From Methylacidiphilum kamchatkense Kam1 (GTDB taxonomy: Bacteria > Verrucomicrobiota > Verrucomicrobiia > Methylacidiphilales > Methylacidiphilaceae), in the NCBI RefSeq assembly GCF_007475525.1, contig NZ_CP037899.1, forward strand, positions 1,550,001-1,614,000: a stretch of 64,000 bases of DNA, read 5' to 3'. Under the pieces are notes generated by a model that was not told where the DNA came from, made no database searches, and was given only the letters and a program-made list of their open reading frames with translations. Made by a program: the position numbers and the translations under genes. Below, one piece after another: positions 1 to 64,000 of the stretch (position 1 is its first letter; every line of letters begins with the position of its first letter).

Positions 1-236
1 CGTTCCAGGTCGAAACTCTACTTGTGCCTCCTCCGAATACACAATGCCATAGCCAAGCTTATTGATACAGATCTCAAGGCTGTTTCGATGAAAACTTCTC
101 GACCAATCAAAAGAGCCATCAAGGCGTGATTCAACAATTTCTAAACTCCAACCCTGAGCATAGAAATTCCCAGCAATCTGCCTCCACCTTCCAGAAATAT
201 CTTTCCATGCCCCCGTTCAATTTTCGCTAAATTCAT
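1..236 (-). pseudogene. AraC-family regulator, N-terminal part, frame broken at a C5/G5 run and cut by the window edge
   Basis: The minus strand from ATG at 236 reads MNLAKIERG and then shifts frame at a run of five G (plus-strand C at 210-214). One extra G makes it continue as AWKDISGRW..., an open frame running to the window edge. Stretches such as WKDISGRW, FDWSRSFH and LEICINKLG resemble the N-terminal sensing domain of AraC-type activators; the DNA-binding helix-turn-helix domain would lie beyond position 1. Without the extra base, the second frame has no start codon and follows a TGA at 217-219. The same one-base deficit occurs in bamA, leuC and an aminotransferase here, so a sequencing undercall is as likely as a real mutation. 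Family call is from motif memory only. Confidence 0.5.
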
Positions 237-273
237 CGCTTTTTTTTTCTGCAAAATTAGAAACAGTGTCAAC

Positions 274-996
274 TTATTTTGATGCGGTATCCGCTGGATC
301 TAAAATCATCAGCCGATACCCGATTCCAGGCTCTGTGAGGAGTAATTTTGGCTGCACAGAATTTTCCTCTATCTTTTCTCTTAGCCTGGCCATATACACT
401 CGCAGATAATGGATCTGCTCAACTGAATGAGGCCCCCATATTTCCTGCAAAATCTGCCGGTGGGTCAACACCTTGCCGGCATGACGGATCAGTAGTCTTA
501 AGATGCTATATTCCGTAGCCGTCAAATGAACCTCTTTTTTGTTAAAAAAGACCCGCCTGTGGACAAGATCGACTTCCAAGCCATCAGTCCGAAAAACTTG
601 CAGGCATTCTTGAGGTTGTAGCCTTCGGAACAACACTCTCATTCTGGCCATTAGTTCTTCATCTCCAAAAGGTTTGGTTAAATAGTCATCAGCCCCACTA
701 TCCAAAGCCTGGACTTTCTCTTTTTCCTGATCCACTGCCGAAAGAACAAGAATAGGAACTTGGCTCCATTCCCTTATTCTTTGGATAACAGTGATTCCGC
801 TTATATCTGGAAGTAATAAATCAAGGATGATGAGATCAGGCCTTCTCTGAGCTGCTTCCAATATTCCTTCTTCCCCTTTGGCAGCCACATAAACCCGATA
901 GCCTTTTGTTTCAAGAATCAATCTTAACAATTTGAGCATTTGCGGCTCATCATCAATGACAAGTACAGCATGTGGCATCTGTCTTTCTTTATTCAT
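274..996 (-). CDS. kdpE: OmpR-type response regulator KdpE
   Basis: Cytoplasmic response regulator expected to be phosphorylated by the adjacent KdpD and to control potassium-uptake or osmotic genes. It has an N-terminal receiver domain (VLVIDDEP acidic pocket, phospho-acceptor Asp in LIILDLLLPD, conserved Lys in LTKPF) and a C-terminal winged-helix domain (LTATEYSILRLL, IGYRL). The open frame reaches back to 1062, but the ATG at 996 (MNKERQMPHAV) is preferred: AGAGG precedes it and it starts 13 bases after the kdpD stop, whereas the longer form would overlap kdpD. Length, about 240 residues, is normal. No kdpFABC genes are visible around it, so its target operon must be elsewhere. Confidence 0.88.
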   Translation of the reverse strand: MNKERQMPHAVLVIDDEPQMLKLLRLILETKGYRVYVAAKGEEGILEAAQRRPDLIILDLLLPDISGITVIQRIREWSQVPILVLSAVDQEKEKVQALDSGADDYLTKPFGDEELMARMRVLFRRLQPQECLQVFRTDGLEVDLVHRRVFFNKKEVHLTATEYSILRLLIRHAGKVLTHRQILQEIWGPHSVEQIHYLRVYMARLREKIEENSVQPKLLLTEPGIGYRLMILDPADTASK

Positions 997-1009
997 CGCC
1001 TCTGACTGT

Positions 1010-3718
1010 TCAAACTTTTGAGGTTTCATCCTTTTGCGGCATTGGGAAGGTTTCTGGCACATTTTCTAAGGGGAGGATAATGGAAAAGACAGCACCTCCT
1101 TCCGGACGATTTTGAACCTGCACCTTTCCTCCATGCGCATCGACTACGCCTTTAACGATCGATAGCCCCAATCCTGTCCCTCCCGGAGGAGCGCCTGTGC
1201 CTCGATAAAACTTTTCAAAAATTCGGGTTAACATTTCAGGATCGATGCCGGGTCCTCTATCCGCCACCTGGAGAACCAAAGCATTTTTCTTTACTGAAAC
1301 ATTTAGTTCCACAGGGGAACCAGCGGGGGTGTGTATAGCAGCGTTGAGTAAAAGATTATTTAAAGCTTCTAACATCAACGAAAAATCGATCCGGACTAAG
1401 GGAATGCCCTGCTGAATGTTGACTGTAAGAGGTCTACCAGCCAACTCCTTTTCGGTTTCTTTTAAGGCAAGGTTGATTAAATCATGAATGTCAGTCCATT
1501 CTCTTTTCAATTTAAATCTACCAGATTCGATTCTTGCCATATCCAGTAGATTGCGCACCAGCCTATTGAGCCGAAATGTTGCGGATTTGATTTCTTCCAA
1601 TAAAACTCGCTGATCCGTGCTGCTGATCAAGCGATCTTCCTTACTTAACGATTCGACCGCGGCTGTTATAACTGCTAGAGGCGTTCGCATTTCATGGGAA
1701 ATGGAATTAAGAAACGTACGGCTCAGTCTTTCAGATTCGGCAACTACCCTAGCATGCTCGGCCAACTCAGCAAGCCTTTGCCGATCAATGACAAGAGCGA
1801 TCTGATTAGCAAAAGCTTGAATGAGGCTTTTTTGATCGAAAGAAAGCGATTGGATCCCCGGAATGTTTATCCCAAGAACCCCTACGCATCCCTTATGCGT
1901 GGTCAGGGGAACATAATAGGCTTTGGACAGAGGCAGGTTTTCTGTAAACCTGCCTGCCGCTTTGCCATGTTCAAAAGCCCAATTGGCGACTCCTGCTTCC
2001 TTTTCTGTCACCTTTAAGGTACTTGCCCAATGGGGAAGACCAGAAAGCTTATTGTTATAAGGATTCACTAGAAAAACGGCCACTTCCGCTTGGAAAACGT
2101 GGGTTAGCTGCTCGACCACTTTTATAACAATCTCATCGAGTCCAGCCGCTTGAGAAAGTTCCTGACTGAGCATATAAAGAGCAGAAATTCTGGCTTCTCT
2201 TCTTCTCTCCGCTTTTTCTTGAGCTCTTAATCTAGCAATAAACTGACCTAAGACCAGAGCAACGACAAAATAAGTAAACACAACAAATCCGTTCTCAATA
2301 CCCTGAATCCCCGTTACAAACCGAGGAGAAAGAAAAACATAATCCCAGATGATGGCACTTAATAAGGCCGCAACGAGGACGGGTCCTCTCCCAACAAAAA
2401 GCGCAATGATGACAATACCTAACAGATAAATCATTCCAATGGATCGGCTCCCAATCCATTGGTTCAACCATAAGCAAAGGAGCGTAATTGCTAGAATGAC
2501 CAAGCAAGTTATTCCGTATTGAGAAAAACTGGATTGGGGGATAAGAGGAAAAGTTTTCGGCGCTTTTGCTACACTTTCATCATCTCCAACGATATGAATA
2601 TCGATCTGGCCGCTTTCCCGCACCAATTTATGCAGTAATGATCTGCTTTTAAACCATTCGAGCAACCCCCTTCCTCTGGGTTTTCCCAAGACAATCTGCG
2701 TAATGTTTCGTTGTTTGGCAATGCGAATAATTCCACGAACTATATCCTCATCTGTCGTAGTAATGATTTCTGCCCCAAGTTCTTTGGCTAATTCAATGTT
2801 TTTTGAAAGTCTTTGTTGGTCCTCTTCTGAGAGCACCCTACTGGTCTCTACATAAACCGCATACCAAGGGCATTTTAAACTTTCTGCATGTCTTCTTGTC
2901 CATCTAATGAGCGTTTCTGATGAAGGGCTTGCACTGACGGCAACTAGCAGCCGGTGCGATATTTTCCAGGGCCCCAGTATATGCATAATCTGCATATATT
3001 CCTGGACGTCCTTTCCAGCCTTCTCCGCTGCTAATCTTAAGACAATTTCTCGAAGCGCCCTTAAGTTGCCTTCCTTGAAAAAATTCAAGGCTGCCGCCCT
3101 CGCTTGTTCGGGAATATAGACTTTGCCTTCTGCTAACCGTTTCAGGAGATCCTCTGGAGAAAGATCGACCAGTTCGATCTCAGCCATATCTACAATGCTA
3201 TCGGGGACCTTTTCATAAATAGGGGCTCCTGTAATCTGACTGATCATGTCTGTGCGACTTTCAATGTGCTGCACATTGAGCGTGGTAAAAACATCTATTC
3301 CGGCATCGAGTATCTCTAGAACGTCTTGATAGCGCTTCAGATGCCTCATTCCCGGCGCATTGGTATGAGCTAATTCATCGACAAGCACAAGCTGGGGTTT
3401 TCTTTTGAGAATCGCATCTAAGTCCATCTCTTCTAGAAGAATATCCCTATAGTGAACGATTTTCCTAGGAATGATAGGGATCCCCTTGGTTAACTGCTCG
3501 GTTTCTTTTCGGCCATGGGTCTCTACAAAGCCGATCACAACGTCTTTGCCGTTATTTAATTCCACCTGCGCAGCTTGTAACATCGCATAGGTTTTCCCCA
3601 CTCCAGGGCACATCCCTAAAAAAATTTTCAAGCTTCCCCGACGTTTCTCCCCCTCTTCCTTTTCTACTACCTCAAGCAAGGCGTCTGGATTGGGTCGATT
3701 TTCTATTTCCTCTTGCAT
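1010..3718 (-). CDS. kdpD: Sensor histidine kinase KdpD
   Basis: Membrane sensor kinase of 902 residues. Order of domains: N-terminal KdpD domain with a Walker A motif GMCPGVGKT at residues 35-43 and DELAHTNAPG further on; a universal-stress-like domain at about 250-380; four membrane segments at about 400-500; a GAF-like domain at about 510-650; a HisKA region with phospho-acceptor His675 in SHEMRTP; and a HATPase domain with N and G boxes (NLLLNAAIH, DRGPGID, GGTGLGLSIV). It is full length for the family and in one operon with kdpE. Its start faces rplY across about 170 bases. Known KdpD proteins sense potassium or ionic stress; the signal here is inferred. Confidence 0.93.
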   Translation of the reverse strand: MQEEIENRPNPDALLEVVEKEEGEKRRGSLKIFLGMCPGVGKTYAMLQAAQVELNNGKDVVIGFVETHGRKETEQLTKGIPIIPRKIVHYRDILLEEMDLDAILKRKPQLVLVDELAHTNAPGMRHLKRYQDVLEILDAGIDVFTTLNVQHIESRTDMISQITGAPIYEKVPDSIVDMAEIELVDLSPEDLLKRLAEGKVYIPEQARAAALNFFKEGNLRALREIVLRLAAEKAGKDVQEYMQIMHILGPWKISHRLLVAVSASPSSETLIRWTRRHAESLKCPWYAVYVETSRVLSEEDQQRLSKNIELAKELGAEIITTTDEDIVRGIIRIAKQRNITQIVLGKPRGRGLLEWFKSRSLLHKLVRESGQIDIHIVGDDESVAKAPKTFPLIPQSSFSQYGITCLVILAITLLCLWLNQWIGSRSIGMIYLLGIVIIALFVGRGPVLVAALLSAIIWDYVFLSPRFVTGIQGIENGFVVFTYFVVALVLGQFIARLRAQEKAERRREARISALYMLSQELSQAAGLDEIVIKVVEQLTHVFQAEVAVFLVNPYNNKLSGLPHWASTLKVTEKEAGVANWAFEHGKAAGRFTENLPLSKAYYVPLTTHKGCVGVLGINIPGIQSLSFDQKSLIQAFANQIALVIDRQRLAELAEHARVVAESERLSRTFLNSISHEMRTPLAVITAAVESLSKEDRLISSTDQRVLLEEIKSATFRLNRLVRNLLDMARIESGRFKLKREWTDIHDLINLALKETEKELAGRPLTVNIQQGIPLVRIDFSLMLEALNNLLLNAAIHTPAGSPVELNVSVKKNALVLQVADRGPGIDPEMLTRIFEKFYRGTGAPPGGTGLGLSIVKGVVDAHGGKVQVQNRPEGGAVFSIILPLENVPETFPMPQKDETSKV

Positions 3719-3829
3719 TACTCAAAATAGAAGTTATGTATATGGTTCTATAAAATAAAATTGTTAATAAAGGTAAGTATGGAATTAATTCATTCCGATA
3801 TAACCGTAACTCCAATTGATTTCTATTGA

Positions 3830-3859
3830 TAGACAAATATCTTTATCGACTATTATAAT
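3830..3859 (+). promoter_or_regulatory. Candidate sigma-70 promoter of rplY
   Basis: TAGACA at 3830-3835 and TATAAT at 3854-3859 are separated by 18 bases. The start of transcription would fall near 3866, followed by an AAGGGG ribosome site just before the rplY ATG at 3889. This is the clearest -35/-10 pair seen in the kdpD-rplY divergent gap. Pattern match only. Confidence 0.5.
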
Positions 3860-3888
3860 ACAGCAGCAATTAACAAGGGGCAATCACT

Positions 3889-4551
3889 ATGGCACAATCT
3901 ATTACATTAAAGGCTAACATAAGGAAAGCCGTCGGCAAGTCCGCTGTCAAAAAACTCAGAGCCAATGGACGGATCCCAGCTATTCTTTACGGAAAGAAAT
4001 CCAATCTTCCTCTTGAGATCCCAGCAACAGAACTCAGAGACCTTTTTCATGGCAAAAGAGTGGAAAAAGTGCTTTTAAACCTAGAAATCATAGATACCGA
4101 AGAGAAAAAATCGACTCTGGCATTTCTTCAAGAAATCCAAATCCATCCGATTACCGATAAACTCATCCATTTGGATCTCCACGAGCTATCTTCGGATGAA
4201 AAGCTGCACGCAGAAATTGACCTTGTTTTTGTTGGAGAACCCCAAGCGTTAAAATCCGGCACTGCCAATCTAGATATTTCGCTGCGAAGACTCAAAATAA
4301 GCTGTTTTCCTAAAGATCTTCCCAATGCCATCCCGGTTTCTATAGAACAGTTGAAAATGGGGGAATCGCTTCACGTGGCGGATATTCCTTTGCCACCAGG
4401 AGTGGAGTGCCTCAATCCCAAAAATCAAGTGGTCCTCTCTTTGGTGGCAACTAAAGGAGAAGAAGAAATTGAAGCCCCGGCTGGAGAAGCTGCTGAACCG
4501 GAAGTCATTAAGGAAAAGAAGCCAAAAGCTGAAGAATCAAAAGGAGAATAA
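3889..4551 (+). CDS. rplY: Ribosomal protein bL25, long CTC/TL5 form
   Basis: Binds 5S rRNA in the large ribosomal subunit. The N-terminal L25 domain (about residues 5-95, with RKAVGKSAVKKLRANGRIPA and ILYGK) is followed by the TL5-type beta domain (about 100-190, with PLPPGVE) and a short Glu/Lys-rich tail. 220 residues is typical of the CTC form. The ATG has AAGGGG upstream and a good candidate promoter. It is followed 48 bases later by pth, a common bacterial pairing, so the two are probably co-transcribed. Confidence 0.95.
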   Translation: MAQSITLKANIRKAVGKSAVKKLRANGRIPAILYGKKSNLPLEIPATELRDLFHGKRVEKVLLNLEIIDTEEKKSTLAFLQEIQIHPITDKLIHLDLHELSSDEKLHAEIDLVFVGEPQALKSGTANLDISLRRLKISCFPKDLPNAIPVSIEQLKMGESLHVADIPLPPGVECLNPKNQVVLSLVATKGEEEIEAPAGEAAEPEVIKEKKPKAEESKGE

Positions 4552-4599
4552 GCTGGCTCTCCTTCTTCAGTTGTATGGCCTACTTAAAGGAAATATGCC

Positions 4600-5154
4600 G
4601 TGTTTCGCATGGTGGTAGGGCTTGGAAATCCCGGAAAGGAATACGAGGATACCAGGCATAATATAGGGTGGAAAGTCGTAGAGGAGCTGGTAAAAAAAGA
4701 ACGGCTTTCATTCGTTATAGATAAAAAGAGCTTGGCTAAAGTAGCTTTAAAAGAAGATCTTTGCTTTCTGCTCCCTCTAAGCTATATGAATTTGAGCGGT
4801 AAAGCCGTTGGAGCTTTTCTAAAAAAATGGAAATGCGATCCAAAAGAAATATTAGTTCTTCTCGACGATATTTCTTTACCTTTGGGAAAACTGCGATTTC
4901 GGTTTAAAGGCTCTTCTGGGGGGCATAAAGGATTGCAGTCTTTGATTGACGAACTGCATTCTGAAGAGATTCCAAGACTGCGTTTGGGCATAGGGCCCTT
5001 ACCTGAAGGGGAAGAACTGGTTCATTATGTCTTGAAGCCTTTTAAGGAAGAAGAAAAGGAAAAAGTTAAGGAGATGATCCTAAAAGCAATAGATTTTTTT
5101 GATTGTTTACAAAAGGAAGGAGTTGAAATTGCCTTGAACAAATTTAGTTCGTAG
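4600..5154 (+). CDS. pth: Peptidyl-tRNA hydrolase
   Basis: Releases tRNA from prematurely dropped peptidyl-tRNA. Signature sequences are VVGLGNPGKEYEDTRHNIGW (catalytic His in TRHN), LPLSYMNLSG, LDDISLPLG and SSGGHKGLQSL. Length 184 is normal. The GTG at 4600 is chosen because AAAGGA lies 8 bases upstream; an ATG three codons further in (4609) is the alternative. It sits between rplY and rpsF on the same strand. Confidence 0.95.
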   Translation: MFRMVVGLGNPGKEYEDTRHNIGWKVVEELVKKERLSFVIDKKSLAKVALKEDLCFLLPLSYMNLSGKAVGAFLKKWKCDPKEILVLLDDISLPLGKLRFRFKGSSGGHKGLQSLIDELHSEEIPRLRLGIGPLPEGEELVHYVLKPFKEEEKEKVKEMILKAIDFFDCLQKEGVEIALNKFSS

Positions 5155-5196
5155 AAGTATGTATTAATAAAAAAATGGAATGCTAGGGACAGTATC

Positions 5197-5532
5197 ATGA
5201 ATAGAACATATGATGCTTTATATATTCTCGATATCCAAGGGAAAGAAGAAGCGATCAAAGAACTTATCGAGCAGATTGAAAAAACGATAACGACTCTAGG
5301 AGGAAAGATCCTCAATATCCAAAAAATGGACAGAAGAAAATTTGAAAGGGTCGCTGGAAAAATTGATTCGGGTTATTACGTAAACTTCGGATTTGAAATA
5401 CCTCCTCATTCTTTAAAAGAACTCGAAGCAAAATTAAGAATTAATCCTGCGATTTACAGACAATTTTACGTGAAAAGAGAACCGAGTCGTATTACTATTC
5501 AAAAGAATGATGTAGAGACGCTCTTGACTTAA
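5197..5532 (+). CDS. rpsF: Ribosomal protein bS6
   Basis: Small-subunit protein that normally pairs with bS18 on the 16S rRNA platform. The 111 residues show the S6 pattern: YDALYILD at the start, a central GGKI...MDRRKFERV stretch and FYVKREPS near the end. ssb begins 6 bases after the stop, so translation is probably coupled. The usual third gene, rpsR, is missing from this cluster. Confidence 0.93.
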   Translation: MNRTYDALYILDIQGKEEAIKELIEQIEKTITTLGGKILNIQKMDRRKFERVAGKIDSGYYVNFGFEIPPHSLKELEAKLRINPAIYRQFYVKREPSRITIQKNDVETLLT

Positions 5533-5538
5533 GATCTT

Positions 5539-5979
5539 ATGGCTGATTTAAATAAGGTTTACCTCATGGGAAATTTGACTAGGGATCCTGAATGTCGTTA
5601 CACTCCCAAAGGGACCCCCGTAGGGGATATTTCTCTTGCGATTAACAGTTCGTATCGGGCCCAAGATGGCCAGGTAAAAGATGAAGTTTGTTTTGTAGAA
5701 GTTGTGATATGGGGTAGACAGGCAGAAACCTGTAAAGAATTCCTTCAAAAGGGCTCTTTGGTATTTGTCGAAGGAAGGTTGCAGATGGAGCAGTGGGAAA
5801 CCAAGGAAGGAGAAAAAAGGACTCGGATGCGAGTCAGAGCCGATAGAATTCAGTTTTTGGGAAAGACTAAAGGAACGGGAAGTAATGCGGCAGGATCAGA
5901 ATCTTCTCCTTCCAAAGCCGAAACGACCATTTCTCCCCCTGAAGAACAACAAATTAATGAAGATGATGTTCCCTTTTAG
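5539..5979 (+). CDS. ssb: Single-stranded DNA-binding protein
   Basis: OB-fold protein coating single-stranded DNA in replication and repair. Residues 1-105 carry the SSB core (LNKVYLMGNLTRDPE, VVIWGRQAE, KGSLVFVEGRL, RIQFLG). A Ser/Pro/Glu-rich linker leads to the acidic tip EDDVPF, the partner-binding tail of bacterial SSB. 146 residues is on the short side of normal. It follows rpsF by 6 bases. Confidence 0.95.
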   Translation: MADLNKVYLMGNLTRDPECRYTPKGTPVGDISLAINSSYRAQDGQVKDEVCFVEVVIWGRQAETCKEFLQKGSLVFVEGRLQMEQWETKEGEKRTRMRVRADRIQFLGKTKGTGSNAAGSESSPSKAETTISPPEEQQINEDDVPF

Positions 5980-6037
5980 TTCTTGACAACAAGGACAGGG
6001 AAATAGAAAAAAAACCTTCCATTGCATAGGGTTTATT

Positions 6038-6616
6038 ATGAATATAGAGGTCATTCTCAATAAAAAACTTGATAAAGTTGGTGCTGAAGGAGATCTAGTA
6101 ACAGTCAAAGCTGGATATGCCAGGAATTATTTGATTCCTAAAGGATTGGCTACCCTGGCCACCTCGGCCACAAAATTGCAAGTCGAGCGGCTCAAAAAAA
6201 TTCGAGCTGAAAGAGAAGAGAAGGAAAAAGAAGCGGCTTTGGAACTAGCTTCAAAAATTGGCTCTCTCCGACTGACCTTTAATCTGATTGGCGAAGAAAA
6301 AACCAAGAAAGTCTTCGGTGCCGTCACTTCTCAAGACATCTGTGAGAAGCTTGCCCAAGAGGGAATCGAGATAGACCGGAAAAAAATTTCTCTCGAAAGA
6401 CCGCTTAAGGAATCTGGATTGCATGTTGTACCCGTTCATGTTCATCAAGAAGTTTTAGCTCAACTTCAGGTGGAGTTGGTCTTCCCAAAGAAAGAAACCG
6501 AAACGGAAACAACTGCTAGCCAAGAGAAAAAAAACGACAAAAAAAAGAAAAATAAAAAGGGAGCTCAAACAAAAAAGACTCAAACTAAGAAAGGTGAAAC
6601 TTCTTCTTCCACATAG
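6038..6616 (+). CDS. rplI: Ribosomal protein bL9 with a lysine-rich C-terminal extension
   Basis: Large-subunit protein. The N-terminal L9 motif (VEVILNKKLDKVGAEGD-like start, VKAGYARNYLIPKG) is clear, then a long helix and the C-terminal domain to about residue 150. Beyond it is an extra tail of roughly 43 residues made mostly of Lys, Thr, Glu and Ser (EKKNDKKKKNKKG). Typical bL9 is about 150 residues, so the 192-residue length comes from this tail, which may add RNA contacts. The 58 bases before it hold no rpsR. Confidence 0.93.
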   Translation: MNIEVILNKKLDKVGAEGDLVTVKAGYARNYLIPKGLATLATSATKLQVERLKKIRAEREEKEKEAALELASKIGSLRLTFNLIGEEKTKKVFGAVTSQDICEKLAQEGIEIDRKKISLERPLKESGLHVVPVHVHQEVLAQLQVELVFPKKETETETTASQEKKNDKKKKNKKGAQTKKTQTKKGETSSST

Positions 6617-6721
6617 CAACATGCAGCCCTGCCGAAAACGGTTTTAATAAAAAAACTAACCCACTTTGCCTCTTTGCTATGGTGAATAGTTTGACGGGGA
6701 TAGCAGGGAAAGGAAAGCTCT

Positions 6722-9423
6722 GTGAAACCCAATGCTTTTCTCTTTTTGTTTAAGCAAACCAGAGAAGAAGTTCTCCTTCGAGCGCTATTCCCCATTCTTT
6801 TCCTCTATTTGATAGGCCTCATAGAAGTATCTTTTAGCCAGTCCACTGCTGATGGTCTGAATCTACCTCCGCTGCCCTCCTCCATCGATTCACAGCCGCA
6901 ACCTAAAGGATTGTCTCCTGAATCGAATCCACCTACAACAAATCCTGCAAACCAATCGAACCTCGCCCAAGAACAAAGAGAACAGTTGCTCCCATCGGCT
7001 CCTCGCCTTACCCCCCCACCCCACCCCAACCTCCTCCTGAGGAGGAACATCCTGTAGAGCAGGCTGAAAAGCCTGTCCCACAGGCAATACCAATCAAAAA
7101 AAAACCAAAAAAAATAGTTGGTCCTCCTAGTGGGGCTGAAAGCCAGAAGAAAGGACCAACAGTCAAAGAAATAGAGATCGTTTACGTCGGCCCCAAGTCC
7201 GTAAACCGGTCTATGATCCTTTCCAACATGCGCACAACGGTGGGACAACCCTATTCGGCAACAACCATCGAAGAAGATGTCAGAAATCTTTATGCCACTG
7301 GTCTCTTTACCAATTTGAGGATTACCACCGAAACAGTAGCCGAAGGAGTCAAGGTCATCGTTATCGTTCAACCTAAACCCCTAGTGAAAGAAGTCACCAT
7401 TCAAGGAGCAAAACAAATCCCAGTAGAAAGGATCAGAAAACAAGTTAAAACAAAGATTGGGGATCCTTTAAGTGAGTTTCAAGTCTCAGCCGATGCTGAA
7501 AAAATCCGGGAGTATTATCAAAATCATGGATTTGGCAATGCTCAGGTGACTTATAAAATAGATGTCAACGAAGAATTTGGCCGTGCCATCGTCAGCTTTT
7601 CCATTTCCGAAGGAGAAAAGCAGTTTATCGTTATGGTTAATTTTGTTGGGAATAAAGCTTTCAGCAATGCCGAACTACAAAAACAGCTCAAAACGAAAAA
7701 AAAGAACATTCTGTCTTTTGTTAATAAATCAGGGATTTTTAAAGAAGACCAACTACAGGAAGACCTAAGAAAGCTCAAAGAATTTTACCAGGATCACGGC
7801 TATATCGATATGCAAATAAAAGATGTCAAAATTTCTACCCCAGAAAAAGAAAAAATGGTGGTAACCATCAGCATTTTTGAAGGCATCCAATACAAAGTGG
7901 GAACCATACAATTTCAAGGAAATGTCATTTATCCTAATTCGGATCTACTCGACAGCATCAAAATGAAAGAAGGCAGCGTCTTTTCTCCAAAAGGACTAGA
8001 TGATGACATTAAAGCGATTCGTGATCTCTATGGCAAGCAAGGATATATTGATGCCGAAATAAAACCCGAACGACTAGCCAATATAGAAAATGGTAGGATT
8101 GATTTGCTTTTTAAAATCTCTGAAGGAAGCCAGGCCTACATAGATAAAATTATTATTCAGGGGAACAATCAGACCAAAGACAAGGTCATCCGCAGAGAGC
8201 TTGCCGTCACTCCAGGAGATGTGTATGACAGCGTTCGGGTGGAGGCAAGCAAGAAAAGATTAGAAAACCTCGGCTACTTTGAAAAAGTGGAAATAAATCC
8301 CCAAGACACCAACGTTCCCAACCGGAAAAACATGGTTATTTCTGTCCAGGAAAAAAGAACAGGAAATGTGACTTTTGGACTTGGATACAGCACCATTGAG
8401 AGCCTGCTTGGTTTTGTCGAGCTAAACCAAGGGAATTTTGACATCGCTAATCCCCCTTCCTTTACGGGTGCCGGTCAGAAATTCCGGTTTCGGTTGCAGC
8501 TAGGCATTTTTATGGAAAGTGCCATGCTTTCTTTCACTGAGCCGTGGTTTATGGATCAACCACTTATGGTTGGTTTCGATCTGTTTTTCAACCAACTTAC
8601 CTATCTGCAGTTTTATAACGGCTTTAACGAAACCCAGTATGGCTTAGACTTGCGCTTGGCCAAACGACTCAATCAATGGTTTACCCTGTCGACCCGCTAC
8701 GATTTTAATGTCTATGATCTGTGGGGCTACCTCCCAGAGGTAGAGAACATTCCCGTTTTTGCTCAGAACAGAGGATCGAGAACACAAAGCGATATCACCA
8801 TGGATTTGATTTACGATAGCAGAGATAGCGTCTTTGTCACCAGACATGGTACCTTCCTGGATTTCAATATCTTAGGCGCTGGGGGGCCACTCCTAGGCCA
8901 AACAGACATTTACAGACTACAATTGGATATATCCCATTTTGAAAATTTCCCTCTATGGGATATTATCATGTGGAATCATCTCACTACAGGATTTGTCCAA
9001 CAGTATGGGAAAAGCAGTTTCGTGCCCCTTTTTGATAGTTATTTTGTAGGTGGCCCTCGGTCATTGCGAGGATTCGATTATAATCTAGTCGGTCCTAATT
9101 ACCTGCCTTTGGATTTCCCCATCGGGGGCCAAACCATGGCGGTTTGGAACTTAGAGTTTACTTTCCCTGTAGTCGATCGAGTCAGATTTGCGGTTTTCAA
9201 TGATATGGGCTTTAATGCTGGATCCCTGATTGGACCCAATCAATATGTCCCTACTCCCTTTGTTGCTGGCCAAGGAATTAATATCGATGCCGATTATGGT
9301 TTTGGTTTAAGATTGTTTTTACCTATTGGCCCCCTACGATTGGACTATGGTATTCCTTATTTGAGACAGAGTTGGTTGAATAAAACGGGAAGGTTTTATT
9401 TTGATGTCGGCTATTCCTTTTAA
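6722..9423 (+). CDS. bamA: Outer-membrane assembly factor BamA, reading frame broken at a C7 run
   Basis: Inserts beta-barrel proteins into the outer membrane. The first frame starts at GTG 6722 (after AAAGGAAAG) with a signal peptide (VLLRALFPILFLYLIGLI) and a Pro-rich linker, and stops at 7057. The main frame is open from about 7000 through 9423: POTRA repeats starting VKEIEIVYVGPK, then a 16-strand-type barrel with the hallmark GGPRSLRGF. The two join exactly if the C run at 7011-7017 had eight C instead of seven, giving a continuous Pro-rich linker. BamA is essential, so an undercall or slippage is more likely than a dead gene. skp and lpxD follow, as in many Gram-negatives. Confidence 0.9.
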
Positions 9424-9772
9424 GGAACGAAGCAAAGCAGCCTTTAGGAGCAAGCCGTTGGGATCTTCTCTAAAACTCTAAAGGAGAAGGGCGATCGCAA
9501 TGGTTTGAGGATCGAAAACGAAAAGGATAGAAAATGATTTGACAAAACAAGAATTTTTATTTTTGATAATGGTTCTTAAAACTAAAAAAAGAATTGTCAA
9601 TATGGGAAAAAGGAATTGCTTGTAAGCAGAAACAAATCCCATATATTTTCTAGCTGTAAACTATATTAAAAAAGGGGTAATTTAGAAGGGAAAAGATCTT
9701 AGAAAGAAAGCTTAAAACCTTCTAACTTAGCTATAGGATTTCCATTCATAATGAAGAAAAAATAAAAAGTCT
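9424..9772. other. Intergenic region bamA-skp, no gene seen
   Basis: 349 A+T-rich bases. TTGACA at 9539-9544 followed by TTTGAT (17-base spacer) or GATAAT (20-base spacer) could be a weak promoter for skp, but the start would be over 190 bases upstream. No open frame with family features and no RNA fold could be recognised. Confidence 0.4.
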
Positions 9773-10372
9773 ATGAAACCATTTATCTATCTTACTACTA
9801 TTCTATGTGCTTTATCCATTACATCTGGGTATTCTCAACAGGTATTGAAAATTGGCGTTGTTGATCTTCAAAAAGCTTTCAATGATTTTTATAAAACCAA
9901 AGAAGCCGATGCCGAAATGAAATCCAAAGTGGCTGCCTTCGAAAAGGAGCGGCAAGAAATGGCCAATGACTTAAACAAGGTTGGAGAAGAGGCCAAAAAA
10001 ATGCACGATGCAGCTCAGGATAAGACTCTTTCTGAAGCGGCTCGGGCTGAAAAACAGAAGGCTTTCGAAGCAAAAGCTCAAGATTTCCAAGCCATGCAAA
10101 GGAAATTCCAAGAATTTCAATATGTCCGAACAAAGGAACTAGAAGACCGTTCCCAAAGGATCCGTCAAAACATTATCGATGATATCACCAAAGCGATTTT
10201 AGAAATCAGTAGCCGCGAAAAATTTACGCTCGTTTTTGATAAATCAGGTAAAAGCCTTAGTGGCACCAATGTCTTACTGTATTGTCAAGACGTTAAGGAT
10301 ATTACCGATGAAGTCATTCGAACAATAAATGCGACCAAACCTCAGCCAAAGGCTGCCTCTACATCTCCATGA
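9773..10372 (+). CDS. skp: Skp/OmpH-family periplasmic chaperone
   Basis: Holds unfolded outer-membrane proteins in the periplasm for delivery to BamA. Residues 1-21 are a signal peptide ending SGYSQQ. The mature part starts with the OmpH signature LKIGVVDLQKAFNDFYKTKEA-like, then a long charged coiled coil (about 45-140) that forms the tentacles, and a closing beta segment (FTLVFDKSGKSLSGTNVL). Length 199 is typical. Position between bamA and lpxD supports the call. Confidence 0.9.
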   Translation: MKPFIYLTTILCALSITSGYSQQVLKIGVVDLQKAFNDFYKTKEADAEMKSKVAAFEKERQEMANDLNKVGEEAKKMHDAAQDKTLSEAARAEKQKAFEAKAQDFQAMQRKFQEFQYVRTKELEDRSQRIRQNIIDDITKAILEISSREKFTLVFDKSGKSLSGTNVLLYCQDVKDITDEVIRTINATKPQPKAASTSP

Positions 10373-10449
10373 TCCCTTAGTAGGGGGGGAGGGTTGGGCT
10401 TTTTTGCTTCAAGGCTGGAGGAACCCATCCACTTTAAAGGAATCTAAAA

Positions 10450-11511
10450 GTGGTCTCTTATTCAGTTGGACAGTTAGCCGAGCTTGTTGGAGGCATTATT
10501 GAAGGAGATCCGGAGTTAAAGATTACAGGTGTCTCCGACATTTTTGATGCTACCAAAGGTCAAATCACCTTTTTAAGTAATCCAAGATATGAATCGGCCG
10601 TTGAAAAAACGAAAGCTTCGGCCATCGTTGTTTCAAAAAATTATAAGGGTTCAGCCCCTGCAACATTGATTCGGGTAGAATCCCCTTCCCTTGCCTTTTC
10701 AGCGATCATTTCCCTTTTCTGTCCAAAGCCTGTTGCCTATGCACCTGGCATCCATCCCACAGCCATTCTAGGCAAGGAGGTAGAAATCGGCAAGGAGGTA
10801 AGTATCCAACCCTATGCTGTGATCGAAGATGGCGTCAAGATAGGCGATAGGGTAACCATAGGGGCCTTCGTTTTTATTGGCAAAGAAAGTGTTATTGGAG
10901 ACGATTCTTTTCTCTATCCTCATGTGACAGTACGAGAAAGAACGGTGCTGGGCAAAAGGGTGATTCTGCATTCAGGAGTCGTTGTCGGATCCGATGGATT
11001 TGGATATGAAAGAAAAAATGGAAAGCATGAAAAAATTCCACAAGTTGGGATAGTCCAAATCGACGATGATGTGGAAATTGGAGCCAATACTACGATCGAT
11101 CGAGGCAGATTTGGGAAAACCTGGATTCAAGAAGGCTCTAAAATCGACAATCTTGTGCAGATTGCGCATAATGTCGTGATTGGCAAACATTCGATTATTG
11201 CCGCTCAGACAGGGATTTCTGGCAGTACTTCTCTCGGCAATCAAGTGACATTGGCTGGCCAAGTCGGCATCGCTGGGCATATTCATATTGGCGAGGGAGC
11301 CACCATCACGGCCCAATCTGGAGTAACCAAAGATGTCCCGCCTTATTCTGTTCTTTCAGGCCGTCATGCGCGACCAATACAGCTTACCCACAAACTAGAA
11401 GTTCTCTATAATCGGCTTCCTGAAATCTGGGAAAGACTCAAGAAATTGGAAAAACAACTGGGGAGGGAAGCCAAGCCCTCTGAGGCTGATCAAGACCTCT
11501 CAACCGAATAG
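10450..11511 (+). CDS. lpxD: UDP-3-O-acylglucosamine N-acyltransferase
   Basis: Adds the N-linked acyl chain in lipid A synthesis, at the cytoplasmic face. The N-terminal uridine-binding domain (residues 1-100, ITFLSNPRY) precedes a left-handed beta-helix of hexapeptide repeats (IHPTAILG, VIEDGVKIGD) with the active-site region IAHNVVIGKHS and the LxD hallmark GSDGFGY. Start is GTG 10450 with AAAGGA 8 bases upstream. 353 residues is normal. The usual next genes fabZ and lpxA are absent; hom follows instead. Presence implies a lipopolysaccharide-type outer membrane. Confidence 0.95.
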   Translation: MVSYSVGQLAELVGGIIEGDPELKITGVSDIFDATKGQITFLSNPRYESAVEKTKASAIVVSKNYKGSAPATLIRVESPSLAFSAIISLFCPKPVAYAPGIHPTAILGKEVEIGKEVSIQPYAVIEDGVKIGDRVTIGAFVFIGKESVIGDDSFLYPHVTVRERTVLGKRVILHSGVVVGSDGFGYERKNGKHEKIPQVGIVQIDDDVEIGANTTIDRGRFGKTWIQEGSKIDNLVQIAHNVVIGKHSIIAAQTGISGSTSLGNQVTLAGQVGIAGHIHIGEGATITAQSGVTKDVPPYSVLSGRHARPIQLTHKLEVLYNRLPEIWERLKKLEKQLGREAKPSEADQDLSTE

Positions 11512-11522
11512 GTTTCTTGAAT

Positions 11523-12839
11523 ATGAAAGCTTTTAATGTCGGATTGATTGGCCTAGGTAACGTTGGCTCTCGTGTATGGCATAACCTATTAACCCACAAA
11601 AAATTATTAGCAGAAAAATCAGGGAAAATTATTGAAATCAAGAGGGTTGCCCTCCGTTCGCTCCAAAAAGGATATAACTTAGGCATCCCTAAAGAGATCC
11701 TGACGACTGATTGGCAAGATATTGTCAACGATCCGGAGATTGAAGCGGTAGTAGAGTTAATCGGTGGGATTGATATTTCTTATGAAATTATTACAAGTGC
11801 CTTAAAAAAAGGAAAGGATGTCGTAACCGCTAACAAGGCCCTTCTGGCAAACCATGGGCAGCAGATAGCCAACCTTGCTTTTGAACAAAAAAGAAGGATT
11901 CTTTTTGAAGCCAGTGTAGCTGGAGGCATTCCTCTTCTACAGGCTATTCAAGATGGACTGGTAGCGAACCGATTTCTGATGATTGCTGGGATCGTCAATG
12001 GCACTTGCAATTATATTCTCACCGAGATGACAAGCCAGAAAAGTTCTTATGCTGAGGCTCTCAAGAAAGCCAAAGAACTTGGCTATGCGGAAGCAAATGA
12101 AAAACTAGATGTGAGCGGTGAAGACAGTGCGCATAAAGCAGCTATCCTCTGTGCCCTCTCCTATAGGTTCTGGCCTAAAGTCGAAGAAATTTATACAGCC
12201 GGTATTGAATCTGTGGATCCCATGGATATCCAGTATGCGGCGGATCTGGGATATGTTTTAAAACTGCTGGCCATTATAAAAAAACATCCCCATTCGAAAA
12301 AGGTTGAAATTCGGGTACATCCAACCTTACTTAAAAAAGATCATATTCTTAGTTCGGTTTCTGGAGCATTCAATGCCGTCATTGTGAAAGGAGATATAGT
12401 GGGCGATCAGTTATTCTATGGAAGGGGAGCAGGTGGGGATCCCACAGCCAGCGCCGTACTGAGCGATCTGGTAGAACTTGCAAGATATCCTTCGGATGCC
12501 TATCATGCAAGGATTTTCTTTTCCAGCACTGAGAGCGAATATAAGATTATGCCTATTTCGGAAATTATTTCCAGGTATTATGTCAGGCTTAATGTCGTCG
12601 ATAAACCAGGGGTACTGGCGTCTATCGCTCAAATCCTTGGACGAAAGAATATTGGCATATCCTCTGTCGTTCAACCAGAGGTCTCAAACCTTTCCCAAGG
12701 CGTACCTCTTATTATCATGGTCCATGATGCCAAAGAAAAAGACTTTACAGAGGCTTGTGCCGAGATGTCTAAACTTCCTTTTCTTAAGGGAAACCCAGTG
12801 ATATATAGAGTAGAGGATTTTCATGCTCAAAGTGAATAA
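11523..12839 (+). CDS. hom: Homoserine dehydrogenase with ACT domain
   Basis: Reduces aspartate semialdehyde to homoserine for threonine and methionine synthesis. N-terminal Rossmann motif [12 protein letters not shown], central NANKALLA-like ([12 protein letters not shown]) and catalytic region [33 protein letters not shown]. The C-terminal 80 residues ([16 protein letters not shown]) are an ACT domain, known to give threonine feedback control. ATG 11523 is preferred over TTG 11517 because of AGG spacing. It overlaps thrC by 17 bases. Confidence 0.94.
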
Positions 12840-13923
12840 TGAAAGATCATGGCAGGGAATAATTAAGCAGTACCGGGATCGCCTTCCCGTATGCGCTAAT
12901 TGCCCAGATATTACCCTTCTCGAAGGCAATACCCCCTTAATCCCTTCAACAAAACTTCCCCAGCTTTTTGGGAAAGGATTGAAAGTCTATTTTAAGTATG
13001 AAGGCCTCAATCCTACCGCCTCTTTTAAAGACCGAGGGATGGTGGTTGCCATCACCAAGGCTTTGGAACAAAATAAAAGAACGGTTATCTGCGCTAGCAC
13101 CGGCAACACCGCCGCTTCAGCAGCCGCTTATGCGGCAAGAGCTGATTTAAAATGCTTTGTCTTTCTTCCACGTGGAAAGATCGCTTTAGGAAAACTCTCG
13201 CAGGCCGTTATGCATGGAGCAGAGATCGTGGAGATTGATGGATCCTTCGATGATACCATGCGAATGGTTATCAAACTAGCCGCGCTTAGACCGGAGATTG
13301 AACTAGTTAATTCCGTCAATCCAAGTCGGATTGAAGGACAAAAAACAGCAGCTTTTGAAATTTGTGATGCCTTAGGCGATGCTCCAGACATTCATATTCT
13401 GCCTGTAGGAAACGCCGGGAACATTACCGCCTATTGGAAAGGCTATAAAGAATATCATGAAAGCAAGCTTTCAAGCAAACTGCCTCAGATGCTCGGATTT
13501 CAAGCAGAAGGTGCGGCTCCTATTGTGAAAGGCAAAATCATAGAAAATCCAACGACGATTGCATCAGCTATACGAATCGGTAATCCAGCAAGTTGGAAAA
13601 AAGCTGTAGCAGCAGCCAGAGAATCCTCTGGAAAAATTGATTCCGTCACGGATTCTGAAATCATTGAAGCCTATAAGTTTCTGGCTACCAAAGAAGGCAT
13701 TTTTGTCGAACCTGCCTCCGCTGTATCGCTTGCTGGTTTTTTGAAAATCTGTAAAGAAAATACCCTTGCTAAGAATACGACTGTGGTGATGACCCTCACA
13801 GGGCATGGCCTCAAAGACCCAGCTTTCTCTGAATCTTTCTTTAGTTCCTTCCCACACCACCAGATCCCTCCTTCGATTGATAAAGCCTTAGAAATTCTAG
13901 AAAATGCAAAAAAAAGAAACTAA
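12823..13923 (+). CDS. thrC: Threonine synthase
   Basis: PLP enzyme converting phosphohomoserine to threonine. Motifs: GNTPLIP near residue 27, PLP-Lys in [11 protein letters not shown], phosphate loop [12 protein letters not shown], and the closing TGHGLKDP. Length 366 fits the short class used with a separate homoserine kinase, which is not in the window. Its start lies inside the end of hom, so the two form one translationally coupled unit. Confidence 0.94.
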
Positions 13924-14042
13924 AATTCGATTGAGAAAGATTACTTTTTCCTTTTATTCTTTTCTTATGGATTAGATGACTATTCCTCCCTACGAGGATT
14001 ATTTATTGTTATTAATTCCATTATCTATTGTTTTTTTTACTT

Positions 14043-15409
14043 ATGACGTTAACAGAAAAGATACTTGCAAAAGCTAGCAAAAGATCGAAAGTCTCTCCTG
14101 GAGATAATATTTGGGTGGAGACCGACATTCTCCTTACACATGATGTTTGTGGGCCCGGAACCATTGGCGTCTTTAAAAGGGAATTTGGGAAAAACGCCCG
14201 CGTGTGGAATCCTTACAAAATCGTGATCATGCCCGATCACTACATTTTTACTTCCGATTCTCTTTCCAATAGAAATGTGGACATTTTAAGAGCTTTTGCA
14301 AAAGAACAGGGCCTTCCCTATTTTTATGACGTCATTGATGATCCCAATGGGAACTGGAAATTTGATCCTCTTAAAGGGCCCCTACGACGTCAGTACGGAA
14401 GGCATTATGCTGGTGTTTGCCATACCGCGCTTCCTGAAAAAGGCCATGTCCGACCTGGAGAAGTGCTCTTTGGAACCGATAGCCATACATGCACAGCGGG
14501 GGCTTTCAACCAGTTCGCAACGGGAATCGGAAATACGGATGCAGGATTTGTAATGGGAACCGGAAAACTGCTCATCAAAGTTCCTCCAACTATCCAATTC
14601 TATCTTGATGGAGAACTTCCAAAAGGAGTCATGGCCAAAGACCTCATCCTTTACATCATTGGGGAAATTGGGTTTGATGGAGCTACTTACATGGCCATGC
14701 AGTTTGAAGGCCCAGGAGCCTTTTCCCTCTCGATCGAAGACAGAATGACGATGGCGAATATGGCCATAGAAGCAGGCGCTAAAAATGGGATATTCCCAGC
14801 AGATCAGAAAACTATCGACTATGTCAATCAGAGGATTTTAAAGAATGGCACCAAAAAAGAATTCGAAATCGTTGAGTTAGAAAAAAATCAAAAGTTCTTT
14901 GCTTCTTACTCGATCGATCTTTCTAAGATTGAACCGACTGTGGCAGCCCCACCTAATCCAGCTAATAGATTTAAGGCTAAAGAACTGGCTTCCGTAAAAA
15001 TTGATCGCGCCTATCTCGGCTCTTGTACTGGAGGCAAGCTCACCGATTTTATTGCTTTTGCCTCGATTCTTAAAAACAATACGGTAAGCGTAGAAACTTT
15101 CGCCGTACCTTCTACCCCAGAAATCGTCGATCAACTCCACAAAATAGAGATGGAAGGACAAAGCCTGTGGGAAATATTAGTTCAGGCAGGAGTGAAAATT
15201 ACAGAAAATCCCTCCTGTGCAGCCTGTCTGGGGGACCAATGGACACCTTTGGGAGGGTTAATAAGCCGCTGGTGTGTATTTCTTCGACAAACAGAAATTT
15301 TCCTGGGCGGATGGGAGATAAAGCTTCCCTTGTTTATTTGGCTTCTCCAATGACGGTGGCGGCTTCCGCCATTAAAGGAAAAATTACGGATCCTAGAGAA
15401 TTTCTCTAA
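14043..15409 (+). CDS. leuC: 3-isopropylmalate dehydratase large subunit (aconitase family), frame broken at a G5 run
   Basis: Fe-S enzyme of leucine synthesis (or the related homoaconitase reaction), acting with a small subunit that is not in the window. Motifs: [10 protein letters not shown]-like start, [34 protein letters not shown] and SCAACLG supply the cluster cysteines. The first frame runs to a stop at 15353 with an unrelated tail. The family C-terminus ([35 protein letters not shown]) is in the next frame, ending 15409. One more G in the run at 15230-15234 joins them into a normal-length protein. ATG 14043 is preferred over TTG 14028. Confidence 0.85.
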
Positions 15410-15444
15410 CTTCTTTTTGTTGAAAATCAGGAGATAATAAAAGG

Positions 15445-15786
15445 ATGGGAAGGTGGATTTCGAAAATAAAAAAATGGAACTGGCCTCTAATCCTTCTGCC
15501 TATTATGGCATTTACTTTCCTCTCTTGTTCCTCGACCATTGGAGGGTATGAATATAATTTAGTGACTAAGGAAAAGACTCCTTTTTATACTCAAGGGCCC
15601 GGAGAAGAAGTGCCCGATAGTTATCTAGAAAAAGGGACACGGTTAAAACTGCTTGGCTCCACAGGCGAAGGGTTCGTTCGGGTAGAAACCACGCGGGGCA
15701 AAAAAGGATTTGTTCCTGTATCCTATCTTGAAAAGCAAGATGCTTATTATGGCGCTCCTTCAAGCAGTTTTGGTCCAAATTGGTAA
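15445..15786 (+). CDS. Small SH3-like lipoprotein
   Basis: 113 residues. The N-terminus has a charged start, a hydrophobic stretch (LILLPIMAFTFL) and a lipobox-like LSCSS, so it is probably a lipid-anchored envelope protein. The rest resembles a bacterial SH3 fold: a basic loop followed by RLKLLGSTGEGFVRVETTRG and KGFVPVSYL. Its role is unknown; SH3b domains often bind cell wall. It lies 35 bases after leuC and before tRNA-Ser. Confidence 0.7.
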   Translation: MGRWISKIKKWNWPLILLPIMAFTFLSCSSTIGGYEYNLVTKEKTPFYTQGPGEEVPDSYLEKGTRLKLLGSTGEGFVRVETTRGKKGFVPVSYLEKQDAYYGAPSSSFGPNW

Positions 15787-15847
15787 CAAGGGGTCTTAAG
15801 AAAATACATTTTCTAATTACACTTTGCCATTTATAATAATAAGCACT

Positions 15848-15935
15848 GGACAGATGCCGGAGTGGTTGATCGGGCACGCCTGGAGAGCGTGTAGTCGGCT
15901 AAACCGACTCGAGGGTTCGAATCCCTCTCTGTCCG
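15848..15935 (+). tRNA. tRNA-Ser(GGA)
   Basis: Class II tRNA with acceptor stem GGACAGA/TCTGTCC, discriminator G at 15935, anticodon GGA inside ACGCCTGGAGAGCGT, a long variable arm (GTCGGCTAAACCGAC) and T-loop GGGTTCGAATCCC. The 3' CCA is not encoded (CTT follows). Reads UCC and UCU serine codons. The H+-ATPase frame begins within 35 bases of its 3' end. Confidence 0.95.
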
Positions 15936-15969
15936 CTTTGTTTCCTTGATCGTAGCTAGGAAAACCTTT

Positions 15970-18312
15970 GTGCCTTACGACAGCAACAAGCTTTACTTAG
16001 GGTTATCATGGGCGGAAGCAAAAAAACGGTTGTTAGCAGAGGGTCCTAATACTCCCCCTGAAAAGAAAGAATCCCCTTTATTCCTGTTTCTTTCGAAATT
16101 TTGGGCTCCTGTTCCATGGATGCTTGAAATAACGATTCTTTTAGAAATCCTTCTCCACCGAATTCATGATGGGATCGCTATTGCTGGATTCCTTGTTTGT
16201 TCCTCTATGCTTTCTTTTTTGCAAGAGTACCGTTCGAAACGTGCCCTGCGTTCCCTGCTCCATAAACTTTCTCCTAACGTTCGAGTACTCAGAGATGGCG
16301 TATGGACAACAATCCCTGCAAAAGAACTGGTTCGTGGGGATCTTGTCCTTTTACGCAGCGGGGATATTGTCCCTGCCGATCTGCAACTCATCGATGGAGA
16401 AATAGAAGTCAATGAATCAGCAATAACTGGTGAGTCTCTCCCACGTACCGTTCACCCAGAAGAAAGGCTTTTAAGCGGTTCTTTTGTGGAAGCAGGACAA
16501 GCGCGTGGCATTGTCATTGCAACAGGAGCAAAAACCCACTTTGGGAAAACCACTCAGTTGATTGAAATTGCCTCTCCCCCAAGTGAAGCACAAAAAGTCA
16601 TATTCAATATCGTTAAAGCATTGGTCTATGTAGATAGTCTGCTCATCGCATTAATTTTTCTTTATGGAATTATAAAGATGGCTCCCCTATCCTTTCTCTT
16701 ACCTTATGCCCTTGTTATTCTTATTGCCTCTGTTCCTGTTACTTTGCCTTCTGTTTTCACTCTGGCTACAGCCCTAGGCTCAAAAGAGCTTGCAGAAAAA
16801 GGCGTGCTCTGTACCAAACTTTCTGCTCTAGAAGACGCCTCAACTATGGACGTTTTGCTTGTAGACAAAACCGGAACGTTGACGTGTAATGAACTCAAGC
16901 TTCAGATTTTAAAGCCCTTTGCTCCCTGTTCAGAGCAAAATCTCCTGCTTTTTGCTGCGCTTTGTTCCGATCCGCTGGGAGAAAATCCTATCGATAAAGC
17001 TATCCTTGAAAAAGTAGACGAACTTCATTTGTCTACCAAAGAACTTGGTCTGGACTTTCTACACTATATTCCCGCAGATCCTAAGACTAAAATGGCTAAG
17101 GCTATATACAAAGATAAAGAAGGAAGGCAGTGCATAGTCCTCAAAGGATCTGTTCCTACCGTACTAAAAACGATAGGGATCAATGCTACAGAAGTACTGG
17201 ATCAAGCAAAAACACTTGAGGCCGATGGCTCACGCATCCTTGCCGTTGCCTATGGTTCTCCTGCTGCCCATACGCTGCTAGGGCTTATCGGTTTTTCGGA
17301 TCCACTGAGGACGGATGCAAAAGAATTAATCGCAAAGATTCAATGGCTCGGTATCAAAGTGGTTATGGTCACTGGAGATCAGGAATACACTGCGAAATCC
17401 ATAGGAAAACAAGTGGGTATTGGAGAACATTCGATTACCTTATCCGATTCCTCAGCTATTGATCCGCAACAAATTGAGAACTACGACATTATAGCTGGGG
17501 TCTTCCCTGAGGATAAATATAGAATTGTTCAGGCATTTCAAAAGAAAAACCATGTGACAGGAATGACAGGCGATGGCGTCAATGATGCCCCAGCGCTGCG
17601 ACAAGCCCAAGTAGGAATAGCCGTTGCTAACGCTGTCGATATCGCAAAATCCGCTGCTAGCCTTATTCTTACCAATCCAGGCCTGATGGATATCATTCCG
17701 GCAATCCTGCTCAGCCGTGCTATTTTCGAAAGGATCCTTACTTATATCCTCAACAAAATGGTCAAAACGGTAGAAGTAGCGTTCTTTATGACGCTAGGAC
17801 TAATCGTTGGAAATACTTTTGTATTGAATCCATTTCTTGGTGTTCTTCTTGTCCTTTATAATGATGTGCTCACGCTTTCCCTAGTGACAGATAGAGTAAA
17901 ACCATCCAATCGGATCCGAAAATGGCCAATCCGATCGATCGTTATTGCAGGGACAACGATCGGTAGTATGCTGCTATTCTTTTCTTTCAGCCTTTTTTTG
18001 GTAGCTAAATATACTTTAAAGCTGGATCCATCTCATCTCCAATCCCTTAGTTTCATCCTTCTCGTATTGGAAGGGCAAGCTACCCTCTACCTGGTCAGAG
18101 AACGACGCAACTGGTGGCATTCCCTTCCAAGCCCCTGGATGATAGTTACCTCGACCATGGTGCTCTTAGGCCTAACGTTCCAGGCTACAAAGGGAATTGG
18201 CATGGAAAGCATTGGATTTGCTTCGCTCATGGCTATTGTCATAGCCACTTTCCTCTATTTCTTCATGCTAGATTTTTTTAAAGTTTGGCTGTTCCGAAGA
18301 CTTCATCTTTAG
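15970..18312 (+). CDS. P-type H+-ATPase, plasma-membrane (P3A) type
   Basis: Pumps protons out at the cost of ATP. Motifs: actuator TGES (ITGESLPR), phosphorylation site DKTGTLT in LLVDKTGTLTCNE, nucleotide domain KGSVPTVL, hinge TGDGVNDAPALRQA. About 10 membrane segments. The sequence style (VNESAITGESLP, ALEDASTMDVL) matches archaeal/bacterial relatives of yeast Pma1 rather than KdpB or heavy-metal pumps. The GTG at 15970 with AGGA 8 bases upstream is preferred; TTG 15946 is the alternative. 780 residues is a normal bacterial length. In an acidophile such a pump would support pH homeostasis; that role is inferred. Confidence 0.85.
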   Translation: MPYDSNKLYLGLSWAEAKKRLLAEGPNTPPEKKESPLFLFLSKFWAPVPWMLEITILLEILLHRIHDGIAIAGFLVCSSMLSFLQEYRSKRALRSLLHKLSPNVRVLRDGVWTTIPAKELVRGDLVLLRSGDIVPADLQLIDGEIEVNESAITGESLPRTVHPEERLLSGSFVEAGQARGIVIATGAKTHFGKTTQLIEIASPPSEAQKVIFNIVKALVYVDSLLIALIFLYGIIKMAPLSFLLPYALVILIASVPVTLPSVFTLATALGSKELAEKGVLCTKLSALEDASTMDVLLVDKTGTLTCNELKLQILKPFAPCSEQNLLLFAALCSDPLGENPIDKAILEKVDELHLSTKELGLDFLHYIPADPKTKMAKAIYKDKEGRQCIVLKGSVPTVLKTIGINATEVLDQAKTLEADGSRILAVAYGSPAAHTLLGLIGFSDPLRTDAKELIAKIQWLGIKVVMVTGDQEYTAKSIGKQVGIGEHSITLSDSSAIDPQQIENYDIIAGVFPEDKYRIVQAFQKKNHVTGMTGDGVNDAPALRQAQVGIAVANAVDIAKSAASLILTNPGLMDIIPAILLSRAIFERILTYILNKMVKTVEVAFFMTLGLIVGNTFVLNPFLGVLLVLYNDVLTLSLVTDRVKPSNRIRKWPIRSIVIAGTTIGSMLLFFSFSLFLVAKYTLKLDPSHLQSLSFILLVLEGQATLYLVRERRNWWHSLPSPWMIVTSTMVLLGLTFQATKGIGMESIGFASLMAIVIATFLYFFMLDFFKVWLFRRLHL

Positions 18313-18449
18313 CAATAGCCTATATCTTTGGGAATCTCCATGGGATTATCGCCTCCGCTCAGGATATTCTCCTAGAACATCCAACAGTCCAAGGACCTCG
18401 TTTGCTTAAATTGCGCTTATTATCCAACCATAATAGGGATTATTGACTA

Positions 18450-18840
18450 CCTGGAAAGCCCTATTAGGACAGGCATAGCGGCAAAGCCCAGGCGCTATAG
18501 TAGGCAGCTTGTCATCGTATCCGAGCAGCAGACTGTCTTCGGTCTGTGGTTGGAAGAACGAAGCGTTGAGGCTGAAAGATCTGGAAAAAGAACTGCCCGC
18601 AACGTGGCGGCAGTCCACGACTGCGACCCGAACGCAGCGCTCAACCTCAAACGGCTGGCAACCGTAACTGCCCTACCCCGTGACAAGTCCACCCGGTAAC
18701 GTTGGCGCTGCGGCAGAGAGAGGCTCTGCTGTAGTCGGGAAAGTCAGGCCTGTCAGACACGAAGGCGCTCAGAGCAAGACGCATCGGAGCAGGAAGCAAA
18801 CTGTGCGCACGATTGCGAATGTTTTTAATAGCAGAAACAC
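18450..18840 (+). pseudogene. tnpB: Decayed IS200/IS605-family tnpB, C-terminal part
   Basis: Fragments of TnpB occur in order but in different frames: RRYSRQLVIV, then YPSSRLSSVCGWKNEALRLKD (18524 onward, zinc-finger half with CG), then VHDCDPNAALNLKRLATVTALP (the HDRDxNAA RuvC motif, with Arg changed to Cys), then GNVGAAAERGSAVVGKVRPVR. Several frame shifts, missing zinc-finger cysteines and no intact start show that it is dead. The rest of the 18313-19157 gap holds no gene I can support. This marks the left part of the accessory region. Confidence 0.8.
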
Positions 18841-19157
18841 CCAGAAGTCTTACAAAAAGAAAAGCAAGGGGATAAGCCAAAGAAGAAAGAAGGAGGTTTC
18901 ACCCAAGAAAAGTGGTACGCCTCTTAGGATTTTACCAGCCTAAAGCATTTCGATTCAAATAAGCATAGAGTAGTTTCAGACTCCAATGGCAAAGTTGATC
19001 ACGAACTCCAACTCCGACATCCCTGCCTACTTTGGTATACCCACACACAAGCTCTATACTTTAGGCCTATATTCCTTCCATTCAGAACCAAGAGACATTT
19101 TTTGCCGTTGGTTGTAGAACTGCTGCTATCCCGCAATGTCCAGGATTATCTTTACCT

Positions 19158-19520
19158 TCAAGAGCCGCAACAGGCAAAGGCCGAATGTTCTCCACAATGA
19201 CTGCATAGAAAAAGCTGCTTGTGGGTTTTTGTCTCTTTTGAATGGATCAAACCTTTGCATAATCCCGGGCAATTCTGCCATTGACTAGAATCAAACCATG
19301 AAAGATGCTCCTTGCTAGCTTTTCTAACTATTGTCATCCAAACCCCTTTGCATTTCCCACAAATCATAGCAAAGGTCTTCCCAGGCGGAATGGCTTTAGC
19401 TTCTTCATAACTGTTAAGAATAGTTAGCCTTTCTCCTTTAGAGGTTTGAACTATAGTACTTTGTCCAATGGTAGAGGATAGAAAATACAAAAAAAATAGA
19501 AAGAATAACCCCTTGTGCAT
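19158..19520 (-). CDS. Secreted Cys-rich small protein, unknown function
   Basis: 120 residues with an N-terminal signal peptide (LFFLFFLYFLSSTIGQS). The mature part holds CGKCKG, NCPGLCKG and LCSHCG plus a final CC pair, at least four paired-cysteine motifs that could bind metal or form disulfides outside the cytoplasm. No family recognised. It lies on the same strand as the zinc-ribbon protein at 19568 (47 bases upstream of its start) and the two may be co-transcribed. Confidence 0.6.
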   Translation of the reverse strand: MHKGLFFLFFLYFLSSTIGQSTIVQTSKGERLTILNSYEEAKAIPPGKTFAMICGKCKGVWMTIVRKASKEHLSWFDSSQWQNCPGLCKGLIHSKETKTHKQLFLCSHCGEHSAFACCGS

Positions 19521-19567
19521 AATGCGGTTTTTTTTCTCTATTAAAGCAGAATATGGGCCAATTTTTT

Positions 19568-19888
19568 TTAAAGATAATCTTCTTGGGAAATCGACGTCGA
19601 CTCCCTTTTGCCCAAAATTTCTGCTTGCGCGATCACCATTTCCTTCGAACCATCGAACCGGTATCCATTACAATTGGGGCAAAATACAGCTTTCTTCGCC
19701 ACAATTGAGCCACAACTTTCACACACTTTAAATTCTTGTGGAGAGGCAATAATCCTTGCTGCCTTTTTTGCTCTATCTTCTAATGGTTCTTTCACAGCTT
19801 TAAAATACAATTCTAATAGCCAGATACAACGTTGAACTAAAAAAAAAATAATCGATCGCCTTGCAGAGTCTTTTCCACCTCTTGCCAT
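19568..19888 (-). CDS. Zinc-ribbon small protein, unknown function
   Basis: 106 residues. A hydrophobic N-terminal helix (IIFFLVQRCIWLLELYF) is followed by a charged stretch and one zinc ribbon, VCESCG...FCPNCNGYRFD, about residues 56-80. Such ribbons occur in many verrucomicrobial small proteins; role unknown. It ends in a polar tail. The helix could be membrane or a packing helix. Confidence 0.6.
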   Translation of the reverse strand: MARGGKDSARRSIIFFLVQRCIWLLELYFKAVKEPLEDRAKKAARIIASPQEFKVCESCGSIVAKKAVFCPNCNGYRFDGSKEMVIAQAEILGKRESTSISQEDYL

Positions 19889-20170
19889 CCAATCTGGAAG
19901 GATCCATCCCTACAGGCCTTTAACTGACCCCAACCTCTTGTGCATGCTAACTAAGAGATTCAGATCCCCACCAACTTTTCCTGTCTATAACCCTGCTCAA
20001 CTATTCAATCAAATAGAAAAAGATGAAGAACAAGCCCTTTGCTATCCCCCCTTTTAAAGGGGACAAGCCTCCTTGGAATAAAAAACTGATTGACTCTCCC
20101 CCCCTCCCCCCCCCAGTAGATCGCTGTAAGCCCACAACTAAAAGATCCTATGTACTAGCCCCTTTCACAA
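19889..20170. other. Intergenic region with a CCCCTTTTAAAGGGG palindrome and long C runs
   Basis: Contains the near-perfect palindrome CCCCTTTTAAAGGGG at 20048-20062 and, at about 20098-20114, a C7-T-C9 tract. No coding frame with family features was found. The long C runs are intact here in contrast to the shortened ones in four genes. Confidence 0.45.
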
Positions 20171-21373
20171 TCATTCTTCAGGTTTATTTTTCTCAACATG
20201 TAATATATTTTTTGTAGGATCCATGGCTGTTAATAAAAGAGAACGTAAACTTGGATAATCATTAAAGTAGTGTGCTCTTATTATTGGATCATTCCTACTT
20301 ATACAACCTTTGATACCTTCTTCTATACAAAGAAAAAAACTACCTCCATAAAATGTTTGATCTCTATGATCACTATACATATATTCAATGTGACACTTTC
20401 TACTACATATCCCAAAAAAAACATCTATTAACTCATCAACTCTAACGATTGCTTTTCTCTCTACCTCATCCTTCAATCTACCTGCTAGTTCTCTTTTCGC
20501 TTTTTCCCTAATATAACGATTTAAGGAAGAAATAAAATAAAATGGAGTCACTTTGTTGAATGATTCATCCTTCTCAGTACGCAACCACTCGATTGGAGAA
20601 GTCTCATCAGGAATTGATGCTAAAATGATGAGCTTGCTCCAAAAACCATTGCTATACGCTAAAAAATCCTTGTAAAATTGAGGGATAGAGACTCCGAATT
20701 CTCCGTAAAAATTTCTATCAGCTTTTTCTATTGCCGAAGGGCTTGCTGGTGGCAGAAAACAGCCTTCTAAAGCATATCTGCTTTTCCTATGCGCATGTAA
20801 ACAAGCTATGAGCTTCGGATCCAAACTTTTTTGTGCGTGTTTTAAATTATAAAAAATGAATTCTACCTCTGCTTTTATTAACGAATACAAATCTTCATAA
20901 CTCTCCCTATCCTTTGTTGGATTGATGAAATTACACAGTCCTCCTTTATTGTAGACCGTATAGTAAAGGCCCGAAGAACTATCGTAGAGATATCTCCGAG
21001 CTAGACTTAAAGATTCGCCTAAAAGTAGCTTATGGTCATAAAGCCCTTTATAATGCGTTCTTACATACTGATTACGTGTAACAAAATAAAAAAAGTTACT
21101 TTCCTTTGGATCTTCTTCCCTTAACCACGGAAGAGAAGATTGACTGTCAATTACTGGATAAAAATAACCCAATCCAAAACTAAACCCATTGGCATAAGCC
21201 AAAAGATCCTTGTATACCTCTGGAATTGCCACTCCAAATTCCTTTTGGCTTATTTTATCGGCTTCTTCTATCGCTTGCGGAGAAGCAGGTGGATTGAATA
21301 CAATATAAGGCTCTTCTGCTTCATAAGAACGAAGCGTTTCCAATAACGTATATAATTGGTGATCTAAACTCAT
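20171..21373 (-). CDS. Protein with two SUKH (SMI1/KNR4) domains
   Basis: 400 residues, no signal peptide. Two internal copies start at about residues 28 and 207 and share PPASPxAIEEADK, EFGVxIPxxYKDxLAYxNGF, the SUKH superfamily signature. SUKH proteins are commonly immunity proteins of toxin systems or partners in regulatory complexes. The two copies are divergent enough to suggest an old duplication. The start (AGAAAGG before ATG 21373) faces the TrbL-like gene. A direct toxin partner is not identified; the neighbouring ChaN/Tiki-like protein is a possibility (inference). Confidence 0.75.
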   Translation of the reverse strand: MSLDHQLYTLLETLRSYEAEEPYIVFNPPASPQAIEEADKISQKEFGVAIPEVYKDLLAYANGFSFGLGYFYPVIDSQSSLPWLREEDPKESNFFYFVTRNQYVRTHYKGLYDHKLLLGESLSLARRYLYDSSSGLYYTVYNKGGLCNFINPTKDRESYEDLYSLIKAEVEFIFYNLKHAQKSLDPKLIACLHAHRKSRYALEGCFLPPASPSAIEKADRNFYGEFGVSIPQFYKDFLAYSNGFWSKLIILASIPDETSPIEWLRTEKDESFNKVTPFYFISSLNRYIREKAKRELAGRLKDEVERKAIVRVDELIDVFFGICSRKCHIEYMYSDHRDQTFYGGSFFLCIEEGIKGCISRNDPIIRAHYFNDYPSLRSLLLTAMDPTKNILHVEKNKPEE

Positions 21374-21548
21374 TTTCTTTTACCTTTCTATCCAACATTC
21401 ATGTTAACGAAAACTGAAACAAAACCATGCGTTCGTTGGCGCATGCATTTTGGAGTCTTCATGCAAAAAGTTCTTCAGACTTTTCTTTTCTAAGCAAGCC
21501 TCAAAAACTTTTCTTTTTTCTATTAATAATAGTGCAAGAGAAAAAGAA

Positions 21549-23147
21549 ATGAGCAGAAAGAGGCTTTTTATTTTTTCTTTTTTTATTTTTCTTTTTTTTA
21601 CCATCCCTGCCTACTCTCAACAACCAGGTGGCTATCAACCCAATGGGTCTCTATCAGGGATCGATCCAAGTCTTGGTCCTCTTATCCAAAAAGTTTTTCA
21701 GTTTGGTCAGCAAGCTAGAGAAGAAGGCGAACAGATTGCAGTAAGCATCGCCCCTTTTTTATTTTTCATGGCAGCAGCCGTCGGAGGGTTTCGAGTGGCC
21801 TTCGGAAGACCCATTATCGATGAACTCATCGATTATACCATTCATGCAGTCGTGATTTGGATCGTTGTGTATGCACAATTTCCTCAGCACCTTATTGATG
21901 CCGCCAGGCAAGCCTTGATTCAAGGAGGACTCAACTGGGGAAAACAAATCGCTAACCTTGCCTTTGATCCACCTGCAGGGAGTACCCCAACCCAATGGTG
22001 GATATGTTGGATCCATGTGCCTCCGTCCAGTGGAGTTGGAGCTGTGGCTTCACCAGGAGGAGTGTGTCCGGGCAATATAGCCGATTTTAAATTTGGACCG
22101 ATCTTTGTAAGCCGCATGTTTGGACTGGCCAATAACTTGGCGATCTTTAATCCAGTGGTATACAAATATCTCAATCAAGCCTTTCAGGGACTTCTTTCAT
22201 GGATGGCTATGATGCCAAATGATATCAGTCCAGTTGCTTCTCAAACCGTAACTGCCATGCAGATCTGGGCGATACCCCTTATGACTTCTATCGGCTGGGT
22301 TTTTGCTCTTGTTTTAACAGCCGCTCTCCTTTGCATTGGAGCGATATTCACTATCATTTTTAGTCAGATCATATTGCTTGGGGGTAGTGAGGCAGCCTAT
22401 CAAGCCTTGACTGGGTTTGGGATTGCTCTGGTACCACTGACTTTTTTTGCTTCCTTCCGGGGTCTCTGGAGGCCAATGCTTATAGGCCTAGTCGCCGTAT
22501 CAATCGTTCCGCCCCTCTACTGTATCCTAGCCGGACTTGGGTATATGATGGCTGACATTATTTTTAATACCCTCTTTGGCATTAGTGTCAGCGGAGACAT
22601 GGGCTTTGTAGCTGGTGCCACAACTCTAGGAGCGATGGTTCCTATGATCATTGAAGCGACTATCGGCTGGCCGATTAACGGACTTAGCCTTTCCAACCTT
22701 TTTGGAGGCAGCGGAGGCGGCTTTTCAAGCCTCTTACAAGTCTTTCTCCAATCCATTCTTACCAATAACGGGGCTCCAGGAGGTATTCCGATTCAGCAAT
22801 GCCTTGAACAAGGTGCTTCGGCTAAAAGTTCCTTTTTGTGTGCGGTGGTCTATACTATTCTAGGGTTTTTACAGGCTTCAGGAGCCTGGGTGCTCTACTC
22901 CCTTGGCATAAACATTGTTGCCGCTTTTATCTATGCTGGTTCGATGTTCCCGCTGGTAGCCGTTCGAGTCGCTTATGGTTGGTCTTTAGCATTCTCAGAC
23001 ATGGCTGGCGCCTTGCTAGAAGGCTTTAGCGGGCATTTCGGCAGGGTGCACGGGGCAAGCATGGAAGGACTGCAGGGCGTTGGACAGAACATCCAAAGCC
23101 GAGTAGGAGGCGTCCTAAAAGCTATTGTTGGAAAGGAGTATAAATAG
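21549..23147 (+). CDS. TrbL/VirB6-like polytopic membrane protein
   Basis: The ATG at 21549 opens a signal-like peptide (RLFIFSFFIFLFFTIPAYS), then Gln/Gly-rich mature start and about six to seven membrane segments (ALVLTAALLCIGAIFTIIF, LIGLVAVSIVPPLYCILAGL). The layout, with a long central loop rich in Gly, Pro and Cys and a C-terminal soluble tail, resembles the VirB6/TrbL channel components of type IV secretion. No other T4SS genes are present, so it is an orphan. The frame is open back to 21450, but the start at 21549 gives a good signal peptide. A small secreted protein follows 13 bases later. Family call is tentative. Confidence 0.6.
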   Translation: MSRKRLFIFSFFIFLFFTIPAYSQQPGGYQPNGSLSGIDPSLGPLIQKVFQFGQQAREEGEQIAVSIAPFLFFMAAAVGGFRVAFGRPIIDELIDYTIHAVVIWIVVYAQFPQHLIDAARQALIQGGLNWGKQIANLAFDPPAGSTPTQWWICWIHVPPSSGVGAVASPGGVCPGNIADFKFGPIFVSRMFGLANNLAIFNPVVYKYLNQAFQGLLSWMAMMPNDISPVASQTVTAMQIWAIPLMTSIGWVFALVLTAALLCIGAIFTIIFSQIILLGGSEAAYQALTGFGIALVPLTFFASFRGLWRPMLIGLVAVSIVPPLYCILAGLGYMMADIIFNTLFGISVSGDMGFVAGATTLGAMVPMIIEATIGWPINGLSLSNLFGGSGGGFSSLLQVFLQSILTNNGAPGGIPIQQCLEQGASAKSSFLCAVVYTILGFLQASGAWVLYSLGINIVAAFIYAGSMFPLVAVRVAYGWSLAFSDMAGALLEGFSGHFGRVHGASMEGLQGVGQNIQSRVGGVLKAIVGKEYK

Positions 23148-23160
23148 GAAAAGACATGCC

Positions 23161-23817
23161 ATGACGATCCTGTTTTCCTTTTTTTTCCTTTATAATTATA
23201 TCGAATCAACCCATACCTATGCCAAGCTCTTCCTGACTAGAGAAAAAACCTACCCCTACGCCCTCACTCCCCACGTGTTTTTCGATCAAAAAGTCAATTC
23301 TTATGATAGTGGAGTCTTTCAAGCCTATATACCGGAAGATCCCAGATATCCGGCGTTATGGGCCAGGGCCTGGATTAATGGCCATCCACTGAGCATGAAA
23401 AAATATACTAGAGCGCAGGCAATTGGGACGGGTTTGGTTTCTCGGCATTCCAAATACGTCTGGCTTTCTGAGGAGTATACTGGCAGTGGGGAACTGCATA
23501 AACAGGCGGAGTTTGTCGTGCTGCCGGCAGAAGGCACCCAAAAAATAGATGAATACGTCTGTATCTTAAACTGGGATCACGTGGACCGGCCAATCGAAGA
23601 GGTGACCTTTACGATGGATCTTGGTGCCATCACTATGGCAATTCCTGGAATCGGTAGACAAAATAACCCTTTTTATGTCCAGTGGCTTTATGGCACCTTT
23701 TTCAGGCTAGAACCTCCCGGTTACCAAAGAGCCGGTAGCACCGTCAGCTGGCGCTGGACCCATATCTCAAGCATCGACCAGAAAATCCGCGTCCAATGGT
23801 ATGCCTGGTATCGATGA
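23161..23817 (+). CDS. Secreted protein of unknown family, paralog A
   Basis: 218 residues with signal peptide (MTILFSFFFLYNYIES). Start chosen at ATG 23161 with AGGAA 8 bases before, 13 bases after the TrbL-like stop, so the two are one operon. Shares with the gene at 26957: TYAKLFLTRE, HVFFDQ, LPEDP-type, YVWLSE, VLPAxxxxKIDE, IPGIG, and a common C-terminus IDQKIRVQWYAWYR. No domain recognised; possibly an adhesin-like or pilin-related extracellular protein, but that is speculation. Confidence 0.7.
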   Translation: MTILFSFFFLYNYIESTHTYAKLFLTREKTYPYALTPHVFFDQKVNSYDSGVFQAYIPEDPRYPALWARAWINGHPLSMKKYTRAQAIGTGLVSRHSKYVWLSEEYTGSGELHKQAEFVVLPAEGTQKIDEYVCILNWDHVDRPIEEVTFTMDLGAITMAIPGIGRQNNPFYVQWLYGTFFRLEPPGYQRAGSTVSWRWTHISSIDQKIRVQWYAWYR

Positions 23818-23822
23818 TTTAT

Positions 23823-23839
23823 ATGCGCCAATGGCGCAT
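23823..23839 (+). terminator. Possible terminator hairpin after paralog A
   Basis: ATGCGCC - AAT - GGCGCAT forms a 7-base-pair stem with a 3-base loop, followed by GTTGTTTTGAT. The T-run is short, so it may be a weak terminator. The half TGGCGCATG also appears at 21437-21445, just before the TrbL-like gene. Confidence 0.45.
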
Positions 23840-23861
23840 GTTGTTTTGATATTCTGAATTT

Positions 23862-25085
23862 CTATTTTTTTGGGGCACGTGGATCTTTTCCTTTTTGTTG
23901 AACGTGCTCCGAAAGAGGCAGAGGAAAATGCCCAGGAGATGTCGTTTGGATTTTTATCCCATGGGTTATCGCCTTTTGTAAACCTCTTTGACTTTCAAAC
24001 ACATAATTTGTTGGATAATTTCTCAATTCATTCGTATATCCATCAGCTGTAACAATATAGGGAAAACCTGCTTGCTTCACTTCTTTGGAAAGATTGGTTT
24101 GTCTTTCTCCTAAATTATTCTTCCATTTATACTCTCCTAAATGAAACGCCCCTCCCCAATGGATCACTCTAGAGCCTGGATAATAAAAATGTCTAGTTTC
24201 TGCCACTCTTTTAATGTTACACGGACCATACCTGTGATCCTCTTTGTACTCTAGATTTCCAGCCATCCTTCGATCCCTATAATCCAGAAATGCAGGTGTT
24301 GGAGCAGGTACATATTTTCCAATTTCGATATTTTCTAAATCGCATTGAACCTCAAACTTCTCCTTGCGTTGTAAGTTCGCTACCTTATCCAATTCGTCAA
24401 AAAGATCTTGATAATTGTATGGAATAATCCCTTCTTTTTGAAGCGTCTCGAAGAGTTTTTTTCGTAGACTTTCTTTTGGACTTTTCCCAAGAAAAGCGCT
24501 TTTTCTTGCTTTCTTTAAGTACTCCTCAATAGGCTGTTGACACGTTTTAGGCAAACCTATTTGAAGATACAAATTCTTACTTTTAACCTGCTCCTTCATT
24601 TCTTTAGTACTAATGTCCACCGCATATACCTGTAGGTTCCCATGATTCTGTACATTATGCTTTACTACCTCTTTGATTACATCAGTATAATGAGACACAA
24701 GAGGTGTAGGAAATTTTTCTCCAGTGCTTTTGTCCACCATGATCCATTGGCCCTTTTCCTTTTTGATAGAACACTTCTTCACGTTCACGTCAAAAGGCAA
24801 AGCTAAAACAGCTGGGTATCTTTTCTGCATTTGATATATCATTTTGGCTTCCAGCTGATCGACTCTTTTTTCGGCTTCTTGCGCATCTATTTTATGCTCG
24901 TTAGCCTTTTCATATATCTGGCTAGCTTTCCGCATAAAGTGTTGGATTAGCGGATTAAAATCCCTTGCTAGTTCCAAGGTTACTACAAAGCCTTGTTGGT
25001 CTAGTTGAGGTAGCGCGTTGATCAAGGACTTATAGTGATTTGTAGTGTGGATTTCTCCTACAAGGACTGCTAAAGCTCTTTTCAT
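23862..25085 (-). CDS. ChaN/TraB/Tiki-superfamily-like protein, possible metal-dependent hydrolase or effector
   Basis: 407 residues, no signal peptide. N-terminal motif VLVGEIHTTNHYKSL (Gly10-Glu11-x-His13) and a second motif IHWGGAFHLGEYKW (His309, His315) match the paired GExH / GxxH pattern of the EreA/ChaN/Tiki fold. Between them lies a Lys/Glu-rich helical stretch. Known members range from heme-binding proteins to metalloproteases and toxin domains, so function is open. It is on the same strand and just after the secreted gene at 25170. Confidence in the fold is moderate; function is not assigned. Confidence 0.5.
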   Translation of the reverse strand: MKRALAVLVGEIHTTNHYKSLINALPQLDQQGFVVTLELARDFNPLIQHFMRKASQIYEKANEHKIDAQEAEKRVDQLEAKMIYQMQKRYPAVLALPFDVNVKKCSIKKEKGQWIMVDKSTGEKFPTPLVSHYTDVIKEVVKHNVQNHGNLQVYAVDISTKEMKEQVKSKNLYLQIGLPKTCQQPIEEYLKKARKSAFLGKSPKESLRKKLFETLQKEGIIPYNYQDLFDELDKVANLQRKEKFEVQCDLENIEIGKYVPAPTPAFLDYRDRRMAGNLEYKEDHRYGPCNIKRVAETRHFYYPGSRVIHWGGAFHLGEYKWKNNLGERQTNLSKEVKQAGFPYIVTADGYTNELRNYPTNYVFESQRGLQKAITHGIKIQTTSPGHFPLPLSEHVQQKGKDPRAPKK

Positions 25086-25099
25086 TTTTTCAGCAAGTG

Positions 25100-25127
25100 T
25101 TGTAGTTTTTTAGTTGTAGTTTTTTAG
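25100..25127. repeat. 14-base tandem repeat, two copies
   Basis: TTGTAGTTTTTTAG is repeated exactly twice (25100-25113 and 25114-25127) in the 84-base gap between the two minus-strand genes. On the minus strand the unit reads CTAAAAAACTACAA. Likely replication slippage; it could also act as spacing upstream of the ChaN-like gene. Confidence 0.8.
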
Positions 25128-25169
25128 CCTATGCGGTGTCGAAGAGAAGGGAAAGATCTGGTGGTACCA

Positions 25170-25793
25170 TTAATTTGTATCATTAATCTGCAATTCGACT
25201 AGCCTATTGGCTATGAATTTATACCTTAGAGGAGTCGGTATTTCTGAATATTGTTTCCAAAAAGGTATCACTAAAGAACCATCCTTTTCCCAATGCTCTC
25301 TCTTACTCCCAAAGCCTTTTATGATATCCTCAGGACGACACTGAACTTTACTCCCATCAAATGTTATAACGATATTTTTCTTACTATAAGATATAACCGC
25401 TTTCCCAGAAAGAGTCGGTATAGGCGCATCGATTAATTCCTTTCTTTCATTATCAACCGCTACAATTTTTTTTATGGCTCGATCACTAGTACTCGGGCAA
25501 GTATAGGTATAAACCGTTTTGGAAATGGCGATTTTGTAAATGGCGACATCCTTATTTCCTTTTGGATGGTAACTGGGATAATATTGAACCCTAAAGTCTT
25601 TATTTTCTGCTATTACCCATAACGGATTATATGTCATCGTCTGGACAAGATTTTTAATGTCTTTAATATCCAGCGTGGGTTTTCTTAATAAATTTGAAAG
25701 CTTGGGTTCAGCATTCAAGAGCTCTACGGTACAAAGAAAAAAAAGGAAAAAGAAAACTATCCGCTTCTCACTACGCCAGTTGTATCTTTTCAT
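25170..25793 (-). CDS. Secreted protein of unknown family
   Basis: Start placed at ATG 25793 (MKRYNWRSEKR...) because it gives a clean signal peptide (IVFFFLFFLCTVELLNA); the frame is open back to 25850. The mature part is about 180 residues of mixed beta type with one Cys in TYTCPST and one in VQCRPED that could pair. No family recognised. It precedes the ChaN/Tiki-like gene by 84 bases on the same strand and is probably co-transcribed with it, suggesting a joint envelope role. Confidence 0.6.
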   Translation of the reverse strand: MKRYNWRSEKRIVFFFLFFLCTVELLNAEPKLSNLLRKPTLDIKDIKNLVQTMTYNPLWVIAENKDFRVQYYPSYHPKGNKDVAIYKIAISKTVYTYTCPSTSDRAIKKIVAVDNERKELIDAPIPTLSGKAVISYSKKNIVITFDGSKVQCRPEDIIKGFGSKREHWEKDGSLVIPFWKQYSEIPTPLRYKFIANRLVELQINDTN

Positions 25794-26140
25794 ATCTTTT
25801 ATTTGCATATCTTTTATATAGGCTTCCAATGCTATTAGGGAGCATTCCAAGGCTGTTTTTTTTCTGTTTTATCCCTGCCTCAGCAGTTCTCAATCCTATG
25901 AAACCGTTCCCAAAAACTTTAGGTTTGCCAGCGAGCTATTTGCTTAGCAGCTGCTATCGAAGAAAGAAGAAATAGCCGAAGGGCTAATTTTCTTCCCTCA
26001 AGCAAATCAAATGTTCCAAGGGCTCTTAAGTAAAAGATGAGAAGAAATTCCAATTAATAAGAAAGCCTACTCAAAAACATTCTAACCATGCTAACTGACC
26101 CAATATTTCGCGGAAAGTTGGATGGTTGCTATTGTTATTT

Positions 26141-26168
26141 CTTTTTAATATTTACTTTTTAATATTTA
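26141..26168. repeat. 14-base A+T-rich tandem repeat, two copies
   Basis: CTTTTTAATATTTA is repeated exactly twice (26141-26154, 26155-26168), followed by CTTTG. Same unit length and copy number as the repeat at 25100, different sequence. Confidence 0.8.
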
Positions 26169-26210
26169 CTTTGTGTCATTCCATTTGATAATCCTTGATA
26201 ACTAGAGCTT

Positions 26211-26259
26211 TGACATCCCTACTTGCCTAAAACCGGAGTTTCCGATGTCACTTAGGCAA
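26211..26259. other. Interleaved inverted repeats, possible pseudoknot
   Basis: TGACATC (26211-26217) pairs with GATGTCA (26244-26250), and TTGCCTAA (26223-26230) pairs with TTAGGCAA (26252-26259). The order A1-B1-A2-B2 is the arrangement of an H-type pseudoknot. It could be a structured RNA or the end of a decayed transposon of the IS605 type; neither is proven. Confidence 0.5.
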
Positions 26260-26956
26260 AGGGTTAAGCAGCTTTAAAGCTACTTCGATAGATTCCTACT
26301 GGAGAGAGCCTACTGCATCGCTCATTTCACAGACAAAACGAGCGTGCGCCACCCTTAGCCCATTGATTACGCCGACCACATCGGTGACTTTTTCAAAGGA
26401 CTTTCCTAGGACTTGAACAAGAGCCACCTCTAGCGGCTGGTCGCCGACCCATGACCGTGGCTCGAGTAGATACGACTTATGTTCTTATGGTGGGCCAGAA
26501 ATAAACCAGCCGTTCTGCCATTTCTGTTTGTAGCCCTGCTAACGGCATAACTTGCCTAAGTCTTTGTTGAAGAGGTGCTTGTTTAGGCCAGATATAGAAC
26601 GAATGTTCCCTCTTGGTGGCTAGGCTGTGACGGCTTCTGTCCTGGACATGTTCCCCCCCTACAAGCCCTCGACGCCCAGCATTACACAATTTATACTGAT
26701 CATGGCATGGGGTTTTGTGCGGAACTTGTGGCAGACTTAGCCGATACCGAAATGAACCTTCTAGAAGCAGGCTTTGGAGTTCTGTCAATTGTTACCTTAT
26801 TTTCTGTTTGTGGCTGATGTTTATGAAAAGCACCAAGAATAAAGTCAACAAAACACCCTTTCCTCTCTATCTCACAACAACCTACCAACGAGCATCCGCA
26901 ATCCAGATAGAAAGAAAGAATTGCAGAATAACGCCTTTTCATCAAAAATAGGCAAA

Positions 26957-27634
26957 ATGGGTTTTTTGTCTCTCTTTCTTTCCTTCTTCTTTTTCGCTTA
27001 CTATGAAAAATTAGACACCTATGCTCGACTCTTTCTCACTCAAAAGCCTGGAACCATGCTCCAGGAACCGCACATCTTTTTTGATCAACGCTATTCTTCA
27101 GTACTTTCTCCTATACCAGGAGTTGGCAATCTATTTTTGCCTGAGGACCCTCAATTCCCAGCATTGTGGGTCAGGGGATGGCTTAATGGCTCTCCAATTC
27201 CTATGAAAAAATATCCACGAGAAGAAGCAGAAAAAATTTTTGCTAGACATTATGCATCCCACTACGCCCAATATGTCTGGCTTTCAGAGCCTTTTCATGC
27301 CCATGGTGGTTTTAATTATATCATACAAGCTGAATTCAATGTTCTTCCGGCCCAAGAACAAGGGAAAATTGATGAATTCCATTATATTGTCAACGGAAAC
27401 TCTTCCGAACCCATGTATATGACTTTTACTCTAGATCTCAGCTCTATCAATCGAATCATTCCTGGAATCGGAAAACCCAACTCTCCCTATTTTATCCAAT
27501 GGTTATGCGGCAATTTTTTTAAACTCTCTCCAGATGGCTACAAAACTTCAAATGGTAGAGTCTATTGGCAGTGGCAAAATATTCATTCTATTGATCAAAA
27601 AATTAAAGCAGAATGGTATGCCTGGTACAGGTAA
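26957..27634 (+). CDS. Secreted protein of unknown family, paralog B
   Basis: 225 residues from ATG 26957, chosen because it opens directly into a signal peptide (MGFLSLFLSFFFFAYY). Shared with paralog A (23161): DTYARLFLT, HIFFDQ, LPEDPQFPALW, YVWLSE, VLPAQEQGKIDE, IPGIGKPNSP and the ending IDQKIKAEWYAWYR. Identity looks like roughly half by eye. It lacks the TrbL-like partner, and the 280 bases after it to the tRNA hold no gene. Confidence 0.7.
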   Translation: MGFLSLFLSFFFFAYYEKLDTYARLFLTQKPGTMLQEPHIFFDQRYSSVLSPIPGVGNLFLPEDPQFPALWVRGWLNGSPIPMKKYPREEAEKIFARHYASHYAQYVWLSEPFHAHGGFNYIIQAEFNVLPAQEQGKIDEFHYIVNGNSSEPMYMTFTLDLSSINRIIPGIGKPNSPYFIQWLCGNFFKLSPDGYKTSNGRVYWQWQNIHSIDQKIKAEWYAWYR

Positions 27635-27914
27635 ACACACCCAATGGACAATCCCATGCTCTAGAATGTTTTCTTTTAAAAAAACTTTGGATGATGATCT
27701 ATGATTCTTCAGTAACGCCCATCGGAGAAATAATATCCTTACAGGGGAGGTATAAAAAAGAGAGGAAAAAAATTTCTTGGACATTGTCCAACATGAAGAA
27801 AACCACCTTGAGTCAAAGCGGTTGAGAATTTTCCTTTGGTCAGTGCAAGCTCTTTGCCTGGGAATGCCCATGAAAAGATCAAATAAAAGCCCACCTGCCT
27901 TACGTACACGGAAA

Positions 27915-28005
27915 TGGCGGACAGGGTGGGATTCGAACCCACGAGGGAGGGAAACTCCCTAACGGTTTTCAAGACCGTCCCAATCAACCGCTCTGGCACC
28001 TGTCC
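27915..28005 (-). tRNA. tRNA-Ser(UGA)
   Basis: Reverse strand: acceptor GGACAGG/CCTGTCC, discriminator G, CCA encoded at 27917-27915, anticodon TGA in GGTCTTGAAAACC, long variable arm (TAGGGAGTTTCCCTCC) and GGGTTCGAATCCC T-arm. It marks the right side of the accessory region. Confidence 0.95.
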
Positions 28006-28470
28006 TCATTCAGAAAGAAATACTTCAACGCATATCTTACTGAACCACTACGCCATAGGCAATAGCTATTAGAATGACACTTCCCTATTGCCTAAATGGG
28101 ATGAGCCTCTCATCTCATCTCTTTCTTCCCAGATCGTATTCCCGAAATGGTGTTTACGACTGAAGCTAGAGAGCATTGGCCCCTTTCCAGGCTACTATTA
28201 CCCTAACGACTTCTTGGAAATAGATAGGTGATGTATTTTAGACAATATACCACCTGATCATTGTCACTAATGGACATGTCGCTCACGCTCAAGCTGTCCT
28301 CATGGTCGGCAGGATTTCTAGGAACCCTTTAGAGTTGCCGAACGCAGCCGTGAGGAGAAGAGCGCCTGCAAGCGGGTTCCTCGCAGAGTATTCCCTCCAC
28401 CATGAGCTGCTTAGACAAGAGCCCTTGAGCCATGTGCCTTGCTTCTATTCTAGGCTGCCATTACAACGGG
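28006..28470. other. Intergenic region, possible degenerate element
   Basis: No coding gene supported. The stretch 28085-28120 matches 34083-34118 at 28 of 36 positions by eye, which suggests two relics of the same repeat. A plus-strand frame at 28302 has no family features. Confidence 0.4.
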
Positions 28471-29310
28471 TTATGGCAATGGACCTCCCAAAAAAGGTTG
28501 TAAGAGCACAAGCGCATCGTGCCATTTATTAGGGCTATCTAGGATCACAATAATGAGTTTTTTATCTTTTCTTTGGCACAACCCAACGAAAGTATTCCTG
28601 GATTCAGGGGTCCAACCAGTTTTACCAGCCACCATACCCTGATAAAGATCGAGCAGTTTATTGGTCGACATGAGATATTGGATGGGTTTACCATCCACAG
28701 TCAATAGTTCATAATTGGGAGAAGCAGCGATTTTTACAAGGTCTGGGACAGCCAGAAAAGCTTCAAAGATTTTCCTCAAATCGTTTGCACAGGTCATGTG
28801 ACCTGGATAAGAAATCCCGTGAGGATTCTGAAAATGGGTGTGCAAGCATCCTAGAGTTCTTGCTTTTTTATTCATCTCATCGACAAAGGCCATGACAGTC
28901 CCACCGGAATGTCTGGCCAAAGCCATAGCCGCTTCATTGCTCGAGGAAAGAAGCATGGCATAGAGGAGACTTTTGACCGAGTATTTTTCTCCTGGCAGAA
29001 AGCGAACCACAGGACATTCCGATAGACCGAGGTCTCCAGACTGGATGGTAACGGTCCCTTCCAGTTTGGTCTTTTCGTAGGTGATCAGTGCAGTCATGAT
29101 TTTTGTTGTGCTTGCCGGATAATACTGTGAGTCGGCATCGCGACTAAACAGATCTTTTTTTTGGTCCACATCCCATACGAGGGCTGCTCTGGCCTGCAGA
29201 TTCTTTTCAATAAAGCCAGCTTCTTCACCCATGGCTGATCGAAGCAGTGGAATAGCCCAAAAGAGGACATAAAACAACAGCTTCAGCTTCAGTCTATTCT
29301 TGTTTTTCAT
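28471..29310 (-). CDS. D-alanyl-D-alanine carboxypeptidase, S11 family
   Basis: Periplasmic penicillin-binding enzyme trimming peptidoglycan stem peptides. Signal peptide LLFYVLFWAIPLLRSAMG, then SxxK active site PASTTKIMTA, SxN motif LLSSSNEAA, and KTG motif VAGKTGWTP. The 279 residues end soon after the catalytic domain, so the C-terminal membrane-anchoring domain of DacA-type proteins is absent. Its start overlaps the end of the upstream DUF123 gene by 17 bases, pointing to coupled translation. Confidence 0.88.
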   Translation of the reverse strand: MKNKNRLKLKLLFYVLFWAIPLLRSAMGEEAGFIEKNLQARAALVWDVDQKKDLFSRDADSQYYPASTTKIMTALITYEKTKLEGTVTIQSGDLGLSECPVVRFLPGEKYSVKSLLYAMLLSSSNEAAMALARHSGGTVMAFVDEMNKKARTLGCLHTHFQNPHGISYPGHMTCANDLRKIFEAFLAVPDLVKIAASPNYELLTVDGKPIQYLMSTNKLLDLYQGMVAGKTGWTPESRNTFVGLCQRKDKKLIIVILDSPNKWHDALVLLQPFLGGPLP

Positions 29311-29791
29311 GGTGTTCGATCTTCTCTATGATTTTTGTGCTCATTTTTTCCCAATCCAACTCCTTTGGAGTATACAACAAATGGCTTATACACTTCTTCT
29401 GGCAATCCGTCGAGCCAAATCCCGGCAAAGGGGTCTTCAAACCATAAAAATGGATCAATCCTTGGCTCAGCAAGCATTCTAGAAAGGGAGTTAAGCGTTC
29501 ATACAAGCAGATAGCTACAAAACAGGCCTGAGGGGTCAAAAGATCAATATGCCAATGAACGGTTTTAAAAACTGACGTATGCCTAGAAAGACGGCTGCGT
29601 AAGCCACCATTGCCCCTGGCCGAACCACAATAACAATACCATCCTTCAGCTATCTGCCTCTTGGTTTGTTTAAAAAAAATGGTTGTTTTGCCTAAAAAGA
29701 AAATAAGCAGATAGGATCCCTTTCTAGCTGGTATCTCTGTTAGAGAAAAAGAAGAAGAAAAAGGGATAAATCTTTCTTTTTGAGGACTCAT
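29294..29791 (-). CDS. DUF123/Uri-type GIY-YIG-like protein
   Basis: 165 residues. Motifs GSYLLIFFL, YCYCGSARGNGGLRSRLSRH and HWHIDLLT match the DUF123 family, related to the GIY-YIG nuclease fold and best known from archaea and as fusions to endonuclease III. Here it stands alone. Possible role in DNA processing, unproven. Overlaps dacF-like gene downstream. Confidence 0.7.
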   Translation of the reverse strand: MSPQKERFIPFSSSFSLTEIPARKGSYLLIFFLGKTTIFFKQTKRQIAEGWYCYCGSARGNGGLRSRLSRHTSVFKTVHWHIDLLTPQACFVAICLYERLTPFLECLLSQGLIHFYGLKTPLPGFGSTDCQKKCISHLLYTPKELDWEKMSTKIIEKIEHHEKQE

Positions 29792-29948
29792 CTTTCTTGA
29801 TGATAATTGTTTTAGAAAGACTATTTTTTTCTTTTTTTTATCTTTTTGAATGCTAAAACTAATGCCATAAAAAGACCGAATTGGAACGAAATTTTTAGCA
29901 TTTTAGGCTACATAATTCTTTTTACTGGAGTAGCTTACTTAACGTTAC

Positions 29949-30554
29949 ATGGAAGCTGCACTCCATTTAAATTTTAAGATGGCACACTTGGATATGGCAG
30001 CCTTTTCTCTTTTGCCTTCCTCTTGTAAAAAAGTTTTGGTTTTTCTTTTAGCTATGACAGTCTTACCTATCCTTCCAATTGCTTCTTCCAAAAGTGTCAA
30101 AGAGGCAATGAAAGAGTATATAGAAGCGGTAAGAAACAAAAAGGAATCCAAAATCATTCATTTTTTTCCCAAAAATCCGCCCGCCCTCGTTCTTATTTAT
30201 ACGCAAGGGAATCTTTCTAATCCGAATTTCCAATGGAGAATTGATCAACAAAAAATCGAAAAGGATTTCAAATCTAAAGGTCCATTGTTTCATCTTTTTT
30301 TTGATGAAACAAAAAAGACGAACCGATCTTTTTACAAGACAAAAATGGAAGGACCAACCTATAATGAACTTTTTGATACGGCTCATGCTGAAGCTCTAAG
30401 CTATCGTGATCTGCTTAAGAAAGAGGCTAAAGGCAAATGGAAAAAGAAAGATAAAAGCTTTTTTTTACAAAGTCCAAAAGTCTGCGACTATGTGCGTTGG
30501 AAAAAGAAAGGAGGAAAATGGATTTTAGAAGAAGTGGCCATTACGGCTCCTTAA
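29949..30554 (+). CDS. Secreted protein of unknown function
   Basis: 201 residues from ATG 29949; in-frame ATGs lie 10 and 15 codons later. A hydrophobic stretch (KVLVFLLAMTVLPILPIA) is a likely signal peptide, followed by a Lys-rich mature domain with WRIDQQKIEKDF and the ending GGKWILEEVAI, reminiscent of nuclear-transport-factor-2-like or similar small alpha+beta folds. No family named. Confidence 0.55.
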   Translation: MEAALHLNFKMAHLDMAAFSLLPSSCKKVLVFLLAMTVLPILPIASSKSVKEAMKEYIEAVRNKKESKIIHFFPKNPPALVLIYTQGNLSNPNFQWRIDQQKIEKDFKSKGPLFHLFFDETKKTNRSFYKTKMEGPTYNELFDTAHAEALSYRDLLKKEAKGKWKKKDKSFFLQSPKVCDYVRWKKKGGKWILEEVAITAP

Positions 30555-30969
30555 AACTTTGGGCAGCAGTTCTAGCAAAAAAAATTATATGAATGTCGAA
30601 AAATATCCTGATTGTTGTTTTTCTAATCAATGAAAGATGCTAAAAGGATTGATTGGTAACCATTTAGCAGCAAGCAACCATTACAACTCCAGAATTATGA
30701 AAATCTTGTCTTGTTTTTTTCTTTGATTTCATCAAAAAGAAGCAGATAAATGGTTTGGCTTGATAATCGTTTGGTTGTCCGAATATATTCGTCGCGAAAT
30801 TAAGGATGCACTTTTAGAAAATTCCGGTTATGGACAGGGCTTCGAAGAGAAAATTCGTCATTTTTTTCTTTTTATGGAAAAGGCTACCTTTAGCTGCTTG
30901 TTTCTCTTCAGTCTCGAGCCATATGCTCAGCTGTCCAAAAAAACAATTCACTACTAAGGATGATTTTCT
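30555..30969. other. Intergenic region upstream of the GT2 gene
   Basis: 415 bases without a supported gene. A plus-strand frame 30760-30957 (65 codons, TTG start) has no family features, is just before the glycosyltransferase and is not called. No clear RNA or promoter found. Confidence 0.35.
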
Positions 30970-32427
30970 ATGATATCCTTCGGTTTTTTGATGCTTGCAC
31001 TGATGCTTTTGATTCATGGAATCTATCGGATCAGCCTTGTGTTGAGACTATTCCTAGGATCTAATGCAGAGAAAAAGAAGCAAGAGGGCATACTCGCTGC
31101 GGATTGTTGTCCAAAAGTAACGATCCAACTTCCGATTTATAATGAAAAATCGGTAGTAGAACGCTTGCTGTATGCGGTGTGTGCTATCGATTATCCAAAA
31201 GAGAAAATGGAAATTCAAATTATAGACGACTCTACGGATGAAACCACGGCCATCGTTTCGAATCTAGTCGCTGATTTTAAAAAAAAGGGTTTTGACATTC
31301 AACATCTCCAAAGAGGAACAAGAGCAGGTTATAAGGCAGGCGGCTTACAATATGGACTGGAAAAAGCAAAAGGCGAGTTTATAGCCATCTTCGATGCGGA
31401 TTTTATTCCTCCTCCATCGTTTCTTAAAAATACTCTTCCATACTTTTCCTCTCCAAAAATTGGCATGGTTCAAGCTAGATGGGGTTATTTAAATCGCAAT
31501 TCCAATCTACTTACCCGCTGTCAGGCATTGTTTCTTGATGGACATTTTCTTTTGGAACAACCCGTTCGGTACAAACAAAATCTTTTTTTCAATTTCAATG
31601 GAACCGCTGGGGTCTGGAGAAAACAATGCATTATTGATGCGGGCGGATGGGAAGGAGACACTCTAACCGAAGATTTAGATCTCAGTTACCGAGCGCAATT
31701 TAAAGGATGGAAATTTGTGTATACTCAAAAAATGGTTGTTCCAAGCGAACTTCCATCCCCTATTGTCGCTTTTAGGACCCAACAACATCGGTGGGCCAAA
31801 GGTGCGATTCAAACCGCAAAAAAACACCTTCTTTCTTTACTGCGCGGCTCTTTTCCTACAACTTCCAAAATTGAAGGGTTATTTCACTTACTTGCCCATT
31901 CTATCCATCCTATCGTTGCGCTTCTGGTTATTCTCAATGCCGTTACTTTTTTCTCTGCACCTCAAGAAAAATCCTCAGTGCAAATAATTGCTGGGATGCT
32001 TTTCTCCGTGATTTCTCTTTTTTACATTTCCTATCTGTCTGTCATTCTGATCTTGAGTAAGAAGTTCGAGCTTAGCACTCTTTTTATTTTGCCTTTTTCT
32101 ATGGCAATGGCTCTAGGCATGACTTTTGCCAATACGAAATCGGTCATCGACGGCTTATTTGGGAAAAACAATATATTTGTGCGCACCCCCAAAAATGGTT
32201 CTTATAATCCCCAAAAACCGATTTACAAAGTCGAACATAGTCTAACCCTTCCCCTATTGGAAACATTCGCTGCTACTGTGTTTAGTATCGCGCTCTTTCA
32301 AGCTTTTCAGAAGCATCTTTGGGTATCTGTTCCCACTCTTTTCCTTCATACCATAGGATTCGGTTATGTAGGAATTGCCACTCTCTATTCCATCATCAAA
32401 ATGAAAAGGATACCTACTAAGCCCTAA
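30970..32427 (+). CDS. Membrane glycosyltransferase family 2 (cellulose-synthase-like)
   Basis: 485 residues. An N-terminal membrane segment, then a GT-A domain: QLPIYNEKSVVERLL, IIDDSTDETT (first Asp), FDADFIPPP (DxD), TEDLDLSYRAQ (catalytic Asp) and QQHRWAKG (the QxxRW motif). About four membrane segments follow. Processive GT2 enzymes of this type make polysaccharides or transfer sugars to lipids; the substrate cannot be told. No PilZ domain seen. Its neighbours give no pathway. Confidence 0.85.
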   Translation: MISFGFLMLALMLLIHGIYRISLVLRLFLGSNAEKKKQEGILAADCCPKVTIQLPIYNEKSVVERLLYAVCAIDYPKEKMEIQIIDDSTDETTAIVSNLVADFKKKGFDIQHLQRGTRAGYKAGGLQYGLEKAKGEFIAIFDADFIPPPSFLKNTLPYFSSPKIGMVQARWGYLNRNSNLLTRCQALFLDGHFLLEQPVRYKQNLFFNFNGTAGVWRKQCIIDAGGWEGDTLTEDLDLSYRAQFKGWKFVYTQKMVVPSELPSPIVAFRTQQHRWAKGAIQTAKKHLLSLLRGSFPTTSKIEGLFHLLAHSIHPIVALLVILNAVTFFSAPQEKSSVQIIAGMLFSVISLFYISYLSVILILSKKFELSTLFILPFSMAMALGMTFANTKSVIDGLFGKNNIFVRTPKNGSYNPQKPIYKVEHSLTLPLLETFAATVFSIALFQAFQKHLWVSVPTLFLHTIGFGYVGIATLYSIIKMKRIPTKP

Positions 32428-32473
32428 GTCAAACAGGAATTTTAAAAAAGGAAGGGAATCTTTCATTCGTTCT

Positions 32474-33118
32474 TCAGGAAGAGGCTACTATTTTATCAAT
32501 AAAAAATGCTCCTATGTCTTCTACGGAATTGGCATGAAAGACTTCTCCTTGTTTGTTTAAAATTCCATATCCTTGTCCATAGGCAGGACCATTGAGCACG
32601 CAATAATCTGATCCAGACCGTTCAATCTGTTGCTTTCCTTTTTTGTAGACCGTCTCGTAATTGCCACTGACTTCGTATTTCCAACCCGTAAGTAGGGCTT
32701 TTGGAAAAACTTCTCGAAAATTTTCTAGTAATTTCCTAGCCGGAACTAGCCGCATCCAATATTCTCTATCAGTGGCTATTTTGGCTTTTACTGTTTCTTT
32801 TCCCTCTTGATCAACGATTTCTTTAACTTGAAAATCACAAAGCGCAGCCGCATGAAAGACAGCTTGAAAGCTATGTTCTTGAGCTAGCCCTTTAACGGTA
32901 TTCCATAGTCCTTCGTTTGTATCGAAAGAATAGAGCTTAAATGGAGGATTCTGCGGTCGGACGGTAGATAAACTGCCAAGCACACAGATCACTTCAACGC
33001 CAGAAAGGGAAAAAAAGGAGGATAATTGAATGCCAAGCCTACCAGTGGAAAAATTTGTGATCCTTCGGACCTCGTCGATTGGTTCAAAGCTTGGACCGCA
33101 GGTGATCAATACCTTCAT
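32474..33118 (-). CDS. coaB: Phosphopantothenate-cysteine ligase, stand-alone CoaB
   Basis: 214 residues with the CoaB pattern of the DFP family: LITCGPSFEPIDEVRRITN, FSTGRLG, FHAAALCDFQV, LTGWKYEV, and VLNGPAYGQGYG near the end. It joins cysteine to 4'-phosphopantothenate on the way to coenzyme A. In most bacteria CoaB is fused to CoaC, so a separate coaC gene is expected elsewhere. It is divergent from lipA across about 96 bases. Confidence 0.85.
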   Translation of the reverse strand: MKVLITCGPSFEPIDEVRRITNFSTGRLGIQLSSFFSLSGVEVICVLGSLSTVRPQNPPFKLYSFDTNEGLWNTVKGLAQEHSFQAVFHAAALCDFQVKEIVDQEGKETVKAKIATDREYWMRLVPARKLLENFREVFPKALLTGWKYEVSGNYETVYKKGKQQIERSGSDYCVLNGPAYGQGYGILNKQGEVFHANSVEDIGAFFIDKIVASS

Positions 33119-33214
33119 TGTTTTTCTTCTCTCCTAGAACCACCCCATATCATTTTTTATTCGCACGAACAAATCTATTGCTTCTTTGAGAAGATCTCAA
33201 TTAATTGTTTAGCT

Positions 33215-34078
33215 ATGGAACAATCACTTATGGCAAGAAAACCCGCCTGGCTCAGGGCAAAAATACCTGGAGGAGCTGCTTATAACGAAATTCGCAATAT
33301 AGTTAGTTTTTACCATCTTCATACGGTCTGTGAGAGTGCTCTTTGTCCGAATATTGGAGAATGTTGGGGCAGGAAAACGGCAACGCTAATGATTCTAGGT
33401 GATCGATGCACGCGCAGCTGTCGGTTCTGTGCAGTAACTACAGCGAAGCCCTTAGGGGTAGATCCCGAGGAGCCGAAAAACGTTGCTCTTGCCATCCAAG
33501 CAATGGGACTGAAATATGCTGTCATCACCTCTGTGGCTAGAGACGATCTAAAAGATGGTGGAGCGGACATATGGGCCCAAACGATTAGAGAAGTCAGGGC
33601 CTTGAACCCTCATACCAAGATTGAAGTCCTTATTCCAGATTTCCGGGGAAATAGAGAAAGCCTAAGGAAGGTGCTCGAGGCAAAACCCGATGTTTTGAAC
33701 CACAACGTAGAAACTGTCCCAAGGTTACAAAAATTGGTCCGTCCTCAAGCCCGATACGACCGATCCCTAGAAGTTCTTAGAACATCAGCAAAAGAAGGCT
33801 TTCTAACGAAAACCGGCTTCATGCTTGGAATTGGAGAAACGGAAAAGGAAATAGAAAACACCCTCTTAGAACTTCGACAGGTGGGCGTTCAAATCCTTAC
33901 TTTGGGGCAATACTTACGGCCTTCAAAAAATCATCTTCCGATCGACCGATGGGTTAGTCCAGAAGAATTCCAAAGCTGGAAAGAATATGGATTAAAAATT
34001 GGATTTAGCCATGTGGAATCCGGTCCTTTAGTCCGCAGTTCTTATCATGCCGATGAACACCTGAAGCAGCAGGAATAA
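33215..34078 (+). CDS. lipA: Lipoyl synthase
   Basis: Radical-SAM enzyme inserting sulfur into octanoyl groups. The auxiliary cluster motif CESALCPNIGEC and the radical-SAM motif CTRSCRFCAV are both present, followed by ITSVARDDLKDGGA and the C-terminal GPLVRSSYHA. The frame is open back to 33026, but 33215 (MEQSL) or 33230 (MARK) is the real start; earlier codons would overlap coaB. About 288 residues is normal. Confidence 0.93.
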   Translation: MEQSLMARKPAWLRAKIPGGAAYNEIRNIVSFYHLHTVCESALCPNIGECWGRKTATLMILGDRCTRSCRFCAVTTAKPLGVDPEEPKNVALAIQAMGLKYAVITSVARDDLKDGGADIWAQTIREVRALNPHTKIEVLIPDFRGNRESLRKVLEAKPDVLNHNVETVPRLQKLVRPQARYDRSLEVLRTSAKEGFLTKTGFMLGIGETEKEIENTLLELRQVGVQILTLGQYLRPSKNHLPIDRWVSPEEFQSWKEYGLKIGFSHVESGPLVRSSYHADEHLKQQE

Positions 34079-34701
34079 TTTGCTATCCCCTTAATGGGAT
34101 GGGCTTCTAACCACATCTTGCAGTCTGTATAGGCTCTTTCCGTAGGATACCCTCACCATATCCTGGTGTCGCACTTCATGCTTGCGACTAAAGTTTGACT
34201 ACGCTAGCCCTCCCTGCCAGACTTCGACTCCGGCAAAGAATAGCAAGGCAAAGAACGATAAGGCATGCCACTTACAGAACATTGCAGAGTGTTAGGCCTA
34301 AGGGGATTGACATTGCTGACCATAGAGAAGGACCTCAACCGCCTTATACCATATCCACCTTGCGTTGATTGATGCCAATAATCATCGTCTACCTACTGAA
34401 CAGATTGAGATTAAGGAAGTTATGTAAGCCCTGTTGACTTCGCTGAAAAAAGGCATGCTAAAGGAGAGTAGTTTTGGACACAGGCATAACCCATCTGAAT
34501 ACAAAAGGAAAAAGCTTCTCAAAAGAGAACATCTGCCAATATAAACAGGAGGGCCAAGGCAAATAAGCGCCTATGTACCATCCTTTGAAGAGGACAGATG
34601 TCCCGGCGCTGACACTATAAAACTTTGCGTACAAAAGCTTGCGAAAGGCTAGCTATGCATTAAAATGGAAAAGCATTTAACAAAAAAAATGGCATTTGGT
34701 T
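34079..34701. other. Intergenic region, possible degenerate repeat element
   Basis: About 620 bases without an intact gene. The segment 34083-34118 resembles 28085-28120 at 28 of 36 positions, and a plus-strand piece with LIDANNHRLPTEQIEIKEVM near 34360-34430 may be a relic of a decayed gene. No RNA recognised. Confidence 0.4.
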
Positions 34702-35469
34702 GTGAAAATTTCTAAGACACTTCTTTTCTATCTTTTTCTTTTATTGCCGACTTCTCTGCTAGCGATTGATTCCTTTACGACCGTTCTCATTGACCCTGGA
34801 CATGGTGGTATTGATAATGGAGGCAGCAGTGGGAAAAAAGCGCCTCATTATTTGATGGAAAAAGAATTGACTCTTGATATAGCTCGAAGACTTGCCAACG
34901 AACTGAGAAAAATGGGATTCAGAGTCATCATGACAAGAACAGATGATCGTTTTGTCGATCTAGATGAAAGGGTAAGAATCGCTAATGAACTTGGGAAACG
35001 AGCGGTTTTAGTGAGCATTCATTGTGACGCTCTGTCCAATCGGAAATTAAGGGGCATAAAAACTTATTTCTGGCATGCTAATAGTTATGGTTTGGCCACT
35101 AGGATCCAAAAAAGTCTTGTGAAAATGACCGGAGCAAAGGATCTTGGCGTGATTCGACGCAGGCTGCGACTCACTCGTAATCCTACGATACCTTCCGTAC
35201 TTTGTGAATGTGGCTTTATGACCAATCCATATGAAAACAAGCTCTTGGCTAGTCCTTCTTATAGACAGACCCTGGCGGTAGCCCTTGCCAAAGGGATCTA
35301 TGAAGAAAAGCGGCTTGGAGACTTTGGGATTAGCCCTGTACCTGAAATTTGGGCGCCTCTTTCTAGGCCCACTGACGCCCATCGTCATGTGTTTCACAAA
35401 AAAACTAAGAAAAGAAAACAACTGAAAAAGATGGAAACTCTCTTAGGAACCAAAAGCTTCCTTAGTTAA
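34702..35469 (+). CDS. N-acetylmuramoyl-L-alanine amidase (AmiC-type, amidase_3)
   Basis: Cuts the amide bond between muramic acid and stem peptide. Signal peptide KISKTLLFYLFLLLPTSLLA; zinc ligands in IDPGHGG, MEKELTLDI and VSIHCD; catalytic Glu in LCECGFMTNP. About 255 residues. GTG 34702 is preferred over TTG 34696. The short basic C-terminal tail (KKTKKRKQLKK) is unusual and might bind the wall. No AMIN domain. Confidence 0.9.
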   Translation: MKISKTLLFYLFLLLPTSLLAIDSFTTVLIDPGHGGIDNGGSSGKKAPHYLMEKELTLDIARRLANELRKMGFRVIMTRTDDRFVDLDERVRIANELGKRAVLVSIHCDALSNRKLRGIKTYFWHANSYGLATRIQKSLVKMTGAKDLGVIRRRLRLTRNPTIPSVLCECGFMTNPYENKLLASPSYRQTLAVALAKGIYEEKRLGDFGISPVPEIWAPLSRPTDAHRHVFHKKTKKRKQLKKMETLLGTKSFLS

Positions 35470-35523
35470 AAAAAGACTTTTTCTTCAAGCCACTTTCTGG
35501 TAAAAACGCATTTGCAAGCTTTT

Positions 35524-36618
35524 ATGAAGGGGTCTTTAAGGGCGCTAGGTTATTTCCTTTGTTATTTTTTCTTTCTCTTTGGTAGCGGTCGTTCCTTTCT
35601 TCTTTCAAAACCCACCTACGACCTTTCGGATCTACAAATCCAGAAAGCTGCTTCCTATTCCAGAGCACATAACCATTTGTCCCTTCTTATTATCAAAGAT
35701 GGCCAAGTCCTTCACGAAGAATATGCGCCGGGCAACAGCCCTTATCTTCGGCACCGGATATTCAGTGGAACAAAAGGCTTTTGGGGGGTTATTGCCATGA
35801 AGGCCTTGGAAGAAAGGCTTTTTTCCTTACAAGAACCCGTAGCTTCAACAATAGAGGAATGGAGCAATGGCAACCATAATGATCCAAGAAAAAGAATAAC
35901 AATTTATGATCTTTTGCATTTTACCGATGGCATAGAGCCTGCCTTCTATCTACACAACGACGGTTTTTTGGATAGGAATCTTCATGCCCTCCTTTTAAAA
36001 CCAGTAAGAGCGCCGGGAACCGTTTTTACATACGGCCCCAGTCATTTACAGATTTTTTGCGAGATCCTCAATCGTAAACTAAGGCAAAAGGGGATGACTA
36101 CTTCTAGATATATCGAAGAAAAATTACTGTTCCCACTGGGTATTCAACAAGTCGAATTTAAGAAAGATGGACATGGCAATCCTCTTTTAGCCGCAGGCTT
36201 TAGATTGACCCCAAGGGAATGGGCAAGACTTGGCGAATTGATCCTCCAGAAAGGCTGGTATGGAGGGAAAAATATTATCTCATGGCCCTATTTAAAAGAA
36301 TGCTTTCAAGGTAGTTCAGTAAACCCCCTCTACGGGATTGGTTTCTGGGTAAATACTCTGGCGCCCTATGGACGAGAAATAGACGTTGAACAGGAACTAA
36401 GCAAACCTTGGGAAAAAGAAAACTGGCATAGAGGCAGTCTTTGTAACGATGCGCCTAGCGATCTTATTGAATCGATTGGTTCAGCCAATCAAAGATTATT
36501 GGTTATTCCTTCAATGCACTTAATTATCGTTAGACAGTCACATGGTGGTGGGTTTTCAGACAGGACTTTCTTAAAGCTGCTTTTTGGAAAAATCAATAGC
36601 CTATCCTTGATTCGCTAA
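35524..36618 (+). CDS. Serine hydrolase, beta-lactamase (class C-like) family
   Basis: 364 residues. Signal-type N-terminus, catalytic SxxK in FSGTKGFWG, Tyr motif TYGPSHLQ, and the closing GGGFSDR that occupies the KTG position. Such enzymes include esterases and D-aminopeptidases; a real beta-lactamase role is not shown. ATG 35524 is chosen over TTG 35512. It is in line with the amidase 54 bases upstream, so a shared wall-related role is possible (inference). Confidence 0.8.
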   Translation: MKGSLRALGYFLCYFFFLFGSGRSFLLSKPTYDLSDLQIQKAASYSRAHNHLSLLIIKDGQVLHEEYAPGNSPYLRHRIFSGTKGFWGVIAMKALEERLFSLQEPVASTIEEWSNGNHNDPRKRITIYDLLHFTDGIEPAFYLHNDGFLDRNLHALLLKPVRAPGTVFTYGPSHLQIFCEILNRKLRQKGMTTSRYIEEKLLFPLGIQQVEFKKDGHGNPLLAAGFRLTPREWARLGELILQKGWYGGKNIISWPYLKECFQGSSVNPLYGIGFWVNTLAPYGREIDVEQELSKPWEKENWHRGSLCNDAPSDLIESIGSANQRLLVIPSMHLIIVRQSHGGGFSDRTFLKLLFGKINSLSLIR

Positions 36619-36643
36619 AGCCTTTCCATCCACTTGCTTTTTC

Positions 36644-37732
36644 TTACTGAGTTTTTAGTGAAATGATCAATCCTGCTTCCTTAGGGTTCCATTTATAGCC
36701 AAAGCCAAATGGCAAAGGCTCGGTTTTCTGCTGAGCAAACGCCTCTTCCAGATCTTTTTGATAAAATTCCTTGAATATGTTCAAAGGCGGGGTATAGACG
36801 CCAAAAAGCTCGACTTTCCGTCCACCAGCGAACAAATACCGATAGGGTATACCACTATCATCTTGAATGATCATTTCGCTATGGGAAAGGAGAAACTCTC
36901 TCAGAGATGAAAAATTGCTCCCATGCAGTAGATAAGAAGCCGATTTAATAACCGTATTGAAAGGCCCCAAAGAAGAAAGAAAATTCATAAGGCTTCCTTC
37001 AAATCCCCCATTGGAGAGATCCGACTGGAAATAGTAAAGGGTTTTGAGCTTCCCTTTCGAATAAAACCGAATAATGGCTCTTGAACCCATTGTTTTGCAA
37101 TCGACGACTCTACCACCAGAGCGAACAATCATAATGAGAAAAAGAGGCACATTGCCGCCCAGCATAGGAAGATCCTGACGTAATTCTTTTGTCACAAAAT
37201 ATCCGGCTTTAAAATAACTGTGTAAGGAAGCAAGGATCAGGGGGAAAGTCCTTTCAAAGGTCTTTACTGATTCAATATCTGGGCAGTTTCCAGCAGATTC
37301 CCGACTGGCAAGAACATAGGTGGAAGCTAAAGGGAAAAGAGCCAAGGCGAACATTAAGTCAGGCCCACTAAAAGGATAGAATACAGGCAGATAGGGATCA
37401 TCCAGTTTGCTGATTTTATTTTCAGAAAAAACTCGAATGGGTGTCCAGGACCAGGAGTCGCGTTTTTGCCACTGCTTTTCCAGTAACTGGGCATACTGCT
37501 GCCAGGCTGGCGACTTTTCGTAAGCATATAATAAAGCAGAATCATGTTCTTTGACTGGCAATCCCCCTAAAAACAAACTAATGGCATCAATTCCTGTTTT
37601 TGTTTGTTCAGGGATTGCCTCCTCTTCTTCAAGTTGTCCAAAAAGAGATGCCAACCAACCAAAGACAAAAAAAAGAAGCCATAGGCTTCTGGGCATTTTC
37701 GATTTGGATTCGATATTTATTTTTTGTTCCAT
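36644..37732 (-). CDS. Secreted protein of unknown function, FYPFSGPD family
   Basis: 362 residues from ATG 37732. A signal peptide follows (SLWLLFFVFGWLASLFG). The motif VFYPFSGPDLMFALALFP with YVLASRESAG is one I recall from uncharacterised secreted proteins of several phyla, with a common pattern GPDxxxA...YVLxGLE. A later FYSKGKLKTLYYFQSDLSN stretch supports a single conserved domain. No function is known to me. Convergent with the serine hydrolase gene. Confidence 0.65.
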   Translation of the reverse strand: MEQKINIESKSKMPRSLWLLFFVFGWLASLFGQLEEEEAIPEQTKTGIDAISLFLGGLPVKEHDSALLYAYEKSPAWQQYAQLLEKQWQKRDSWSWTPIRVFSENKISKLDDPYLPVFYPFSGPDLMFALALFPLASTYVLASRESAGNCPDIESVKTFERTFPLILASLHSYFKAGYFVTKELRQDLPMLGGNVPLFLIMIVRSGGRVVDCKTMGSRAIIRFYSKGKLKTLYYFQSDLSNGGFEGSLMNFLSSLGPFNTVIKSASYLLHGSNFSSLREFLLSHSEMIIQDDSGIPYRYLFAGGRKVELFGVYTPPLNIFKEFYQKDLEEAFAQQKTEPLPFGFGYKWNPKEAGLIISLKTQ

Positions 37733-38155
37733 CGCTTGATTCGATCCCAAAGAATAGGCTTTTGAAAGACAAGATTAGAGAAGCGCATCGAAAAAAAGGT
37801 GATAATCGTTCGATGGATATCAATCAAGAGAAAAAACTCGTGAGGAATATAAATTTTAAGAATAGAGAAAAAAACCTCTTTCAAAGCATAGCCTGCGAGT
37901 CCGTTCTTTAGGAAGTGTGATCGAGCGGTTAGAGGCGTCTAGAAAAAACTACCTTTAGCTTAGCAAAAAACGGATTTACAAAACTCCTAAAGGTAGCCGA
38001 TTCCTCCGACAGGCTCAAAGTCTCTAGTAGCTGTTTTGTGCGTTAGCACCAGCTCCGGTAAAGTCGGCCTGAGAAAACCGCAAGGTAAGATGCAAGACTT
38101 TTTGATCCCCAAAGCCCTGCCAACCTTTTAGAGTAGACTTTTTATCTCCGAGGCC
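37733..38155. other. Intergenic region, possible tnpB relic
   Basis: No intact gene. The plus strand near 38040-38090 contains CTCCGGTAAAGTCGGCCTG, loosely like the GKVRPVR end of the tnpB fossil at 18.7 kb, but the match is short and I hold it weakly. No other feature found. Confidence 0.3.
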
Positions 38156-39454
38156 TTACTTCGAGCAAGCCTTCTTCGAGAAGAAGTAAACAATGGCACC
38201 CAATAGAAAAGTAGAGAGTCCTAGCAATGATTCCACTGGTCTTTGTCTGAATACCTGCAACAGAATGATAGACTCAATGATGACATAGAGTAAGGGAGTC
38301 AATGGGTAGCCCCATGTAGAATAAAAACGCTTGAGTTCAGGGGCTTTCCAACGCAGTATGATCACTCCAAGCACCGTAACAACGGTTGATAAGCCCAAAG
38401 CAAACTCCACGTAAGTGATTATCTTTGCAAAGGAAGAACTAAACAGAAGGCAAAACATAATAAGGGCCTGAAGTAATAACCCCACGTAAGGTACGCCTTC
38501 TTTAGAACGTTTACTTAAAATACGAAAAAAAGGATAATCCTCTCCTATAGCTGCAGCCACCCTTGGTCCAGTCCATGCTATGGCGCTCAGAGAAGAAATG
38601 AGGCTTACGCCAATTAAAAACCCGGCAAACCGGCTTCCCCACTCCCCAAAAATTTTTCTAGCCACAATGGCGCCGACCTCAATTTGACCTGAAATTTGAT
38701 CTCGAGGAACAGAAAATATAAAGACCGCATTCAGAAAAGTATAGATGATGACCACGATGGTCGTTCCTAAAATAAGGGCAAGAGGAATGTTTTTCTTGGG
38801 ATTTTCAATCTCTCCAGCGATATAGGCTGCAGCGTTCCATCCGGAGTAGGAATACATCGTGTAAATGAAACACAAGGCAAAAGGCGGGCTAAAAAAAACA
38901 GCTAGATCTTCTGGTTTTGGAAGAAAATCGAGTTTTGGCCTTTCTACATGCTCAATCCCACTCACAATAAAAAACAAAATCAAAAAGATTTCGACCAGAA
39001 TAAAAATATTTTGGAAAATTGACTCCCAGCGAAGGCTCCGAAGATGCAAAGCATAAACGAGAACTGACACACAACAAGAAATCCAAAGAGGTGGTATCAT
39101 GGGAAAGACATAGTGAAAATACTTTCCAAGAGCCATCGCAGTGGCCGCAGAAGGAGCAGCAAAGCCCACAGTAACCGAAAGCCATCCTGCCAAAAACCCT
39201 ACCATCGGATGATAAATTTTACTTAAAAACAGATATTCTCCTCCTGATCTTTGAAAGATGGCTCCAAGTTCTGCATAGGAAAGCGCTCCACTAAGAGCAA
39301 CAATGCCTCCCAAAATCCAAATGCAAAGGATGACAAAGGGCGAACCAATTTCCTTCACTTGAAAGCCAAGGGTTGTAAATACGCCCGTGCCTATCATATT
39401 AGCGATTACGATTGAGATAGCTGTTAGAGCCGATATTTTCTTAAGGCCGATCAT
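38156..39454 (-). CDS. APC-family amino-acid permease
   Basis: Polytopic transporter of about 433 residues with 12 membrane segments. The first helix carries the substrate-loop motif IANMIGTGVFTTLG, and AGWLSVTVGF, YSYSGWNAAAYIAGEI and AIAWTGPRVAAAIG fit amino-acid/polyamine transporters. ATG 39454 is chosen because GGGAGGGG precedes it at good distance; the frame is open to 39493. Substrate not predictable. Divergent from the aminotransferase. Confidence 0.85.
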   Translation of the reverse strand: MIGLKKISALTAISIVIANMIGTGVFTTLGFQVKEIGSPFVILCIWILGGIVALSGALSYAELGAIFQRSGGEYLFLSKIYHPMVGFLAGWLSVTVGFAAPSAATAMALGKYFHYVFPMIPPLWISCCVSVLVYALHLRSLRWESIFQNIFILVEIFLILFFIVSGIEHVERPKLDFLPKPEDLAVFFSPPFALCFIYTMYSYSGWNAAAYIAGEIENPKKNIPLALILGTTIVVIIYTFLNAVFIFSVPRDQISGQIEVGAIVARKIFGEWGSRFAGFLIGVSLISSLSAIAWTGPRVAAAIGEDYPFFRILSKRSKEGVPYVGLLLQALIMFCLLFSSSFAKIITYVEFALGLSTVVTVLGVIILRWKAPELKRFYSTWGYPLTPLLYVIIESIILLQVFRQRPVESLLGLSTFLLGAIVYFFSKKACSK

Positions 39455-39553
39455 TTCCCCTCCCATTTTCCTTGTTTCTACTGAAAATACCACTTAATTC
39501 TCCTATTCTTTTCGATTGTCAGCAGGCCTATTAATTTTCTACTTTACATTCCT

Positions 39554-40878
39554 ATGAGCCTGCCTTCTTCTTATTTCTTTTTTGAGCCAACCCCAACAAC
39601 CCTACCGCTCTTTATAGAGCGGGCTCAAGGCATTTATCTCTACACTAAAGAAGGCAAGGAAATTATTGATGCGGCTTCAGGGGCAGTTGTTGTCAATATT
39701 GGTCAAGGCAGAGAAGAAATCGCGGCAATAGCTCAGGAGCAAATAAAAAAACTAGATTATATTGTTCCCGTTTGGTTATCGGATGCACTCGCAGGGCTTG
39801 TTAAAAAATTATCCGAGTGGTTTCCAACCGAGCCTTATCGGTTCTACTTTACGGCGGGAGGCGCAGAATCTGTAGAAGCAGCGTTTCGTTTTGCTTTTTT
39901 GTATCAAGTAGCTGAGAATAAGCCTTGGAAGAACAAAATCCTTTCTCGTTGGACCTCCTATCATGGCATTACCCTTGGCGCTTTATCAGCTAGTGGCAAT
40001 CGGTTACGAAGAGAGCATTTGGAACACTGTCTCCTTGATTGGCCTAAAATCCCTCCTCCCTATTGTTATCGCTGTCCATGGACTAAAACCTATCCCTCTT
40101 GTGGTATTGCCTGTGCTCAGGCACTAGAGGAAGTGCTCCACTCCGAAACAGGCAATAGTATGGCTGCTTTCATTGCCGAACCTATTATTGGAGCTAGTGG
40201 CGGAGCGATTGTACCCGTTGAGGAGTACTGGCCTGCCATTGCGGAAATCTGTAAAAAACATGGCCTATTACTAATTGTCGATGAAGTGATGACTGGTTTT
40301 GGGAGGACAGGTAAACGCTTTGCTTTTGAACATTGGAAGCTTCGACCAGACATTATTGTCAGTGCAAAAGGCCTATCGGGGGATATATCCCCATGGGAAT
40401 GCTCGCTGTCAGAGAAGAGCTTGTCCAAAGATGTGAAAAAGTAGCAAAAAATTTCATGTTTTTTACCTATACTTCCCATCCACTAAGCTGTGCGATTGCA
40501 AAAAAAGTGATCGATATTTTGGAGGCGGAAAATCTTATTGATCACTCAATGAAAATGGGGGAGCTACTTGGCCAGTCCTTAAAAAACGAACTGGCGGATC
40601 ATCCTTTTGTTGGAGAAATACGCGGCAAAGGCCTTTTTTGGGGAGTAGAATTTGTAAAATCCAAAATCACCAAAGAACCTTTCCCTCCTGAAGAAGGCTT
40701 TTTAAACCGGTTCTTAAGAAAGGCGCTAGAACTTGGAGTATTTTTTTATCCTTGTCAAGGAATGGCTGACGGCTTTTCGGGTGAAGCGGTGCTAGTTTGC
40801 CCACCTCTTATCGTTAAGGAAGAAGATATTCTGAAAATCGTTGCTGTTTTAAAAGAATCCCTAAACCAACTGGTATGA
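39554..40878 (+). CDS. Class-III PLP aminotransferase, frame broken at a G5 run
   Basis: Motifs: TAGGAESVEAA, SYHGITLGALSASG, DEVMTGFGRTGK and SAKGLSGG with the PLP lysine. The first frame ends at 40444 in an unrelated tail. The family continuation (YIPMGMLAV, FFTYTSHPLSCA, GEIRGKGLFWGVEF) lies in the next frame and ends 40878. One more G in the run at 40378-40382 gives SAKGLSGGYIPMGM and a full 442-residue protein. Substrate class (ornithine, diaminobutyrate or similar) not decided. Beside an amino-acid permease, so uptake and breakdown of an amino acid is plausible. Confidence 0.8.
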
Positions 40879-40914
40879 TATTAAAGGGGGGGCAGTTCAT
40901 GAAAGGAGAGCGGA

Positions 40915-41607
40915 TTATGGCCAGTGAGCAGAAAACCAATCCGCAGCCACCGCAGCAACTTTATCGAGGGCTCCTGGTTCTTCAAAAAGATGGGAAGCCC
41001 CTGGAATCACCACCAGTTCTTTTTCACACTGCAAGGCTTCCAGTGCCTGTTCATTAAGCCTTAAAACAAACTCATCTAGACTCCCAACAATGAGCAGGGT
41101 CGGAGACTTCACCTTTTTTAACGATTCACCGGCAAGATCCGGCCTTCCTCCTCGAGAAACCACAGCTTTTATTCTCTCTCCAAGTTCTGCGGCAGCAACT
41201 AAAGCAGCTCCTCCTCCTGTGCTTGAGCCGAAAAAGCCTATTGGATAATTTCTAGTTTGTTTTTGTGTTTTTAACCAATGAGCCGCTCCTACCAGCCTTT
41301 TTGCAAGAAGTCCGATATCAAACCGGTAGATGCCACTAAACTCGTCTTCGGCTTCTTCATCCGAAGTTAAAAGATCAAAAAGAAGGGTTCCGGACCCTTT
41401 TTCTCTTAAAACTTTAGCGACTAACTGATTCCTCGGACTAAAGCGGCTACTGCCACTGCCATGGGCAAAAAGGACGATCCCCTTTGCTCCAGGAGGAATT
41501 TCTAATGTCCCAGGGAGATAAACTTCCCCAATCGTTACGTTGACTTCTTCTTTGATCCCTTCATGAAGCACAAAAATAAATATGACAGCTAGGAATAAAG
41601 AAATCAA
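40915..41607 (-). CDS. Alpha/beta hydrolase, dienelactone-hydrolase-like
   Basis: 230 residues. GSSTGGGAAL carries the nucleophile Ser, GSLDEFV the acid Asp and GASHLFEEPG the His. The N-terminus VNVTIGEVYLPGTLEIPPGAKG is typical of the small cytoplasmic hydrolases often fused to phosphoribosyltransferases. The start is uncertain: TTG 41607 adds a hydrophobic stretch (ISLFLAVIFIFVL), whereas GTG 41571 gives a soluble form. It begins 14 bases after argG and may be cotranscribed. Confidence 0.75.
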   Translation of the reverse strand: MISLFLAVIFIFVLHEGIKEEVNVTIGEVYLPGTLEIPPGAKGIVLFAHGSGSSRFSPRNQLVAKVLREKGSGTLLFDLLTSDEEAEDEFSGIYRFDIGLLAKRLVGAAHWLKTQKQTRNYPIGFFGSSTGGGAALVAAAELGERIKAVVSRGGRPDLAGESLKKVKSPTLLIVGSLDEFVLRLNEQALEALQCEKELVVIPGASHLFEEPGALDKVAAVAADWFSAHWP

Positions 41608-41621
41608 GAATGGCTTGTTGC

Positions 41622-42824
41622 TTAGCCGAATAGGCCTTTTTGAGATTGAGCAACTGTTCTAAGCCGCAAAGACTGAAGCTTGATAAATCCTGTGGCATCC
41701 TTTGGGTCATAGGCACCTTGATCCGCCTCCATCGTCGCCAGCTTTGGGTTATAAAGCGAATAGGGACTTTTCCTCCCAAGCGTGTAGAGTTGGCCTTTGA
41801 AGAGTTTCAGCCGAACGGTTCCTGTTACAAAACGCTGGCTTTGATCGAATGCAGCTTGGAGGAAATATCTCTCAGGAGAAAACCAAAATCCATTATAAAT
41901 CAACTCAGCATATTTTGGGATGAAGCTATCCCGCAGGTGCATGACTTCCCTATCCAGTGTGATCGTTTCCAGCTGCCGATGCCCAAAATAAAGGATCGTG
42001 CCTCCAGGACACTCATAGACGCCCCTAGATTTTATTCCTACAAAACGATTTTCTACGATGTCAATCCTGCCGATTCCATGCTTTGCTCCAAGCTTATTCA
42101 AAGACTTTAAAATTTCGACCGGACTTTTTTTCTCCCCATTGACCCCCACACAGTTCCCTTCTTCAAATTCTAACTCTACCACTTCTGGGGTGTTAGGTGC
42201 CTCTTCGGGGCTTTTAGTTAACCGAAACAAGTCCTGAGGCGGTTCTTGCCAAGGATCTTCTAAAACACCGCTTTCATAGCTAATGTGTAAAATATTCCTG
42301 TCCATTGAATAAGGTTTTTCTCGACTGACTGGCACCTCAATACCCTGTTTTTTAGCATAGGCTATCAGATCTTCTCTTCCCTGAAAGCTCCATTCCCTCC
42401 ATGGAGAAATGACTTTAAACTCAGGTGCTAAGGCGGCATAAGCCAACTCGAAACGGACTTGATCATTGCCTTTCCCCGTAGCTCCATGCGCAAGCGAATC
42501 AGCCCCTTCTTTCCTTGCAACCTCCACCTGTTTTTTAGCAATTAGGGGTCTAGCAATACTTGTGCCCAAAAGATACTGATTTTCGTATATGGCGCCTGCT
42601 CGAAGCATCGGAAAGACATAATCTTTGACAAACTCTTCGGTGAGGTCTTCCACAATGCATTTTGAAGCACCAAGCTTCCGTGCTTTTTCCTCTAATCCTA
42701 TGAGTTCTTCTTCCTGACCTAAATTTGCACAATAGGCAATGACTTCGGCCTGATACTGCTCGATAAGCCATCGCAATATCACCGAAGTATCTAATCCCCC
42801 TGAATAAGCCAAGACGATCTTCAT
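41622..42824 (-). CDS. argG: Argininosuccinate synthase
   Basis: Joins citrulline and aspartate with ATP. Signatures [18 protein letters not shown] (ATP loop), [26 protein letters not shown] and the family tail ending [11 protein letters not shown]. Start placed at ATG 42824 because 10 earlier codons would overlap dxs. 400 residues is normal. Lies 22 bases after dxs on the same strand. Confidence 0.95.
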
Positions 42825-42846
42825 GCGCTTTGCAATCCTTTTAGTC

Positions 42847-44739
42847 TCAAGCAATTTCTAGATGGCCTCCGGCCTTCGATCCCTTTAAAATTTTCAAGGA
42901 CTGCTCCAGAGCGTTCTCGACCGTTAACCCATATTTTTTCCTGAGGATATCCACTTTGCCATGTTCAATAAACTGATCTGGCCAGCCAATTCTAACTACC
43001 GGGGTTCGCAATCCGAGCTGCTGCAGCTCCTCAAGCACAAGCGAGCCAAAGCCTCCAGCTAGCACATGATCCTCAATCGTTACAATTAGCTCGACGTGCC
43101 TAGCAAAAAACTCAAGCGTTCCTCTATCAAATGGCTTGACGGTCCTTGGGTTAATCACAGCTGCTGAATAGCCAAGCTCTTCAAATCTTGCCGCTAATTC
43201 TTTTGCCATTTCTATCATTACCCCTAGTCCAAAGATAGCCACTTCCCTACCATGTTGAAGCACCTCAGCCCGTCCAATAGGTATCAATTCCGGTTGCTCT
43301 TTGACCGCTACCCCGCTGCCTGTTCCCCTTGGATACCGGATAGCCACCGGACCAGGATGATGCATGGCAGTAAAAAGCATATCGGCTAGCTCATCTTCAT
43401 CTTTCGGATGCATTATCGTAATATTTGGTACGGTCCGTAAATAGGCTACATCGAAAAGCCCATGATGAGTCGGTCCATCATCTCCTGAAAGCCCTCCACG
43501 ATCCAAGCAGAAGACTACTGGTAATTTCTGCAGGCAGACATCATGAATGATAGGATCATAAGCCCTTTGAAGAAAGGTTGAATAGATCGCACAATAAGGT
43601 TTGAATCCCTTGGTGGCAAGGCCAGCAGCAAAAATGACTGCATGCTCTTCTGCAATACCCACGTCGAAATACCTATCCGGAAATTTAGGCTGGAACTTAT
43701 CCAAGGCGGTCCCATTAGGCATCGCCGCTGTGATCGCTACAACATTCCTATTCATGTCAGCCAGCTTGATCATTGTCTCAGCAAACACTTCCGAAAATGT
43801 TTTTCTTGGGCTTGTAGGAGTTTCCCCCGTAATGGGATTATAAGGCCCTAGGCCATGAAATTTCTTTTGCTTTTCTAAGGCAGGAGGAAATCCCCTGCCT
43901 TTTTGCGTGATCACATGCAGCAACACCGGATATTCTTGATTTTTTAGAAACTCAAAAGTCGAAATCAACCGTGGGATATCATGGCCATCGATAGGACCAT
44001 GATAAGTCAGGCCCAATTCTTCAAAAATAACACTGGGCCAGAGAAGACTTTTAAAGGCCTCTTCAGCTTTTCTAGCGACTTTAAGAACATTTTTGCCTGG
44101 CCATTTTTCTAGCACCTTTTCCACTCGATCCCGCAAGTAGGAATAGGCAGGATTGGTAACGATCTTGTTAAAATAACTCGCTATTGCCCCCACATTCTTA
44201 TCAATCGACCATTCGTTGTCATTCAGAATGACAATGAGTCTTTGGGTTGTCGAGGCAACGTTGTTCAATGCTTCAAAGGTAATGCCGCAAGTAAAGGCAG
44301 CATCGCCACAGAGAGCTATGACGTGCTCTTTGCCCCCTTTCCGATCCCTTCCTACAGCCATTCCAAGAGCAGCCGATAGGGCCGTTCCCGCATGCCCTGC
44401 CCCATAACAGTCATATTCACTCTCTTCTCGACACATGAACCCCGAAATCCCTCCTGGTTGTCGAATGGTATGGAACCTACTTTTCCTACCTGTCAGCAGT
44501 TTATGGACATAGGCTTGATGGCTGACATCGAATACAAAATTATCCTTGGGAACATCAAAAACGTAATGCAAGGCGAGGGTCAGTTCCACCACCCCAAGAT
44601 TTGGTCCAAGATGCCCTCCGTTTTTAGATAGCACTGTGATCATTTCCTGCCGGATCTCTTCAGCCAGTTTAGGCAATTCAGGAATGGGAATTTTTTTAAG
44701 ATCCGAAGGACTGTCTATTTGGTCTAAGAGTCTATCCAT
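42847..44739 (-). CDS. dxs: 1-deoxy-D-xylulose-5-phosphate synthase
   Basis: Makes DXP from pyruvate and glyceraldehyde-3-phosphate for isoprenoids, thiamine and PLP. N-terminal [16 protein letters not shown], thiamine-binding [17 protein letters not shown] (GDA in place of the usual GDG), [24 protein letters not shown] and the C-terminal transketolase domain. 630 residues is full length. The GDA change is within the TPP motif and worth checking. Followed by argG and preceded by xseB. Confidence 0.93.
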
Positions 44740-44769
44740 AGTTCCTCCATCTTGAAAAAACCTGCTCCT

Positions 44770-45015
44770 TTAGTTTTCCTTGGCTCCACCGCCGTTGTCT
44801 TGCTTAGTGGACAATACAATGATCCTTTGTTCCGCTTCGTTAAGCTTCTCATCACAAATCTTTAATAACCTTCTGCCCTCTTCGTATTTCTGCAAGAGAT
44901 CTTCTAAAGGCATTTGACCAGATTCCAGGCTATTGACGATCTCTTGGAGTCTTTTGAAAGCTTCCTCAAATCGCATCTCTTTTTCTCCCCCACTCTGCTT
45001 GTCAATCTGGCTCAT
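44770..45015 (-). CDS. xseB: Exodeoxyribonuclease VII small subunit
   Basis: 81 residues, mostly helix: FEEAFKRLQEIVNSLESGQMPLEDLLQKYEEG and a Lys/Glu-rich tail, the XseB pattern. ATG 45015 is preferred; TTG 45021 also starts the frame. It is 30 bases upstream of dxs, a common bacterial pairing (xseB-dxs). Confidence 0.9.
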   Translation of the reverse strand: MSQIDKQSGGEKEMRFEEAFKRLQEIVNSLESGQMPLEDLLQKYEEGRRLLKICDEKLNEAEQRIIVLSTKQDNGGGAKEN

Positions 45016-45021
45016 AGGCAA

Positions 45022-45537
45022 TCAAGTCACTGGTTGATAGGTTCCTATTTTAAACCGTGGATCGTTTGCCATCAAAGATCCAAGATTTTTCCACTTCACT
45101 CCTTCCATCTCATAAAAACCCTGAAGATATATAGAAACATATTCTTTTGGGAATTCCTCAAAAAGCGTGTTCACAGCTTGTTGTAAGGTTTCTAAAGGAG
45201 GCTCTTCAGGATCCACCTCAAGAATGCCTTTTTCATCATGAGCTATGCCTAGCATATCTAGCCAACGGCATAACATCGGGCTTTGAGTTTCTATAAGCCA
45301 GTGGGAAAGAAGATAAAAACTCATCGTTTCACTTCGAGGATGCGACAGGACTTTTTTGCACAACGCATGCCGTTTTATTTTGGGCATTTCTAGCAGTTTG
45401 TTGATCCGAATTCCGAATCCCTTTGAAACCATGTCTAAGAGCAGTCGGTACAGTTTTTTATCAGACTGCTGAGCGCAAAGAAGGATCTGATGAGACAATT
45501 CTTCGGAGATGGAATTCCAAATGAAATAGGTGGGCAT
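45022..45537 (-). CDS. Conserved-looking protein of unknown function
   Basis: 171 residues, no signal peptide. Mostly helical with LHSHWLIE-type stretches (YLLSHWLIETQSP) and EEFPKEYVSIYLQGFYEMEG near the end. No family recognised. Its stop codon directly precedes the xseB start region, so it leads the xseB-dxs-argG string. Confidence 0.55.
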   Translation of the reverse strand: MPTYFIWNSISEELSHQILLCAQQSDKKLYRLLLDMVSKGFGIRINKLLEMPKIKRHALCKKVLSHPRSETMSFYLLSHWLIETQSPMLCRWLDMLGIAHDEKGILEVDPEEPPLETLQQAVNTLFEEFPKEYVSIYLQGFYEMEGVKWKNLGSLMANDPRFKIGTYQPVT

Positions 45538-45716
45538 AAAGCTAGAAGCACTAGTAGAACAAAAATTTCAAAAAAAAACAATCTCTTTTTCCTTTTTCTA
45601 TAACTTCTCATTTGAACTTGCAAGCGCAGAAGATTGATTTAAAGATTAATCGAAACAGACAACCGTGGGGCTAGAAAGTTTTTTTCCTTTGTCCCAATAA
45701 GGATAAATTTGAAATA

Positions 45717-48362
45717 ATGCATACCGAAGAGACATTTCCGAAAGCTTACGAGCCAGCTGCTATTCAGGACCGGCTGTATAGAGAGTGGCTCGATCAAAAA
45801 ATTTTCCATGCCGACCCGAATTCTTCCAAGCCTCCTTTTTCCATTGTCATGCCTCCTCCCAATATTACCGGAGTGCTGACTCTAGGCCATGTGCTAAACA
45901 ATACCATACAAGATATTTTGTCCCGAAAAGCACGCATGGAAGGCTACGAGGTACTTTGGCTGCCTGGATTAGATCACGCCGGTTTAGCCACTCAAGTCGC
46001 CGTTCAAAAATACCTGCTGAAGACCAAAAACATAGACCCACGGACCTTATCCAAAGAAGAATTCTTACGGATTGTATGGGAATGGAAAGAGAGTCATTCA
46101 AAGCGAATCCTTGAGCAGCTCCAAAAACTTGGTTGCTCGGCGGACTGGGAAAGAACCCGCTTTACCATGGATCCTGCTTATAGCAAAGCCGTTGCGACGG
46201 CCTTCATAAAACTTTATCATAAGGGGTTAATTTATAGAGGCAAACGGATGATCAACTGGTGTCCGGCCTCGCAAACGGCTCTTTCTGACGAAGAAGTCAT
46301 TCCAAAGAAAATAGATGGCTTTCTTTTCTACGTACGCTATCCTTTAGCGGATCAGCCCTCTCTTTTTTTGACCGTTGCCACGACCCGACCCGAAACCATT
46401 CCAGCTGACTCAGCCTTGGCAGTTCATCCGGAGGATCAACGCTACCAGAAATTTATCGGAAAGTTCTGTTTGAGGCCTTTTCCCAAAGAGCCAATACCTG
46501 TGATTGCCGATACTAGGGTGGATCCAAAGTTCGGGACTGGGGTACTCAAAATTACTCCTGCCCATGATGCACTCGATTTTGAGATTGGCTGCGAGCATCA
46601 TTTACCAATCAGGGATATCCTTACAGCTGACGGTAAGATCAATTGCCCTGAACTGCCGGCTCTTCATGGCTTAGACCGGTTTGAGGCCCGCAAAAAGTCC
46701 ATCGAACTTTTATCCTCTCTTGGTCTCCTCGAATCCCAACAACCTTACAGTCATGTCGTGGGTTTCAGCGAACGAGCAGATGTACCCATTGAACCAAGGA
46801 TTAGTGAACAATGGTTTTTGAGATATCCAAAGACAAAAGAGGCTCTCGAAGTCGTAAAAGAGAAACTCATCACATTTTTCCCTACTTACTGGGAAAAGGT
46901 TTACGAACATTGGATAAAAAATATTAAAGATTGGTGTATTTCAAGACAGGTATGGTGGGGGCATCCTATCCCCGTATGGTGGAAAAATGATCAATACCTC
47001 TGCCAAGAGGAATCTCCTGGGGAAGGATGGCAACGAGATCCAGATACTCTGGATACTTGGTTTTCTTCATGGCTCTGGGCCTATGAAACGATGGACGGGG
47101 AGACAAGGAGAAAGTTTTATCCAACAAACGTTCTGGTAACAGGCCCGGATATCATTTTCCTCTGGGTTGCTAGAATGATAATCGCAGGATTAGAATTTAA
47201 ACCTAGTCTTTCGGATGACATTTATCAAAATATTCCCTTCCGGAAGGTCTATTTTACTGGATTGATTAGAGATCGGCTGGGAAGAAAAATGTCCAAGTCC
47301 TTAGGGAATTCTCCCGATCCTATCGATCTTATCCAAAAATACGGAACCGATGGCTTGCGGTTTGGCCTGCTCCGTATCGCTCCCCAAGGCCAAGACATTC
47401 GTTTTGAGGAATCACAAATTGAAGAAGGCAGAAATTTCTGCAACAAACTTTGGAATGCGTGTCGGTTTCGGATCCGTTTTGGAAACATCAATCCTAAGGC
47501 AAGGCCTTGGGATTATTCTAGATCTTCTTTTTCCCAAGAGATTTTAAGAAAACTGGCTCAAACCTCTATAATTCTAAATGAAGCGTTTGAGGCCTTTGAA
47601 TTCAACCAGGCTGCCATCATTCTTTATGAATTTGTTTGGAATGAATTCTGTTCGAAATTCATCGAAGCAACCAAATGGGAATTGGCTTTCGATTCTAAAG
47701 AAACGCATCAGGGAGCTTTGGAAACCTTCGATTATTCCATGTCGGTTATTTTAAGATGGCTCCATCCATTTGTTCCTTTTGTAACAGAAGAGCTGTGGCA
47801 GCGAATGGCTTTTGGTCATACCACTATTCAACTCGAACCTTGGCCCAATGGAGAGCTAGAGGAAATCTTAAAAAAACCGCTCTATGATCCACAGGCTGCG
47901 TCTATTGCCCAGGCTATTTATGAAACTGTCACAGCTGCGCGTAATCTTAGAGCTCAATATTGTCCTAACTTCAACCAAAAAATTAAGTTCTTGATTAAGA
48001 AAGACAAAGAAATATCTTACCTTGAAAAAGCGGTACTTTGCGGTCTTATTGGGGCCACCTCGATTCTTTCCATTGATGTTAGACCTCCAAAAATGCCACT
48101 GGTCTCTACCCCAATAGGGGAATTATACTTGCCTTTGGAATTGATCGATTTTGAGTCAGAAAAGAAACGGATTGATAAAGAACTAACTAAACTAAAAAAA
48201 GATCAGTTGCTTTTAGAAAAAAGATTAACCGACGAACAAACTCTTTCTAAAGCCCCAAAAGAAAAAATTGAACAATGGAAAGAAGAGAAGAACGTTATTG
48301 ATGTAAAAATTAAAAGATTAGAAGAACAATTGGAACATATTAGTAGTATCCAGACCGACTGA
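45717..48362 (+). CDS. valS: Valyl-tRNA synthetase
   Basis: Class I enzyme of 881 residues. HIGH-type motif in PPPNITGVLTLGHVLNN, editing domain with TTRPETIPADSALAVHP, and KMSKS loop GRKMSKSLGNSPDP. The C-terminal coiled coil (EKKRIDKELTKLKKDQ) typical of ValS binds tRNA. Full length; no oddity seen. Confidence 0.96.
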   Translation: MHTEETFPKAYEPAAIQDRLYREWLDQKIFHADPNSSKPPFSIVMPPPNITGVLTLGHVLNNTIQDILSRKARMEGYEVLWLPGLDHAGLATQVAVQKYLLKTKNIDPRTLSKEEFLRIVWEWKESHSKRILEQLQKLGCSADWERTRFTMDPAYSKAVATAFIKLYHKGLIYRGKRMINWCPASQTALSDEEVIPKKIDGFLFYVRYPLADQPSLFLTVATTRPETIPADSALAVHPEDQRYQKFIGKFCLRPFPKEPIPVIADTRVDPKFGTGVLKITPAHDALDFEIGCEHHLPIRDILTADGKINCPELPALHGLDRFEARKKSIELLSSLGLLESQQPYSHVVGFSERADVPIEPRISEQWFLRYPKTKEALEVVKEKLITFFPTYWEKVYEHWIKNIKDWCISRQVWWGHPIPVWWKNDQYLCQEESPGEGWQRDPDTLDTWFSSWLWAYETMDGETRRKFYPTNVLVTGPDIIFLWVARMIIAGLEFKPSLSDDIYQNIPFRKVYFTGLIRDRLGRKMSKSLGNSPDPIDLIQKYGTDGLRFGLLRIAPQGQDIRFEESQIEEGRNFCNKLWNACRFRIRFGNINPKARPWDYSRSSFSQEILRKLAQTSIILNEAFEAFEFNQAAIILYEFVWNEFCSKFIEATKWELAFDSKETHQGALETFDYSMSVILRWLHPFVPFVTEELWQRMAFGHTTIQLEPWPNGELEEILKKPLYDPQAASIAQAIYETVTAARNLRAQYCPNFNQKIKFLIKKDKEISYLEKAVLCGLIGATSILSIDVRPPKMPLVSTPIGELYLPLELIDFESEKKRIDKELTKLKKDQLLLEKRLTDEQTLSKAPKEKIEQWKEEKNVIDVKIKRLEEQLEHISSIQTD

Positions 48363-48411
48363 TTGAGGTTGTTCGTAGGCCATTCTCAGAAATCCAGTTC
48401 TCTTTCTCAGC

Positions 48412-49020
48412 TTACTCGCTACTTTTTTTCAATTCTTCGAACTCCACTCTGAGAGCCTTCGCCATAATTTTTTCGATTCGTTCTAATCGGTTCCCCTCTC
48501 CTTCAAAGCCTACGTTCATTTCCGAGCGGAGATCCTCTATCCGCTGCCCTTGAGTCTTAAACCTAGCATCCATATTCGAGCGCAGATCTTCTATCCGTTT
48601 CCCTTGGTCTTCAAACTTGAAATACATTGCCAAGCGCAGATCTTCTATCCGCCACCCTTGGGCTTCAATCTTGGCATCCATGTCCGAGCGTAGATCTTCT
48701 ATCCTTTTCCCTTGAGCTTCAATCTTGGCATCCATCTCCAAGCGAAGATTCTCTATCTGCTGCCCTTGCGCTTCCAACCTAGCATCCATATCTGAACGTA
48801 GATCTTCTATCCGTTTCCTCTGAGCTTCAATCTTGGCATCCATCTCTAAGCGAAGATTCTCTATCTGCTGCCCTTGAGCTTCCAACCTAGCATCCATGTC
48901 CGAGTGGAAATCCTCTAAGTGTTTGTCGATGCGTTTAAAAAACCACACCATTGTTCCAAAAAGAGAACCAATGGTTCCAAAAAGAGAACCGATGATGGTG
49001 AATGACAGTATCCATTCCAT
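48412..49020 (-). CDS. Membrane-anchored coiled-coil repeat protein
   Basis: 202 residues. An N-terminal membrane helix includes an exact seven-residue duplication (IGSLFGT twice, residues 10-23). From residue 42 come about eight units of 18 residues, such as MDARLEAQGQQIENLRLE, where M-D starts each unit. 18 residues equal five helical turns, so the repeat would form a straight rod. Function unknown; similar short coiled-coil proteins of DUF1640/Bdr-like style exist. Sits between valS and recA on the minus strand. Confidence 0.7.
   Translation of the reverse strand: MEWILSFTIIGSLFGTIGSLFGTMVWFFKRIDKHLEDFHSDMDARLEAQGQQIENLRLEMDAKIEAQRKRIEDLRSDMDARLEAQGQQIENLRLEMDAKIEAQGKRIEDLRSDMDAKIEAQGWRIEDLRLAMYFKFEDQGKRIEDLRSNMDARFKTQGQRIEDLRSEMNVGFEGEGNRLERIEKIMAKALRVEFEELKKSSE
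48466..48897 (-). repeat. 54-base coding tandem repeat array
   Basis: Eight units of 54 bases encode the 18-residue repeat. Units 1 and 3 encode identical peptides, and units 1-2 and 3-4 look like a 108-base duplication. Later units (6-8) are diverged, showing older and newer copies. Confidence 0.75.
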
Positions 49021-49076
49021 ATGTTATGTTGTAGGATCTGCTATTGACTTTTCTTAAAGTTTTCCTTTCTTTTTTT

Positions 49077-50117
49077 TCAATTATCCGAGGAAACAGGAGC
49101 ATCGGCTCCAAAAACTTTTTCTCTGGTTGCCGCTTCCAACTTAGCACACAGAACGGGATCTGACTTCAAGAGATTGACAACCGCTTCCCGTCCCTGACCA
49201 AGTTGCGTTCCTTCAAAATAAATCCAAGAGCCTCTTTTTTCGACTATCTGCTCTTCAATAGCTAAATCGATCAACGAGCCTTCCCGAGATATACCCTCAT
49301 TATAGAGAATATCAAATTCACATTCAGTAAATGGAGGCGCAACCTTATTCTTAACGACTTTTAGCTTCGTTCTATTCCCATAAACCGTCCCATCTGGTCC
49401 CTTTAATTGAGCCAACTTTCTAATGTCAATTCTGACCGAAGCATAAAACTTTAATGCCTTGCCTCCAGGGGTTGTTTCGGGATTACCGAACATCACTCCT
49501 ATTTTGTCTCTAAGCTGATTGGTAAAAATACAAACGGTTTTGGCCTTGCTAATCTGCGCCGTCAGTTTCCTAAGGGCACTACTCATGAGTCTGGCTTGCG
49601 CTCCCATAACTGCATCTCCCATTTGCCCTTCTATTTCGGCTCTAGGGGTCAAAGCAGCCACTGAATCGATCACAATCACATCCACAGCATTGGATCGAAT
49701 GAGCGTTTCTGCGATTGTCAAAGCTTCTTCGCCTGAATCCGGCTGAGAAATTAGCAATTCGTTCATGTTCACGCCTAATTTCCGGCAATAATGAGGATCC
49801 AGAGCATGTTCAACATCGATAATCACTCCGACTCCCCCCATTTTTTGAGCTTGGGCAATAACCGTCAGGGCAAGGGTTGTTTTACCAGAAGATTCTGGAC
49901 CATAAATTTCTATGATTCTGCCTCTAGGAAAGCCACCTACGCCAAGTGCCCTATCGATGGTTAAACAACCTGTGGGGATTGTTTCAATCTTAAGCCTTGA
50001 GCGATCATCCCCTAACCGCAAGATCGATCCTTCGCCAAACTCTTTGGCAATGGATTGAATCGCAAGCTCTAGGCTTTTATCTTTGAATGGCGATTTATCC
50101 TCAACTTTAGTTCCCAT
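49077..50117 (-). CDS. recA: Recombinase RecA
   Basis: 346 residues. Walker [92 protein letters not shown]: the complete RecA core with the short acidic C-terminus. AAAGGAG precedes the ATG at 50117. No clear LexA site was found upstream. Confidence 0.97.
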
Positions 50118-50656
50118 AACTCTAATACTCCTTTATCCTATTTTAGCATTTCTCCTCCAGATCGAACAGGATTTTTAGGAAATCAAAAGAACAAAATAGG
50201 AAGTTTATGCTAGTGATGCCTAGGGGATCGCCCTAAGTCCCATAAACCCTTTGCTTCATCACTGTCTGAAACGGCTTGCGTACTCCAACAGGCAGAAGGT
50301 CTCCACTGTGAGACTATCCTAGTCAGTTGGAATGGGGTTAGGTCAAAAGTCCATGTAGGTATTACTCTTATAGAAGTTTTAAACCAACATCCCATTCACC
50401 CACTTCGCATCCTTTCCTTAAATTCCAACAGCCGCCTAAACGCTAACCCAAAAGCTTGCCATTAGGGACTAGAGAAACAGAGGCTTCTTCAGCATTTTAC
50501 TTCTTTTCTAGTCTTTGCTACGGGCGGTATACCCCTAAGGCGTTGGGTCCGTGGCCAAGATATCACCCTGATTCCTTAATCCAGCAAAAAACTGCCTACC
50601 CCACCCTTCAAAGCCCATCTTTTTTTTTCTATTAACAATGATTTTCTGAAAAGGCT
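50118..50656. other. Intergenic region recA-rpoD, possible degenerate element
   Basis: 539 bases without an intact gene. A minus-strand frame 50210-50395 contains ACWSTQAVSDSDEAKG, faintly like the tail of IS605-type TnpB, but too short to call. No RNA or strong promoter recognised. Confidence 0.35.
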
Positions 50657-52534
50657 TTAAAAAAGTTGATCGATTTCAAGAAAGCCTTTCAAATGACGTA
50701 ATCTGGTTGGATGACGCATTTTCCGAAGGGCTTTGGCTTCGATCTGCCGGATTCTTTCCCGTGTTACTCGAAACTGTTTGCCTACCTCCTCAAGAGTTCG
50801 AGGGTAGCCATCAAGCAACCCAAATCGTTGTTCGATCACCGTTCTTTCGCGTTCTGTGAGGGTATGGAGCACATCTCTAATCTTTTCTCTTAACAGAGAA
50901 TAGCCGGTCATCTCGGAGGGATTTTCAGCAGCTTTATCTTCGATAAAATCTCCAAAGGTAGTGTCTTCGCTTTCTCCCACTTGAGCTTGAAGGGAAATGG
51001 GATGTTGTGCCATTTTGATGATAGCTCGGATTCTATCCACGCTCATCTGCGTTTCTTCAGCTATTTCTTCAGGGGTAGGCTCTCTTCCAAGCTCTTGTAT
51101 TAGTTGTTTTTGAACGCGCATCAATTTATTGATCGTTTCGATCATGTGCACAGGAATACGAATTGTCCGCGCCTGGTCAGCAATACTCCGTGTGATCGCC
51201 TGCCGAATCCACCAGGTCGCATACGTCGAAAATTTATAGCCCCTGCGGTATTCAAATTTTTCAACTGCTTTCATAAGGCCCATATTTCCTTCCTGAATTA
51301 AATCCAAGAAAGAAAGGCCTCTGTTGCTATATTTTTTGGCTATAGAGATGACTAGTCGCAAGTTTGCTTCAACCATGCAGCTTTTTGCCTTTAGAGCCTC
51401 GTTAAGCCATTGTTTTAATTCTTCATGCTTCTTTTTGAAAAGATCGAGTGGCAAATGGATTTGATGTTCTAACTGTTCAAATTTCAAGCTGAGTTGCTTA
51501 CATTCTTTTTCTTTTGCTTCAGGGTCCAACTCACTTTTTTCTAAAGCTTCTTTTTCTTTTTCTAACTTCAGTACTTCTTGATAGTAAGATTCGCTAACTT
51601 GGACGAAATCCTCGATGACTTTCTGCTTGAAATATAGCTTGTCAAAAATTTTCTCAAGGCAACCCTTAGCTCTTTGGAACTCTTTTTCCAAACTTTTTCT
51701 TTCTTTGGATTTCTCCGGCAACTTCACTAACTTTGCATATAAGTCTTCTATTTTGGCTATATAAGATTCCAGCCGTTCGATTAGTTCGGGCAACTTCGTC
51801 AAATATTCTTCGCGACACTCCACATGTTTATCCTGAATGACCCGATCAAATCTTTCCTTACCCTGACCCAATTTCTTTGCCAAATTTAAATATTCTTTCG
51901 CAATAAAATGGAAACTATGCAGACAGCTCTTTACATTGGCTTCAGACTGCTCGATTTTTTTGGAAATTTCCACTTCCTGTTCTCTTGTCAAAAGAGGCAC
52001 TTGCCCCATCTGCTTCAAATACATTCGAACCGGATCATCAACGATGTCCAACTTCGATTCTCTTCCTTCGCTTTCCTCTATGTCAGTAACTACAGCCGAT
52101 TTGGCATTATCTACATCCGAGCTGTCTATAATTTCAATTTCTAGGGTTCTTAAAAAGTCGAGGACTGCATCGATTTCTTCGGGATTGTTAATGCTATCAG
52201 AAAGAGCTTCATTAATGTCATCGTAAGTGAGATAAGTCTGTTCCTTGGCTAGCTTAATCAAAGAGCGTAGCTTTTCCTGCCTGTCTGGATACTCTTCCCA
52301 TATTTTAGCAAGCCTCGAGGCAATCTGACGGTCTTCTAAAACGAGTAGTTTCGTTGAGCACTGTTTGTCAGTCGGATAATTTCCTGGAGAACCATCCAGG
52401 CATTTTTCAGCCCCCTCCTCCCTTTTGTACCTCCCCTCCGAATCGTTGGAAGGATCGGATGAACCATTATTATTCGTTGAGCAGCATGAAGATAGAGAGA
52501 CAACATCATTGGTTTTTCTCGATTTCTTTTTCAT
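50657..52534 (-). CDS. rpoD: Primary sigma factor RpoD (sigma-70/SigA)
   Basis: 625 residues. Region 1.1-like N-terminus ([17 protein letters not shown]), region 1.2 [17 protein letters not shown], a long charged non-conserved stretch (about 205-390), region 2 [20 protein letters not shown], region 3 [14 protein letters not shown] and region 4 [20 protein letters not shown]. Directs core promoter recognition. Followed in order by dnaG upstream on the same strand, as in the macromolecular-synthesis operon. Confidence 0.96.
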
Positions 52535-52588
52535 AGAGAAGAGCTTTTGGAATCAGTCTTTGGACATTTTTGACAACGAGTAGTTAAA

Positions 52589-54364
52589 TTATAGAAGCTT
52601 TTTCCTTAAGTCAACAATCTCCTTTAATTTTGCTGAAATTTCTTCTGAGGATAGCTTTTCAGAAGCGATTTGTAGCCTTATTTTTTCTATTCGGTGCTGA
52701 CACCATAACGAAGAAAGCCGCTCTTTTAGCATCAAAAAATGTTCTTCTTTAGAATAATCCTCCTGTTGTTCCTGCTGGAGTTGAAACAAAAAAGAAACGA
52801 CACTTTCCCTTTCTTCTTGAGAAAGCATTTCCAAAAAATTGGTTGTTCCGTTCTGCTCTCTCTCAGCATCCACTCTGTACAGTTTTGCCAAAAGCTCTCC
52901 TCCAGGAATCTCCTTCAACGCCTCCGGAGGCAGAGCTTCTTGGAACCGCGGCACATACTCGGGATTTTCTATTAAAAACCAGATCGTTTCTGAAACCGCT
53001 GGACTAATACTGTTTTCTACCCATCTCTTCTCTTCGACTGCTTTCTGGCTATCGCGTTGAGCAAGTAGCGTCTGTTCTATTTTTTTTTCAAAGGCTTCCA
53101 CACTGACTCCAATCCGGGCAGCAACTTCTAGACTAGCAACGTGCCTACGTATGGGATCATTGATTTTGACAATGAGTCGAGCCATCTTTTCAGCAATTTT
53201 ACTTTTCCCTACAGCAGTCTGTGGGCAATACTCTATAGCAGCCTTGTTCAAAACGAAGGAGGGATAAGGCAGAGCGGTGGCAAGGATCCGTTCGAAAGCG
53301 GCTCGGCCACCTTTTGCAATGAGACTATCTGGGTCCTCTCCAGTTGGAAGCTGCGCCACTTTCACTTCAAGCCCTTCTTCCAAAAGGATATCCAGTGCTC
53401 TGACTGCCGCATCCTCTCCAGCCCTATCCCCATCATAGGCGACTATCACTTCCGAACAAAACCGCTTCAACAGAGCAGCTTGGTAATCGGTTAGGGCCGT
53501 ACCTTGCGTGGCAACAGCGGTGGGAAATCCAGAGGCATGCAGTCGGATCAGATCGATATGGCCTTCGCACAGTATCGCTTTGTCAGACTCCACAATCGCT
53601 TTTTTTGCTACATTGAGCCCGTAGAGAATTTTGCCTTTCGAAAAAATCGGGCTTTCCGGAGAATTCAAATATTTAGGACCCTGATCCGTTCCAATAAGCC
53701 TGCCACTAAAGCCTACAATTTTTCCAGTTTCATCAGAGATCCTGAAGATGAGTCTGCCACGGAACCGATCGTAGATTTTTGAATTTTCAGTTCGGACGAT
53801 AAGACCAGCAGGTTCCAACAGTTCAAGAAACCCACTTCTCTCTGAAGCCCATCTGAGCAATCCATCCCAGCGAGCTGGGGCATAGCCGAGGCCAAAGGTT
53901 CTAGCCGTCTCTAGATCTATCCCTCTTTCTTTCAGATAGGCTCTTCCTACTTCCCCTTCTGGCTCTTCCAGCAGTATTGTTGTCCAATATTCGGCAACGG
54001 CTCTGTGCAGATCCCATAGCCTTTGCTGAAGGGATAGCTTTTCTGTCTTCTCCGAAGACCGAAAGGAAGAAGGAAAGGCAATTCCCGCTCTTTGGGCTAA
54101 ATATTTCAATGCCCCTAAAAAGTCGAGCTTTTCATAATACATGATAAAATCAAAAACCGTCCCTCCATACCCACTACTGAAGCATTTAAAAAGTTGTTTT
54201 TGCGGATCAACAAAGAAAGAAGGTGTTTTTTCTTTTTTAAATGGACTGAGGGATTTAAACTTTGAACCGGCTTTTTTTAAGACCACATATTCACTCACCA
54301 CCTCAACGATGTCATTGGCCTTACGTACCCTTTCCACAAATTCTTTGAAGCCGATTGTATCCAT
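52589..54364 (-). CDS. dnaG: DNA primase with degenerate zinc-binding motif
   Basis: 591 residues. Toprim core is intact (CEGHIDLIRLHASGFPT, VAYDGDRAGEDAA). The N-terminal zinc domain normally has Cys40-x2-His43 and Cys61-x2-Cys64; here it reads LSPFKK (Ser40, Lys43) and CFSSG (Cys61, Ser64), so three of four ligands are replaced while EKTPSF and GG remain. The fold probably persists without zinc or with altered binding. C-terminal helicase-binding region looks ordinary. Gap to rpoD 54 bases. Confidence 0.93.
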   Translation of the reverse strand: MDTIGFKEFVERVRKANDIVEVVSEYVVLKKAGSKFKSLSPFKKEKTPSFFVDPQKQLFKCFSSGYGGTVFDFIMYYEKLDFLGALKYLAQRAGIAFPSSFRSSEKTEKLSLQQRLWDLHRAVAEYWTTILLEEPEGEVGRAYLKERGIDLETARTFGLGYAPARWDGLLRWASERSGFLELLEPAGLIVRTENSKIYDRFRGRLIFRISDETGKIVGFSGRLIGTDQGPKYLNSPESPIFSKGKILYGLNVAKKAIVESDKAILCEGHIDLIRLHASGFPTAVATQGTALTDYQAALLKRFCSEVIVAYDGDRAGEDAAVRALDILLEEGLEVKVAQLPTGEDPDSLIAKGGRAAFERILATALPYPSFVLNKAAIEYCPQTAVGKSKIAEKMARLIVKINDPIRRHVASLEVAARIGVSVEAFEKKIEQTLLAQRDSQKAVEEKRWVENSISPAVSETIWFLIENPEYVPRFQEALPPEALKEIPGGELLAKLYRVDAEREQNGTTNFLEMLSQEERESVVSFLFQLQQEQQEDYSKEEHFLMLKERLSSLWCQHRIEKIRLQIASEKLSSEEISAKLKEIVDLRKKLL

Positions 54365-54456
54365 CGCAAAGTCGGATGATGACCCTATGCTTTCGTGTCA
54401 ATCTATTTTACGCTATTATGAATAAAAAACCGAACTAAAAATTGGACTTTTCTAAA

Positions 54457-55578
54457 ATGCTTACTTTTTGGTTTTTACTGCTTGAATTTTGTCTTTTGTT
54501 GTTACCTGCTCTTTGGGCCCAAACGACTGAAAAACACCGTGTGCTCATCGTTGAAAATCCTGCTTCGGTTGTAGGCTATGAAGCTAATTTCTCAATAGTG
54601 AAAGCGATGTTTCAATCCGCTCTGAAAACCTACACTCAGAAATCCTCCAGCCGAGAGGCCTGGTCAAGCTTTTTTCATATCAGCTCAAAGGATGTGGTGG
54701 GCATAAAGATCAACGCATCGGGAGGGACCGTCATGTCCACAAGAAAGGCTTTGGTCAATGCCATAGCAGAAAGTCTTATGGAAGCAGGGGTTCCTTCCCA
54801 GCATATCATCGTTTGGGATAAATACGAAGATGATCTTTATAACGCGAACTATCTCCCGCTTACCGAAGATAGCCGCTATCTGGTTAAATCGGTAATCCCC
54901 CAAACTGGATTTGATCCAAAGGTTTTTTATGTCAACGAAATTTTAGGCAAACTCATCTGGGGAGACATGCTCTTTCAAGGACTCAAGCCTTCGCCATTTG
55001 AAAAGAAACAGGCTTCGGACTCAGAAGAGAACGTTGCCAAATTATACGAAAAAGGAGTTCCAGTCAGCAGCCTTGAAAGACGAGTAAGCAATAAATCCTT
55101 CTATGCGAAAATTGTCACACAGATCTGCTCAAAAATTATTAACGTGCCCGTGTTTTGCGACAATCCCAACATCGGACTGAATGGTTGTCTTGCTTCGCTT
55201 GCTCTAGGAATGGTCGATAACACGCGGCGGTTCCAGGGTGAAGGGGTGTGGGGGGATCCAGCCATCGCTGAAATCCTTGATCAACCCATCGTCAGGAAAA
55301 AGGTCATCCTCCATGTGATGGATGCATTGATTGCCGGGTATGCTGGAGGCCCACAGTTCAGCCCAGAATATGCGGTAGTGACTGGCAGTATCTATTTGAG
55401 TACGGATCCTGTCGCCATTGATTCCATCGTGCTTCCTCAAATGGATGCCTGGAGGAGTTCGGCAAGAATTCCCCCACTGAGTCCTTATTCCCATTACATT
55501 CAAACGGCTGAAGAATATGGTCTTGGTATAGCTGACAGTAGAAAAATTCAGGTTCTCCGCAATTCCTTTCCTCCCTAA
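54457..55578 (+). CDS. DUF362-like secreted protein
   Basis: 373 residues. Signal peptide (FWFLLLEFCLLLLPALWAQ) then a domain with DVVGIKINASGG, STRKALVNAIAESL, HIIVWDKYEDD, and LSTDPVAIDSIVL near the end, the pattern of DUF362. Some DUF362 proteins bind Fe-S clusters, but I see no ferredoxin-type cysteine motif here. ATG 54457 chosen over TTG 54442. Function unknown. Confidence 0.75.
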   Translation: MLTFWFLLLEFCLLLLPALWAQTTEKHRVLIVENPASVVGYEANFSIVKAMFQSALKTYTQKSSSREAWSSFFHISSKDVVGIKINASGGTVMSTRKALVNAIAESLMEAGVPSQHIIVWDKYEDDLYNANYLPLTEDSRYLVKSVIPQTGFDPKVFYVNEILGKLIWGDMLFQGLKPSPFEKKQASDSEENVAKLYEKGVPVSSLERRVSNKSFYAKIVTQICSKIINVPVFCDNPNIGLNGCLASLALGMVDNTRRFQGEGVWGDPAIAEILDQPIVRKKVILHVMDALIAGYAGGPQFSPEYAVVTGSIYLSTDPVAIDSIVLPQMDAWRSSARIPPLSPYSHYIQTAEEYGLGIADSRKIQVLRNSFPP

Positions 55579-55647
55579 AGATAAACTGTTGTTTGAAAGA
55601 CTTTGCTTTTGTATTATAATGTTGCTTTTCTCTTTTTTTAGTCAGCC

Positions 55648-56433
55648 ATGAATCCATACGACTCTCTGCCCACAGACCCCTTGCTTAGGATCCTTTCTAT
55701 TATGACCATTTTGAGATCGCCCCAAGGCTGTCCATGGGATAGAGAACAGACCCACAAGAGTTTGAAAGCAAAACTCATTGAAGAATGTTACGAGCTGATC
55801 GAAGCCATTGACTCGGAAGATATGGCATCGATGAAAGAAGAACTTGGAGATATCCTTCTTCATGTCCTTTTCCATGCACAAATAGCTCAAGAAGAAGGAA
55901 ACTTTTCTTTCTTGGAAGTGCTAGACGATCTTTGCACCAAGTTAATACGCCGTCATCCTCATGTATTCGGTACCGAATCAGCCACCACCACCGATGAGGT
56001 CCATAAGCATTGGGAAAAAATTAAGAAAGCAGAAAAACCGCATAGAGAAAGCTTGTTCGACGGTATTCCATCTCTTCTACCACCCCTGCTAAAAGCCATA
56101 AAACTCCAATCCAGAGCTTCCAAAATGCAGTTGGATTGGACCAGCCCAGAAGGTCCCCTTTTGAAAATGGAAGAAGAACTCCAAGAAATCAAAGAGGCCT
56201 ACAAGGAAAAGGACCTAGAAAAGATCAAAAAAGAAATTGGCGATCTTATTTTTTCAGCAATCAATTTTGCAAGATTGCTGGGGATCGATCCAGAAGAAGC
56301 TATGAAAGCCTCCTTGTTGACTTTTGAAAAAAGATGTCGGTTTGTCGAAAAAGAACTCAAAGATAAAGCCAATCCAGTGTCTCCTGAAGAACTGGACAGG
56401 CTATGGGAAAGAGCCAAAGAGGAATATTCCTAA
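55648..56433 (+). CDS. mazG: Nucleoside triphosphate pyrophosphohydrolase MazG
   Basis: 261 residues with the two MazG-like halves: RSPQGCPWDREQTHKSL, EECYELIEAID, EELGDILLHVLFHAQI, RRHPHVFG and a second EEELQEIKEAY...EIGDLIFSAIN. Cleaves NTPs, preventing misuse and affecting stress signalling. Length normal for the long form. Stand-alone, not beside a toxin partner. Confidence 0.93.
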   Translation: MNPYDSLPTDPLLRILSIMTILRSPQGCPWDREQTHKSLKAKLIEECYELIEAIDSEDMASMKEELGDILLHVLFHAQIAQEEGNFSFLEVLDDLCTKLIRRHPHVFGTESATTTDEVHKHWEKIKKAEKPHRESLFDGIPSLLPPLLKAIKLQSRASKMQLDWTSPEGPLLKMEEELQEIKEAYKEKDLEKIKKEIGDLIFSAINFARLLGIDPEEAMKASLLTFEKRCRFVEKELKDKANPVSPEELDRLWERAKEEYS

Positions 56434-56779
56434 CGGTCTGTTAGAGGATAGAATGAAGGCTCTGTCCTGCTCGTTTTCGACTTGATTGTATCTTTAAGGA
56501 AGCTAAAATAACTAAAAGATTGAATTTGCATGCTGCGGGCACAGTAGCGCACTATTTCGGAGTAGCTTTAAGCTGGATAGATGCCAATGTTTTTTAGCTA
56601 CCATAGCTCAACTACTAGTCAACAAAGAGTGTGAGCTACCTCCTTAAAAAAGGCCAATAGCTTCTGATGCGTGGCTATCAGCCCCGAGTTTCCAATTCTA
56701 TTATATATTTTAATGATTTTCGAACTGGACAAAAAAAATTGTTATTAAAGAGGCTAGTTCCTCAAAATGTTCTCTAGTT
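56434..56779. other. Intergenic region, no gene seen
   Basis: 346 bases. Short stretches such as GGCTATCAGCCCCGAGTTTCC faintly echo GGAGTTTCC at 26235, but no shared element is supported. No gene or RNA recognised. Confidence 0.35.
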
Positions 56780-57532
56780 ATGACAGTACCGTTTCATGAT
56801 CCACTGTGGGTTCAGAAAAAAATTACAAGTCTCAGCAAAAAACTGGGCTGGAAAAAAAAGCACCTGGCTACTATTGGCAAATATCCCATCACAGCTCTTT
56901 TTTCTTCGGCACCCAGCCCCTCTACCAAACATGTCTATCTTTCTGCAGGCATCCATGGAGATGAACCAGCAGGTGTGCTAGCTCTTATTGAATGGTTGGA
57001 AAATCTTGCATCGGCTCCTTCCCATTACCAATTTACTGTGATTCCTCTTATCAATCCCTGGGGACTGAAACATAACAGTCGACTAAACGAGCAGGGAATC
57101 GATCTTAACAGAGCTTTTCACAAAGCTGATCTATCTCCTATCAAGGAAATCCGGCTCTTTTTAGAAAATCGCACGCCCTTTGATTTAGCTTTGATTTTAC
57201 ATGAGGACTACGATGCACACGGGGTCTATCTTTATGAAACTCCAGCAAACCTCTGCTTAGGCAAAAAGATCCTAGAGGAAGTATCGAAGCTCTGTGCTAT
57301 CGATACCCGACCCAAGATTGAAGGACGAAAACACAATGGGGGCGTCCTCTCTAGACCCGTCAAAAAAAGTTGGTTTGAAAAAAATGGCTATCCAGAAGCG
57401 ATTTATTTTTATTTTCAGTTAGGCTGCAAGAAAATCTACACAATCGAGACCCCATCCGAATGGGATATTGCCAAAAGAGTTCAGGCGCATCTCTCAGCGA
57501 TCAATACGGCGCTTTCATTACTTAACTCTTAG
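56780..57532 (+). CDS. M14-family metallocarboxypeptidase / aspartoacylase-like
   Basis: 250 residues. Zinc motif GIHGDEPAG (His and Glu), LNRAFH, second His in LILHEDYDAHG and catalytic Glu in YTIETPS fit the M14/AstE fold. No signal peptide, so cytoplasmic. Substrate unknown. Confidence 0.8.
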   Translation: MTVPFHDPLWVQKKITSLSKKLGWKKKHLATIGKYPITALFSSAPSPSTKHVYLSAGIHGDEPAGVLALIEWLENLASAPSHYQFTVIPLINPWGLKHNSRLNEQGIDLNRAFHKADLSPIKEIRLFLENRTPFDLALILHEDYDAHGVYLYETPANLCLGKKILEEVSKLCAIDTRPKIEGRKHNGGVLSRPVKKSWFEKNGYPEAIYFYFQLGCKKIYTIETPSEWDIAKRVQAHLSAINTALSLLNS

Positions 57533-57688
57533 CAACAAAACAGCGGGTTGTTGCCTTGCGAGCTTGATCAAAGACCAGCATCGAGGCTAGTGCTCACAGA
57601 ATCCCTATTAGCTAGAGGCAATAAAAGAAAGAGAGCGCATCAAAAGGATAGGAGAGAAGCCAAGAGCTTTAAAGAATTGCTTTTTTTT

Positions 57689-58387
57689 TCAAAAACGGCG
57701 AGGTTTTTCCTTCCACCTTTGCTGAGCTGAGCAAGGCCATTCAAACGGATCGATATTATACTCTTTTACAAGCTGCCAAAAAAGCATAAGGAGATACTCA
57801 TGGATTCTTTTGGTCAATTCCCCTCTTTTTTCCGAAGCTTCTGGATAAATCAGTTCTCCAAATTTTACGAATATTCTTGGTTTATAAAACCAGGTCTTTG
57901 GCTGATAAAGAAGATCGGAGCCGACAATGACCGTAGGCAAAATTGGGCACTGGGACAATTGACAAAGAACGGCTGGACTCAACGAAAGTTTGGCTCCCAG
58001 CAAAATAGAATGTTTCCCATGCCTGATCCCTCTTTCTGGGAATAACCCAACCAATCGACCCGCTTTGAGGCGACTGACTATGGATTTTGCGGCTTTTGGA
58101 TCCATCCGCTCTCTATCCACTGGAATGACATTCAGGTTCGTCAAAATCTGAGAAAGAACGAGATCGTTGAACAGTTTGCCATCGGCTACATAATCGATTG
58201 GCCGAGGAGAATACATGCCTAAGATGATGGGATCAAAATGACTGATATGATTAGAAACAAGCAGACAGCCTCCGCTCAAGGGAATTTTATCTAGCCCCTG
58301 AATATGCATTTTAGAGGATAAAGTTAAAATCCTTTTGCAAATGCCACCGGAAAAGAAGAAAAACCCATCTCTAGCACGTTGATTCAT
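57689..58387 (-). CDS. plsC: 1-acyl-glycerol-3-phosphate acyltransferase-like protein
   Basis: 232 residues. LVSNHISHFDPII is the HX4D acyltransferase motif and LFPERGIRHGK replaces the usual FPEGTRS block. N-terminal Phe-rich segment may be the membrane contact. Fits PlsC-type phospholipid synthesis; specificity could differ because of the altered second motif. Confidence 0.8.
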   Translation of the reverse strand: MNQRARDGFFFFSGGICKRILTLSSKMHIQGLDKIPLSGGCLLVSNHISHFDPIILGMYSPRPIDYVADGKLFNDLVLSQILTNLNVIPVDRERMDPKAAKSIVSRLKAGRLVGLFPERGIRHGKHSILLGAKLSLSPAVLCQLSQCPILPTVIVGSDLLYQPKTWFYKPRIFVKFGELIYPEASEKRGELTKRIHEYLLMLFWQLVKEYNIDPFEWPCSAQQRWKEKPRRF

Positions 58388-58475
58388 AGGAAAGTCAAAA
58401 AAATCGAACCATTCGATTTTTTGCCTTTTTTGAAGACCATGACAAGAAAAGTTTTGCCCGAAAAATTTTAGGTTT

Positions 58476-59138
58476 TTAGACGAAGCTAGTCGGAACTTTT
58501 AAAGCTTGCGAGAGCCTTTGAAGATACTCACTGCGCGGAATATCCACAGCTCCCATCAGCCGGGTGACCGGCGTAGCAACCTGCGTATCAAATAGGACAA
58601 AACCTCTTTCTCTTAGATGGGCAATAGTGAAAGCCAGAGCCGCTTTCGACGCATCCGTCACCCTATGGAACATCGATTCGCCAGCAAAGAACCCACCAAT
58701 CGCAACGCCATAGAGGCCTCCTGCTAGCATCCCCTTGTACCAAACTTCCACGCTATGTGCATACCCATAGCGATGCAAATCGGTATAGGCTTTTATAAAC
58801 CGTGGACTGATCCAGGTATGTTCTCTGCCAGGGGCTGGCTTGGCGCAATTTTGAATCACCTCGCTAAAACACTGGTTGATAGAAAATTGAAATTGCCCTT
58901 GCCTTATTTTTTGCGCTAGGCGTCTGGGAGGCTTGAAAGAAGCTATATCAAATATCGCTCTTGGATCAGGAGACCACCACGTAAGTGGCCGATCGGTCCA
59001 GGGAAATATGCCCGAACGATACCCCGCTAGCAGCCTAGAAATCGATAAATCCCCACCCACCGCGACCAGTCCATCGGGATCGGCTTTCGCTACATCTGGA
59101 AATTGGATCCGAAAAATATTTAGAATGACAGCTGCCAC
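58476..59138 (-). CDS. aat: Leucyl/phenylalanyl-tRNA-protein transferase
   Basis: 220 residues. LVAVGGDLSISRLLAGYRSGIFPW, WWSPDPRAIF, FAGESMFHRVTDASKAAL and LFDTQVATPVTRLMGA are Aat signatures. It adds Leu or Phe to proteins with N-terminal Arg/Lys for ClpAP decay. 46 bases before the cinA stop region; same strand. Confidence 0.93.
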   Translation of the reverse strand: MAAVILNIFRIQFPDVAKADPDGLVAVGGDLSISRLLAGYRSGIFPWTDRPLTWWSPDPRAIFDIASFKPPRRLAQKIRQGQFQFSINQCFSEVIQNCAKPAPGREHTWISPRFIKAYTDLHRYGYAHSVEVWYKGMLAGGLYGVAIGGFFAGESMFHRVTDASKAALAFTIAHLRERGFVLFDTQVATPVTRLMGAVDIPRSEYLQRLSQALKVPTSFV

Positions 59139-59184
59139 GGTTATAAAATTAACAAAAAATAAATTAATGCAACATTTAATTTTC

Positions 59185-60426
59185 TTAACATTTAGGCAAA
59201 TTTTTGTCGAGAATAGATCGTCTTAATAGATCTATACCAAATTGGGATACAAGTCGTTTAAAAGTTAGTCTATCGGAAGGGAAAAACCGTTCATAGGATC
59301 TTATCGGTTTTCCTTTTCGTCCGATGGCCAACCAAACAAGCCCCACGGGCTTTTCAGGAGTACCGCCTTGAGGTCCAGCAATGCCAGTGACAGCAAGGGA
59401 TAGATCTGCACCGCTTGCTTCCAAAGCACCCAATGCCATCGCTTCTGCGACTTCCCTGCTAACGGCACCGACGGAAGAAAAGAGATGGCTGTTGACTTTC
59501 AATTGAGAGATTTTCGCTTCGTTCGAATAGGTCACCCAACCATGGGTAAAGACTGCTGAGCTTCCAGGAACATCGGTAAGCCTGTTGCTTATCAAGCCCC
59601 CCGTGCAGGATTCAGCCGTAGCAACTTTCAAATTCTTTGCGGCAGCATTTTTAATTACGACCTCTTCGAGCGTTTGGTCTTCTAGGGTATACAAATCATC
59701 GCCGAAGGCTTCGATCAGAAGCTGAGCAATTTTTTCTGTAGCAGCTGGGTCTTTGAAAAGTAATCTTAGAGAGACTTCTCCGGGGCTTTCACAATACCCT
59801 ATTTCCTCTATCCCCGCTAACTTCAATTTCGATTCTATTTTTTCTTGTATGACCGATTCGGGCACTCCGATGATACGGCAAACTAACCGGTTGGTTTTTT
59901 CGGAATGAAAATGCGTTTTCCACCAGGGAATAACGCTTTTTTTCCACATCGGTTCGAGTTCCCTTGGTGGTCCTGGAAGCAAGATTAAGTAATGACCTTC
60001 TTTTTCAATGATAGCGCCACAAGCCGTGCCATAAGGGTTTTCCAAAATAAGAGAGTTTTCAGGGAAAAACGACTGTTTTTGCACTGCCCATTCAGGAGCT
60101 TGAATACCCTGGGCTTCATATTGGGATTTTACTTTTTTCGAAACTTCTGGATAAAAGACCAATGGAAGATTAAGGGCTGCGGCCGCTGCCTCTCTTGTCA
60201 AATCATCCGATGTTGGGCCTAAGCCGCCTGTAACAATCGTAACGGTGGAACGATAAAAAGAAGTTTTAATCACTTCTTTCAGCTCGTCCCCATCCCCTAC
60301 CGTCTGTTGTAAAGCAATTTTTCCATCCAGGAAAAAGAGTTGATTTGCTAAAAATTCTAGATGCGTATTGGGCTTATATCCCAATATGATTTCTGTCCCC
60401 GTATTGATCAATTCAATTCTCATCAA
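59185..60426 (-). CDS. cinA: CinA-like protein
   Basis: 413 residues. N-terminal molybdopterin-binding-like domain (IELINTGTEIILGYKPNTH, VTGGLGPTSDDLTREAAA) and C-terminal NMN-deamidase-like domain (TAESCTGGLISNRLTDVPGSSAVF, LAVTGIAGPQGGTPEKPVG). Known roles include NMN/pyridine nucleotide salvage. Ends 46 bases before aat; secA lies 27 bases upstream. Confidence 0.92.
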   Translation of the reverse strand: MMRIELINTGTEIILGYKPNTHLEFLANQLFFLDGKIALQQTVGDGDELKEVIKTSFYRSTVTIVTGGLGPTSDDLTREAAAAALNLPLVFYPEVSKKVKSQYEAQGIQAPEWAVQKQSFFPENSLILENPYGTACGAIIEKEGHYLILLPGPPRELEPMWKKSVIPWWKTHFHSEKTNRLVCRIIGVPESVIQEKIESKLKLAGIEEIGYCESPGEVSLRLLFKDPAATEKIAQLLIEAFGDDLYTLEDQTLEEVVIKNAAAKNLKVATAESCTGGLISNRLTDVPGSSAVFTHGWVTYSNEAKISQLKVNSHLFSSVGAVSREVAEAMALGALEASGADLSLAVTGIAGPQGGTPEKPVGLVWLAIGRKGKPIRSYERFFPSDRLTFKRLVSQFGIDLLRRSILDKNLPKC

Positions 60427-60453
60427 AAGGAACTATTCCAGGCTCCTCTAAGC

Positions 60454-63400
60454 TCATTTCTTAGCCTCTCGATGCCCTTCTTCTGGATAGGGATAATCCA
60501 TCGCTATCTTTAAACAGCATTTGGCTCCTTGGGCACCACAACAATTTTTAAATTTTTTTCTTGGATCCAACGGACAGGGGTCATTCCTTCCCATTTTTGG
60601 CCCGGATCTTCTTACAGGCAAGCTTACTTTGGCTGCCTTTTTTTCTTGCCCCCCCTCTTCCTCCTCTTCGTGGGCAACAGGAGGAACTGCCGCCGGCAGC
60701 TGATTGGTATGCTCACTGCGGGTTAAAGAAGAAAGAAATTGTTCAAAAGCGACAACACTAGAAGCTGATCTGAATAGATTATGGACTATTTCTTTTTTGA
60801 TTCGATCCATAAGATCCTCAAAAAGAAGATAGGCTTCCTGCTTGTATTCGATCAACGGATCTTTCTGCCCATAGGCTCTTAATCCAATGCTGCCTCGAAG
60901 CCCATCCATTGAGTAGAGATGCTCCTGCCACAGCTTGTCAATAGCCGAAAGGACAATGTATCTTTCCAGAGAAATCAACTCGTCGCTTTTCTCAAATTTA
61001 ATCTTTAATTCATAGGCCTTCCTGACCTTATCTAAAATATAGTCGCTTATCTCTTTCTCAGTCCCCAATTTTTCAATTTCTTCCGGTTTCACCACCACCG
61101 GGAACATCTGATTTACCCAATGGGTAAGCCCCACAAAATCCGGATGCTCGCCGCTACTAACCCTGCTTTTGACCTCCTTTTCGATCACTTCCTGAACGGC
61201 TGCAAAAATTTCTTCTCGCGGATTATCCGTTTCAAGGATTTCGTTGCGATACCCATACACCACTTCCCTTTGCAGATTCAGCACGTCATCATACTGTAGG
61301 GTGTGTTTGCGAATCATGTAATTTCTCTGCTCCACCCTTTTCTGCGCAGCCGCCACCGCCTTAGTCAGCCATGGATGCTCTAGCTCCTCATCCTCCTTCA
61401 TTCCCATACTAGTCAAAAGAGAAGCAATTTTCCTAGAATCCCCAAAATTCCTCATCAGATCATCTTCTAGAGAAATATAAAACTTTGAGATCCCTGGATC
61501 TCCTTGTCTGGCGCATCGACCTCGCAACTGGAGATCGATCCGTCTAGCCTCATGCCTTTCTGTTCCTAAAACATAGAGTCCTCCGAGCTCCGCAACCCCT
61601 TCCCCTAGCTTTATATCCGTCCCTCTTCCCGCCATATTCGTTGCAATCGTCACCGCTCCACGTAAGCCCGCACGCGCAATAATTTCAGCTTCTTGTTGAT
61701 GATGCTTGGCATTGAGAACGTTATGCGGTATGTTTTCTCTTTTTAGCATGCGACTTAAAAGCTCGGAAGCTTCTACGGAAATCGTACCAACCAGCACAGG
61801 TTGTCCCTTAGCATGCAGCTCCTTTATCTTCTGGACTATATGTTGGTACTTCGCCCGGCGCGTCTTAAAAATGGTATCTTCATAATCTATTCTACGACAG
61901 GGCTTGTTCGTCGGAATAACCACGACATCTAGTTTGTATATATCATGAAACTCATTGGCCTCTGTCTCTGCGGTGCCTGTCATTCCAGCCAGCTTCTTAT
62001 AAAGCCGAAAATAATTTTGTATGGTTATGGTCGCCAAAGTCTGCGTTTCTCGATCAATTTGTACCCCTTCTTTGGCTTCTATAGCTTGATGCAACCCTTC
62101 GCTCCATCGTCTCCCAGGCATAAGCCTCCCTGTAAACTCATCGACAATCACAACTTTGTTGTCCTGAATCACGTAATGGACATCCTTTTCATACAGGCAG
62201 TAGGCTCTTAGCAACTGGGAAACGCAATGGATCCTTTCGGTTGCTTCTTCATATTTTTGCTGGGCTTGTAACCGAATTTTTTCTTTCTCCTGAACATCCA
62301 ATCCAGGATTTTTGTCTAACTGATCGAAGAGAGCCGCTAAATCTGGAGGTGCAAAATAATCAGGATCGGTTGGATTTAAAAACTTTCTTCCCCTTTCGCT
62401 GATGTCTACCTCGTTGTTTTTCTCATCAATAGAAAAAAGCAGTTCTTCTTTTATGGCATACAACTCGGTTCTACGCGAATCCTGGTAAAGAGAAAGCTCG
62501 GCATCATCCACATACCTTCTAAGCTCTGGGTCTTCCAAGAATTTCATTAGTTGTTTATTCCTGGGCATACCCAGCTTTATTTTGAAAAGGAGTCGACCAA
62601 TTTTTTCTTTATTGGCAGCCTTATCCTTCAGCAACCCTTGCACTTCCTCAGCCATGCGTGCGCATTCGATCACTTGTTGTTGCACAAGCCGGCTGACTTG
62701 AGGCTTGTAGCGACTATATTCCTGAGTAGCGCCAACGGTAGCAGGACCAGAAATGATTAATGGCGTGCGAGCTTCATCAATGAGGATACTGTCCACTTCA
62801 TCGATAATCGCATAAAAATGGCCTCTTTGGACTTTCTCCTCTTTTTGCGTTACGATGCTGTTATCCCTAAGATAATCAAAGCCAAACTCACTGTTGGTCC
62901 CATAGGTAACATCACAGGCGTACTGCGCTCTGCGTTCCTCATAAGATTGTCCTTGTTGGAGGCAGCCCACCGTTAGATTCAAAAACCGATAAATCTCCCC
63001 CATCCATTCACTATCTCTAGCTGCCAAATAATCGTTGACAGTGACCACATGCACCCCTTGACCAAGTAATGCATTTAAATAAACAGGCAGAGTGGCAACC
63101 AAAGTTTTTCCTTCGCCAGTGGCCATTTCAGCAATCTTTCCCATGTGCAGGACAATGCCTCCTAAAAGCTGGACATCAAAAGGGACCATGTCCCAAACAA
63201 CCGGATGACCGCGAACAATAACCACTTTACCGCTTTCCTTAAACCGGCGGCATACATGCTTTACCACAGCAAAAGCTTCGGGAAGGAGATCATCAAGGCT
63301 TTCCCCTGCGTTAAGCCGTTTTTTAAATTCAAAAGTCTTATTGGACAGAGCCTCATCAGAAAGGGCAAAAAGATCCTTTTCTAGCTCGTTGATTTTATGG

Positions 63401-63474
63401 ACAATGGGCCAAAGTCGGCTCAGCTCTCGTTCGTTTTTGGAGCCAAATACTTTTTGAAGCAATTGCTTTATCAT
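60454..63474 (-). CDS. secA: Preprotein translocase ATPase SecA
   Basis: 1006 residues. Walker A ATGEGKTLVATL, DEVDSILIDEARTPLI, VGTISVEASELLSRML and TNMAGRGTDIKLG are clear. The C-terminal zinc motif reads GRNDPCPLDPRKKFKNCCG: the second Cys of the usual CPCG is Leu, and an extra CC follows (AKCC). The body is complete. Next to cinA on the same strand. Confidence 0.96.
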   Translation of the reverse strand: MIKQLLQKVFGSKNERELSRLWPIVHKINELEKDLFALSDEALSNKTFEFKKRLNAGESLDDLLPEAFAVVKHVCRRFKESGKVVIVRGHPVVWDMVPFDVQLLGGIVLHMGKIAEMATGEGKTLVATLPVYLNALLGQGVHVVTVNDYLAARDSEWMGEIYRFLNLTVGCLQQGQSYEERRAQYACDVTYGTNSEFGFDYLRDNSIVTQKEEKVQRGHFYAIIDEVDSILIDEARTPLIISGPATVGATQEYSRYKPQVSRLVQQQVIECARMAEEVQGLLKDKAANKEKIGRLLFKIKLGMPRNKQLMKFLEDPELRRYVDDAELSLYQDSRRTELYAIKEELLFSIDEKNNEVDISERGRKFLNPTDPDYFAPPDLAALFDQLDKNPGLDVQEKEKIRLQAQQKYEEATERIHCVSQLLRAYCLYEKDVHYVIQDNKVVIVDEFTGRLMPGRRWSEGLHQAIEAKEGVQIDRETQTLATITIQNYFRLYKKLAGMTGTAETEANEFHDIYKLDVVVIPTNKPCRRIDYEDTIFKTRRAKYQHIVQKIKELHAKGQPVLVGTISVEASELLSRMLKRENIPHNVLNAKHHQQEAEIIARAGLRGAVTIATNMAGRGTDIKLGEGVAELGGLYVLGTERHEARRIDLQLRGRCARQGDPGISKFYISLEDDLMRNFGDSRKIASLLTSMGMKEDEELEHPWLTKAVAAAQKRVEQRNYMIRKHTLQYDDVLNLQREVVYGYRNEILETDNPREEIFAAVQEVIEKEVKSRVSSGEHPDFVGLTHWVNQMFPVVVKPEEIEKLGTEKEISDYILDKVRKAYELKIKFEKSDELISLERYIVLSAIDKLWQEHLYSMDGLRGSIGLRAYGQKDPLIEYKQEAYLLFEDLMDRIKKEIVHNLFRSASSVVAFEQFLSSLTRSEHTNQLPAAVPPVAHEEEEEGGQEKKAAKVSLPVRRSGPKMGRNDPCPLDPRKKFKNCCGAQGAKCCLKIAMDYPYPEEGHREAKK

Positions 63475-63591
63475 ATCATTTCTTTCTATTCCACAATCTT
63501 GAATAGAGAAAAAACTCTTTTTTTATTTTATGTGTAAAATAATCTAGAAAAAAATACACGCTTTTCTCTTCGATAGCTAATAGCAAAAATC

Positions 63592-64000
63592 TTATCTAGA
63601 AAATACCTGCACCGTAGAGGTTTGACTGAGGAAAAACCCTTGGCTTTCCCGCACCACCATAATGGTCATCAAGACTCCTTCTCCACTTTTAATATCCTTG
63701 AGCAGCATGGGATAGGACTCCAATTCATCGACTCTCCGGTTGCCAATTGCTAAAAGGATCATTCCAGATTTGATTCCCGCCTTGGCTGCAGGGCTATTGG
63801 GTTCTACATCAGAAATGAGTAAGCCCATTCCCTCCTGCACATGGAAAGCTTCTGCTAACTCCCTATTCATCTCTTGGACATGCAGCCCAAATTTCTTAGC
63901 TAAGATTTGCTCAATCGTTACTGGTTTTTGAGAGGCAGGTCCGTTTTTAATTTCGGACAATGCCTCTTGATAAAAAATATTCACTTTTTTAGCAGGAATA
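63592..64000 (-). CDS. C-terminal PDZ part of an HtrA/S1C-type protease, cut by the window edge
   Basis: The frame is open through position 64000, reading ...IPAKKVNIFYQEAL..., so the N-terminus is outside. A GTG at 63984 could be misread as a start. The PDZ domain is clear: LHVQEMNRELAEAF, SDVEPNSPAAKAGIKSG, LLAIGNRRVDELES. No protease catalytic residues are within the window, so the S1C assignment is from the IPA-PDZ arrangement and is tentative. Confidence 0.6.
   Translation of the reverse strand, partial: IPAKKVNIFYQEALSEIKNGPASQKPVTIEQILAKKFGLHVQEMNRELAEAFHVQEGMGLLISDVEPNSPAAKAGIKSGMILLAIGNRRVDELESYPMLLKDIKSGEGVLMTIMVVRESQGFFLSQTSTVQVFSR

Follow-up and report, generated by a model that had tools for sequence, protein, structure and literature searches.

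A one-base split of bamA in the Methylacidiphilum kamchatkense Kam1 chromosome, probably due to a homopolymer undercall

The bamA locus in the deposited sequence

The region analysed is a stretch of 64,000 nucleotides of the M. kamchatkense Kam1 chromosome (NZ_CP037899.1, positions 1,550,001 to 1,614,000 of the forward strand), referred to below as the window. The gene for BamA is deposited there in two reading frames, parted at a run of seven C residues, in the context TTA-CCCCCCC-ACCCCACCCC. The features discussed are collected in Table 1. The translation of the upstream frame is 111 aa long and turns to nonsense past the C-run; its signal peptide was called by inspection only. The downstream ORF encodes 736 aa, and its frame is open over 833 codons, so that both frames overlap across the C-run. 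They are offset by one base, and a single additional C would make them one continuous frame. An earlier note, made from the sequence alone, had placed the split at this C7 run, with the two parts in the frames of 6722 and 7213, and the sequence, the ORFs and the TIGR03303 and Pfam matches all agree with it.

Table 1. Features of the Kam1 window, in window coordinates
Feature	Position	Strand	Basis
5' part of bamA in the deposited sequence, from a GTG start through the signal peptide and the Pro-rich linker; out of frame past the C-run	6722..7057	+	congener alignment
C7 run, one base short of the C8 of the sister species	7011..7017	+	sequence, congener alignment
3' part of bamA, with the POTRA domains and the Omp85 barrel; its start codon lies within POTRA1; frame open further 5' across the tract	7213..9423	+	profile matches
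Second split gene, leuC-like (3-isopropylmalate dehydratase large subunit family); its frame breaks within a G5 run, near 15229, and the C-terminus is read in that of ORF 15167-15409	14028..15409	+	
Third one-base loss, approximate site, within the orthologue of a 441-aa SolV ORF	40381..40385	+	

The identity of the gene was evaluated by profile matches. The Kam1 3' ORF scores 541.5 bits against TIGR03303 (BamA) and its orthologue in the congener SolV 549.6, with a cut-off of 297.15. Pfam POTRA and Omp85 are also matched by the Kam1 ORF, which has only four POTRA stretches because its ATG falls inside POTRA1, while five, together with Omp85, are found in the SolV orthologue. The start of POTRA1 (VKEIEIVYVGPKSVNRS) is conserved and lies upstream of ATG 7213, the earliest ATG, GTG or TTG codon of the downstream frame, which is thus internal to the domain. 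The earlier description of this ORF as the POTRA and barrel part is therefore supported by the profiles, with the minor correction that POTRA1 begins further upstream. A shorter functional BamA made from the internal start was considered and rejected, as the start lies inside POTRA1 and the product would have no signal peptide. A second, intact bamA, which according to the same note would have refuted its reading if this copy were truly disrupted, was searched for in the whole Kam1 genome, where a single Omp85-family match was found.

Two further traits of the locus may be described. The Pro-rich linker of Methylacidiphilaceae BamA (window 6722-7212 and the corresponding congener regions) is about 100 aa long or more, and is short in many other Verrucomicrobia compared. 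Two adjacent stable hairpins are located just 3' of the C-run (window 7030-7090), in a sequence largely kept in SolV and in the congener Yel.

The tract in congeneric genomes

In all of the four congeners compared, bamA is one open frame of 905-915 codons, and the signal peptide, out of frame with the barrel in the deposited Kam1 gene, is in frame. The break in Kam1 is therefore confirmed as real relative to its relatives. The comparison of related strains for C7 or C8, proposed earlier as a check, gave the following picture. SolV, the closest congener, carries C8 at the tract (it reads TTACCCCCCCCACTCC) and a 906-codon open bamA frame, in agreement with the prediction that C8 would join the two frames. 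Yel reads TTACTCCCCCCACTCC, in which the run is interrupted (TCCCCCC), and the two more distant congeners have CTCCTCC-type sequences without a long C-run. The C homopolymer is therefore not a conserved element in the genus, and the frame break is confined, among the genomes compared, to the Kam1 assembly.

The part of the gene following the break was compared between Kam1 and SolV over 736 codons. Synonymous changes were found at 98 codons and non-synonymous changes at 3, corresponding to a dN of 0.0023, a dS of 0.247 and a dN/dS of about 0.01. These values point to strong purifying selection on the 3' part, evidently as part of a working protein.

Slippage of the C-run in replication, by which a culture would be a mixture of C7 and C8 cells and the expression of bamA would be tuned, was weighed against this comparison. 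In other bacteria, phase variation is known to occur at G or C homopolymers (PMC3711429), and the tract length does differ between SolV and Kam1. The run is however short, and is interrupted or absent outside these two genomes; a conserved tract of variable length, as expected of a phase-variable gene, was not found across the four congeners. Moreover, cells in which the only BamA is switched OFF should not be viable, and deletions in many genes without any insertion, as described below, are not expected from slippage. Phase variation is thus regarded as very unlikely.

Alternatively, the C7 could be real and full-length BamA could be produced by recoding, through a -1 ribosomal slip on C_CCC_CCA or through RNA polymerase slippage on the C-run, with a downstream hairpin. 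The zero-frame codons ACC CCC CCA contain the formal C_CCC_CCA heptamer, which is listed among the E. coli motifs whose frameshifting exceeds 0.10% in the absence of stimulators (PMC4066793), and the 100 nt 3' of the tract fold better than their shuffles (z = -4.9). Yet slippage at a sub-percent level would be too little for an essential and abundant protein, and the hairpin sequence is common to SolV and Yel, whose frames are intact, the distant congeners having neither the tract nor the hairpin sequence. A conserved layout of slippery site and two frames, typical of programmed -1 frameshifting, is not present in the relatives, as one open frame is seen in 4/4 congeners. Recoding would be needed in the Kam1 assembly alone, where dozens of genes show the same defect without such a motif. 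A literature search at the title and abstract level found no proteomics of Kam1 BamA. This mechanism has to be considered extremely unlikely; if it were true, an essential outer-membrane gene would depend on recoding in one species only.

The comparison of the window with SolV also revealed a segment, about 1.2-1.8 kb long, that occurs once in Kam1 (window 22068-23820) and has blastn matches at about six successive places in SolV. The matching pieces lie between positions 23374 and 35235 of the joined SolV sequence, and the apparent tandem expansion in SolV overlaps the gene for a multi-pass membrane protein.

One-base deletions in the Kam1 assembly

Single-base losses were counted by aligning SolV ORFs to Kam1. 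The analysis covered 854 kb of the Kam1 genome and 880 kb of that of SolV, and yielded 574 aligned orthologues and 639 kb of coding sequence. Only isolated one-base indels were taken into account, and those closer than 20 codons to an end of the ORF were disregarded. Kam1 showed 59 interior frameshifting deletions of one base, in 56 genes, and no insertions, while the reverse census (Kam1 ORFs against SolV) gave 2 deletions in SolV. Runs of at least 4 identical bases were found in or beside 53 of the 59 Kam1 sites; as the nearest run was assigned automatically, and some sites adjoin substitutions, single sites may be off by 1-2 bases, with no influence on the direction of the effect. G or C runs of exactly 8 are absent from the 854 kb of Kam1, and number 9 in the 880 kb of SolV. 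For every 11 kb of compared coding sequence, the Kam1 reference therefore carries about one single-base deletion that breaks a frame.

The affected genes include, according to NCBIfam, those for GMP synthase (guaA), GTPase Der, prolyl-tRNA synthetase (proS), NuoH (with two breaks), malate dehydrogenase (mdh), 2-isopropylmalate synthase (leuA), transhydrogenase alpha (pntA) and PqqB; tblastn finds their Kam1 copies divided between frames. A single matching piece, covering residues 33-248, was obtained by tblastn for rpsB, which was left out of the confirmed splits. The leuC-like split of the window is of the same error class as that of bamA. A hydrogenase large-subunit gene, at about 2,126,504 of Kam1, is also split, being one base short relative to SolV, beside a G-run. 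As no other hydrogenase large subunit was found to be split, it is most likely the hyhL of the authors of the genome. They report that the hyhL frameshift of the chromosome does not occur in the 454 draft, and that it could stem from an error in sequencing or assembly (PMC6688271).

A true loss of function, in a hypermutating or decaying lineage really carrying these deletions, would account for their presence in the deposited chromosome. Nonsense changes, however, are not enriched in Kam1 relative to SolV (4 ORFs versus 7, among those without indels), no interior one-base insertion was found in Kam1, and the bamA barrel has the very low dN/dS given above. Indispensable genes are among those hit, and Kam1 grows in culture on methane, its sole source of carbon and energy (PMC6688271). 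The probability of this reading is negligible. The dozens of one-base losses would instead be assembly errors, because guaA, der, proS, nuoH and the like cannot all be lost by a free-living autotroph. The pattern found in Kam1, with an excess of deletions that fall at homopolymers and hit genes which have to be functional, is the one expected of undercalls in the assembly.

The Kam1 chromosome (closed, 2,202,032 bp) was assembled by HGAP3 from PacBio RS reads only, at 489x (PMC6688271), an earlier 454 draft being also available (JQNX01; PMC4358389). That SolV too is a PacBio/HGAP assembly is a point against an undercall, although SolV shows few such deletions and its sequence was set against Illumina and 454 data (PMC4210602). 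The Kam1 consensus would have lost single bases in a systematic way, for the most part in homopolymers, and at bamA one C of a C8 run. Literature searches on homopolymer errors of long reads yielded general background only. Coverage of 489x normally leads to a very accurate consensus, and this also counts against an undercall. Nevertheless, the gene is very probably intact in the organism, the deposited C7 being a one-base undercall of C8; this is supported by the single Omp85 match, the open frames of 4/4 congeners, the deletion-only census and the purifying selection. The presence of the missing C in the DNA of Kam1 cells we infer from this strong pattern, not from reads. Among the three options offered in the earlier note, the undercall is thus the one favoured by the deletion-only census and by the open congeners; a slippage tract used for tuning and a recoding site are unsupported, because the C-run is not conserved, the relatives are plainly open and the same loss occurs in about 56 unrelated Kam1 genes. 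The split almost certainly represents no biological novelty, and bamA would be an ordinary gene. For the split Kam1 genes (bamA, guaA, der, proS, nuoH and others) a check of the reads is needed before loss, recoding or phase variation is called.

Relation to known systems

The gene corresponds to BamA/YaeT of the Omp85 superfamily (TIGR03303; POTRA, PF07244; Omp85, PF01103) in its domain order, in the full-length profile match and in being single copy in Kam1. It is also followed, by inspection, by an OmpH/Skp-like and then an lpxD-like ORF, as in BamA/YaeT systems. It differs from the norm of that family in that the deposited Kam1 gene lies in two frames, and in the long Pro-rich linker that separates, in Methylacidiphilaceae, the signal peptide from POTRA1.

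In comparison with the hyhL of Kam1 (PMC6688271), the bamA break comes from the same assembly and consists of the same one-base loss at or beside a homopolymer, while a contradiction by the 454 draft has been published for hyhL only. More generally, the Kam1 losses resemble the residual homopolymer deletions of long-read assemblies based on a single technology, as they affect one base, mostly in homopolymers, in one direction and in unrelated genes; they differ in their rate, which is high for an assembly of 489x.
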